Shown in pieces: positions 1 through 64,000 of a stretch of DNA of 64,000 bases. Origin of the DNA: Rhododendron vialii (lineage: Eukaryota > Streptophyta > Magnoliopsida > Ericales > Ericaceae); NCBI RefSeq assembly GCF_030253575.1, contig NC_080569.1:1632001-1696000 (forward strand), read 5' to 3'. Position 1 is the first letter of the stretch; every line of letters starts with the position of its first letter. A program made the position numbers and the translations under genes. The notes below the pieces were generated by a model that made no database searches, was not told the origin of the DNA, and saw only the letters and a list, made by a program, of their open reading frames with translations.

Positions 1-2
1 AA

Positions 3-206
3 ATGGATTTTTTCATAGATATGGAGAAGATGTGTACAGAGATTGAGTTGATCAATCGGCGACGAATTGAGAGGGGGCTGCAACCCGAAACGTCGAATGA
101 GTTGGTGGGCGCTAAGTGTTTCGTTGTGCGCCAAGGAGTGGGTGCTGAGTGTTTCGTTGTGCGCCAAGGAGTGGGTTCTGAGAGAGAGAGAGAGAGAGAG
201 AGAGAG
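3..206 (+). other. Open frame at left edge, possible gene tail
   Basis: A frame open from the window edge encodes a charged stretch (MDFFIDMEKMCTEIELINRR and onward) and then an 11-residue unit, GAxCFVVRQGV, given by a 33-bp tandem repeat at about 105-137, 138-170 and a partial third copy. It runs into an AG tract and stops after 206. I do not recognise a family. It may be the last exon of a gene lying to the left, or chance coding in repeat DNA. Confidence 0.25.
181..206. repeat. (AG)13 microsatellite
   Basis: Uninterrupted AG dinucleotide tract directly after the 33-bp tandem repeat. Confidence 0.95.
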
Positions 207-1041
207 TAACTATTGAGGGAGAGAGGAAGACAGAAACGACTGTAACCTATTGAAAACAGGTTGAAACGGGTTGAGACTTGTTAACAGGTTGGAATCAATG
301 ATTCAATCCAACAACTGTAACCTATTGGAATTTCGATCTGACGGCTAAGGAAGTGCTTTTGTTTGTATGGGTAAACAAAAATCACTTTTATAATATAGAA
401 GATTGGCAACAAAAAAAGAAAAAGAAAACATTATTGTAGGTCTACAGTGTGAATGGAAAAATTAAAAGGCAATCACAATTTGAAAACCAAATTGTCGTGC
501 ATGTTATTGTAGTCGTTAGTGTTGGCTAATAGATAAGATTCTCTTGTATCTGTCAAAGGAGAAATAACTAGACTATGATCTTAATTAGAGGCGATCGGAT
601 GGCTATAGAGGTGCTCGTGTTTGTATAGGTAGATAAAAACCGTTCTGTTTTATAGTACTCCTTTGTTCCTTAATTTTCATTGATCCCTTTTTGACGTGCA
701 TCTAATCAGCTCGATGAATATTGTAATCTTATGAATATTTTTCAAATGTTCTTTACCAATCAAAAGATCCCAATTAGCCCTTCTTGTAGATAAATGAAAT
801 CATGTACAGTAAATAATTTTTGAGATGTCCAAAACAAAAGAAATAGACAGATTACGGAAAAGAGAATGGCATGAAGCTCAATTATCTTTTCCTCCAAAGG
901 CTAGCTAAACCTCTTACTTATAGTAGTATTTTGTTATACAAATTTGTGCTAAATTTGGCACGGTGTCGATAGGTAAAATTTGAGGAGTTCTTCGCCTCTT
1001 CATCTTTTCCGAGCCACCTGCATATCACTTGTCATTTAGCA
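207..1041. other. Unassigned AT-rich spacer
   Basis: No open frame, RNA gene or clear repeat end was recognised here. The segment is AT-rich and has only scattered short duplications, such as TTGAAACGGGTTGAGACTTG-like phrases near 250-290. Confidence 0.5.
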
Positions 1042-1335
1042 TTTTTTTTTTTTTTTACCAGACAGAAAATGCAAATATTATATATAAAAAAACAGTACAA
1101 TAAAAGCGGACACTACCGGTCCGAAAATATAGAAACAACAAAACCAAAAAAGAAAAACCTCCTAGACACACGACATTGGAGCCGGACCCGTCGAACACAC
1201 TCGTGAAGAGGGGGATTGGTGAGGCCGCCGTTGAGAGGCCAAGTATGAACACAAAATAGACCCTCCTGGATGACCCGCCGCACCAACTCAAACTCATCCC
1301 GCCGCAGACTGAAGGCAGAAACCGCCACAATACAA
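1042..1335 (-). mobile_element. Retroposon 3' end with poly(A), probably LINE
   Basis: A run of 15 T at 1042-1056 is followed by a 280-bp GC-richer stretch. On the minus strand this reads as a 3' end finishing in a poly(A) tail. Short overlapping frames on this strand are arginine- and serine-rich and match no protein I know. The layout fits a 5'-truncated LINE 3' UTR. No target-site duplication could be fixed, so the class is an inference. Confidence 0.4.
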
Positions 1336-2064
1336 ATTTAGTGCAAGTGTTTATACTTAAAAATGTCTGGCCAATGGAAGGCTAATTTTTAAGCATGAGC
1401 TAAGGTAACTCCACAAATTCGAAACATAGCCTCGCGTTTGAATCTCCTGTAGTTCTACATTACCCTTTTAGTTGTAGATTCAAATGGATGGCGATGTCGT
1501 AGAAAAAGTTGTCTAATCTTCGTAATTAGTAAAGGCGTCAAAGCAATGCCCTCGCTTCCGAGGTATTTATGGTCCAAATAAGAACCCTTAAAAGAAGGTG
1601 AAACCCACAGAATAGCACACAACACAATGACTATATAGGACCAATCTCATGAGATTACTCTATGACAAGTATAACACGATGAACAAATAGAAGTAATCTT
1701 TGATGGGGAAAATCAAGAAAGACATATACAGCACTTTACTTGTAATGATGTAGAATAACATTGCTGATCCCAAAAGAAAAGTGAAGTTCGATCTTTCCAA
1801 ACTCTTATATGGTTTACACCCCAGTAGTGACATCCAACACTTGAGTCATACCCTGCCAATGCATCCCAATGATCAAGAGAAACATCAATTTCACATTACA
1901 TTGACAAATTTAGTCATAGTACGTCACAGTACCTGGAGATCGCAAAGACGCGCCATGGCATCTGTATTTCAGTTGTTAGTTGAATAGAAGGTGAGTGAAT
2001 CGAAGCCTCAACTATCCACTTATTGCCCTGTAACTAGAATAACTCATCCAGGAGCTCTAAGATA
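1336..2064. other. 3' flank of the release factor gene
   Basis: The segment lies downstream of the minus-strand release factor stop codon and probably holds its 3' UTR in the part nearest 2064. The small open frame at 1781-1987 has no recognisable protein content. No other feature was seen. Confidence 0.5.
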
Positions 2065-7726
<5,662 letters not shown>

Positions 7727-7832
7727 TAGGAGAGAGTCGTGACCTAAGCAGAGGCGGCTTCACGTGGAGTCATGAGTGTCCAACTGAAAAAAGTGCAATT
7801 TTGTTAGCTTTTTTTTTTTTAAAGAGGAATAT

Positions 7833-7993
7833 TACTTTCTTTTTTATTGATTAAAATGATATGAATTTCGCAAAAAAATGATGTCATGTTTACGTTTACC
7901 GTGCAATATATTTTTTGGTAAGCATAACATCACTTTATGGTAAGATCCACACCGTTTCAACCAATAAAAATGAAGGTACAATTGAACACCCTT
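7833..7993. mobile_element. MITE, family A copy 1
   Basis: Imperfect foldback whose arms contain TTTTTATTGATTAAAATG and, inverted, CAACCAATAAAAATGAAGG. The inner phrase GTGCAATATA...GTAAGATCCACAC is shared with 55313-55440, so the two are copies of one family. The exact ends are uncertain here. Confidence 0.55.
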
Positions 7994-8917
7994 AAAAAAT
8001 ATATATATTAATATCTTACTAGAATCATCAATCATGTGTTTGTTCGATTATGTTTGTAAAATATTTTTTATATAATGAGCGAAGAAAGATAGATAGAAAA
8101 AGTTATTGAAAAACATGCATATAGAAAAATGGATTTCTCAAATATGGAAACCAAACAAAATAACTTTATTTTATCCATTTTCTATATACCGGTCGTAATA
8201 ATCTTGAACTATATCCCTTTCTTATCTTCAAATTATTTTCATTGTGATTATGAGCTCTGGTTGAACTAATATGTTAAGTATTGGAATATGAATTACTCGG
8301 ATTGATAGGTTGTAATTGGGTTATGTGTGGAGTGTTCAATTATTTTTGGGTTAGTGTTTTATTATTTTTGAACTGGATCTAGTGGGGTAAGTATTATGCT
8401 ATGCATTCACTCTCCATGTTCATCACCGATAGTCTATTGAAGTAAATATGTTAATTTCGTATCCATGACATTAACTACATTAATTCCTTTTTTTCGTTGT
8501 AAAAACTCTGTTAACTTGAACAATATTATTTTCGAATTCTTGTTCACCATAAATTTTTTATAGAAATTTTTATCTAAAAAAAAAAAATTCCGCTCTAACC
8601 TATTCATCTCAATTTCTTTCAAAACGGTACCAGTAATTTAGGGGCCGTTCCGCTTTCCTTTTAAACCTTCTTTTTCAAAAAAAGGTCATTTCAAGCTCAA
8701 ATATAAAGAAAATTGGAAAAGATGTTTTTTATTTATTTTTGCACTATTTAAAATATCTCAATGAAATCGATCAAGTAAGATCCATACTAGTAGAAAAATT
8801 ATTTGCGTAAACACTTAATTTTTAAGCTTAAAATTATCTTCATTTTCAAAAAGTACTTTTTGAAAGAAACTGGACGAATCCTTAATACGTTAGCATAAAT
8901 AGTATGTAGTTTCTAAT

Positions 8918-9041
8918 GGGAAATGATATTGGCATTCCAAAAATTGATGCAGACATTTCAAAAAACAAAAGAAAATGACTTTGGAGTTATACTTATTTTG
9001 GAGTGCCTGCATCAATTTTTACAGTGCCAATATCATTTCCC
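8918..9041. mobile_element. hAT-like MITE with 8-bp TSD
   Basis: 124-bp foldback with near-identical arms of about 37 bp starting GGGAAATGATATTGGCA. It is flanked by an exact 8-bp direct repeat TTTCTAAT (8910-8917 and 9042-9049). An 8-bp target-site duplication fits hAT elements. No coding capacity. Confidence 0.75.
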
Positions 9042-9050
9042 TTTCTAATA

Positions 9051-9173
9051 GGATTGTGATTTTGGCACTTCAAAAGTTGATGAAAGAGCTCCAAAATTGA
9101 ATTATGTTGATACACAAATGACGTCATTTTAAAGCTCCTCCATCAATTTTTAAAGTGCTAAAATCAATTTCCC
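9051..9173. mobile_element. Second hAT-like MITE, adjoining the first
   Basis: 123-bp foldback related in arm sequence (about GGGAAATTGATTTTAGCAC inverted at the right end). It is flanked by an exact 8-bp repeat TTCTAATA (9043-9050 and 9174-9181) that overlaps the duplication of the neighbouring MITE. A shorter relative lies at about 11763-11855. Confidence 0.7.
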
Positions 9174-9304
9174 TTCTAATAAGTATATCAATTAGTTTCT
9201 TTCAATAGTATAATTAATTGTTGGAAATTGTAATGTTATTAGAAACTACCTATACAACTTTGGGGACTTCGGTTAGTTTAATGTAGGTTATACCGTTCAA
9301 CATT

Positions 9305-9800
9305 GGGGACTTCCTGCATACTAACGGCGCACGTAGCTGGAATCGACGGTGAAAATTCCAACGTTAAAGAACCTTCGATCGGAGCCGTTCGTTTTGTCAA
9401 GCGAATAACACGCGTCTTTCGGACAACAACGAATCAACGATGCTGCTTTCTCGTGCTCACGCTTTAAATGTCCTGCCCAAAAAACAAGTGTGCGCCCTCG
9501 CAGGGGGGCCCGCGGATTTATTGTTCGAGCGACACGTGCAGCTCCGTGATTGGTTCGTGGCCGGGGAAAGGCTGCATGCTTGTATCTGCTTTTTGCAGGA
9601 TACAGTAGTCTTTTTTCTTCGCATAATTGCGTGGGAAAAAAAAGCGGAATCCCCCTCGGTGTTTGGTCGAATTGCATCATGGCCAGTACTATTGTGCCTT
9701 GACAGAAGTACCCCCGAATTGTCGGGAAGGGTGCATTTACCGATTTTCCGCCGTTTCTTGACCATCAAGAAATCAATTGCATCGGTTTAAGGGCCAGCTC
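9305..9800. other. GC-rich patch with overlapping open frames
   Basis: Base composition rises sharply against the AT-rich surroundings, and frames of 100-120 codons are open on both strands. None shows a motif I recognise. High GC removes stop codons by chance, so coding is doubtful. It could be a promoter-like island or a captured gene fragment. Confidence 0.3.
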
Positions 9801-9899
9801 ATTAGTACAAGTACCAACCACTGCATGTTGTACTTCTTTGGCATCTCGCAAGCCAGTGGTCAATGAGACAAAACGATTTTTTAAATTTTAGAGCAGCGC

Positions 9900-10303
9900 T
9901 TTAGCCACCACACAAAAAATGCGGTGGCTGGTTACCGCACGCCGTGTAGGGTCCACTCTAAACTCCGTATGAATGATTTGAGCCGTTCAATCATTTTTAA
10001 AAAAAAAAATTGAGTGGGCATCGTGAAACATCAACTCGATCCGATGTGTATAGGTGCTCAAATCAAGTTTCTCATATTTGAAAAATCGGAAAAAATGGAA
10101 AGATTGGTTGTCTAGTGTACATAAAGATGAGAAGCTTGATCCAAGCACCTATACATATCGGATCGAGCTGATGTTCCACGATGCCCACTTGATTTTTTTT
10201 TTTGAAAATTATTGAACGGCTCGGATCAAACGTGTGGGGCCCGGAATGAGCCCCACACGGTGTGCGCTGGCCGATCCGCGCATTTTGGTGCGGTGGTTGT
10301 AGA
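9900..10303. mobile_element. Long foldback MITE, about 400 bp
   Basis: The two arms pair over most of their length. The outer part carries GCCACCACAC and its inverse; the inner part carries GAGTGGGCATCGTG and CTCGATCCGATGTGTATAGG, both repeated inverted in the right arm. It shares the phrases GAGCCGTTCA and TATAGGTGCT with the foldbacks at 12165 and 44911. No target duplication could be fixed. Confidence 0.7.
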
Positions 10304-11762
10304 CTTATGTATTCATTGGTTTCATTATCTGTACTTTTCACCATAAAATATGTATATTTATTATAGGATGTTATTACTGCGACGATTAGTTTTGTTAATG
10401 TTACGAAAAGTGAACTTTGTCTCTCAATTTTACCTTCAACTGACTCCATCTCATTGTTCTTATTCTCTCCCTGAATTAGTGTCTAATGGTGGCGAAGGAA
10501 AAGTCCATATTCTCTGTCCTCTTGCTCATTGCTGCCTGATCTTTTTTTAGATTTCGCCACCACCGGTTCCTAACATGACGACCTGTCACAAGAAGATTAA
10601 AAGAATCGAATGATGTGTTTGAGTCATGGATACACCCGCTACATCACTTCTGAGTTGTGATTCAAAGATCACCAATGGCACTATTGCTTGATTTTGAAGA
10701 ACAAATATGCGATGTTGCTAAATCAAGGATCCCAATGAGGTATGGGTTGATTCAAAGTTTACCGATGGGCAATGATTTGGTATTTTATGAAGAAATGTCC
10801 AAAGTCAAAAGGTACCAGACCAATTAGTGAGGGAGAGAGATCAAGAGATGAAAAGGCAATAAAGCAAAAAAGAAGGTTCACAGGTAGTCAACAATACCGT
10901 AAGAGAAGACTGGGAGTGGTGACAATTGGGGATAGAGTTTAAAGAAGACAAAGGGGAGAGAAAACATTTGCAACTCAAGGATAAAACAGTTGTACGTCTA
11001 TTAATGTCGTGAAACTAAATAATACACCAATGGCATTATCAATTATAACTTATTATTTATCCAACAATTTAGCAAATGTTGCAAATGTTATTTCATTTTA
11101 CTTTATTCCCCACAAGATTTTTATAAGCAACATGTTGCCTTAGCAATGAATGAATGACAAACTAAAACAAAAAAGGATATTCAAAGTAGTGCAATGAACA
11201 AGGCACCTTTAATAGCAACTATATTTTTGGACTTTTTATGCTTAAAAATACAGTCACTAACTCAACATCATTGTCTCTCTTTATGCAAGTGAGAGAGAAA
11301 ATGGAAAAGAACTAACATTAGTACTTCAATAAGTCATATTAGTTAACGAGCAATGCCAGAGACACATCCAATTTTATATCCTCTATCAGAAGTGATTGTG
11401 GGACCCCAACATTACTCAAACAATGTGGGTTCCAACATTACTTGTGAGAAATGATGTAAGAATTGATGTAAACTTGAATGTGTTCCAAGCATTTTTGTTA
11501 GTTAACTTTTAAATTTGTTAGAAATCATTTGACAAAACTATATATCATGTTAAGAACCCAAAATTAACGAGGAATGAGATTATATATTGCATTTTTTCTC
11601 TTCATCATTGGATCATTAACTCATATTATTTAAAACATATCAACAAGTTAACTTTATAAAAATCACTTAATTATAGATGTTTATGGATCAAACTATAAGC
11701 AGGTTCATGAGAATGCCATATAAGTTATGTCTACAAAAATGTTAGTAATTTTATGAATTATG

Positions 11763-11855
11763 TTGGAAATTGATTTTGATGCTCTCCAAATTGATTCTGA
11801 CACTCTATTTTGGGAGTATGGTTATCAATTTAAAGAGTGCCCAAAATCCCCACAT
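11763..11855. mobile_element. Short relative of the hAT-like MITEs
   Basis: About 93 bp. The left arm GGAAATTGATTTTGATGCTC and an inverted right arm ending in GCCCAAAATCCCC resemble the pair at 8918-9173. It is degenerate and no flanking duplication is clear. Confidence 0.4.
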
Positions 11856-12164
11856 TATGTTAATTGTAGTGTTTTAATTTTAGTTTTATGTCAAGATATT
11901 GGCAATCGATCGGACGAAAATTCTTAGAAACTTCTCTAGTATTTTCATTAAAGACAAATGCAAATTATTAAAGAAGGCCTAAATTTGACCAAAAAAATGT
12001 TATGGTACCTATCAATAATCCACTTATGAACCAATTCAATTCGAAGGGCTAGTTTGGTCCTGTCCTAATTTTGTTCTGCCCAGGTTGTCGGAGGGCTTTA
12101 ACTGTAATTCATGCTAAAACAACTGTCGGTTACGCGCATATGTCCGCGGTGCAAATTCATGAAG

Positions 12165-12543
12165 TCTACACATACAGCAGATCTGTGCATAGATTGTGCA
12201 CAGATTTTATTGTGGAGTCCACCACGGGTTCCACACAAATCATCCGAACCGTTCATTAAATGTAAAATATTTTTTCAAATGTCCCCGTAAAAAATAAGCT
12301 TAATCCAAGACCTATAGGTGCTCGATCCAACAATATAACTTTTCATTATCCGAAAATCTGAATGAAAAGTTAAATGGTTGGATGAAGCATCTATTGGTAT
12401 CGGATTGAGCTTATTTTTTACGGGGACCCTTGAAAAAATGTTTTACATTTAATGAACGGCTCGGATGATTTGTGTGAGACCCGTAGTGAGCCCCGTAACG
12501 AAATTTGTGCACAATCTGTGCACAGATCTGCTGTGTATGTAGC
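12165..12543. mobile_element. Foldback element with CTACA termini
   Basis: 379-bp foldback beginning CTACACATACAGCAGATCTG and ending with its near-exact inverse. Subterminal parts include CCGTTCATTAAATGTAAAAT and its inverse. A shorter copy of the same family lies at 44911-45198. It sits about 400 bp upstream of the CCCH start codon. Confidence 0.8.
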
Positions 12544-12646
12544 AGGACTCGTGGAAATTACTCAAGAGGGCTTTTTGTTCAATGTTTAACCTCTTTCTAC
12601 AGTTTGGCGGGTACACACACAAACAGAAAGTCAGGAGCTCCCGTTT

Positions 12647-12648
<2 letters not shown>

Positions 12649-12683
<35 letters not shown>
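12649..12683. repeat. (GA)n microsatellite in CCCH 5' leader
   Basis: GA dinucleotide tract about 270 bp upstream of the CCCH start codon, probably in the transcribed leader. Further short GAGA runs follow at 12780-12800. Confidence 0.9.
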
Positions 12684-12685
<2 letters not shown>

Positions 12686-12955
12686 AGAGTTTTAGAGCGA
12701 GAAACAAAAGCAAACGCTTTGAAAAACCGCAGATAGGGAGAGAGAAATTTAGAGAAACCGAACCAGAGAGGTACAGTCTAGAGAGAGAGACAGAGAGAGA
12801 AACCCCACTCTGCCTTTCCGTCCGATCAAATTCTCCGATCACATCTGAACAGTGTAGAGAGTCGTACAACACAGTTTTGTTTTTACCCGTTTTACCCTTT
12901 CTGTTTAGTAACTCCAAGTTGTACAGAAAACCACAACCCCAAAAAAAGTTTTCCA

Positions 12956-13907
12956 ATGGAACTGTACGGACGGAGCACGGCGAGGACCGGACCGCAGCCG
13001 GGTGAGTGGGCTCCGGCGACCGGGCCCGAATCGGGCCTAGAAGGTGCGTTTGTTTGTCCGGCATTTGAATTTCACTTCGTTGGGGTTTCGTTTCGTTGCT
13101 GTTGAGTTTAGGGTTTTGGCAATGCAAAGGGTTTGAGGTGGAGTCTTACTTTGTTTGTTTGGTAATTGTTTCGTGTGTAGAGTCTATGCGGCGGTTGGAG
13201 TTGTGGAACAGGGATTCTTTGTACCCAGAGCGACTCGGCCTGCCCGACTGTGCATTCTACATGCGAACCGGGATATGTGGATACGGTACCAAGTGCCGGT
13301 ATAATCACCCCCGTGATCGCAGCTCGGTAAGCTCTGGATTACGCTATCGATAATGCTATGGTGACCACATTTGGTAACAATGTTTTGGATAGTTGTACAT
13401 GGTGAGTTGTTTTGGTACATTGGTGGAAGGGTCCCACGTGTTGTGTTTCCTATCAATGCAGGAAAGACAACAGACAACTCACGAGGTGTCCTAAACATGG
13501 TCACCAAATGCGGCCACGGTAGAATTGCTCTTATGCTTTTTCTCCATCTTAGTTCTTTCGAATGCATGAGCATTACAATTGCTATGGCGTTATATACAAT
13601 TGTCCTTTTTATTCTGGGGTTGGTTTGGCTAATCGAATTCCATTATATATACATGTATGCAATGGTACTATGGTGATCACTTTGTACACTACATTTGGGT
13701 TTGGGTATCGTTCAAAATGTGACACATTTGTGATCCAATCACACCACTTAATCGGCTCACAAAACACAGAGGATTGGAATTTATGGTGCCACATCATATC
13801 ATACACAACTGTGGCGCACCACTGCATTGCAGATAGTTTTGTGCCATTTGGTTGTTTCTGATGTGTGAAAATAGCGAGGCAACAAGTAGGGAAAGAATTC
13901 CTGTTTA

Positions 13908-13958
<51 letters not shown>

Positions 13959-16900
13959 TCCCATGAGGGAGGCAGAGTAGACAGTTTGTTCTGTCTCTTT
14001 AAAAAATTGAGTCCATTAATATAAATATATGCAGCGTTTGGTTTTTAAGTTATTGGTTCAAATTTATTGTTAGGTTGGGGGAGCTGTAAGAATCGGAGGA
14101 GGGGAGTTTCCAGAGCGGCCGGGGGAGCCCGCATGCCAGGTACTGTATAGCTTGACTCACTAAGATAGTAAAGGTATATAAACCAGTGCAGGTTCATCTG
14201 AAGCCTGTTTAAGTTGCTTTCTTACACTGATTGTGTTGGATTTGCTCAATGTGAAGTATTACTTAAGGACCGGGACCTGTAAATTTGGTGCATCCTGCAA
14301 GTTCCATCATCCTAGAGATGCTGGTGTATCCATTAATGTGCTATCCAATAGCTTGGGATACCCGTTACGACCGGTACTAGTCCTCCTTTTCCAACCCTGA
14401 GTTATACTATATGTAGTTCATAGTTTGGGATATGCATAAGGCATTAGGAATGCTGAAGTTGCATCACTTGTATTTGTTGCATCAGGGTGAGAATGAATGC
14501 TCCTACTATTTGAAAACGGGGCAGTGCAAATTCGGTATGACCTGTAAATTCCATCATCCTCAACCAAGTGGCATGTCTATGCCATCGCCTGCACGTCCTT
14601 TTTATCCGACAGTGCAGTCTTCATCTATTCCTTCAAATGATCAATACGGGGGATCAATGACCAGCTATAGGACTGGAAGGCCTCCGCTACTGCCCGGCTC
14701 TTATCCACCGGGTGCTTATGGTCCTATGATGTTGCCCCCTGGAGTTGTTCCCATTCAAGGTTGGAGTACTTACTCGGTAGGTTACAGAAGAGTTCTTTCT
14801 ACTATTATGTTTGAAATAGATCAGATTTCTCGGCACTATCTGATATGGACTATGCATTCAGCTGATTTGGACCTACTCTGGGTTTTCATTTGGTGAACCC
14901 TGCTGAGTAGAACATCCATGTAAAAAAAAATACAGTCGATTGGATAGTAATGACACTTGCAGAACCATCCATTTTTTTCAAGCCAACTTCGACAAAATTA
15001 GGCAATTACCAATGTCCGATCAACTTAATTGTTGGCATAGATGTTCTAGTAGCGGCCCTCACCCTATAAATAGGTGCAGTCCCGATCAGAACTGCTGAGA
15101 CGCTTGATTCTTTGTAAACTGTAACTTTAGTGCTTATTGTAGTGTTCATCACTTGACACAGGGACCTGTAAGCCCTGTATTGTCCCCAGGTGCTCAACCA
15201 ACAGTTGGAGTAGGTTCTGTGTATGGAGTTACGCAGCTGTCCTCTTCTGCACCTGCATTTGCAGGACCATATCCATCCTTCACCTCTTCTGGTGGCCCTT
15301 CAAGTAGTGGTCAGAAGGAAAAATTGTTTCCAGAGAGGCCTGGGGAACCTGCCTGCCAATACTACTTGAAAACGGGGGATTGCAAATTTGGATCGTCTTG
15401 TAGGTATCATCATCCACCAGATTGGGTGATATCAAAGACAAATTGTGTCCTCAGCCCATTGGGTCTTCCTCTACGTCCGGTATGTTTTTGTACTCATCTG
15501 ATTGTTTTAAGTTTACTTCTCTGGTTTGATGTAAATGAGAAATATAGTGGTACTTGTTAGTTTGTTGATTTCGAGTCGCTCTTTGTAAGGTAATGTGTCA
15601 TTAACTTTCTTGGTACTTGACTGTTTCTTTTAACCCCTTTTGACTCACGCACGCAATTTCTTGGATTGCACATCAAACGTGACCCATTAAATGGACGACT
15701 TATCCTGGCGTGAAACTAATAATACAAACGGAGGAGGGCCAAGGAGCTTCTTTTACCAATTGTTTATAAGTGTTTGGCTTCAATATTTCAAGTTTGTCTA
15801 TGTGAAAAGAGCCATTTTCCTTGATGTATATACTATCTGATGAATCATTTTAGAAAATGATACTGCATTAGTTCGATTGAATTGCTATCATCTAGTCTTG
15901 CTCTTCGTACGCTTGATTGTAGTCCCAGACTCCCATGTATGCATGTCTTTGCAGTTCCAAAAAACCTAGAGACTATGTCACATGGAGTCTTCTAACTGTT
16001 GGAACTCTGTTTACATACATAAATTACTAAAGCAATCCATATGTTGATGTTGGAAAAGATGCCTTTGAATTCTTAATTATGGAATGTAAGGGTATGGATT
16101 AAATTACGTGGATATCGAGAAATGAGTTCCCAAAAAGCATAGGAAATATAATCACACTGAGATGGAATGTTGTGAGCGCGTGCTAATGAGTTTTATGAAA
16201 TGGCAAATAAGATGTGGCCCATGTGGGACATCCATCGGATTGATTAGTTATCTTCATGAAGGACAAATTACTCAACTAGTATGGAGGGATAATGTGCTGA
16301 ATGAAGGATGTAGGCAGGGGCAAAGGGAGCTACATGTTTTGGCCCCTCAGGATTTTTATCAATTCTAACGAAATTTCATCCAGAGTTCATTTTTTCACAG
16401 AATTGACTCCTCCCAAATATCCGTTTAGTCCTGCCATTCCCATCTCAGAAACTATAATTCCACCATCTGATGTGCAGGACAAAGGAAGGCTCACATGACT
16501 GAGTTTTCAGTTGTGAATTTTCTCATGAAATAACAAAGGCAGGAGCGTACTCCCAAAGGAGTGTACCAAATAAACCCTTTGTGGTTGGGATAGAGAAGCA
16601 AGTCAGTTGTTGTTTTGTGTAATGGTTGACTTGCTTTGCTTATTTGTTCACATGATCCTATTCATATCTGTTTTGTTTTCTTCTGTGATATGCGACATCA
16701 TATCATCAAGCAAACAGTGGCAACCTCATTTATCCGTCTGTTAATATGATCACATGTATATTGTTTCTTTTCTTCTGTAACATGACATCTTGTGGCTATT
16801 CTGTTTCAGAAGTACTTTGATTGCTTGAAATTGCAGTGATCTCTGATTAGATTCAGCGGTTTTAAGTTCCTTGCTTTTCTTCACCCCTTAGTTGTTGATA

Positions 16901-17474
16901 TTTTTTGGTGCTACAAGTGGATTTGCATGTAGTGAATTTGCTTCCAAGTGAAATTTATTTATGATCAAGAAAGATTGTACCAGTTCATTATATGTGCAAC
17001 AAATTATATATTTCTCGTCTCTTTTTGTCAGCAAATGGATTCATTTTTCAATTTTTAAGTTTCGGAAACAAGTGTTCCATCTCACTTTCTTTCAATGAAC
17101 AGGGGGTGCAACCTTGTGCTTTCTATATGCGAAATGGGTACTGCAAGTTTGGCCCCACATGCAAGTTCGATCATCCAATACGAACAGTAAGATATAGTCC
17201 ATCAGCTTCGTCTCTCACTGACATTCCAGTGGCTCCCTACATGGTGGGGTCTTCTCTTGCTACTCTGGCTCCATCATTTTCCTATGCAAGTTTGGATCCC
17301 CATTCAAGTAGAATACCTTCATCTGGAAACACTTTAAGTAGCTCGGCTGGTTTGATTTTTTCACAAACGGTGTCTGCACCATTTTCCAATGTTCAGCTGT
17401 CTGGTCAGAGTTCTAGCCCTTTAAGCCTTAGTATAAGCAACAGACAAGGTGATGAAGTTCGCCGTTCAAGCTGA
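12956..17474 (+). CDS. CCCH zinc finger protein, five fingers (ZFN type)
   Basis: Likely nuclear DNA/RNA-binding protein of the plant ZFN-like class (At2g47850 looks closest from memory). Seven exons give 465 aa: 12956-13043, 13181-13326, 14074-14139, 14257-14373, 14486-14776, 15162-15479, 17103-17474. Five C-X8-C-X5-C-X3-H fingers are complete: C53-C62-C68-H72, C99-C108-C114-H118, C144-C153-C159-H163, C301-C310-C316-H320 and C347-C356-C362-H366. Each of the later fingers follows the family context (YYLKTGxCKFG, CKFHHP); [10 protein letters not shown] precedes fingers 2 and 4. A 135-residue Pro/Ser/Gly-rich linker separates fingers 3 and 4. The start is chosen because MELYGR followed by GPESGLE fits the family N-terminus. 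Intron 3 splits finger 2. Intron 6 (1.6 kb) holds no recognised feature. Confidence 0.95.
13355..13522. mobile_element. Foldback MITE in CCCH intron 2
   Basis: The left arm CTATGGTGACCACATTTGG pairs with CCAAATGCGGCCACGGTAG at the right end, about 168 bp overall. It lies wholly within intron 2. Target duplication unclear. Confidence 0.5.
13911..13954. repeat. (TC)22 microsatellite in CCCH intron 2
   Basis: Uninterrupted TC dinucleotide tract of about 44 bp. Confidence 0.95.
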
Positions 17475-18339
17475 AACTAAACCTGAAAAAATCCATTCAT
17501 TTCCGTTTAAATATGGATTCGCCAACATCTCTTTTATTCTTAAACTCGGGAAGCTTTATATGGTTGCTGTGCAGAGTTTCATTTGTAATTGTCAAGGTTG
17601 ATTATTGTCACTGTTGGTTACTTTGTACATACGGTACCTCTTGCATTGCCTCTGATCATTTGTGTTCTTGTAGTCTCCTAAGGCATCAATATCAACTCAT
17701 AAAGCTAAAATGGGAAATCCCTTGCGAACTGTTCCTCCTCATTATCAAGAAGAAGAAAACCATTTCCATCAGGTGCGCCTCTGACTGCTCTAAGAAAGGG
17801 GATTCTAGATCCCTTTTCCCCTCTCTTTTTTTTTTGCAAACTAAACATCAGTGAGTTCTTATTGTCTTTCAGTGAACCGTCTTAATGCCCTTATCTCCAC
17901 TTATTTGAATTGGACCCCTTCCCATTTTGTAAATCTGAAGTTTGCTGCCTAATTTTAAAGGGGTTGGTAAGCAGTTCATGGTATAGGCGGGCATGGGTCG
18001 GTTTGGTGCGGATGGATGTGGTATTTTGATGGGCCTTTCTAAATCTGTGTTTAGACAAATTTACCATAAGAAAGGTAGTGAGACTGTTAGCTCACATGAG
18101 AAACGAAGGTTAAGCTCCTATAAGCCCAAGTTATGGACTGAAGCCCAACTTGGAATTCTAGAACGAACGTATCTGGGATCTTTGTAAGATACTATGATTC
18201 TTCCCTATAAGCTTAGGCATTTTGGGTTTTTTTGTTACTTGTTAGGCTCCAATACATCATTGGTCCAGTGGGATGTGGGTCTTACAGTCTTCGTTCCTCT
18301 TATTATCTTTCCCACAAACAAGTAGGGTTGTAGGGTTTC

Positions 18340-18540
18340 AGTTTTGAAATCTCTCTGTTGGTTTGATCCCTCGTAAGGTCTAAGTTTTGACACTTCTCAG
18401 GTTCTGTCAACTCCTTCGCGGCTAGTCCAAGCTTCGGCTTTGATTGGGACCCCGCAAGTGGACGGTATAATTGGTTCCCATGATTAGTCGACATGTGCGT
18501 AAGCTAGTTTGGACACCTGAGTTATAAGCAAAAAAAAAAA
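18340..18540 (+). mobile_element. SINE-like element with poly(A) (Au-like 3' end)
   Basis: Carries a B-box-like GGTTTGATCCC at 18360-18370, a 3' part with ATTAGTCGACATGTGCGTAA and GGACACC, and an A-run ending at 18540. The 3' part matches the SINE-like copy at 21150-21383 and recalls the Au SINE family of plants. The A box is not clear, so the copy may be 5'-truncated. Confidence 0.55.
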
Positions 18541-19086
18541 CTCCTATTTTCTTTCTGGTCGAGTAAACTTAAGATCCAAACACATCGTATCGCAACTTCT
18601 TTTTCCTCATCTTCTCCCGAATTGTTTATCTATGTTTCTGGCGACACAACCATGCAAGTATTATTTTGATGATAATATGACCTGGTACATGGCAATACCA
18701 AGATTGTTGACAATTTGAGGTAGTTTAGTGAAATCTGGGCATTTCGACTGGTACAAGGTAAAGGTCCACTTAAAAGGTAGGAGTACAAATATTGTCCAGA
18801 GATGGTGGACAATTGATCCAACCAAATCCTAATGGAATAGGTTTGTTTTTATGAGGGTGGGCTCACATGTTTTCTGTGCACCATGATTGCAACCACAAGC
18901 TTTGCTCATTTTTCCTAATGATTCAAAACCCTTCGAACTTTTTCTCATGTGTTTTGTTTTGTTTTGGTTTTTTTTGCCTCATGAATTTGTTATAAAAGTT
19001 TTGGCTTTTGCTTTTGCTTTTGCTTTCCTTTAATAAATCACTGATTACCTAAAACAACAGTTTTTTGATTTGATGCCATAAACAAT

Positions 19087-19385
19087 TTAAAGCCACCTGC
19101 CTGGAACTTCCTATATTTCCATTTTTATCGGGCGGTTGGAATTAATCTTCCCCACCCATACGATCAGGGAGAATTCAATCATTTTTGTCCCCTCTGCCTA
19201 CATAATCCTTATATATTTGAAAAAAAGAAACTATGTTTGGATGTCATTAGCAAATTTAAGCCACCTCCCTGGAGCTTCCTACTACTATAATCCTTTTTAT
19301 CGGCCAATCGTAATTAATCTTCCCCGCCCATATGTATGTTCATGGAGAATTCAATCATTTTGCTTCCCTTTGCCTCCATGATAAT
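19087..19385 (+). repeat. Imperfect tandem duplication, about 170-bp spacing
   Basis: Copy 1 (about 19087-19205) and copy 2 (about 19255-19385) share, in order, CCACCTSCCTGGARCTTCCTA, TTTTTATCGG, TAATCTTCCCC, and GAGAATTCAATCATTTT. An 18-bp tandem repeat (CCTCGTTATTGATACTTC) follows near 19525-19560. Function unknown. Confidence 0.7.
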
Positions 19386-20548
19386 GGAGGCTCCATTATC
19401 ATAATATTTGAAGCAGTGCTTCCGATTTGTGATGCTCGAATTTGGGAGGAGTATTTCTATGTACAGTGTTATTATGGATTGTAATGAAGTGGGGGACTCC
19501 ATTGCCACCTTGGATGAGCCAAGCCTCGTTATTGATACTTCCCTCGTTATTGATACTTCAAGATGCAGTTTCATACGCTTCGCTCCAGGGCCGTCCTTGA
19601 CATCTTGGGAGCCTCGTGTGAACTTCAAGGTTGGGATCCTTGCATAGTCTTGAAGCAGATAAAATATGCAGTGAAACATTCTAAAAATGAAAGAAGCTAA
19701 CAAGATAGATTAGATTTCGGAAAGTAGTGATCATTACAAAAACGTAAAAGTATCACTTAAATATCATTCTTCTTGCATTTTTAGCGGCAGAAGTAGTAAT
19801 AACATTAGCATAATCAATCTTTCCCGTGATCTCCTTTCCAATGGGCCTGCTTTCTGTGCGAATTTATTCACAGTGGACTTATTATTTATATATATTATGA
19901 CACCCTACACAATTTGGGGGCCCAAGGCGAGCAAAGCCTTGCTCGCCTTGCCTCAAGATGAATGGGTCTGGTTTTTTCAGAAAGAATTCATAGTTAGCAG
20001 TAATAAAGTTTGATACGATCATACTGTCACTCATAATTGAAATCAAATTTCATAAATCCTTTCATGCCCTAACCCTTCTCGAATGAAGAGGGGTTCGAAC
20101 AGTGTCCAAATTTAGAAACAAATTTTCAGTTCGTCTTTCAAGTTTTACGCTTTAATTGGAGAAACGCAAAAACTTAAAAATGGCAAAAAACTCCATAAGC
20201 TCTAACAAACGGACAATAAAAGAAACAAAAAATGTTTAGTCTAGAAAAAGGCGGACAATAAAGCCTAACTAGTCGAATCTTGATCTGATCCCCACTTTCA
20301 AAACCAAGTAATTGTTGACTACCAATTGATAAGAGTTTGGGTAGAAAACAGGCTGGATTTAGGCTTTTTGCCCCCAAACCTAATAATAGTTGTAGTAGTG
20401 GCTGGTGGTTGTAGGCATACATAGAGGAGAAAATGCAATCCTAGAAATGGTTATATACCTCACTAACTTTCTGGGTCACTAACTTTCTGGGTTGAGTTCT
20501 GAAAAGAAATATCCCATAGGCCATATGTGTGCATATTATCAACTATAT

Positions 20549-20779
20549 ACTCAGAGGGAGAGTCGGACCGGGGACCTTGTAGCGGGTATAGTGATCATTT
20601 AGACCGTTCTGTTCCGCCAATAGATGGTTTAGATTCGTTGTTAACTTTTACCGGTCAAAATATACTATTACCGGTAAAAGTTAACAAACATATCTGAATC
20701 ATTGATTGTCAAGATGAACGATTTGAATTGCGCAAGCTACAAGGTTGCTCATTACAGGGTTCCGGAGGAAGGAGAGTTA
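20549..20779. mobile_element. Foldback MITE with TTAACTTTTACCGGT arms
   Basis: The centre is a near-perfect inverted repeat (GTTAACTTTTACCGGT against ACCGGTAAAAGTTAAC at about 20640-20690). Weaker arm similarity extends outward to GACCGGGGACCTTGTAG and CTACAAGGTTGCTC. Non-coding. Confidence 0.55.
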
Positions 20780-21149
20780 GGATGTTGTCTATAAGTGGTG
20801 GCGAATATGTATACTGAAAGATAAGCTACAATATGAATATTGATCGACTTATTACAAAAGTTAGAATATATGGTATTTCTCATATGCCCTGTGAAGTAAC
20901 AACACCAGTAATTGGTTATTTAATCCATCTAGTGGTTAAACTACTAAATAGTTGGGGACTAGAAAGCTAGTTTTGCAAGCTTGAAAGCTAGTTATAATTA
21001 TAATTGGGAAAAAAAAATCTGGTGGTGGCGAATTATAAGGTTTGGCAGAAAAAATAAAAATTTCTACCATGATAATAGCATCGTTTAATACCATTGCACC
21101 GGCGGCCAATGTCGATATATAGCCATCCCTGGTTTCATCATTGAGTTAA

Positions 21150-21383
21150 CCCCAAGAGCAGCTCAAGTGGCAACTTGGATGAGTTGTAAACCTAGACATT
21201 CAGAGTTCGAAATTTAGCAATCTCTTGGGGCCAGGCTGTATAAAGAAATTGCTTCTGAGTTTTGAATCTCCAAATCTCTGTGCAGATAGCCTTCCTTTGA
21301 CCGGATGGGTGAGAAAAATAGTCGACGTGCGCATAAGCTAAGTCCGAACACCCCTGACCGTCAAACCTGGAAAAAAAAAAAAA
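21150..21383 (+). mobile_element. tRNA-related SINE with poly(A) tail
   Basis: A-box-like CAGCTCAAGTGG at 21159-21170 and B-box-like AGTTCGAAAT at 21204-21213 have tRNA-like spacing. The 3' part has AATAGTCGACGTGCGCATAA and ends in 13 A at 21371-21383. The 3' part is shared with 18340-18540. Confidence 0.65.
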
Positions 21384-21714
21384 GTAGTAAGTTTTTTTCC
21401 AGCCACCCCAACAGGTGAAACATCATTACCATTTGCGGCGCAATCTTAGGCCATGATTAATTAAACAGTTAAAATCTTACTTAAAAAAAAGTGTTTTTAC
21501 CTATACAGAGCATCAGGTGTGGTTTTTTTGGGTTGCCTTTTGGATTAATGCGTGCACCCATCATGGCCCAACTTTCGGCCCGATTAATTGATTGCTAACT
21601 TTGTTAATCCCAAACATCGTGCTTCAGTGCACGAGGCAGCCGATATTTTAGTACTACAATGGATCCCCAACTAGTAGTACACTAGTACTAGACTTAATTT
21701 GTTTTGAGTACTAC

Positions 21715-21993
21715 TATTTGCACCGACGGTCTCCGTACGGAAATCGTACCGACAGCCACCCGTGGCCGTCTCCGGCCACCGGACGGACAATCCGAGCCGT
21801 CCAAAATTTTTTTTTAAAAAAAACGAGGGGGCCCAAGCGAGAATCAACGGCATCCGAAGTGTGTAAGGTGCTTGATTCGAACACCATTTTTTTTGTGTAT
21901 ATATGTATTCCCTCGTTTTTTTTTAAAATTTTTTTTGGACGACTAGGATCGGCAGTCCGGTGGCCGTCGGTACGGAAACCGTCGGTGCAAATA
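21715..21993. mobile_element. Foldback MITE with TTTGCACCGACGG termini
   Basis: 279-bp element. The left end TATTTGCACCGACGG is the inverse of the right end CCGTCGGTGCAAATA, and GCCACC/GGTGGC and AATCCGAGCCGTCC-like parts also pair. The inner phrase GGTGCTTGATTCGA resembles the foldbacks at 9900 and 12165. Confidence 0.75.
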
Positions 21994-22631
21994 TCTTTTC
22001 CGATTTGTTTTTCTGTTAGGGTTATACTAATGACAGTCCACTGGATTGTCGATAAAAAAAGAGAAATACGAAAAACACAGTTGTTAATGTGCTTTTAACG
22101 CTTTTCAATGCACTTTATAATATAGGAACTTTGGGCTATTGTTAACATTTTCCTATTTCTTATTCCTATAAGTAAAATCCCATTCTGAGTTATAAAACCC
22201 TTTGACTGTGACATTTTACTTGAGTGAACATGCATCTTTTTTATGTATATATCATTTTATCCAAATCAGTTTACGTGTAAGGCGGTTAATTTTTGAAGAC
22301 CAATTTTATTGTCCAATAGCGAAGGTCCAATTAAAATCAGGTTAAAGTGTTGTATAGACTATAAAAAATTGTTGGGAAGTCCACTATAGCATATTTGTAA
22401 CCTACTAAATCTATTTTTAAATTTCATAACCCCTCTAGTCCACTAATTAGGTTTTGGTGAGGCCTTAAGTCCAATTCAATTAAAAAAGGAATTAGTTCAG
22501 GATCAAAATACCCTTACCTTTAAAAACTGTTAATCTGATATATCCCACTCCTATAAAATCTCTCATATCCCACTCCTATAAAATCTCCTATATTCACGTT
22601 GTTCTCATATCCAGAAGGGAAACAGAGTCCA

Positions 22632-22634
<3 letters not shown>

Positions 22635-22698
<64 letters not shown>
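22635..22698. repeat. (GA)32 microsatellite
   Basis: Longest perfect dinucleotide tract in the window. It lies inside the long-TIR element, near its left end. Confidence 0.95.
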
Positions 22699-22701
<3 letters not shown>

Positions 22702-23820
22702 TTACCCTTTTCATTCAAATTTCATATTTTTAGCCCATTATCCGTTCTACGTTTGAAATCCCAGCAGTTACGTTGGAATAAAGCGATAGAAGATTCTCCT
22801 TTTCTGATACACTGTGTATAACATAATTGTACATATATAACGTTATATACTCGTTCATCAGTTCTCATTTAACGTGCGATACTTACAATTTACGTTATAT
22901 ACTCATTTATCGGCTCGCATTTAACGTTATATGAGTTTTTGAAATCTTTTTTTATTATAATACAAGAACATATAACATTCCACGTTTACATCTGAACGTA
23001 CATATATTAACATAAAATGGTATATGTTCTATAATTTTTTTGGAATTTCGCTGCACAAAAACTCCCATATAACATTATATTTTTACTTTATTGAATTGGT
23101 CCGCACAGCGGCCTCAATGACTTGCTTCGAGTAACAATATATGTTCTTTTTTTGTTGGGAGGTACACAAGTCGGGAACTTTCATATAATGTTATATGTTC
23201 TATTTTTTTGGAGTTTCACAGCACATAAACTCACATATAACGTTATATGTTCTACTTTCTTGAATTGGTCCGCGCAGCGGCCTCATTGACTTGCTTCTGA
23301 TAACCGTATATGTATGAGCTTCTGGAATCTTTTTTATTACAATGCAAAAACATATAAATAATCTTATATATGTTTACAATGCAAAAACAAACAAAAAATC
23401 TTATATGTATTACTTTGCCACATAAATAAATACACAAAAAAAAACGTAATACGTGTGACAAAAAATAAACATATAACTTTATAACGTTATACATGAGATT
23501 CTATCTTTTTTAACTCTAAAAAAAAAGAAGGAAAAAAAAGAAGAGGAGATCTCGTAATTTCTTTCCCTTTGTCACCGTCGCCTTCTTCACAATCGACTTC
23601 ACAGGTAACTTAATACTCTTCACCCCTTGAACAACTGCACAACTAATAAGTCAGTAAGGCCGCTGCGTGGACCAATTCAATAAAGTAGAACATATACTAT
23701 AATGTTATATATTATTAACTGTTCAATTGTGCTTTGCTAATGAGTTCCTATATATACCTTGAACTGGACTCAGTTACCAACATTGATATAACCATATATA
23801 ACCCTATATATTTGTTGAAC

Positions 23821-24091
23821 AGAACATCATATATAATGTCTCACGAGATAGTAGATCGTATATAACGTTATATAAATCAGAAACTATATATACATATATG
23901 CAAAAGCGACAGAACATCATATATAATGTCTCACGAGACAGTATATCGTATATAACGTTATATAAATCAGAAACTAGATATACATTTATGCAAAAGGCAA
24001 CAGAACATCATATAAAATGTCTTACGAGACAGTAAATCATATATAATGTTATATAAATCAGAAACTATATATACATATATGCAAAAGCGAT
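23821..24091 (+). repeat. Three tandem 90-bp units
   Basis: Units start at 23821, 23911 and 24002. Each runs AGAACATCATATA ... GTCTCACGAGA ... AACGTTATATAAATCAGAAA ... CAAAAGCGA, with a few substitutions between copies. Spacing is 90 and 91 bp. Confidence 0.9.
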
Positions 24092-24849
24092 GAAGGGCGA
24101 CGATCGACGACGGCGAGGAGGAGTGCGATGTCAGCGACGAAGGGCGACGACCGACGACGGATATTTGCAACTATCGTACCTTGGGCTAGATCGACGATCG
24201 ACGACGAAGGAAGTCTGGGACGTCGGTTGATCTCTGTTTTTTGTCCGTTGATCTCGTTGTTGGAGTGACGACGGCAATCGAGTGCTTGACGACGGCGACG
24301 GAGACGACGCCGGTATTTGAGTGCTTGAGGACGGCGACGACGATCGAGTGCTTCTCGCCGATCGAGTGGTTGAAGACGAACCGATTGGCTAGGGTTGGGA
24401 ACTGGGCCTTTCTTCTGAAAAGAGATGAAACAGATGAAATTGGGGGGGGGGGGGGGAGATGGGGGTGGGGGTGGGTTTTTATAAGTTTTTGAATGGGGAG
24501 AAATTTCAGGAATCGGGAGAAATTTCAAATTGATGTTTTTGAAATGGTTGAAAAAATGGGCAAAAAGTTTTTAAAAAACAGGAGTATATTAGACCTAACA
24601 GGGTTATTATATCTTTACTAATAAGTTAGTGGGCTTGGGAGGTTTTAGAATTTAAAAGTGGACTTAGTGGGTTTGAAAATTGCTATAGTGGACTTATGAA
24701 AAATTATCCCTATAAACTAACCCCACAAAAATTGATAGCACTTGTGATATTTTGAACTTGAGTCCTGGTGAGAGAGCAAAACCCACAAGTGAAGACCCAT
24801 GATTTATGGTTGACAAGGCTCTTGAGTATAGAACAATCGATGATTAATA

Positions 24850-25064
24850 CTCCCTCCGTCCCAAATTGTTTGTCCGGTCCGTAAAACGATAACTTAAAAA
24901 TAATACAATTTTTTCAAGTAAAAATTCAAACTTTTTTCATAAATTAAAAATACTCATTGATATCTAGTAAGTTGTTGAAATTTTTTTTATTTTTTCTTGC
25001 AAAAATTATATTATTTTTTACACTCCGTTTTGCGGACCGGACAATCATTTTGGGACGGAGGGAG
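24850..25064. mobile_element. Stowaway MITE
   Basis: 215 bp. Termini CTCCCTCCGTCCCAAA and the inverse TTTGGGACGGAGGGAG are flanked by TA on both sides (24848-24849, 25065-25066). Inner phrases TTGTCCGGTCCG and CGGACCGGACAA also pair. This is the classic plant Stowaway layout (Tc1/mariner-linked). Confidence 0.92.
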
Positions 25065-25269
25065 TAGATAGTAAATACGTAGTACTAAACAAACCCGAAC
25101 AAATCAGCAAAAAGACCTCTAAAGATTCTAACCTGGAAACAAATGTTGTCAATTAAACAAATTCAAAAATTATTGAAGTTATAGCTATATGAATCGAACA
25201 CGGGTCAACTAGTTAATCTCCTTTAATTAGTACTCAAGCTTTTTTCTTCTTCTCCAAGTACGTCCCCTC

Positions 25270-25742
25270 TAGGGATGGCCATCTCGTCGATCCGTCTGCA
25301 TCCGATCCGTTATCCGTCCTGAACGGATCGGATTTTTCGGGGATTTTTTAGATATCGGGACGGATTCGGATTTATTTTTCAAAAAAAAAAAAATCGGAGA
25401 TCGGATCGGATTTGGAGGTAAGTCTATCCCCGCCCCGAATTCGGTCTCCATCCCTGATCTGCCCCGATTTGTCACCGAATATCCGAAAATCTATTTTTTT
25501 GATAAAAAATCCGCCCCCGATCCGCCCCGATCTATCCTTGAATACTCTTTTTGATCAGTTTTTTTTTTTTTCAAATTCGGATATCCGAATCTCCGATCGG
25601 ATCTCCGTTTTCCATTTGGGGTGGGGATGGAGGACCAAAAATATATCCGATCGGGGATCGGGGCGCATTCGGAGGTCGGGTGGAAGGTTTGAATTCAGAT
25701 ATGTCAATATCCGCATCCGATCTGCCCCCGTTGCCATCCCTA
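25270..25742. mobile_element. Non-autonomous hAT element with exact 8-bp TSD
   Basis: 473 bp. Termini TAGGGATGGC and GCCATCCCTA are flanked by GTCCCCTC on both sides (25262-25269 and 25743-25750). The interior is dense in GATCGGAT/ATCCGATC motifs on both strands, which may be subterminal transposase sites. Open frames inside are products of this composition, not genes. Confidence 0.9.
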
Positions 25743-25750
25743 GTCCCCTC

Positions 25751-27194
25751 ATCCTCTCGAAGAGTAAAGGGTGACACGTGATTTTTCTGTTTGTTCAGTT
25801 AGAGATCTTGACAAAAATTGACGAGAAACATACTACCCTAATACAGAATGTATCGGATTTTATCAATATAAGTTGGGTTTTTATAAAATAAAACTAAGGG
25901 TTCAAATCGGTAAAGTTTACAACTCAAGTGTAAAAGAGTTTAATTTGTTTCTTCAGTAGAAGTGAAGTTACCACAAACAAATGCTACAATTTTAATTAAA
26001 ACTCTAGGGGTAGGGCCATGTTTGATAACCTGCATAGAAATGGAGGGATCCGTGAAGTGCCCGGATTGTCAATGCCAAAGGATTGGTAATCCATGGCATA
26101 ATCTTTCTTTTTTTAATACTATAACTCAGTTGTGCGCTCTTCGACTAGTTATAAAAAAATAATATCACCGCGACTAATAGGAATTCCATTTAAAGTTAGA
26201 AGAAAACTCAGTATGAACTTCTCTCAAAGGAATTGCTCCATCTTAAGTATCATACATTGATTGCTAAGCCGCCTTTAAGGCGTTTTGCGGATTAAAAAAA
26301 AAATACCACTAAGCCGCCTTCGGGTTAATCCCATGGCCTAATCCTAAGGTGATGTTTGTTTTTGTTGGCAATGGGCGAATGGGATTATAAATCTCTTTTT
26401 CCCCCTCTTGCCCTTAGTTATCGGTCTGGACTTCCACCATCTGGAATGAAACTGTTTAAAAAATTGCAAGTGATGAAAGGTGATGAATTGCAAGAGAATA
26501 ATATGTCTCGTAAAACGAAAAATAAGTGCTTACAAAATAATAACTTTAGCGGAACGGGGCCTTAACTGTATCGGAAACCTCTCCCAGATGTTTTCCCTCC
26601 TTTTTTGTTGTAGTTTTCCCAGTATGTTGTCTAACTTGACTGAATTTTGATTCTCAGTATAAGTGGCAAAAACCCAACTCATAATAGTCTTGATTCCTAC
26701 TTTAATCAGCTTTACACATAATACTTTGTTTTTTTAATTAACACTATCTTTATAATTGTGGGTAGCTTTCACTAGCCATGATTACAGCCCCCAAAAGCAC
26801 TGCAACCCTTGCAGAAATCCAGCGATCTCACAAATACAAAGTTACTACCAATTTAGCGAAAAAGCCCACTACCCCTTACCTTTCACCGAAAAGTGCAGCA
26901 AAGGCAAACATATTCTTGACTTTAGCTTAACCAAATTGTTAACACTTAATTAAAGTATGTTTCTGCCCTTTAATCTTGCATGGGTTCACCTCACTTAATC
27001 ACTTTCTCCTCACTCCACCTTTTCACAGAGAGAGAGAGAGAGCGAGAGAGAGAGGCCCTTAAACTTAAACAGAGTGGCAGCAGAACAAGAAAGTAAGCTT
27101 GGGTTTGCAGAGATGGGTTTCCAAGAATAGTAAGATAGATACTTGAAACTATATATCATCTTGTTAAGGCTGAATTGTCAGAGGATTTGAAGAT
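25751..27194. other. Spacer upstream of the NPH3 gene
   Basis: No gene recognised. The part nearest 27194 holds the likely leader of the NPH3 gene, with a GAGA tract at 27028-27053. Near 26255-26345 a TAAGCCGCCTT phrase is repeated and next to AATCCTAAGG. The phrase GCGGAACGGGGCC at about 26550 is the inverse of one at 8641. Confidence 0.5.
27028..27053. repeat. GAGA tract in NPH3 leader
   Basis: GA dinucleotide run with one GC interruption, about 140 bp upstream of the start codon and probably transcribed. Confidence 0.85.
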
Positions 27195-30100
27195 ATGGGT
27201 GTGGTTACTGTTGGAGAATTGAAGCCAAGCATATCAGGAAAGAGGTCTTTTCGGCCTAGTTCTAGCACAAGGCACGTCACTGAATGGTACTATTTTTCAT
27301 CTTTTTTCTCCTTCTGCATTCCTTTCTAACCAGCCTGTATACTTGGGTGAAATTCACTGTCTGAACTGTTAAACTATGAACTGTACTTAAACCACATGAA
27401 TATGACATCACACCTGTGATTCTCACCTTGAACCTCCTGTGCTTAGATTGAAACTTAGTAGACAACCCCACATGCTGCGGCCGGGCGTGGAAAATGTCCT
27501 TTCAACCATACATACCATAAATTATCTGAATTGGTAATTAGTGTCTTTTTGGTAATTTGTGTCTTTGTCATCCAGAGGCCCTCAATTAAGAGTATGGCCA
27601 AGTCCTAGGACAGCTGCTTGAAGGCTAAAACAAACAAACAAAAGAGTTTGAATAAATGAAGGGTCCCTTGTGTCTCTGGCTCCCATCATAGCAGCGAAAT
27701 AACCAACTCGAATTGCAGTAGTTCAGCCTTGGTTGTCGGTTGGGGCCGACTCCCCGTCGAACATAGGAACCACTTCTTGAAGTAATATGTTTTAGTACCT
27801 TGGAGTCAGTAATGTATGTTTGTTTGTTTGTTCCCTTCCCTTCCGTTTTTCTCTTTTCGGCGACTTTTATTTGTTGATGTCTCTGCGTGATTTCAATTTT
27901 GCAATGTTCACATCTTGCAGGCCGATATCTGATGTTTCTAGCGATCTTACAATTGAAGTTGGGGCAGCAAGTTTTGCACTTCACAAGGTATGAGACCATA
28001 TTTCAGTAAGGCTTTCCGGATTTCGCATAATTAGATTGCTTCAAGTTTCATCAAGTTATGTTAACGATAGTTAATAAGCAAGGAATATTTGCAGAAACTA
28101 TGGCCTAGTTTGTAAACATTTTTGCAGTATTAACATCTTACGGTATCCTGAAAACCAATCGAAGATAAAAATTTCATCCATGGCTTCAAGCAAACTGCAT
28201 CAATTCCCTATTGAAGAATCAACTAGTTTTTTCCTTGAGCTGGAGATTGTGGTATTCGTTTTCCATTTCATGATCATATTTAAGTTTTTTGGCTAAAGCA
28301 AACCACAATTTTGCTTGAACGGAGCGGTTTATGAACAAAGGTTGTCAGTGAAAATAACTAACCTAATGTTACAAGAAAGTAAATGAAGAATACTAGAAGG
28401 AAGACAGGCTTGTATAACATGATCATGATTTTTTTTGCAGTTCCCTCTAGTTTCTCGGAGTGGAAGAATACGAAAATTCTTGCTGGAATCAAAAGATCCA
28501 AAAATTTCGCGCATAAACCTATCTGCTGTACCTGGTGGATCAGAGGCATTCGAGCTGGCTGCAAAGTTTTGTTATGGGGTGAACACTGAAATAACTCTAT
28601 CAAATGTTGCTGTGCTACGTTGCGCAGCCCATTTCCTAGAAATGACTGAAGAATTTGCAGAGAAAAACCTAGAAATGCGATCTGAAGTGTATATAAAGGA
28701 TAATGTCCTTCCAAACATATCAAACTCGATATCTGTTCTTCACCGTTGCGAATCCCTCCTACCGATAGCAGAAGACATAAACCTCGTCAACAGGATTATC
28801 CATGCCATTGCGAACAACGCGTGCAAAGAGCAACTCACATCTGGCTTGTCCAAGCTAGAACACAACTTCCCTTCAAAACCGGTGCAAAAAATGGAAACAG
28901 AAACACCCTCGGACTGGTGGGGAAAATCGCTCGCAGTGCTTAATCTCGATTTCTTCCAACGGGTTTTGTCTGCTGTAAAAACTAAGGGCCTGAAACAGGA
29001 TATTATTGGCAAAATCTTGATAAATTATGCCCATAATTCACTTCAAGGGATTATTGTTAGGGACCCTCAATTGGTGAAAGGAAGTTTGTTGGACTTGGAA
29101 TTGCAGAAGAAACAAAGGGGTTTAATTGAAGCCATTGTCAGTTTATTGCCAACACAATCGCGGAAAAGTACAGTCCCAATGGCGTTTCTATCAAGTTTGT
29201 TAAAGTCTGCAATAGCATCATCAGCTTCTACTTCTTGCAAATCGGATTTGGAGAGGAGGATCGGTTTACAACTGGACCAAGCAATTCTTGAAGATATACT
29301 AATTCCTGCAAATTCTCATGGAAATAATCACAGCCCAATTTATGATACGGATTCAATCCAGAGGATTTTCTCGATTTTCTTGAACTTGGATGAGGATGAC
29401 GATGACGAAGATAACCACTTGAGGGACGAAAGTGAAATGGTTTATGACTTTGATAGCCCTGGATCACCTAAGCAAAGCTCTATACTTAAGGTGTCAAAGC
29501 TGTTGGACAGTTATCTAGCTGAGGTTGCGCTTGATCCAAATTTGATGGCATCAAAGTTTATAGCAATGGCAGAATTACTTCCAGACCATGCTCGAATTGT
29601 GAACGATGGATTGTACAGAGCTGTGGATATCTTTCTCAAGGTGAGCAACTGTCTTCCTTTTGCTTCCACGGATGAAAAATCACTAATAGTTCACAACATG
29701 TCAATACATTGTTCTTGTTTTTGATAAGCACTGTTTCTCTCTGTCTCTAGATTTTTCCAAGGCTTTATATTTTTCAGTTACCAATATTGGAAATGAAAGT
29801 ACGGGAATGTGAAACGTGGACACAAGAAAGGTTGGGCGACATAGGGCCGAACCAAAAAATATTTGTTCAAAGTGTATCGAAAGATTAGCAACATAAAGTC
29901 CCGATCAGTTTAAATACTAAGAGGGTGTTTGCGATAGCTTTTGAATGAGTGATCCTCAACAGTTGTGCCTGTGTTTGTCACAACTTTGAGTTCTGCTTTT
30001 TGGCCCCAAACCAACTTTTTTAAAATTGCTTAAAAGCTAACTCTGAAAAGCATCAGTTTTGGCGAGTTTTTCTCCATATTGTGGAGTATCGAAAATGTTT

Positions 30101-30776
30101 TTGAAATGTTTCTTGATAGTTTACCCCTACTTTCAGTGATTGTTTTATGTCCGTTCTGCAAAGAAGTATCCCTCTCTAAGAGAATTCTTCCGTGACATTT
30201 TTCGCCATCATATACTGCTTCCACTGACAGGTTCATCCAAACATGAAGGACTCTGAGCGCTACCGACTATGCAAAACCATTGACTGCCAAAAACTCTCTC
30301 AAGAAGCCTGCAGCCACGCAGCACAGAACGAAAGGCTACCGGTTCAAATGGCGGTCCAAGTGCTCTACTTCGAGCAAATAAGGCTTAGAAACGCAATGAA
30401 TGGAGGGGGCCACAACCAGTTCTTCTTTGGCTCTATCAATGGCCAATTCCCACAACGGTCAGGCAGTGGAGCAGGAAGCGGATGCATATCACCGCGCGAT
30501 AACTATGCATCGGTGAGGAGAGAGAACAGAGAGCTGAAGCTTGAAGTCGCAAGGATGAGGATGAGACTCACTGACTTGGAAAAAGACCATGTGACGATGA
30601 AACAGGAACTCATTGTGAAGGCACACCCGGCAAATAAGTTGTTCAAGTCGTTTACTAAAAAATTGAGCAAACTCAATTCCATCTTTCGGTTTAAAGATAT
30701 CAAGCCGTTAGGCGGAAAGGGGAACGCAGAGACGCGGTTTTTGTTTCAGAGGCGAAGGCGCCATTCTGTGTCGTGA
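27195..30776 (+). CDS. BTB/POZ-NPH3 domain protein (NRL family)
   Basis: Probable substrate adaptor of a CUL3 ubiquitin ligase at the plasma membrane, in the NPH3/RPT2-like family. Four exons give 634 aa: 27195-27286, 27921-27987, 28441-29640, 30231-30776. The BTB domain spans about residues 32-130 ([37 protein letters not shown]). The NPH3 domain follows from about 205 ([19 protein letters not shown]) to about 480, with AELLPDHAR and the signature [21 protein letters not shown] coiled coil ([19 protein letters not shown]) and a basic tail ending [12 protein letters not shown] close the protein. The start [11 protein letters not shown] matches the SETH6/At5g48800 subgroup as I recall it. Gene order favours SETH6 (At2g47860), a pollen-expressed gene; At5g48800 is the alternative. 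Intron 1 splits the Trp30-31 region codon TG/G. Confidence 0.95.
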
Positions 30777-32493
30777 CCTCGTATGTGCATATAAGAGTGT
30801 ATAGTGATGATATGGTTGGTTGTGTCTTGTGTTAGGTACTAATGGTGTTGAGAGTTACATTTCTGTGTTGCTGTGTTCAGTGAGATCACCCTTTTCACTG
30901 TTTTTTGTTTTCGTATTTTGTATTTGTTGTTTGGCATATAAGTCTTGAGGGTGGAATAATTTGTTATTGAAAGAGAGATTTGATTGATATAAATGCTGGA
31001 ATATTTTCGGAGCTACAGTCATAGATATATAGTTTGTAACTTTGTATTACTCCCTGCTCAAAAAATTGTTTCTAAAAAAAAAAACCCTTGTTTATACCAG
31101 CCTCAAATCACTGGCAAGGCCATGTTGTCGAAGTGTGCGGCCACGCTACAAAAGTTTAAAAGTTTGCGGCTACAATGCCAAAGTTTGCGGCTACGATGCA
31201 AAGTATAAATATGTAAAGGGAAAGAGGATCACCCTGTCGGATCCCCCTGTAAGGGGTAAAACTCCCAGTGACACTTACCATAACAAAGAATGGACACGGA
31301 AGAAGTCAAGACAATCGCCATGATGATGTTGATCCAAAGAGCAGGGAAATCAAAGGAGAGAACTTGCCTAATAAAACCCCATTCAAGTCGATCATAAGCT
31401 TTTTCCAAATCTAACTTGATAATCATATTGCCTTTGGTCCCCTTTCAAAGCTGCGAAACTATGCACAACCTCTTGAACAATGATAACGTTATCAAGCCCA
31501 CTTCGTCCGGGGAGGAAGCTGGATTGGAGAGGGCTAATGAGGTCTCCCCGAATGGGACGTATTCTGGCAACAAGAATCTTGATGATGAGCAGGCTTGTGG
31601 AGTTTAGGAATGAGGCAGAGGAAGGCATGGTTTATGTCCGTTCTCTCTCAAAAACTATTAGTGCCCCCGGCACCGCCACATGGTGCCCCAGACTCCTTTC
31701 TAACAAAAATTTGGTGTGGGGCCCAAGACAAGCGTGCAGGCCGTAACCTGTGTGGTGGAAAAAGAGCCCACGGCCGCATAATCTCTCATCCGTTAGCCAA
31801 ATACACGATCAAAAGGAACGGGTCATAGTTTAAGTGTCTTCCCTGTCATTTTCCTTCCTTTGTAAATCACTCCACAAATTCATAATCCAAACACAGCCTC
31901 AAATGACAACATAGAATCTGGTAAGACTGGAATGTCGTCAAAAGTTCTCACCCAAGAGAAAAGCTGGCTTATTTAAGACAACCCAAGCTCATTCTTTACT
32001 CTGACCTATTTTCATTTTTCCCTCTTTTATTTCAATCAATCTTGAAAAAGCAGCCATCACTGTGTTGTACAAGGTCAAACAATCTAAATCTCTAAATGAA
32101 TTTGGTTTAAATCAATCAGCTGCAACTGGTGCAACGAGCCAGCTTGTTCCATGACACAACCCCGCCAAATACGAGATACTAGTACAGAGATGCATTTATT
32201 TGCAGTTAGAAAAACACAAATCCAAAATTACTACTAGCTCATATTGCTCATCAAAAGTAGTACACGGTCATGAAATCCTTTCTGAAGGTAAAAAACAACT
32301 CAACAACAATATAGATAAGTAGATAACTCAACAAGTATATAAATACGCCTGCCCAAAATTTTACCACTTGTAGTCATCGCACCCGACCAAGGGGAAAAAA
32401 AAACTGCATTTTCCATATGTTTGCTCTCAATGACATACACTTTAGATAGAAAAGGTGCAACAAGTACAATTTTCACAGGTGATATACTGAAAT
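30777..32493. other. Spacer between convergent NPH3 and OTU genes
   Basis: Both neighbouring genes end toward this region, so their 3' UTRs should occupy its ends. The middle holds a LINE remnant (31220-31660). A GGTGCCCCAG...GTGTGGGGCCC inverted phrase at about 31680-31730 may be another small transposon. Nothing else recognised. Confidence 0.6.
31220..31660 (-). mobile_element. LINE (L1-type) reverse transcriptase remnant
   Basis: Minus-strand frames encode parts of an L1-type reverse transcriptase: LISPLQSSFLPGRSGLDNVI, then IIKLDLEKAYDRLEWGFIRQ, then a segment leading to LQGDP. The pieces sit in different frames, with a frame change between KGDQRQYD and IIKLDLE and a further change near FYPLQGDP. 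Only about 440 bp of the domain remains; the catalytic FADD-type box is absent. Confidence 0.85.
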
Positions 32494-33870
32494 CTAACGG
32501 ACTGAACTGGGGACGACAGAGTTGTAATGCTCGCCAAGTCCAAACGCATGCCTATGGTAAGACAACATAATACATGAATTAGACAATGTCTCAGGTCCAG
32601 ATCTGTACTCCTTTCCCATCTCCACATCAGGAAAAGATCCTGAAAATATCATGATGTGTTTCTTCAAACAATGAGTCAAAGCGCCAAGCTCCAGTTGTCC
32701 TCCCCACGCCGCAGTAGACTCCACTTCTCTGCAGTAGTTCTCAAACCTTTCTGTAAGGGTATTATCAGAATTCCCATCAGTAACATTCTCTGAGAGGAAA
32801 AATGGGAGGAATTCAGATGCATTTTTCCTCATATAAGCAGCTACCATCTCTCTAAGCCCTTGGAAAGTACAAGGAGAAGAACCTCCTGAGAGGAATGCCA
32901 ACTGGTGCTCAACTGCTCGGTAGAGGCAGTGTCCATCTGGCTTAATTTCAGTGATCTTCAATCCGAGGGGCTCAAGTTTTTTTTCCAACTTTTCGTTTTC
33001 TATCATTCGGTCACTTATAAGGTTGTCTTGCTCTTCTTGTATTCTTTGCTCTCTAGCTGCTTCTTCCTGAGCTCTTTTCTCACGTCGCTTAACACTTTTA
33101 CTGGGTTTTGAATGATCAGGTTGACCACTAACAGAAACTCCAGCGATGGCTTTGACCAAAGTGTCAAGGTCTCCCTTTTTCTCTTCATTGTTGTTACTAC
33201 TAGAGGTATAACCCAAAGAAGCGAGTTCCTTTGCATGTCTTTCTTTGAGCTTCCCAGAAAGCTGAGATATCTCTTCCTCCACCTGCTTCTTTTTAGCTTT
33301 CTGTTCTGCCTTACTGCCTTTAGCTGCGGCCTTTTTCAGTGCAACTTCTTTGTTCTGCAGCTGGGAAATCTCTTTCCTGCCATGAAATAAACCCATCAAA
33401 GAAAACCAATGTGAAGAAAAGTCCAAATCGAATAACGCAAAAAGATATAGATAACAAGTGCCCTACATCATAAAAAGCTTGTCCGATCTATATTAATCAG
33501 AATTCTATTTTAGATCACGATTAAGACCATGCCAAATTTGTTCCTGCAAAATCTTCTTTTCTTCCAACAATTTCTCTTACATAATTGGCACCCTAATACC
33601 ACATATTACTACATCTGCAGATTCTCCAACCAACTTTGGTGTTAAAAAATCCAAGTCCATATTGCAACACAAGCTCAGAATCAAAGAGCCCTTGCCGTCC
33701 TCCCACCCAAAAGAAATGTCAACAGAACAAACAAGTCTAACGGGCCCAGACTAGACATGGATATATCACCTGTGCCTTGACAGCATTTCATCACGAGTTT
33801 CTTGTTCCTTTTGGGGTACGTTTTCCGGAATCTCTCCAGGGTGCTTTTCCTCCCCTTCGGTGCCCTCCAT
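32494..33870 (-). CDS. OTU5: OTU-domain deubiquitinase (OTUD6B/OTU5 type)
   Basis: Cysteine protease that removes ubiquitin from proteins. Two coding exons give 327 aa: 33770-33870 and 32494-33376. The start ATG at 33870 opens [13 protein letters not shown] and joins in frame to [20 protein letters not shown]. Residues 25-165 are a charged coiled-coil region typical of OTUD6-type proteins. The OTU fold follows: [11 protein letters not shown] holds Asp181 and the nucleophile Cys184, and LGEHYNS holds the general-base His317. An upstream leader exon probably lies at about 34855-34950 (donor GTAATTTC on the minus strand, acceptor CTCAG just before the start codon). Arabidopsis OTU5 (At3g62940) is about the same length. 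It converges on the NPH3 gene. Confidence 0.94.
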
Positions 33871-36644
33871 TTAGTCAGCTGAGAATGAAGGATAATAATT
33901 TTACAGGGAATAGTGTGGTTGTAATGAAAAAGAAATTATGCCCAATGATAAGAAGGAAAAAGAATAAAACAAACAGTCCAAACCAAAAACAAAATGAGAG
34001 TGAAAAATAACAGCAAACCATTGCTTACAATACCAACAAATGTAAACTACACACTTCAACCCAAAACAACCATCCTAGAAAGGAGTTTCACTAAACCTAT
34101 AAATCATCCACGAAGGGAGATTTGTAAAACCACTATGTGTATGTACAAGCTTCGCTCAAAATCCTTTTTGCCATGACTATTCTACATAGTCCTAGCTTGC
34201 ATGCATTTTATAAAGAAATCTTCTGATTCTCGTTTTGTTGTTTTGTTCAACCATCACTAACTGCGCATAATTCTTCACATTTATTATCTTATTCTTGTAT
34301 TAACTACATGCTCGGTTCTGTGAGCGATTTAAGGATTCAAGGTTTGTAGAGTTTGTGGAAATCTAAACTTCTATTGCAAAGTAAAATGTCCTGTTTGTTG
34401 TTGATACAGGTCCTACAACTCTAGTGAGACAACACTACACTACCCTACGAGCAGTCATTTTGAAAATCGCACGATTCTAACACTACATTAGACATGGGTT
34501 CACTCAAAAATACAATTGAATACATTACAGAGGGAAAAAACAGATTCTTACAAGATACCCAGAACTTCACATAGACTACTAACATCTAACCAACATCAAA
34601 CCCCAAGTTCAAACACTAACGTACCAGAAAGATGAACCCACTATATTTTTTTTCCCTTTTTTCTAATCCCAGGCGCGAAATGGACAGACCAACACAAGTA
34701 GTTATACGGATACGAACCCTTCATCAGACTAACATCTGAAACGACGATAAACTTAAATAAAAACACATACAAAGAAAGAAGTAATATTTTCCAATCAAAC
34801 AGAGGAAGGAGAAAATAAGAAGCGATACCAGAGAGAGAAGAAGAAAGAAATTACCAGTGACAGAGTTCGGGTGATTGCGAAACCCTAAAAGTGAGTGGAG
34901 ATGACGAAGGAACAACGAACGGTGACGGAGGCGCAGAACAAGGAGGTTTTAGGGTTCAGTGTCTGTCCGCTAGTATATTTTCCTCGGGAAAATTACAATA
35001 GAACCTTCTATTTTGACGCTTGTAACAAATTGAAACCCCATATTTTCAATTTCTTCCAATTCAACGTTACACTTCCCGTGAGATTAGTCACAACTCACAT
35101 GGCTTTGTTTGGTTTGAGTTTTGAGGAATGTTTTTGGAGTAATGATTGTGGAGAGATAGAAAAAATGAGAGTAATAATTTGAGAGACAATTTATTAGGAA
35201 CCATGCACAAAGAGAGGGGTTGATTTTAGAAACCCAAAGAGAAAATGCTAAGGAACAAAAATGCCCTTAGCTCTCACAAATTTTTAATAATTTTGGATAT
35301 TTTTCATAGACACTTTCACACCGGCACTTTCACTCACACGTCTGCAGGTGAATTATGTGACTTAGCTCATGAGTAGCTCTAGAGTGGAGACCACTACAAG
35401 CAAAAATGCTAAAAATAGCCCATTGGGCTGTCGTTAAAGTTTAAAAAGTGTATTGAAATATGTGAAAAGATGAAAGTGTATTGAAAAGCGTAAAAAGTGC
35501 GTTAGAGTATTGTGTTTTTTCCTGAACTTATCGACAGCTCGGTGTGAGAATGACCCATGAAATAGAAGAAAAACACACTTTCCAAAATGTGTAGTTTCCA
35601 TACCCCATTTCTACAAACTATAGTAGTACAGTACTTTTTTTAAAACATGTCTACAACTAGTACTATTCAACCGGACTCATTTGTGCCAGTCGGGCAAGTA
35701 TAATATAGGAGTAATATAGTTTGTTGATAGCAAGTAAATCAAGTTTTTAATCATAAAATCAAGGACAAAAATCATACACTGCTATGCTATAAACAGAAAT
35801 TCTTTTCTGGCAAAAGTTCAAGTTTACGATACTAAAAAGCTTTGCTGATATTTCTCTACCAACTTGACAACTTTTTGTTATTCTCTTATCCGATTGCACG
35901 TCATGCCAAGGTTCCTAGTTTGTACTTTTATAATATGATGATATGATGATGAAATAAAACAGAAAGAACCACCAAAAACAATGGTAAATAATCAAGCACT
36001 TGTACTGGATTGTGGCAATTACCCACTCCTGAAATTGCTATTCCTGCATATATGCACCTTGACTAAACATTCTAAACTTGAGGTCTTGAACCGTCGGAAG
36101 AACCTCTGCTAACCCCAAGACGAACCTGCAAACTCGGGTGCAAGCCTGAGCCTAGTTTTTTTTTTTTTTTTTATGTTGTAGAAATCATCAGTAGCCGCTT
36201 ACTTGCTGCCATGCTTCTCTCCCGAAAGTTGAAATTGCTATTCTTTGACAACATCAGCAAATACTTAGGCAACTTGACATATCAAAGAATCAGGTTCATG
36301 GCAAGAATATTGTTACTGTTATCAAAGTATTTGTCATTTCTTATTTATGTATCTTTTTGCAGTTGAGACAGTTGCAGAACAGAATACCTCCAAGAAGTTG
36401 AATTCCCATTTCCATGTGGGATTCTTCATGATATCTTCTTCTACGTAATTACATTCGTAATCGTTTATTTCCCGCAATTGCCTTAAGAAAAACAGAGAGT
36501 ATCCTCATACAGAGATTGAAGAATATATCCTCACCCATATTGTTTTCCAATGGAACATGCTCTGATGTATAACAGGAAAAAAAAAAAAAACCCCGTCAAT
36601 GTTCAGTGTACGGCCATTCTGAGAGACGTAAATAATGGCAATGG
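33871..36644. other. Spacer upstream of OTU and first glutaredoxin
   Basis: Includes the OTU leader intron and probable leader exon (to about 34950). A stretch at 35100-35230 resembles one at 45555-45660 (CTTTGTTTGGTTT...). A dispersed repeat copy is at about 35380-35560. An 18-bp T run is near 36155-36172. No gene recognised in 35.2-36.6 kb. Confidence 0.5.
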
Positions 36645-36657
36645 ATGATACTAGGTG

Positions 36658-36717
36658 TCATCTGGTAAAATTGGAACGATAAAGGGAAGATTAGCATGGC
36701 CCCTGCGCAAGAATGAC
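36658..36717 (+). pseudogene. U6 snRNA pseudogene, TSD-flanked
   Basis: Sixty bases match the plant U6 core: TAAAATTGGAACGATA, AAGATTAGCATGGCCCCTGC and GCGCAAGAATGACA. The 5' stem-loop and the 3' third are missing. The catalytic ACAGAGA box reads AAAGGGA, so it cannot be functional. No USE (TCCCACATCG) or correctly placed TATA precedes it. It is bracketed by 16-bp direct repeats ATGATACTARGTGTCA (36645-36660, 36718-36733; one mismatch, overlapping the U6 match by three bases), which suggests retroposition. Confidence 0.85.
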
Positions 36718-36887
36718 ATGATACTAAGTGTCAACTTGTTTATAAATAGCACAACTGGTCTTTTTCAAGTAGATCATCAAGGGAATTTTTCTTATCCAGA
36801 CTCCAAACATCTTAAAGAGCTATTTTTCGGACGAAATTATCCCGTCTTGGATGAAAACAATTTACTCCCACTACTTTCAAGTTCCTC

Positions 36888-36896
36888 TATATATAA
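36888..36896 (+). promoter_or_regulatory. TATA box of first glutaredoxin
   Basis: TATATATAA about 150 bp upstream of the start codon, followed by a leader without ATG before 37045 in a strong context. Position and sequence fit a core promoter. Confidence 0.6.
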
Positions 36897-37044
36897 GGGG
36901 TACTGATGAAATCTCAAAGTGCACCACAGATGAGCCCGAGAGTGCACAACAAGCATATTGCACTTTTTCCTTAGTTCTGTTTTGACAAGAAAATTTCTCG
37001 ATATTATTGAATATTGTGTCAACGCCATTCAAACAGTGGTTGAA

Positions 37045-37353
37045 ATGGATAGGGTCAGAGATTTGGCAATGAAGAAAGCCGCAGTGATCTTCACCAAGAG
37101 CTCATGTTACATGTGCCACAGCATCAAGGTACTGTTTTACGAACTTGGTGCAAGCCCCGCAATTCACGAGCTTGACCAAGAGGGGAGTGGTAGAGAGATG
37201 GAGTGGGCCTTACAAGGGCTCGGGTGTACGCCTTCTGTCCCGGCAGTGTTCATTGGAGGGAAATTTGTGGGCTCAGCAGAAGAAGTCATATCTCTTCATG
37301 TCAATGGGTCTCTGAAACAAATGCTCATTGATGCAAAAGCAATCTGGTTCTAG
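37045..37353 (+). CDS. CC-type (ROXY) glutaredoxin with CYMC active site
   Basis: Single-exon, 102-aa glutaredoxin of the plant CC class. These proteins work with TGA transcription factors in development and stress or nitrogen signalling. The fold is complete: AAVIFTKSSCYMCHSIKVLF, IHELDQEGSGREMEWALQGL, then the cis-Pro VPAVFIGGKFVGSAEEVISL. The C-terminus AIWF resembles the ALWL-type tail used for TGA/TOPLESS contacts. The active site is C21-Y-M-C24. The class normally has Cys at the second position (CCMC/CCMS); one G-to-A change (TGC to TAC) explains the Tyr, and the two redox-relevant cysteines remain. The start Met45 of the longer open frame is chosen because MDRVRDLA matches the family N-terminus. 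It lies 6 kb from a second glutaredoxin of another subgroup. Confidence 0.95.
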   Translation: MDRVRDLAMKKAAVIFTKSSCYMCHSIKVLFYELGASPAIHELDQEGSGREMEWALQGLGCTPSVPAVFIGGKFVGSAEEVISLHVNGSLKQMLIDAKAIWF

Positions 37354-40300
37354 TGGAAGTCCCAGATCAAGCTATGCTATCTTAGAGTTCAGTTACTCTG
37401 TTGTTGTATGAGAGGCTGGACCGTATGAACATGGCCAATCTAAGTCAAATTTTGTGGCAGTCAGTGGTTTATATGCTTTGTAAACTTCATAAACTTGAAA
37501 GAAAGAAAAAAACTGGAACCAAAAGTATGTTCTATTCTAAGCTTGGCAGATTTTTCTGCTGTTATTTTTCCAGTAGCAGTACTGCAATTCAGTTTATGCA
37601 CTTCAATTGCCCACTTAGCTTTTGCGACCAGATGATGTTTTAGTGAAGTGTGTAAACTTTCACTGAATGAAGTTCCCAAAATGCACTACTTTGAAATATC
37701 AATAGACAGATAATATTGCTGGATCACAGAATGAATTCTCAATGTTTCTTTTTTTTTTTTCGGAAAATAAAACTCTCCATGTTATTATGTATGTTACGTT
37801 GGCATAAAGTAAAATTAACCCGATTATGTATCTTCATTTCCGATGTCCCATAGTCGTCACTTGATAAATTTGGTCTTGAGCTTGCAAAAGAGAGAAACCA
37901 AAAGCTGATAACTTTTGTAAGAAAAATGGAACTGACATGGAAAAATTACCCAATTACTGTATGGCGCATAGTACGAATATACGTCTGATTGAGCATGGCA
38001 GCCATCACTCCCATATTCACCAAAAAATGAAACAACAAAGCATTTTTTCGTATATTGTTACCCAAATTCACTCTTCATGCAAACCCAATCGTAGACAAAG
38101 TCTATTTGAAAGCATGCATAAAGATCAAAAATTCTCGGTTTTCTTGCATTTTCCATAAGAACCAATAGAAGGGATGAGAACATTAGTAGATTAATTGATG
38201 AGAAATAATAATAAAGAAAAAGGAGAAGAAGAAGAAGAACTGACGATGGCGAAGAAAGTGGTGATGTCGAAGCTAGGGTTAGGGTTTTGGAGAAGAGGAA
38301 CTAGCATCCATTGTTTTCTCTGTTGATATCGGTTTGGATGATTGGGGAAGATGAAGACGTGGACCGGTTTTTCTCGAGACCTTGAAGATCGGTTTTTCTC
38401 GAGACCTCGCATCTTCAACACGGAGGCTCCTCGAAATGGCGTCGCTCGGATTTAAACAAGACTTCGCATCTTGAACATGAGAAGTGTGTTTCAGTACGAC
38501 GTCGTAGCAATTTGAAGCTACTGCAACTTGTAATTGGCAAATTGTGAACTCATGACGGGATTATTTTTCAATCGAAACTGTTCAAGTTGTAGGGCATGTC
38601 AAGAATATTAATTCTAATCAAGATTATGTCAATAAAATTCTTTTTAATATGTAATCGGATATGATTTAAGTGGTTTTATTTTTGTAAAAATAGACTTGGC
38701 CACATTGCATCAAAACCGTTCTGTTCAAGTTGCAAAGTATTCTTTTGGAACGACGGAGCAGTGCGTAATTGTTAAATTGTGAACTGATTCGGGGTTTATT
38801 TCTCGATCGAAACTGTTCAATTTGTAGCTCTTATCAAGAAGATAAATGGTATGAAATATTATGCACATCGAATGCTGTTTACTACATAATCGGAAACGAT
38901 TTGAGTGAATTTATTTTTGTGAAAATAGATTTGGTTGCACTGGATCAAACCCTTTTTAGAGAATTTAATGGAGCAAATTCACTCCGACGGCGAGAGAGAG
39001 AGAGAGAGAATGTGGGTGGTTGATCAGCAGCTGCAGAGGGAGTTACGGAAGGAATCTGATGGGAATAATGCCATAGTAACAGGTCTCTTCAAATCTTCCA
39101 TTCGTTCATTGTTCTTTATGGGATTTCATTGTCGCCGGAATTTATCCTAATCCGTTTATGGTGGTTTTGCACCTATTAATCTGCAACAAGAACCATTTTG
39201 AAAGAGGGGAGGCTAGAAACGATGTTTCTATCTTCTATCACTCACGGATCATGAAATTTCTGCTCCATTGCCGGTTTAAATTGAGCCAATTAAGCTTTGT
39301 CAAGTAGTATTTTTTCCCCGTACAGATATCACGATCATTAGAATGGAAATGATTGATTTCAGAGCTTTGTCAAGTGTTTTGTTACTACCGCTGTTTTGAT
39401 CATTTCCAGGGCTGCATTGTGAGAGGGCCCTTCTTGTCTTCCAATGTTGTCCCATAATTGCATGAGATGTGGTGATTTTGTAGAAGTCTGAAAAAGAAAT
39501 TTCCTATAAGTCAGTCAATTTCTATTTCAGGGGAAGTTCTACATTTTTTGAAGTTACGCTTTTGCATTTTTTTTTTTTTGAAAGGCAAACGCTTTTGCAT
39601 TTTACTGTAGCGAGAATGCAAATCCCTTCTGTGAGAACACGCCATGAGCTAGATTGCCACCAGCCCAAAAAAGTCACAAACACACAACGCATCAAAAACA
39701 ACCGAGAAAAGAAACAAAGAACGCAAGACACTGAGTTTTTAATGTGGTACCCCAACTATGTAGTTGAGTACATCCAAGGCTCATGCAAGTTTCCACTATG
39801 TATGGAATGAAACTTGGTCTCTCTTTTTCTGGGTTCAAAAGCTATTGTTTGGGGCTAAAACATACAATGTTCTATTTAATGGAAACCCGCTAAAGAATTC
39901 ACTTACGTTAGTTAAGTAGTCAGAAAGACTTCCACCTTGTTGGATCTAGGAGATTTCTATTCTTGGGACATTAATTTGAGATTTTTTGGATAGCTATTTC
40001 TCTTTTGGTTTAGATTCAAATAGGTTGAAACTGACGTGTTAGGAGGCTTCACCAAGAAGACTCGAAAATGATGCAGAATTAAGGATCGAAGCACTAGTTT
40101 GAAATGTGGACTTCTTGAACCTACAGGGCACTATATGTATCTAATTACTCCTTCCTTGAAGGCTATTGCTTTACCTACTTGGTAAAAAACAAGGACAAAA
40201 TACACAACTTATAACATTAATTGAATAGAAATCTTGTAGGTGAAACTTGAGGCTTGTGGACTTGGCACACCAAAAGGGAAAGCAAAAGATTGAAGAGGAA

Positions 40301-42888
40301 ACCTCATCGGTTGGTACGCTTCAAGTGATAACAGAAGTGTATAAGTTTTGGGTTGAGATACAAGGTGTATAGAGAGGAGGGAGTTTTAAAGTGTGAAATA
40401 GACTAAGGGTTTTTTTAGCTCCTTCTACAATGGCAAAAGGGTATGACTATGACACGACACCAAGAGAGGAAAAATTTCTGCTGCGACTGCCCTACACGGA
40501 AAAAAGGAAAAAGAAAGGGAGCAGTGTTGTAGAATCCACCCTTGTCTAAGCAAACCTACAGTCTACTCATTCAACACCCGCCCTTAAAAATTTCCTTCCA
40601 ACCTTTCACCTACCTTGGACCAAATTCACTACTTCTCCTAATGGGATGGCTTCAATCCCTCTTCTTCCCCTTGAAGAAGCTTTGGAATTGGCTGCACTTG
40701 GCTCTCTGAAAACGTATTTCCCAGTCTATGTTCTCATTTCTTTTCCCATGAGTTATCATCTTTCTGCATCGATGGCCATTTACTGAGTAGTTGGTTTTAC
40801 TCGACACAAAAACCTCTTCTGTCTTCTTTCATCTGCATTGCTTGCCCTTGCAGGAAATCTTTTCTTTTTCGACTTTTGGATATCATCCCTTTCATATGTT
40901 TCTCCAAAGGTTTTCTCATGGAGGTCTCCCTATGGTTGAGTATTGAAAATTATAAGCAAAAAAGCATCAAAATGGAGCTTCTCGAAAATAAGCTTTTCCA
41001 TCTCTTTAAGTTGTTTCTTGTGTATAAACAGAAAGCAAAAGAAGCTCTACAACAAACGAAAAAGAGGGAATCATGAGTTGCGGCTTAATTTGGTCCATAT
41101 ATTTTATTCTTGGTGTTGTGATTTCAAATAGTTTCTCCCTTTCATTGCAATTTTGAGAAGCACCGGAATTTGCCCTCCTGTCCGGTCAAGTCTTTTTAAA
41201 TTTTAGGCTGAATGATTAAGGTAGCATTATACATGCTCATGAAAGTTTCCCGCATTATAACTTCCTACTAATAGTCTTCTTCTTTTGTGTTTTTTTTTTT
41301 TGTTTTTCCTTTTTTCCCGCTAGGGGGATATACATTCTGTATGAGGATGTGAAATCATGCTCATGTGAAGATGTGCAAGTGCTGTGGTCATTACTGGTGG
41401 AGTCAGATGCAAGTATGCAACTTTGTTTTCAAAACAATGAAGTCTATTATCACTAGTTCCATGGAAATTACCCTAAGAGAGGAGGATTAAGGAAAAAGCC
41501 TGCATGGGGAAGCCATTTTTCATGGTCTTGTATTTCCTCTGGCATATGAAGCCATATCTTAGTTGTATGGGATTCTCATATTACTGGTATTTTTCAGTCC
41601 AGTGAACATGTTGTATAAGAGGCCAGATAATGAAAATATGCCCTATCTAGGTCTCCAAAATTTTCGAGAGAGTCACAAGTTTATATATCCTTGTAAATTT
41701 TGAAAACGAAATACAATGAAATTAACAGTAGATTTATCATTTTCTAAGCTTTGCTTGCTCAACATTGTGCCCAGTGGAGATAGTACGCACGTATTTTGCC
41801 GACTTAATTAACTTAAGTGATCAGATGCTATTTTAGCCAACTGTGCAAGTTTTGCAGAATAAAGTTCTCCACAATGCATTTCTTTGAATAATAGCGGAAA
41901 TCAAAGTAATCCACAAATACAATTCACTAGTAACTCACATTAACACAAGAGATAGTTCCTCAAATGATAAATGATGTTAAATCAATAGTTTTTATTCACA
42001 GGCATATGCAACTTTATGTCAGAAATGACTTAGCAGTAAGTGTTGTCCTGTAAACAAAATGTTCTTTGCCCACCCACTTTGTCTCCAAAAGATGACTTGG
42101 TACATCTCATTTATCAAGTTGACTTGGCATCAATATGTACACTGAGAAGACGGAAAAAGTACGAATAAAAGAAGATAAAAACAGGAATTGGCATTATCAC
42201 TGAGATATGTGAGGCAAAATTCCACCAAAGACTGCAAACATTCAAGGGTTGATATATGATTTGGTGCAGTCCTATGTTCAACTCATTCTAATAAGGTAAC
42301 TGCTGTTTTTTCTTGTCTGAGAAGAAAATTGAAATTGTAATTAACGCATTTTCATGTCAATCCACAGATGTATAACCACTGGCTGGACATGGCAACTCCT
42401 CTATACCAACGGATCCTTGCAAGTTACATGTCCGTTCGAGAGATGGAATAATGCAAGTTGGTGGGCGCAATGCAAGAATCACAGCCACCGAAAGCTGCCT
42501 CATTCGCAATCTTTCTGGAAGAGAATATTTTGAATACAACTGGTAGAATCTACGGCTATTGACCACTGTATGAGAATTTCCACCTTTGTTGTATATATTT
42601 TCGTCAACAATTACTTGTCCATTAACTCTGGAAAAAGGTTGAACATATGGTCATATGTATGCACACGAAACACATTCAATCACCACTTGATCGTTTTCAA
42701 GCTTTTCACCCTGAAAAAGTAATCAATTCAAAAGTTTTGGGAAAACCATCTTCCAACTTGTTCAGCATCTGTGAAACAGTCATATCTATCACCAAAAGTA
42801 GTTTTATTAGTTTTTTGGCATCTAAGTAAAGCACGCCGCCTTTTGAATGGTCTTGTGCAACAAAAAGGAGTCTTCCTTTTGCGGGGTT
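37354..42888. other. 5.5-kb spacer between the glutaredoxins
   Basis: No gene recognised. A short open frame at 38233-38310 (MAKKVVMSKLG...) and one at 39009-39149 (MWVVDQQLQRELRKESDGNN) have no known domain; the latter follows a GAGA run at 38993-39009 and ends near AACAG/GTCTC, so an orphan first exon is possible but unsupported. T runs at 37749-37760, 39569-39580 and 41290-41300 mark possible retroposon ends. 39.7-42.8 kb shows nothing I can name. Confidence 0.5.
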
Positions 42889-42896
42889 TATAAATA
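42889..42896 (+). promoter_or_regulatory. TATA box of second glutaredoxin
   Basis: TATAAATA about 215 bp upstream of the start codon, within GGGGTTTATAAATAGAG. The inferred leader is CT-rich (CTCTCTCCCTC at about 42948-42960). Confidence 0.6.
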
Positions 42897-43110
42897 GAGT
42901 ACCATGAGAGAACTCAAGTTCAAGCAACACTTGGCTTCAAACTCAATCTCTCTCCCTCTTTCAATCTTCTCCTTCTTCATCAGTTCCTCCCATTTTGGGA
43001 AATCCCACCACCGAGATTGCAATTCAAATTGGACTCAATCCGGTTGGGGGTTTCTGACATCTCATTTCCAAATTTAGCGAAACTCAAAGAGGAAAAAAGA
43101 ATTCAACAAG

Positions 43111-43416
43111 ATGGATAAGGTGAAGAGATTGACCTCAGAGAATGGAGTTGTGATTTTCAGCAAAAGCACTTGCTGCTTGTGCTATGCTGTCAATATTCTG
43201 TTTCAGGAAATTGGTGTGACCCCTTATGTTCATGAGATTGATCAGGACCCTGAAGGGAGGGAAATGGAGAAGGCTCTCCTGAGGATGGGATGTAACACGC
43301 CGCCTGTGCCAGCGGTGTTCATTGGCGGCACGTGGGTGGGGTCCACCAACGAAGTCATGTCCCTCCACCTAAGTGGCAACCTGAATCAACTGCTGAAGCC
43401 CTATCAGGGTCTATAA
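43111..43416 (+). CDS. CC-type glutaredoxin, CCLC active site
   Basis: Single-exon, 101-aa CC-type glutaredoxin. The active site is C21-C-L-C24 in VVIFSKSTCCLCYAVNILFQ. The cis-Pro segment PPVPAVFIGGTWVGSTNEVM and the end HLSGNLNQLLKPYQGL are typical of the GRXC11/C12/C13 subgroup (At3g62950, At2g47870/47880 from memory). These lack the ALWL tail, unlike the first glutaredoxin in this window, so the two are not a recent tandem pair. One extra residue (CNTPPVP) precedes the cis-Pro. The start is the only ATG that fits the family N-terminus MDKVKRL. Confidence 0.96.
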   Translation: MDKVKRLTSENGVVIFSKSTCCLCYAVNILFQEIGVTPYVHEIDQDPEGREMEKALLRMGCNTPPVPAVFIGGTWVGSTNEVMSLHLSGNLNQLLKPYQGL

Positions 43417-44910
43417 GCCTAGTAATGCTCCAAAAAGGCAGGCATAGTACAAGAATAAACTTGGCCAACAGTAGTAGTTGGCTTTCTTAATTAGTCAGCA
43501 GCAGCGTATATAGTCTGTAATGTATTGATGTATTTGGTAGCTTTTCCATTAAGTTAAGCTTGTAGCCTCTTTTGCCTAGCAAAGAAAGAGGACAGAATGT
43601 AGCCTATTTGCTTCCCTATTAATGAAGTTAGCTTTACTTTATTCCTTGTTCCATGCCTTTGACGTCGATTGTAAGAGTAGCTTATCATTTTCATGTTCGC
43701 ACATAGAAAAACAAGTATCAAATCTGAGTAGAAGAGTGCCTTTTGGCTTGTGCCAAAGATGAGAAAGCACAAAATAAAAGTGCTTCAAAATATTACTACT
43801 CCATATATTATGCCAGGACTCAGGAGGGAGATGTTACAGATGTATATGATGCCATGGTCCCAACATTTGGAAAAAGGTTGAAAAAGAAAATGCTCCACTT
43901 TTCTAGTAGGAGGTGCCTATTGATCCTTCAAACGTTATTGTACAAAAAAGGAAGGTAGTAAATCTCTGAACAATAGTGGCAGTTATTTTCTTGACCTTCG
44001 CATTCGTCAGTTCTATTTCTTGATGGAGGCAAAGAAGGGATTAGAGATATAACTCAGCGGTAGAGTGTCACCTTGACGTGGTGGAAGGCATCAGTTCGAG
44101 CCTGATTATCCATATCTTTGTTTGGTATGCCGAATTACCACATTTTTCAACATATAAAAAACATTACCAGTTTCATTATAAAAAACCTTGGCAGGTTGAA
44201 TCATAGCAACCTGTAGATCTTTGTTTTTTGTTTTTTAAACTCAGGCCATAAGCAGATCGCATATAAAGTAGTATCGTGTTAGATGCGAAGCAAACATAGA
44301 GAATAATTCAAGTCCAATTGAATTTTATGGTCCCAGCCGTCGGCCCGTCACATTCGATTGAAGATGCAGCTTGACAAGTTGCAAGAAAGTGATAGACAAC
44401 CCCATTGGAATAAGCAGATTCCAAAACTGTGGGTGGATACACGAAGGGTAAGGGTCATAGGCATGCCTTTGAAGAAAGGAGGAAAAAGCAAAATATCTTC
44501 TGAGAATCCCTTATACCACAGCTGGCAGCTGCTTTAGTTATTCATCCACTGCCAATCTTAATCAGATTTTTTTCTGGGGATGAAAATGAGGAGAAAATTT
44601 TGATAGCTCTTGGTATGCTGTAATTTCAGGGTAAGCAAAATCAAGTTGTATTTTGCTCTTAATCTTTCGACATTACGTATAGGACCGTTTGGTTGACTGC
44701 AAATGTATGACATATTGGACTATTTATCCGGTATTTGGTTCAAATTCCTACTGGCCAAATTGAACATACATCCGATATATAATCACATAAGCATGTCCTG
44801 CCTATAATTGAAACGTGTATGAAAAAAGAATCCAACACTGAGAGCATTCATATCTGTGGTCCAGTGGAGCCATCAGGTTGAAACACAACATTACAAAAGA
44901 TACACTAATG
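43417..44910. other. Spacer with plastid-derived fragment
   Basis: Holds the 3' UTR of the second glutaredoxin at its left end and the trnV-like fragment at 44043-44114. The rest is AT-rich with no recognisable gene. The phrase GGACCGTTTGGTTGACTG near 44682 is the kind seen at MITE ends. Confidence 0.5.
44043..44114 (+). pseudogene. trnV-GAC fragment of plastid origin (NUPT)
   Basis: 72 bases match plastid trnV-GAC as I recall it, with the anticodon GAC at 44075-44077, D-arm AACTCAGCGGTAGAGTG and T-arm CAGTTCGAGCCTG. About three substitutions are visible: 44045, one before the T arm near 44088, and 44112. Two of them break the acceptor stem. It lacks the nuclear tRNA-Val type sequence, so it is best read as inserted organelle DNA (plastid directly or via a mitochondrial copy) and not a working gene. 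Confidence 0.85.
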
Positions 44911-45198
44911 CTACACACACACAGCAAAAATGCACAGATTTGTTGTGGGACCCACTTTGGGTTCCACACAAACGATCCGAGCCATTCATTAAATGTAAAG
45001 TATTTTTTCAAGGGCCCCCGCGATAAATTAGCTCAATCCAATATCTATAGGTGCTCGATTCAATCATCTAACTTTTCATTAAGTTGATTTTAACGCGGGG
45101 GCCCTTGAAAAAATGTTTTACATTTAATGAACGGTTCGGATAATTTGTGTGAGACTCGGAGTTAGCCCCACACACGGATCTGTGCTTGATCTGTGTAG
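44911..45198. mobile_element. Foldback element with CTACAC termini, shorter copy
   Basis: 288 bp from CTACACACACACAGC to CTGTGTAG. Inner arms GGTTCCACACAAACGATCCG and TTCAAGGGCCCCCGCG are repeated inverted on the right. It is the same family as 12165-12543, with part of the middle missing. Confidence 0.75.
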
Positions 45199-45258
45199 AA
45201 AATATTTGTGCAAATAGACTTACTGCAAAAAGATATAGGCATCTATATTTTAGCACAA

Positions 45259-45504
45259 GGGTGGTAGCCTAGTGGTTCCTGGTTGCTCTCAAGCGGTTTA
45301 GGTGGTCAGGAGATCCAAGGTTTGAGTCAGGCGATCGACATCTCCTTGAACTTGGCCTTCCTATAAAGCCCAGCTATGTTTCACAAGCTTTTGGTGGGAC
45401 CGTAGAAACTATGGCTTTTTGGTCTCTTGAGAGACTCCACTGCGGGTCTAGAGTTTCTATAGAGAGTTGCTACGGTTAGTAGGCTCTTCCACTGCCATTT
45501 TTTG
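45259..45504 (+). mobile_element. tRNA-derived SINE
   Basis: Begins GGGTGGTAGCCTAGTGG with an A box TAGCCTAGTGG (45265-45275) and a B box GGTTTGAGTCA (45319-45329) at tRNA spacing. About 170 bp of non-tRNA sequence follows and ends near a short T run at 45499-45503. It differs from the Au-like copies at 18340 and 21150. Flanking duplications were not found. Confidence 0.7.
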
Positions 45505-45780
45505 AGTTGAAAAGAAGAAACACTTACGTATTGGAAAAAAACTGAATCAAATGACAAACACTTTGTTTGGTTTAGATTTTAGAAAGTTATTTTTGAGAGT
45601 TGGAGTGGTAATGAGTGGAAAGAGATAGAGAGAAAAATTTATTGAAAACTGTGCCGAGAGTTAAAAGTTACTCCCAAAATGTCAATCCAAGCAAGGTGTT
45701 TCTGATTACACAACATTTGACTATCCATTCTAAGCTCCGAAAGTCAAGCTCCCTTGTGATTGGCAATTTCATGTTACATT

Positions 45781-46585
45781 CAGTGCCGGCTCTGGGCTAA
45801 GGCCCAAGAGGCCTGAGCCTTAAGCCCTAAAAAAAGCTCATAAACTAGGGCCCCCATCTGTTTTAAGTACCTAAGTATATATGTTTGTTATAAGGCCTAT
45901 TTTTAAACTCAAGGCCCAATGTTCTCCTCCCCCACTGGCTATTGTGAACATGGCCCAGTTAAAAAGAACATGGAACCGAGAAATAAACAAAACAAAAAAA
46001 AAAACTTTTTTTTTGAGGAAGGGCAAGAAGGTAATTTCACCTATCAAACTCACATAGGCAATTGTTGATCTTCGGGGCCCTTGAAATTTATTCAGTGTGG
46101 ACCGTGTGGTGGGTGCACTGTGCATCATTACCATCATCTTTTCCCCTTTTACACAAACACTATCCCATTGCGAACAAACGCAAGAAAGGAAGAACGGACC
46201 GGCCAGAGAAAAAAAAAATACCAAGAAGAAGAAGAGTGATGTTTAAATAACGATAATGATGCTTCTGAAATATTGCGATTTTATTGTATTTTTTGTGGGA
46301 TTTTTCGCGTTGAATACATGTATTTAGTTTTAAAAAATTTATTTATCAACTCTTTTTTTTTTTTTGTATACATTTATTAAAGGCCTATTTTTTAGGCGGC
46401 CTTGCTATTGTCAACCCACTGGACTGACGATAAATACATTAAAAGATAAGAAAAATACGCATTTCTGTGCACTTTTTACATCATTTAATACACATCATAC
46501 ACATACTATCATCAGCCCATTGAACTGATTTTAAAATTTTTCATTTTAAGATCGTTTTATACCCAAAATCTCAGAGCCGACCCTG
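45781..46585. mobile_element. Non-autonomous hAT element, about 805 bp
   Basis: Termini CAGTGCCGGCTCTG and, inverted, CAGGGTCGGCTCTG. Flanks are GTTACATT (45773-45780) and ATTACATT (46586-46593), an 8-bp duplication with one change. The interior has AGGCCTGAGCCTTAAGCCC-like family phrases and no transposase. A short dispersed repeat (CCACTGGACTGACGATAA at about 46415) lies inside. Confidence 0.8.
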
Positions 46586-46774
46586 ATTACATTTACTTGT
46601 ATGTCCATCTTTATTGAGTCGTACATTTTAATTTCTTATTACTCACCAACCAATGAACGGCTGGCCGCTTGCCCTTTCCATATACATACGGTTACTTTCG
46701 CGTCAAAAATTCCGTATTCGTAGCCCCTGTCCACTTTTTCCTTCTCTCTCTCTCGTGCCCTAAAAACAGACAGA

Positions 46775-49700
46775 ATGGAAGACAACGAGACCGTAATCCA
46801 ACAAACGAATCGGGAAGATTTCGGAAAGTCGGAGTACGGGTATGTAAAATCTATCTCTCTCTCTCTCGTTGCACATGCAGTTGTCGTTTTTATTTGTCTT
46901 CACCCTTTGATTCTTCGACGAATGGCCAGTGAATCCGCAGCTTTCTAATTTGTGTTTTCAATGGTTTTGGTTTTCCGTTTGACAGCTGCGAGCATTATAA
47001 GAGACGATGCAAACTTCGCGCCCCTTGCTGCGGTCAGATCTTCTCTTGCCGCCACTGTCACAACGCCGCCACGGTCCCCTCCCCTCCCCCTCTGTACATA
47101 TGCGTACTATATATATATATATATACACACACATACACGCGCGCGCGCACACATGTCTATACATATGTGTAAAGATCTAGGCAAATAGTTTGTTTGTGTT
47201 TTTTTGGATGATTAAGCGGTTCATATGTCAGCAAATAGATGTGACTCATGTGAACTATGAGAATGTCTAGAAACACAACAATTTGCATAACATTGTGCAC
47301 AACTTACCCATGTGGCACTGTTTTGTTGGTCATTAAGTCAATTGATAATTTTGAACAATAGTGCTAGCACCACAAATACGAGACCAAATCCCTTGTCCGA
47401 GTGAAATCTAGACGGGCTTCGGAGCCGTTGATCTCGCAAATCAATGGTTGAGATCTGTCGGCAGATCTCAACCGTTGATTTGCGAGATCAACGGCTCCGA
47501 GGGGTGGGACAGGCCCCTATCCGGATTTCACTCGGACAGGGGATCCTCGGTGCACAAATACTTACAGCATGTGCACCAATGCTTAGCTGAATTACCTTGT
47601 GAATAGTTTACAATTCTAGTTTAGCTATCAACTTTTTCTTTCACAACTATACCGACTCTATCTATTTTACCTAACACAATTAAAATATCCATTTTCTGTA
47701 TGTTTATATATTAAAAAATAAGGTTAAAAAATTAAGTACTTCAATTTACAATCCGTTTGAACCATTGTGAAGATGTTATTCTGGTCATATTATTCTAAAG
47801 GGTCATAGTTAAATTTTGTCGACTTTCATAATTAAGTTTTTGCTCCATTGGGTCCCAAATAAAGAGCAGAAACTTAATTATGAGAGCCCTAGAGACGAAA
47901 ATTAATTATAACTCTTTAGAACAACATGATCAGAAAAATAAAATCTTCACACCGGTTCAAATGGATTGAAAATTGGAGCACTTAGTTTCTTAACCATATT
48001 TTTAATACATATGAAAAATCTAAAAGAGTTTTGGTTATTATAATACTACGTAAGAGAGAGAAGAATTAAATAATCGTTTTAATGAGATTTCGAATGAACA
48101 GTAGTTTGGTATTAATACCGAACTTTTCTGGGGAAGGGAAAATACCGAAGGGTTTTGCTAACCTGGTGCAACCTGTTTTTGGTGTATTGATTAGGTAAAA
48201 TGGCTCCACATGTTCCTTTTGCGATTCCGCTGCACATGCTCTTACACAAACACATTGACATTCACTGTGGGGCCTGCACACGCTGCAGGTGACACAAACA
48301 CTCACATTCATGCAGTGTGTGCAGGCCCCACAGTGAACGTGAGTGTGTTTGTGTAAGTTTGCTGTGTGTGTGGGCCCCACAGTGAATGTGAGTGTGTTTG
48401 TGGTGCTAGAATGATTGAATTTTCAATCCCCAATGAAGTGATGCCACGTAACATGATGTGCACATTGTTGTGTATTCGGTTGTGTGTAGCATGGCCTTGT
48501 CAGATATTGCAATGAAGGTCATTAGTTTTAATTATAGTGTTCACATAAACCAATGACCAGCAAGCCAACTACAGCAAGAGGAAACACACAACTAACATAG
48601 AAATAACACTTTCAGTACCCAAGAAGCTAAGGCAAAAGCAAAATAACCACTGCTCATGTAACCCACGAGGAAATAGTACTAAATTTAATGTGTCCTTGTA
48701 GATTTGAAGTGGCTAATTTTGCGATACGTATAGGTGTATGCACGACACACACATGAATTTTCTGATATTGATTGTTTTTTGGTTAATTTTCTTGGTTTCT
48801 TTGAATTAGAGCGCTTTGAGCAATCCCAAGGATCATCATGAACTCGTTCGGCGGGATGTTTCGCAAGTATGTTCTTGTAGCTTTAGAGATGGCATCCTTT
48901 CTTGTTACTTACTTTCTGTCTCTCGTTAATATTTTTGGAATTTGATGGTCCCAGGTCATCTGTGCAGTCTGCGATACCGAGCAACAGGTTTAGCACTTTG
49001 CAATTCAGACTAAAGTTTGTTTCTTTTTGTGTTTTGATTTTGTTTTGGTCCTCAAGTATGATATTATGTTGAACTTTTTGTTTTGTATGCTTTAGGTTGC
49101 TCATGTGTGCTCAAGATGTGGCGTCAAAATGGGAGCATATTTCTGTGAAATTTGCAGATTCTACGATGATGATGTAAGAAAGCTGTCCCATTTTGTGGCT
49201 AATTGGCCTTGATTATACTTAGATGTAACCTTGGGATTATTTTTTTCATCTATTTCTTCCCCATTTAAATGATGCAATATATTACTTATTTATGTTGCAG
49301 ACCACGAAGGAACAGTTCCATTGTGATGATTGTGGTATTTGTAGGTTAGTTAGCCAAGTTATATATTCCTTTCCCATATTGGTTGTGCGTTGTTTACTTG
49401 ATTTATTGAGAAATGTATTCTCCCATATCGTCAGTCAAGTTGATTGTCGTTCTGATACAAGTCATGATTCTCTACAGAGTTGGTGGTCGGGAGAAATTCT
49501 TTCACTGCAAGAAGTGTGGTAAGCGTTCTGACTTTCTTCCTGGCTATGCGATCATTCGACTTTTGGGTTTGTATTCATCTATTGCATGTTTTGATTGCAT
49601 TTTTGGTCTTTGATGCAATGTCTTGGACTGGATATCAAAAGGCTTATGATTTATGACTTACTATTGCTGACTTTTTGCGAGACAGAAAGACTGCATGTTC

Positions 49701-52700
49701 ATCACGTGATTGAATCAAGGACTTGACTTTACGACATTGGCATTGACTTTATAGCACATCATTTTTATTTCCTTGCTTACACTATTTATTTGATCCTTCG
49801 TGTTTAGCAGCAGTTGACAATCTTTAAGAAATGCAAGTGAAAATGACGATGAAATGTTTGAATTCTCTTTAGTATACCTTTTTAATGTACAGATACAGAG
49901 GTTTCTGATGACTTATCGACTGTAGCAGATTCTCTGTATTAACTTGGCAAGAGAAGGCCACATTCAATCCAACGTGGAGATTATTAATTATAACAGAAGT
50001 TCATCAGGGATTATATTGGATATGAGATGGATAACCTTTTTTCTGAGGGTTCTCCTTGATTATACTTGAATATCCATTACCATTTGACTTCCTGTTGCGG
50101 AGACAGCGTCTTGTTATGCCTCAGATATGCGAGATAATCTCTTTTGTGTTGAATACATTTTAGGAAGCGTTGCCCAATCAGTTTTGAGTTTTGCATTTGG
50201 AAACTCTACGAAGTCCATTGAACATGATGTTGGCCCCCATTTGACTTTCTCTTGTGGAGGACATCATCTTATTATGTCTTGGATATGCAAGATAATCTCT
50301 GTTGTGTTGAGAATAAGGAATGATTGCCTGATCAGTTTTGAGTTTTGCATCTGGAAATTCTATATTTATGGTTGAATTCTAATGTTCCCAAGAACAGCCT
50401 TGCACTTTACCCCCTTGTCATACGACCCTTGTTCACGTCACCTCCTTGGCATTGAGAATATGAAAATGTGCCCTCATGGGTTTGGACCAAGATGCACAAC
50501 TGTTGTAACTCCTTTTACAAAGGAGGTCCTATTTCTGATGTGATTGAACTTGAGATGGAGAGAGAGAGAGGGAGGTGGACAGAGAGTGTGCATCATGTTT
50601 GAAACCTAAGTAAATGTCCATTTATAATCTAGCATGATGAACTGTATATTTGATATGTATGCATTACATTAATGCGTCAATGTATTTGTTTCAACTTTCA
50701 TGTGTTGCCATTGACAATTTTTTACCTGTTGTAGCATTATTACTATTTGACCCTTCTATCACTTCCTTTTGGTTTAATCGTTCCAATTTCATCACTTCAA
50801 TCTGCCCTACTGTTACCACTCTAATAATTACCATCCCCCGTTACATGGTCTTGTGTAGAACTCAACTCCAAAAACTAGACGTTGAAGTAAGGATGCCCTC
50901 ACGCTTATAGATTTCACGTTAATGTGGTACTCAGGTGATGTGGTGCTCACTCAATAGCACCTGCAGTGTGCAGGCTAGAGACACACACCCTACACACCCC
51001 TGGTACCTAGTTGGCTAGCTCTAATATCATGTTACACGGTCTAGGCTAGAACTCAAGCCCTAGCAGTGGAAGTGAGGATGCCCTCACGCTTATATACACT
51101 TCGTACTACTTTGGTATTCAAGCAATGTGGGACTTTGCTTCACACAATACCAAAGCAATGTGGGACTTCGTTTCACACCCCCAACCATGGACATTGTAGA
51201 ATTTCTTTGTTATCAAGCTCAATAAAGGTTCAATCGAAATATAGTGTCCCCTAACTTGATTTTCTGTTTAAGAGGACAGCATCTTGCTATTCAGTGGATC
51301 TGCATGATAATCACTTGTGCGTTGAGAACTCCATGAAGAATCATTGCCCCATCTGTTATGAGGTTTGCATCTAGAGATCTAATGTGTTTGTTTGAATCTC
51401 TTTGTTTTCTACCTCTACTGATAATCAGAAATATGTGCTATTATGGCAGTATCTATTTGATTCGGTCCAAAGCACAGCAATAATGAGGTGTGGACACACA
51501 ATGCATAAGAATTGCTTTGATGATATGCTTTGCCAGAATCAGTAATCTTCTGTCTATCTTGATAATTTTCTTTTCTTTTTTTCCGTTTGTTCTTCCAAGT
51601 CGAACATTTTTTAGTAGCTTTAAATTTGTGGCATCATCATCCAGGTATCGTTGTCCTATCTGCTCGAAGTCAGTGTGTAACATGTCAAGAGCCTGGGAAA
51701 GATTAGATGAGGAGGTATGGACTTAGTTTTCCTTTGTTTTTTTTGTTCTTTTTGTTCTTTTTTTTTATCCCCATATTAAGTTACCTTGTGTTGTTTAGAG
51801 TCTGCACTCTCCAGTGGTCCTCAAAACACGAAAGATTTATTGGAGAGTAAAACCGTATCAAGAGGAAAGCAAGCAACTACGACCATATTCAATTTTTCTC
51901 TGCCTTCTTACGAATTGTCTATCTAAGGATTCGTATCATGTGTGTGCTGCTGATCAATCTCATAAAAGATGATTTTTGTGCTGCAAGGCAGTAAATATCC
52001 TTGACGTGTGTTGGATGAAGAGTTTATTGGATATATTTGCAATGGAGGATTTTTCTTATGTACATTAGCAATTTTGCAATGTCCCCGAATGCTCATGATT
52101 TACATTTTCCTAATTTTGAAAAGTGGCGTTTGGATAAGATCCTTAAATGACTTATTTGACTTTTGTGGAAGAAGTAAGCTGAAACCTAATAATTAGCCAT
52201 CATCCACCTTGGTAAAACAAGTGAAAATATGAATCCCAGTTATTAGACCTAATGAGAAAACTAAAAATACTTGAAGAGGTTTCACGAAATCCTGAATCAT
52301 GTTCAGGTACGTATGGTCCATGTTGGAAAAAAGGGGAAAGCACAAGCCTTGTCAAAAGTGGTGTCAAGGGGAGCGTGGGGCATATTTTGGTGGTCTAAGC
52401 CTTGTGCTGTTGTGCATGTGGACTAACATTTGATATGATTCGTCGTCTTCCTTTGTCGTCCTTTTAAATGGAATATCCCACACAAGATTCGTCTCTCTGC
52501 AGCATGATAATTTTTTTCTTGCAGATAAAAGGTACTGCGATGCCTGAGGAATACCATTATGAGGTAAATCTTGTATACTAGTTTTTGTTAATTGGTTTAC
52601 TTTGGCATTAGCATCATTGATTACCCTGTGACATATGACTGATGGCATCTGTTTTCTACCAAATGCTGTGTTCGGAAGGAATGTCGTGGAGTAATGCCAT

Positions 52701-53222
52701 TTCCATTTTTTTTTTTTCCTCTTTCTGATCAATGGTCATTTCCTCTTTGGAAAGGGGAGAGTGTTGCTTAACAAAATACACAAAAAAGTATAAGTAGCTC
52801 TGTTTTTTTTCTTTTTTTCTTTTCGTGTGTGTGTATGTGGAAGGACATGAAGTAGCTCTTTAAACATCTGCATTTAAAGAGATCTTAGTTCTTCACTTCT
52901 TTGTAGAAGACAAGCTTTTTCTCAAGTTCTTCAAGTAGGCATCAAATTTCTGTAACCTGCGGTACTGGCCTCCAAGCATATTGCACGACTGTCTTGCACC
53001 ATGATGTCCGTTATACTATTTCCAAGGCAGTATTATTTAGGCTTGAATATCTCAAATACATATTCCAAGTTGCAAAAAAGTTGTTGCAAATGAATTTTGC
53101 AGGTTCAAATCCTCTGCAACGATTGTAACAGTCGGAGTGAAGCGTTCTTTCACATCTTTGGGCACAAGTGCAGGCACTGTAATTCATATAACACCAGGGT
53201 GATTAAGGGCAGATCCAGCTGA
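46775..53222 (+). CDS. CHY zinc finger and RING E3 ligase (PIRH2/MIEL1 type)
   Basis: Probable RING-type E3 ubiquitin ligase; plant relatives (MIEL1, CHYR1) act on transcription factors in ABA, drought and defence signalling. Twelve exons give 269 aa: 46775-46839, 46986-47073, 48810-48866, 48955-48987, 49096-49173, 49301-49344, 49478-49518, 51280-51362, 51450-51541, 51645-51714, 52525-52563, 53103-53222. The CHY finger starts at [16 protein letters not shown] (residue 22), followed by the CTCHY part ([39 protein letters not shown]). The C3H2C3 RING uses C158, C161, C177, H179, H182, C185, C197 and C200. A zinc ribbon (CNDC...CRHC) ends the protein. The exon 2 donor (ACG/GTCCCC) is weak; a second in-frame donor at 47103 would add ten residues. 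Closest recalled relative: At3g62970. Intron 7 holds decayed exon copies. Confidence 0.93.
47107..47155. repeat. Compound TA/CA/CG microsatellite, CHY intron 2
   Basis: (TA)n, then (CA)n, then (CG)n, then CACACATG. It starts just after the alternative exon 2 donor. Alternating purine-pyrimidine throughout. Confidence 0.9.
47380..47552. mobile_element. MITE with 9-bp TSD (Mutator-like)
   Basis: 173-bp near-perfect foldback: GGAGCCGTTGATCTCGCAAA pairs with TTTGCGAGATCAACGGCTCC. Flanks are CACAAATAC on both sides (47371-47379, 47553-47561). A 9-bp duplication fits Mutator-like elements, though the outermost bases pair poorly. It lies in CHY intron 2. Confidence 0.75.
48241..48402. mobile_element. 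Foldback with third arm copy, CHY intron 2
   Basis: CTTACACAAACAC...GTGGGGCCTGCACAC (48241-48281) pairs with GTGTGTGCAGGCCCCAC...GTGTTTGTGTAAG (48316-48357). A third arm-like copy, GTGGGCCCCACAGTGAATGT, follows to 48402. GT-rich and non-coding. Confidence 0.7.
50107..50188 (+). pseudogene. Decayed copy A of CHY exon 8
   Basis: 82 bp aligned to the true 83-bp exon at 51280-51362. The first half still reads [16 protein letters not shown] in frame; a one-base deletion then shifts the second half. The acceptor (GACAG) remains, but the donor GT is now TT. Flanking intron sequence on both sides is also similar, so a segment larger than the exon was duplicated. Confidence 0.85.
50265..50342 (+). 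pseudogene. Decayed copy B of CHY exon 8
   Basis: 78 bp. It resembles copy A (both end CAGTTTTGAGTTTTGCAT) more than the working exon. The acceptor AG has become AT, the donor GT is TT, and about five bases are lost. A phrase at about 50475-50510 (GGTTTGGACCAAGATGCACA) weakly resembles exon 9, so the duplicated block may have included that exon. Confidence 0.8.
50870..51200. repeat. Unclassified repeat insertion in CHY intron 7
   Basis: GGATGCCCTCACGCTTATA occurs at about 50891 and 51079. Two GCAATGTGGGACTT units lie about 33 bp apart at 51121 and 51155. Together they look like a transposon or its remnant between pseudo-exon B and the real exon 8. The family was not identified. Confidence 0.5.
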
Positions 53223-53622
53223 CCAAAATTGTTGATCTACGGCGCACATTTGATATTCCTAATTGGTTTTGCTTCCATATTTTTGACCCTATTAAGCAGG
53301 TCATTTCTTGTTGGCTGTTGTACAACACACAAGTTGTAACATCATTCTCCTCTGATTAGCCCAGCTTGGCTACTGTTAGGAAAGGACCAATTTCTTGTGC
53401 TTGGTTAGGTGATCTTTCAAGGCAAAGAAGTGTTATAGTATCTTTCAAGGTTGAATTGATATTTCTTTTATGTTTCGACAATAGGCTGAATGCATGAGTT
53501 TACACGTCTTTTGCATCTGTAAATTTGTTGTATATCTGTGACTCTGCGTGGAGATGTGAACTTCCTCAAAATGTTATACACACGTCTCAAATGCAAGAAC
53601 AAGAGTATAAATTAATTAATTT

Positions 53623-53955
53623 AGGGTCTGTTTGGAAAAGTTTTTATCTTCAGTTTTTTGTTTTTGTTTTCAATGTTTTTTGAACCAGGCACCATAAACA
53701 TGTTTGTGTAACTGGTTTTGCTTACAAAATACTATAATCAATTCTGCTAGTTTATGGAAATTCTAGAAACACAAAAATTGTGTTTTCATTTGTTTTGAAA
53801 ACACTTTCGGCAGTCCAAAAAATAAATAAACAAAAACTATTATAGTCACCAAATATGTTTTTTGTTTTTATTTTTTAACAAATAAACAAAAATTCATTTC
53901 TTGTTTTTTTTAAATGAAAAATAAAAAACTGACAACTCTATTAAACAGAGCCGAA
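53623..53955. mobile_element. AT-rich foldback, Tourist-like ends
   Basis: Begins GGGTCTGTTTGGAAAAG and ends ATTAAACAGAGCCG, a terminal type common in PIF/Harbinger-linked plant MITEs. Interior arms are rich in TTTTTGTTTTT and its inverse. A 3-bp TSD could not be confirmed. Confidence 0.5.
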
Positions 53956-54760
53956 CTTTCCTATTTGTTTTCAACCGACTCATTTAATTGTAGCGATAAT
54001 CCCTAATTTCCTACAGGGGATTTGCTTGGAGGAAAAGAAAGGGTTTGAATGAGGTTCGGCAAAAGATTTGGCATTAATGAATTATGGTACTGGTTCGGGA
54101 GGTTAACGTCAAGCTTGATGACTTTTCCTTCAACAGTTCCACTATTCCGAGGGATGAAGGAAAAAGTATTGGGATTTTGACCATTTGCATGGAAGTGTCA
54201 TTAGGTGGAGTATCATTTTCATTAATGTTAGATACCAAAAAAAAAACTTACCTTGAAAGTATTCAGAAAAAGAAAATCAATGGTTGAGATCATTTTTTGA
54301 GTGAATCTAGACCCTGATTTTTCTTTTCAGAGTACTTTCTTGGTAAGTTGTTTGGGTACCTAGCATTGCTCATGCTGGATCACATATTCACATGCATGTG
54401 TTTGAAGTGGAGCTTGAAAGGCAAGCTGGCCAACCACTCAAGTATTTTAAGAAATAACAACTTTTTAACGTCCAAATATCATTTTTTTTTTACTAAAAAG
54501 TGGTTATTTCTTGAAATACTTGGATAAAAGTAAAAAAAATTTACTTTTCCGATTCTTCTCGTCGAGACGAATCAATAACTTACAAAAGTTTGACGCGAAA
54601 TTAACAAATGCAAAAAAAAATTAAATAAAGACAATTTTCAAATTTAAGTTAAGGTCAAAAGAATGCAGCGGAAGTAAAACATAAAATAGATCGGTAGCAT
54701 CACTTCACCACAGGCGGGGAGCCATGGATGTGAAAGTCCCCTAAATTTGTTGCATCAATA

Positions 54761-54859
54761 ATTCTACAACCACACACATTTTACACGCCCAAATGCACAC
54801 CCACACACACTAGAGTGTCTAGTGTGTGTGGGTGTGCATTTGGGTGTGGTCCTAGAATT
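54761..54859. mobile_element. 99-bp palindromic MITE
   Basis: AATTCTACAACCACACACA...CCAAATGCACACCCACACAC pairs with GTGTGTGTGGGTGTGCATTTGG...CTAGAATT. The loop is only TAGAGTGTCTA. Confidence 0.7.
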
Positions 54860-54910
54860 ACTCTTGTTAAACTATTTCTTTTTAATTTAAATGATAGTCA
54901 TTAACAGACT

Positions 54911-55165
54911 CCTTCCGTCCCATATTACTTGTCTTGTGCAGAGAATATACTATCTTTTTCAGGGGACATACAATTAATGCATGCCTTCTTAGAAATTTAG
55001 ATTAAATTTTTAATGTTGCTTTTTATTCTCTTTATTAAAATGGACTTGTAATAATTTATGAGAGGTAGTTTTATAAAAATTTACATACTTTTAGTTTGAT
55101 TTTAGGACAAATATTTTGGGCAACCCAAAATAAAATACATGGCGGCAATATGAGATTGACGGAGT
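54911..55165. mobile_element. Degenerate Stowaway-like MITE
   Basis: The left end CTCCTTCCGTCCCATATTAC and right end ATTGACGGAGTA resemble the Stowaway termini at 24850 and 59550, with more changes. GGACAAATATTTTGGG near the right end also fits the family. Confidence 0.65.
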
Positions 55166-55312
55166 ATTATTGTTATTTTTCAACATAACCCAACCGTTTA
55201 TTTTTGAGACGATAGTATCATTTTAATCATTTGTGTAAGAAATACAATAATCAAGCTCCCAAACACCCCTTAAAATAATTTCCTTTTCTGGACCCTTCCA
55301 TCACGAGTGTAA

Positions 55313-55440
55313 TTTGTTCACCCTCTTTTTTATTGGTTGAAATGGTGGTATAGGTTTCATCCGTGCAATATAGTTTTTGATAAGTAAGATCCACACAATT
55401 TCAACCAATAAAAAGAAGGATAAATGGAGAGTGAACAAAG
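55313..55440. mobile_element. MITE, family A copy 2
   Basis: 128 bp, TTTGTTCACCCTC...TATTGGTTGAAATGGTG pairing with the inverted right arm ending GTGAACAAAG. It shares the inner phrase GTGCAATATA...GTAAGATCCACAC with 7833-7993. Confidence 0.7.
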
Positions 55441-55694
55441 CTCAACTCTTCCGTCCCTAATACATAAAATTTCGGATTCCTCCACCTCACCTGTCTACCA
55501 CGGGGTGTCACTGTTACGTAAGCAATACGTATAGTAGTGCTTTCTATTTCTAGTTATTTCGATATCCAAGTAGTAAACGAGTAATTAATCAGTAATTTGA
55601 GAGCACGGTCACATAGTTCCCCGAATCATTCTTAAATCACATATTTATTAGAGTCTATACACTTAATAGTAAATATCTGGAGAATTCGAATCGT

Positions 55695-55700
55695 CACGTG
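55695..55700. promoter_or_regulatory. G-box CACGTG in B-box gene promoter
   Basis: Palindromic CACGTG about 120 bp upstream of the TATA box. G-boxes bind bZIP (HY5) and bHLH (PIF) factors, which would suit a light-linked B-box gene. Functional use is an inference. Confidence 0.45.
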
Positions 55701-55816
55701 CCGTGAACTGGTCTGGAGCACATGGCAGTACCATGAACTATTGAATAATCTCACTCAGTAAACACCCGCGGTTTCAACTTGTGTGGCCAACTTCATGACA
55801 GGGTGGCCGCCGAAAA

Positions 55817-55824
55817 TATAAATA
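55817..55824 (+). promoter_or_regulatory. TATA box of B-box gene
   Basis: TATAAATA about 118 bp upstream of the start codon. A CT tract lies between them. Confidence 0.6.
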
Positions 55825-55885
55825 TCAACCCAAAAAGATCAACGCAGCAGCCAACCACACCAACTACTCAGATAAGGTTTCTACA

Positions 55886-55914
55886 CTGCTCTCGCTCTCT
55901 CTCTCTCTCTCTCT
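55886..55914. repeat. (CT)n tract in B-box gene leader
   Basis: CT dinucleotide run ending 27 bp upstream of the start codon. Confidence 0.9.
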
Positions 55915-55941
55915 TAAACAAGAGCAGCAACCTCGGAGGAC

Positions 55942-58900
55942 ATGACTGATCAATCACGTAATACCCAAATCAAACAAGACGAAGAAGAACCAGACCAAGA
56001 ACACAACACCAGCCAACAAAAGAACCAACGCCTATGCGACTTCTGCGGAGAAGCCACAGCTCTGCTCTACTGCCGAGCCGACTCGGCCAAACTCTGCCTC
56101 TCCTGCGACAAGCAAGTCCACTCCACCAACCAGCTCTTCACCAAGCACCTCCGCACCCTGCTCTGCGACGCATGCGATTCCTCCCCCGCCTCCATCCTCT
56201 GCTCCACCGAATCCTCCGTCCTCTGCCAGAACTGCGACTGGGAAACCCACAATCACAATACCACTCTCTCTTCGCTCCACGAGCGCAGGCCCCTCGAGGG
56301 GTTCACTGGGTGCCCCTCGGTGAGTGAGTTGTTGGGTGTTGTTGGGTTTCAAGATCTCACCAAGAAAGAGCTTTTGTCAAGGGGCGGTGGTGGTGATTAT
56401 TTGGTCGGGTCTGGGTTCGAGGGTTTTGGGTCTGAGGGGAGCTCGGAATTTTTGGTTTGGGACACGCCTTCGATTGTTACGATGGATGATTTGATTGCTT
56501 CGAATAGTTCTGAGCATAGTTTTCAGGCTATGGGGGTTCCTCCTCTTCCCAAGGTACTTAATTTCGTGGTACCCAAGTTGGGTTTTTGGTGGATTCAGTT
56601 TTACGAAATGTAGTTTATGTTCCTAGTAGATGTTGCTTCATTCTTACTTAATTAACTTTCTTTGACATTTATGGGGCTGTGATGCTTATCAATTCTCTTT
56701 ATTTTGCTTTGTTATAGGTTTTTTTTTTTAATATTTCTACCTGTGTTACAGCCCCTTGGATGGAATGATTTGGTAAGAAAAGAAAGGATTAGAGATGAGT
56801 GATTTCCTAAAAAATGGTGAGAAATGTAAAAAAAAAAAATATTTTTGATTGGTTCCTTCGCCTATTCTGACCATCTCAACAAATCTCCTTGTTAGGGTGC
56901 TGGTAGACACCCTTTCTCACTATCCGAAGAGGCACCATTGAATTGGTTGATCCAGTGATGGATCCAAGGAGGCGGGGGCAACGACTGCACCCATAATTTC
57001 TCTCAAACGTTGTTGTAATATACAAACATTAGATAGGATAATCATGGTTAGCAATTAGCCCCTACCAATCAGATGAGTTTGCATCCATAAAAGCTAAAAA
57101 TCCGGGTGCCCGTCGGTGGGTTAGTTGCTGAGTGTTGTTGGGTTTCAAGATCTGACCAAGAAAGAGCTTTTGTCAAGTGGTGGTGGTGATTATTTGGTCG
57201 GCTCTGGGTTTGAGGGTTTTGGGTATGATGGGTATTAGGATTTCTTGGTTTGGGACACGCCTTTGATTGTTACTGTGCATGATTTGATTACTTCAAATAG
57301 TTCTGAGCATAGCTTTCAGGCTATGGGGGTTCCTCCTTTGCCTTAGGTACTTGTTTATTTATCTTATTCTTGACTTCTAGCTAAATTTCTTCATTCAGTT
57401 TTAGGACGTGTAATTTATGTTCTTTGACATCTGTGGGTTAGTGATGCTTATTGATTTTCTCTTTATTTTGGTTTGTTTGTAGGGGCGATTTATGTACTTC
57501 TATTCGTGTTAGGGTCCTGTACTTCAAACAGGGTTGATCCAGTGATGGATCCAAGGGGGTGTGTGGCAGTGAACCTAAGTTATTTAATGCGCGAGTAGGA
57601 GCATGAAAGTGTCTTTTAAAAACTTCGAAACTATTAAAATTCAAGAGAGCGAGGGTTGAGTTTGCATCCCTTGTAGTTAAGAATCCCGTAACCATCCCTG
57701 GATCGTCAATTTGTTGTGAATTAACTTTGCTAACTTTCTACTGATTTTCTTGTTGGTGGGTTTGTCAAACATGTCTATTAGTGAATTCTTCTTCATTTGA
57801 AATGTTTTATAGTTGTGATTTAGTTAGTGAAGCCTAACTTTGACTCATGGATTAGTTATTGCCGTATTTATTGCTTGTTGAACTTGTCTCAGCTATTGTG
57901 AGTTTTTAACTTGTTCTTGAAAATTGGTTTCGAATCAGAATCGTAAAGCTGCTTGTGGGCGGTACAAAGAAGAAATATTGAGTCAGCTTCGTGAAATGGC
58001 AAAATCAGAACCTGGCTTTAGTGATTTTCAAGGGGATATTGAACCTTTCATGCAGTTCCAATCTCTGCTACCTGAACAAGATTTGCAGCTGGGAGATAGG
58101 TATGATGGCTTTGATCGTGGGGTAGAGCAAGCCACAGTTCCTAATTACAAGGTAAAACATTTTTCTTTTCTAATTGATTGCATGGTTTTTCTTTTTCCCC
58201 TTCTTTTGTATGTTAAAATAGAAACCTTGACGTCTACCTGTAACTGGCATCCCTTACATCAAGTAATTTAGGCTTCTAATTGGCTTTCTATGAGATTTCA
58301 GTGTTGCTTAAAGCTGACAAGTTCATGTTGAAGTGTGGGATGTAGGGAATGACCGGTTGAATGGGCTTTAACGGCTACCCTTTAAAGAATTAGCTGACTA
58401 GATCTTTGTTTCAGGCAAAAGGAACAGTAAAAGGTTTGCGAAAAATGGCGGTTGTTTTGATTGTAATCAGGATCTGGTTTAAGTTTGCATCATTCAAAAT
58501 CTACACACATGCATTGGCAGAACTGCGTGTCTTTTGACCAATATTGGTGGTACTTACTGAGAGATGAAAATCTGAATTGAGGAAGGATGGAAAAGGAACA
58601 CTATGGGAGAAACAAGATTGTTATTGATAATTTTGTGCTGTTGCTTCCAATTTAGTTATACCAACCAAAGGACCCGAGATTATGCATTTTGGAAGATTTG
58701 AAAAGTCAGTTACTTTGCTAGAGTAGAATGTTAAGCTTCTAGCCCATTGTATTTGGCAAAAAAACAAAAACCAAATACTCTCTTATGCATTTTGTTGTTT
58801 CTGCATCAACTCTGGAAACTCTCTGATACATATACAAAACTTTCTTGCGTTTTACATGCACAATGGAGACTTGTCCTCTATTGCTTCCATTTTCTTCTTC

Positions 58901-60383
58901 TGTTCTCTTACTTTCTTTTTCATTTTGTTCTTGATTTCTGAAGTCGAACTTCATTATTATGCCACATGAATTTTCCAGTGACGACAAGCAGCTTGTCTCC
59001 TCCCCCTCTCCCTTTTCTGTGTTGTGCAAGCGTCTGAATACTGCTCTGCTTTTGGAGTCTGCTTGGATTTTGAGTTGTGTGTCTTTTACACGTGTATTAT
59101 GTTCTTCCACCTAAAAAAGGTATAAGAAGAAAGAAAGGGTAAACCAAATTATCATGTTCCTTCCATGTAGGCCGGTGCATTCCAGTGGGGCATCAATAAT
59201 ATTGAGCTTGCAGATCGAGGTTTTCCATCAAAGTTGGTAGGAAGCTATGGTGAGGAAAGCCGTTTGGTACCTGACAAAGATTTGGATAACGGTGGCAGTG
59301 GAAGTCATGCTAATTGTGGTCATGAAGCGCAAACACATCATTATGTTGGCACCGAAATTATACATGTCCCTCCGAAAGTTGTTGTACGCGAATTAACAAG
59401 TCAGGAGCGTGACACTGCTATCTCACGGTATAAGGAGAAGAAGAAAACTAGGAGGTATCTCTTCTACTTTCTTTTTCCCCTGAAGATGTATGCAGATTGC
59501 AATTTTTTAAGTAAATGACCTCATGGATGCCTGCTGGAAGGCTTAAATACTCCCTCCGTCCCATAATATTTGTCCGGTCCGCAAAACGGAGATGTAAAAA
59601 TAATACTATTTTTGTGAGAAAAGTTGAAAAAAAATTCAACAATTTACTAGATCTCGACGAGTTCTTTTAACTTATGAAAAAAATTTAATTTTTTTCTCGA
59701 AAGAAATTCATTATTTTGTAGTCCTCGTTTCGCAGACCATACAAATAGGGAGTATCAATTAAGTGAGATATGGTAAATGAACTTATTTGGTTAGCCATTT
59801 CTAGATTTCCCTAAAATTTGGATCTTTTTTGGTTCTATTTTCAGTTTGCGGTTTTTGAAATAATGTCTTGTTGGTACTTCATTTAGAACATGCATAGAAC
59901 TTGCGATGCTGCACTTTAGCAACATAGCAAACTCTTATGACCAAGCAACAGAGTTAGTTTTTGTCTTTCAGGAGTATTCTTATCTGAAATGGTTCAATTT
60001 TGAGGATATTTATTTGTTGTTTTCGTCATGTAGAATATTCACAAAGAACCGTATATTTACAAAGAACTCTCTAACTGATTAAGCCAACATGATAAGTCTG
60101 TTCCTATATGTTGGTACTAAAGATTGCTCGAGTTGGTGATGGCAATATATGTGCTTGTGAGTTTGTTGGGCCTCATAATATACTTTGCACAAGTTCGAGA
60201 AACCTCTTTCTTTCTTTTGCAGTCCTCGTTTGTGGCATGTTATCATCATCTTTTAAGTGGTTAAGCTGACAAAATTATTCAATGGGAAACAGGTATGAGA
60301 AGCACATAAGGTACGAATCACGGAAGGTTCGGGCAGAAACTAGGACAAGGATCAAGGGACGTTTTGCTAAGATGGATCAGTGA
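55942..60383 (+). CDS. Group II B-box/CCT protein (CONSTANS-like, COL13-15 type)
   Basis: Nuclear regulator with two B-boxes and a CCT domain. Four exons give 399 aa: 55942-56553, 57939-58151, 59171-59454, 60293-60383. B-box 1 starts at C32 ([20 protein letters not shown]) and B-box 2 at C75 ([20 protein letters not shown]). The middle is acidic and variable, with the conserved [11 protein letters not shown] and [15 protein letters not shown] blocks. The CCT domain (about 354-397) reads [20 protein letters not shown] then [19 protein letters not shown]. Exon 3 ends inside the CCT codon AG/G. This layout is group II (BBX7-13). Gene order points to COL13/BBX11 (At2g47890), but sequence alone does not settle the member. 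Relatives act in flowering time and light responses. Intron 1 holds a duplicated exon piece; intron 3 holds a Stowaway. Confidence 0.93.
56307..57103 (+). repeat. Tandem duplication unit 1 (functional copy)
   Basis: Covers the last 246 bp of exon 1 and the first 550 bp of intron 1. Landmarks shared with unit 2: GGGTGCCC, AAGAAAGAGCTTTTGTCAAG, CTATGGGGGTTCCTCCT, the intron phrase TTGATCCAGTGATGGATCCA and GAGTTTGCATCC near the end. Confidence 0.8.
57104..57700 (+). pseudogene. Tandem duplication unit 2 with dead exon 1 piece
   Basis: 57104-57346 copies the 3' part of exon 1 at high identity. It carries in-frame stops, including TAG in place of the final AAG codon, and small deletions. The donor-like GTAC remains, but there is no 5' splice acceptor context, so it is carried as intron sequence. 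The copy continues through intron landmarks to about 57700. It is shorter than unit 1 because of several deletions. Confidence 0.85.
59550..59752. mobile_element. Stowaway MITE in B-box gene intron 3
   Basis: 203 bp, starting CTCCCTCCGTCCCATAAT and ending ATACAAATAGGGAG, with TA on both sides (59548-59549, 59753-59754). The right terminus has lost part of the family consensus. Related to 24850-25064. Confidence 0.85.
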
Positions 60384-61966
60384 CCTCTTTGGTATGGAGT
60401 AATCTCAGAGCGTGTATGACTCAGTTGAAGTTACTTCTGGAAACAAAAAGTGTATGCCGTCTGTGTAGAGTTTTGTTCCGTTGGTTTGTGGAATAAATCG
60501 TAGTTTTGTATATAGGAGCCTATGATTCAACTTCTTGGAAAATACATAGGTTTCTTAATCATACGAAATCTGTGATGTATGTAGCAAAGACACAACAGGA
60601 AGGGTGTCAATATATTAGGTTTCTGTGAAAGTGAAGTATTTTCCAGTTTTGAATTATTAAGGCCTAGGATGTCAGAGTGACTTTCTGTGGCAACTGTAAT
60701 CAAATAGCTGGTATTGAGCTTAGTCACATAATCCTTTAGTAGGAACCTCTGCTCCTTTTCTGGATTATCACTCTCGGGAATTTGTAAGCTTGGGATGTTT
60801 TCAAAGGATATGCTTTTATGCTCTCGGTCACGTTCCCACTCGTGCACGTGCATTATGCGACGCGACTCTCAGAATGATGTTAAGTTCTCGCACCACCTCC
60901 CAATAGTTAACAAGTACATCCATCGCAGGTTTGGTTCAGACGCAGTCGGTACGATCAAATTTGTGTATTACAACATTGCAGCATTACCATTGGCGCAAAC
61001 CTTACCCTTTGGAGCTCCAATACGCTAGTGCAAGTGGGCAACTCCATTTTCCCAGATTGTTAGCCTGCTGATGCTGTATTGATAAAGGCAGTTAAATATA
61101 TCTTTCCGCGCTAGAGATATTTGAAGAATCTTTCCCACCATCGCATTCCGTTTCTGCAATGGGGATATGATATTGTTGTCGAGGCAGAAGGGCCATTTCT
61201 GGTGATGGATGAAATTGGCTTGAAGAAGGGTGGATACTTTTGCTTGGCAATGATTCTGAATGATGCAAAGCCAATCCAACTTACGAAGGGCCCGTTTGCT
61301 TGACCAAACATCAGCGTTGATATTGGACTTGTATCCAAGGGTACCGCCGCATATGTGTTATCACGTTAAAATTATTACGCGTCAAATTAAATGCCCCGTA
61401 ACGCAGAGGGATGGGGTTGGGGGTTTGGGTTAATTCTATTTTGGCAATTGACTTTCATGCTACGAATTAATGCCGACTGAAGGTAGCTCGGGAGATCTTT
61501 AATCTCTTTTTTTTCCAAAGTTTAATCTTCTTTAGTTCTTTTTTTACTAGAGATTCAGTAGATTTGTATCCAGAGAAAAACAATGTCGAAATAAAAAGTG
61601 CACGACAGAGTCCAGGAGAGGTGGTTACCCGTTTTTTTATGGAGAGGGTGATACTTATGACTCAAACTTGTCTTGTGGCCGAGGATAGATAACACTTGTC
61701 ATCGCGCTAGGCCACGATTCTAAATTTCTAACGAATAAAACCCCACTCACTTACAATGACATACAAATAGAATGCCCAATAGAATATTGAAACATCTTTT
61801 TTGCCAAATGTCTGGTAGTTTCAAGTGCCCTAGTAGCTACTGCACAAACTAAACTTGCCCATTGCATCTTTATTACCACGTACCTAATTACTCCTACTTC
61901 ACAAACACTAAAGTACTGGAAGTACTAACCAGGCAAGTCCATTATCATTAATAAGGGTCTATTTAC
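60384..61966. other. Spacer between convergent B-box and CASP-like genes
   Basis: Left end is the B-box gene 3' UTR; right end is the CASP-like 3' UTR. Open frames at 61025-61338 on both strands are mutual antisense and match no family. Nothing else recognised. Confidence 0.55.
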
Positions 61967-62315
61967 CTAGCTTGATTTCTTATGGAGGCTTAAGGTGCCA
62001 AGCAATACAAGCCAAAGAAAGACGAAGGACCCCATCATGGACATGGCGAAACCGGCGGTCATGTAGCGGCAGAAGGTCTTGAACACATTGCACACCTTCT
62101 TCCAGTTGGTGTGGGAGTTGCCGTGGAGGCCAATGAGTCCGACAGCGACCGCCGCGCCGTTGGCGGAGAAAAGCAGCGCCACCATGACTAGGTCCAGGAT
62201 GAGCAGGGCCAGTGTGAGGCCGTTTTGGGTTGTCTTTTTGGTTGGCATGATAGAGAGTGCTACCAACGATGCAGCTGCGTAGAAACATGCTATTGCATTG
62301 GCCACCACAAAGTAC
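61967..62315 (-). CDS. CASP-like membrane protein, 3' exon (partial)
   Basis: Four-TM protein of the CASP-like (UPF0497/DUF588) family; Casparian-strip members scaffold membrane domains at the plasma membrane, while most CASPL roles are unknown. The exon encodes about 116 aa after an acceptor (GCTGTTAG/G): YFVVANAIACFYAAASLVAL is TM2, LTLALLILDLVMVALLFSAN is TM3, then GLHGNSHTNWKKVCNVFKTFC, the conserved loop, and TM4 (MTAGFAMSMMGSFVFLWLVL), with a short tail to TAG at 61967. The preceding exon, with the N-terminus and TM1, must end in two bases of a codon. I found no candidate up to 64000, so it is probably beyond the window. TM2-TM4 in a single exon suggests the intron seen in many relatives is absent. 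Confidence 0.85.
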
Positions 62316-62657
62316 CTAACAGCAAACAGCAGAGATGAAAGTTGGTTAGTCAATACTAATACTCATGTCCCCTATCTTACTGAATACATAATCTACATCT
62401 TGTCCAAGGAGTAATTATTCAATGGTATTGAAGTACCGCCACGTCGGTGGTGTCCTAACACCCCTTTCTATTAGGCTTGGCCCCAAAATTTTGGCCCAAA
62501 AAGATTGGCCCCGTTAGGAGTAGCTATATATATATTAGTATTTCGCAATATTAACGTAGAAATTGTAGTTGGTTCATTGGTACAAGGAACCTTCGGTCCA
62601 CTTTCTATGGTGGAGTTTGATTCCTATACACACACACAACCCCCCCCCCCCCACCCA

Positions 62658-62688
<31 letters not shown>

Positions 62689-64000
62689 CATACTCACCCA
62701 CTCACCACCACCATCACCCCACACACACACACTTTGTCAAAAAGCAATGCCTTGTTGAGAATTTGGAGCTGCCAAGTATTGAGCTTGCGTCTAGGAGAAC
62801 ATAGAAACATAACCAAATTAACCATTGCCAAGTATTAAACTTGCGTCTAGGAGAACACAGAAACATAACCGAATCAGAACAAGCTTTTTGTTCAATGTGG
62901 ACTAAAAATTTATATATAAACAAACTAGCCATTATTTAATAAAACCATAGGGCCCCACCTAACGATTTGGCTTAGGGCCCTCAAATACATTGGGTCGGCT
63001 TGCTACCACACATTCTTATAAAGTCCATAAACTTAGTTTAAGGGCCACGAAAAGGTATGGTGGAGAAGGGTGTTGGGGACCACCCAATAATTTTTCCTTA
63101 TTCAAGTCACGTCTACCCACTTACAAAGTACTGGAGAGGCAGAGGGAGCTAGTGAGGTCTCAAAGAGGTCAATGGCACCTCAAGTATTAGTGGATCAAGT
63201 TAATTGTCAACCTAGCTAGATCAAGAATGACTTGGAAATAAAACTGGGACGAGATCTTTCACATCTTTGACTTGGAAATGGATACGTAGAAAGAATCCTC
63301 CTCATACTCTTCACTCAGGGACAAATGTATTCAGTATTTTAGTGGAGTAACATGCATATAACATTTGCAGGAACCCCGCCACACCTATGTCATACCAAAG
63401 CTTAACTTGATAGATTTATCGTGCAATTTTATACCGGCTAGGGTTTAAAGATTAATTCTCGGCACAAAATACGAATGTATAGAAATTTTACAGCCTACTG
63501 AGCTAAGACATTTTAAGCTAGAAAAACAGATGACCCGAATTTGAAAAAATATTGAACAATAAATAGTCAAAGGAATAGCTAATGACTATCAATAAGGCAA
63601 GAAGAATAAAAAAAAAAAAAAAAGAAGCACTATTTTCTGTGTGTTAAAGCGCCTTGAAAAGTGTTAAAAATGCACCCAATAATGTATTTTTTGTTGTTGT
63701 TGTATACTTCCTCCCAGAGACGTAGCTACATTTGGGCATATGGGGGTCACGGCCCCCGCATTGTTTCGGGATTTTTTTTATAAAAAAATTTAAATTTTAA
63801 TAGTAGTTATTTTTTATTTGTTAAGAATTATATTTTGCATTGGGTGTTATTTAGACATTTAAATGCTTAAGAATGTGTTCGTTTTGGGTTCCAAAACGAA
63901 ATTTTCTCTCTGCTCTTAGTCTCACGTAAGTTTTTTCTTCAATTATTAATCTTGTTTCTCTTCCTATCTCTCTCTCCATTGATTATTCAAAAAATCTCCC
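62316..64000. other. Probable intron or 5' flank of CASP-like gene
   Basis: No upstream exon with a first TM helix could be recognised on the minus strand. A duplicated phrase CCAAGTATTRARCTTGCGTC followed by AGGAGAACA occurs at about 62774 and 62829. An A run at 63608-63622 and a dispersed repeat copy at 63630-63700 follow. GGGGGTCACGGCCCCCGC near 63743 is a small hairpin often seen in transposon ends. Confidence 0.5.
62628..62729. repeat. Compound CA / poly(C) / poly(A) low-complexity tract
   Basis: (CA)n, a C run at 62641-62652, an A run of about 19 and again (CA)n and CCA repeats. Translations through it are artefacts. Confidence 0.9.

Follow-up and report, generated by a model that had tools for sequence, protein, structure and literature searches.

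The window analysed here is the whole stretch of 64 000 nt found at C13:1632001-1696000 of the Rhododendron vialii genome (532.6 Mb in 13 contigs). It contains, on the forward strand, a gene whose 12 coding exons were placed by hand on the basis of reading frame and GT-AG sites, and which, once spliced, give a frame open up to the stop that encodes a protein of 269 aa. Pfam domains are found in this protein in the order zf-CHY (PF05495, residues 23-96), zf-RING_2 (156-200) and zinc_ribbon_6 (205-262), i.e. the succession of CHY zinc finger, RING and zinc ribbon of the CHYR type, and its best matches among solved structures are with RCHY1. As judged from this domain content, the host gene is a plant CHYR-type ubiquitin ligase gene. 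The part of interest lies between exons 7 and 8, where the following features are found (a slash marks the splice junction here and below).

46775..53222, forward strand: host gene, CHY zinc finger/RING/zinc-ribbon (CHYR type), from the open spliced frame and Pfam
49478..49518, forward strand: exon 7, with donor GTG/gtaagc and phase 1 at its end
50080..50208, forward strand: copy A block, with the exon body at 50107-50188, flanked by intron sequence for about 27 nt on the upstream and 20 nt on the downstream side
50237..50362, forward strand: copy B block, with the exon body at 50265-50342
50840..51152, reverse strand: dispersed LTR mini-element of 313 nt, between copy B and the live exon and separate from the copies
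51280..51362, forward strand: live exon 8, 83 nt, entered in phase 1 and left in phase 0

Intron 7 extends from 49519 to 51279 (1761 nt), and the live exon 8 that follows it is bordered by a weak acceptor (gacag/C) and by a GAG/gt donor. The initial annotation had placed two degraded copies of exon 8 in this intron, about 1.1 kb upstream of the working exon, and both alignment and coordinates confirm it, with starts 1173 nt (copy A) and 1015 nt (copy B) upstream of that of the live exon. The aligned bodies measure 82 nt in A and 78 nt in B versus the 83 nt of the live exon. Copy A was said to have kept its acceptor and 16 in-frame residues, as is indeed the case: gacag/C is present at 50107, and the readable stretch ends at a 1-nt deletion that shifts the frame. 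In copy B, GACAT is found where the acceptor GACAG is expected, along with a 5-nt deletion and an in-frame stop. Both copies carry GAG/TT in place of the GAG/GT of the live exon, in agreement with the reported loss of the donor in both and of the acceptor in B. With their donors, the acceptor of B and the reading frames damaged in this way, the copies can neither be spliced in the manner of the exon nor encode protein. The homology runs past the exon, into about 27 nt of the upstream and 20 nt of the downstream intron, as expected for duplication at the DNA level and not for a processed copy. With gaps counted, identity is 80% between A and B (130 columns), 70.9% between A and the live exon (127 columns) and 71.1% between B and the live exon (149 columns), so that the two copies are closer to each other than to the live exon, as had been claimed.

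Alignment of the copies to the live exon revealed a similarity far above chance, and the case is one of intronic homology to the neighbouring exon of the same gene. The live block aligned to intron 7 with a local score of 130, whereas the best of 500 dinucleotide shuffles reached 43 and the best of 63 further 1.7-kb segments of the window reached 36; on the basis of the shuffles, chance was rejected as the source of the resemblance between exon 8 and the two copies. A profile built from the three copies recovered only A, B and the live exon in the window, with no further exon 8 copy below E = 0.7, the value of the next place. In a comparison of all 12 exons, one by one, with the 46000-54500 region, significant extra copies were found for exon 8 only. 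The remaining matches in that region were not convincing, the best being one of exon 6 on the opposite strand (25 nt, E = 0.029), followed by one of exon 12 (16 nt, E = 0.18) and another of exon 6 (E = 0.21).

Membership of A and B in an unrelated repeat had been named as one outcome that would speak against them being exon copies. Searches of the genome with the 50040-50400 stretch (A and B together) and with the live exon each returned the self-match alone; such searches would miss relatives at about 71% identity, as they miss the live exon itself when started from A and B, so that only close copies are excluded genome-wide. A search with most of the intron (49530-51230), also able to detect close matches only, found elsewhere just the part corresponding to the LTR mini-element. 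Thus, no dispersed-repeat membership of the copies turned up, a result that holds for close matches. The possibility that A and B are part of the dispersed repeat of intron 7 was rejected, the repeat (50840-51152) having no overlap with them.

The mini-element has two end repeats (50840-50959 and 51031-51152). Once trimmed, these agree at 80% of 114 ungapped positions, and with gaps included their identity is 67% over 162 columns. In the genome, at least 47 additional match rows were obtained for the element with 40 of 297 candidates scored, several rows falling at a single place. Seven other copies of the element were fetched, five of which contain one simple pair of ends with 89-93% identity, the other two (L004 and L009) being tandem or nested. 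Alignment of eight element copies revealed, between the ends, a stretch resembling a primer-binding site, which we presume it to be, as we also presume the element to be of the TRIM/SMART-like kind. The element, along with A and B, accounts for part of the length of intron 7. When the end repeats and the two exon copies are counted alike, identity over ungapped positions is 109/147 (74%) and 104/125 (83%), respectively, and by this weak dating the element could be of roughly the same age as the second of the duplications discussed below, or older. A putative long inverted repeat, around gatctcaaccgttgatttgcgagatcaacggctccg, was spotted by eye in intron 2 (window 47400-47540) and is perhaps a small mobile element.

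Nine paralogous loci, taken from the 90 match rows of a protein search of the same genome, were available for comparison. In five of them (L040, L043, L046, L047 and L048), exon 8 could be placed as an exon of its own, and intron 7 there measures about 65-277 nt versus the 1761 nt of the host gene. In L042, L044 and L045, residues around 110-186 match as a single unbroken stretch, and in L041 the exon 8 match is absent. None of the five separate exons 8 has a second copy, each matching only itself in its own locus (E ≤ 0.01). The profile of the three copies, applied to the window and the nine loci, recovered A and B along with the live exon, plus a single place in each of L040, L044 and L046, and no second exon 8 copy in any of the nine; its reach is limited, as it misses the exons 8 of L043, L047 and L048. 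With blastn, A, B and the live block matched exon 8 of L040, and the live block also that of L046. Copies A and B gave, in addition, 20-21-nt matches at L046:1555-1576, outside exon 8 (E = 0.013-0.032), which are taken as chance. A duplication common to the paralogs was rejected, blastn and self-comparison of the paralog exons having revealed no second copy.

The order of the events was addressed by building a tree on 107 columns from the two copies and the live exon, the outgroups being exon 8 of L040, L043, L046 and L047; the decayed-looking L048 was left out. The A+B grouping was recovered in 100 and that of A+B with the live exon in 99 per cent of 200 bootstrap replicates, and the topologies that pair the live exon with A or with B were rejected (p-AU 0.0010 and 0.0009, respectively). 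Since the tree unites the two copies and rejects the alternatives, it supports a second duplication that copied the first copy. A topology in which A+B branches off before the split between the host gene and L040 gave p-AU of 0.043, p-KH of 0.054 and p-SH of 0.22, so that the first duplication probably, albeit with weak support, took place after the split from this closest paralog. A count of sites with L040 as the outgroup, leaving out 7 gapped columns, yielded 12 sites changed in A and B together versus both the live exon and L040, compared with 3 changes on the branch of the live exon and 6 each in A alone and B alone. Two sites conflict with this pattern, B agreeing there with the live exon while A agrees with L040. 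They might be read, along with the presence of the whole exon and of short flanks in both copies, as the sign that A and B were each copied independently from the live exon. However, by taking into account the 12 changes common to A and B and the p-AU values given above, such an origin appears extremely improbable. Conversion of one copy by the other might imitate this signal.

The common changes also show how far the copy had decayed by the time of its doubling. Three of them are disabling: the G to T change in the donor (at the position of 51363), CAC to CTC, replacing His with Leu (51313), and TGT to AGT, replacing Cys with Ser (51354). The His and Cys residues align with identical residues of RCHY1, and we take them to be zinc ligands. 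Since both copies share the lost donor and the lost His and Cys codons, their common ancestor looks dead already at the time of the doubling. The sequence of one duplication followed by a second one of the dead copy, as put forward in the initial annotation, is therefore supported both by the tree and by the common disabling changes. The 10 exonic changes common to A and B are spread over codon positions 1/2/3 as 5/2/3, and the differences between A and B as 2/7/6, versus 2/5/9 for those between the live exon and L040. Neutral decay would produce a shift in this direction, but the departure from the live-paralog comparison is not significant (Fisher p = 0.25 for the common changes and p = 0.48 for the A-B differences). 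Thus, coding constraint on the copies does not appear to be visible, although with so few sites a short coding life would still be compatible with the data.

The length of the exon is of importance in this context. Since 83 cannot be divided by three, a copy added beside exon 8 shifts the frame, so that copies would be usable only as mutually exclusive alternatives. The copies lack what such exons need, namely a working acceptor and donor and a compatible length, their donors being lost and their bodies measuring 82 and 78 nt rather than 83 nt. A, B and exon 8 might nevertheless have formed a working mutually exclusive set in the past that was later lost: the copied block covers the exon and both splice-site regions, the length permits this type of use only, and A has kept 16 in-frame residues. 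This history is very unlikely, however, with the donor and the His and Cys codons found among the changes common to A and B, with the 5/2/3 spread of these changes, and with a second exon 8 copy in none of the five paralogs that have a separate exon 8.

Splice sites were scored with a rough matrix built from the sites of the host gene minus those of exon 8 (10 acceptors and 10 donors). The acceptor values are 0.6 for the live exon, 1.0 for A and −6.0 for B, to be compared with those of the exon 8 acceptors of L040 (7.7), L043 (3.1), L046 (4.4) and L047 (2.2). Among the 90 AG sites of intron 7, the acceptor of A ranks 24th and that of the live exon 27th, so that the matrix cannot argue for the use of the former. 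The weak gacag/C form, being present in both A and the live exon, probably predates the duplication. As a separate observation, the live acceptor, aagaggacag/C (51270-51280), is purine-rich and scores below the acceptors of the four paralogs, and a higher-scoring AG lies 7 nt upstream of it (exon start 51273), the use of which would cause a frameshift leading to a stop. With respect to donors, the 11 sites of the host gene score 3.3-9.8, 10 of them at 3.7 or more, and even the dead GAG/TT found in both copies is given 3.7. The GT sites within 40 nt of the lost donor of A score 3.5 (50212) and 3.2 (50228), better ones being found only at least 290 nt downstream (50479, 5.0; 50609, 4.7; 50656, 5.9).

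These values bear on the hypothesis that copy A still acts through low-level use of its acceptor, giving rise either to a poison exon or to a long alternative exon (50107-51362), with truncation before the RING and a reduced output of the protein. The higher score of its acceptor with respect to the live one in this small matrix would be in favour, as would the sites at 50656, 50479 and 50609, whose scores lie inside the host gene's donor range, and the frame, which is open from A to 50375 and would encode a shortened protein that has the CHY part but not the RING. As the sites now read, joining of exon 7 to A and exon 8 would give a 171 aa product without RING, and skipping of exon 8 a stop after three more residues. 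The donor of A itself, GAG/TT, the low scores of the nearby GT sites compared with the 3.3-9.8 range, the 24th rank of its acceptor and the lack of signs of constraint in the changes between A and B stand against such activity, which we consider very unlikely. Cryptic use of A is possible, with nothing specific in its favour. The variant in which A is a retained decoy, with its acceptor competing with the unusually weak live acceptor while lying closer to the exon 7 donor, would seem highly improbable from the sequence; if true, some transcripts would lead to truncated, RING-less products that tune the ubiquitin ligase dose or behave as dominant negatives. Most likely, A and B now do nothing.

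Taken together, the data make it very probable that exon 8, with a short intron collar, was duplicated into intron 7, and that the dead copy was then doubled to give A and B, which are likely functionless now. In the first step of this process, exon 8 was duplicated upstream into intron 7 in the lineage of the host gene, the short collars being copied along with it, as the homology running into both flanking introns shows. In the second, the copy lost its donor and the two conserved codons for His and Cys, drifting without visible coding constraint as far as the few sites tell. In the third, the dead copy doubled beside itself, about 157 nt away, to generate A and B, which then decayed separately, as the tree shows. 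Small-scale tandem duplication of approximately 130-160 nt is the likely mechanism of both events. The tails of A and B (50209-50236 and 50363-50395) are alike no more than shuffled sequences (716 of 2000 shuffles reach their score) and thus do not support an exact head-to-tail unit of 157 nt. The 0.9 kb that separates B from the live exon would derive from later insertions; the LTR mini-element, at about 0.31 kb, is the sole part of it identified, and about 0.6 kb is left unexplained by this account. As for the failure of the duplication, one-or-the-other splicing would have been the sole way to keep the protein whole, and nothing in the copies points to its having occurred.

Mutually exclusive exons are reportedly born by tandem exon duplication, as Kondrashov and Koonin are said to have described in 2001. 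The present copies share with them the presumed birth mechanism and a length that is not a multiple of three, but differ from them in lacking donors and, in B, the acceptor, in their broken frames and in showing no sign of use. Degenerate intronic exon copies are already a recognised class: the 'intronic match' class of Exonize, a study of 20 species, includes 'unannotated or degenerate (pseudo) exons' (PMC12343006), and unannotated duplicated exons have been surveyed in human, fly and worm (PMC9013439). Like the Exonize class, A and B lie in an intron of the same gene and on the same strand, are homologous to the neighbouring exon and have decayed splice sites and frame. What sets the present case apart is that two rounds can be ordered, the second of which copied a dead copy. 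With respect to the gene family, the host gene resembles other plant CHYR genes (PMC11924726 and PMC8625759) in its CHY, RING and zinc-ribbon modules; it has 12 coding exons, and 9 to 14 exons are given for B. napus CHYR members (PMC11924726). The available text of PMC11924726 makes no mention of intronic exon copies, the words 'intron' and 'exon' are absent from the main text of PMC8625759, and the host locus is named in no title or abstract opening returned by the literature search. The case offers a clean instance, in two steps whose order can be read, of a known type of genomic fossil. The view of it as a record of failed exon duplication, already expressed in the initial annotation, is supported by homology, decay and the ordering of both events with outgroups, here in a plant gene. 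Cases of this type provide a baseline for the rate at which exon duplications die with respect to those that become mutually exclusive exons; the copies alone leave the view of host gene function unchanged.

Two of the paralogous loci deserve a separate mention. L041 (C4:40971500-40977500) adjoins L040, the closest paralog, and appears as a partial duplicate of it, with three stretches 86-95% identical; a fourth stretch, at 100%, is merely the overlap of the two fetched regions, and residues 1-162 are unmatched in L041 at E below 1. L048 (C7:21393500-21401000) is a CHYR paralog that looks decayed, with a stop in the CHY part and an exon 8 of which only the first half matches.
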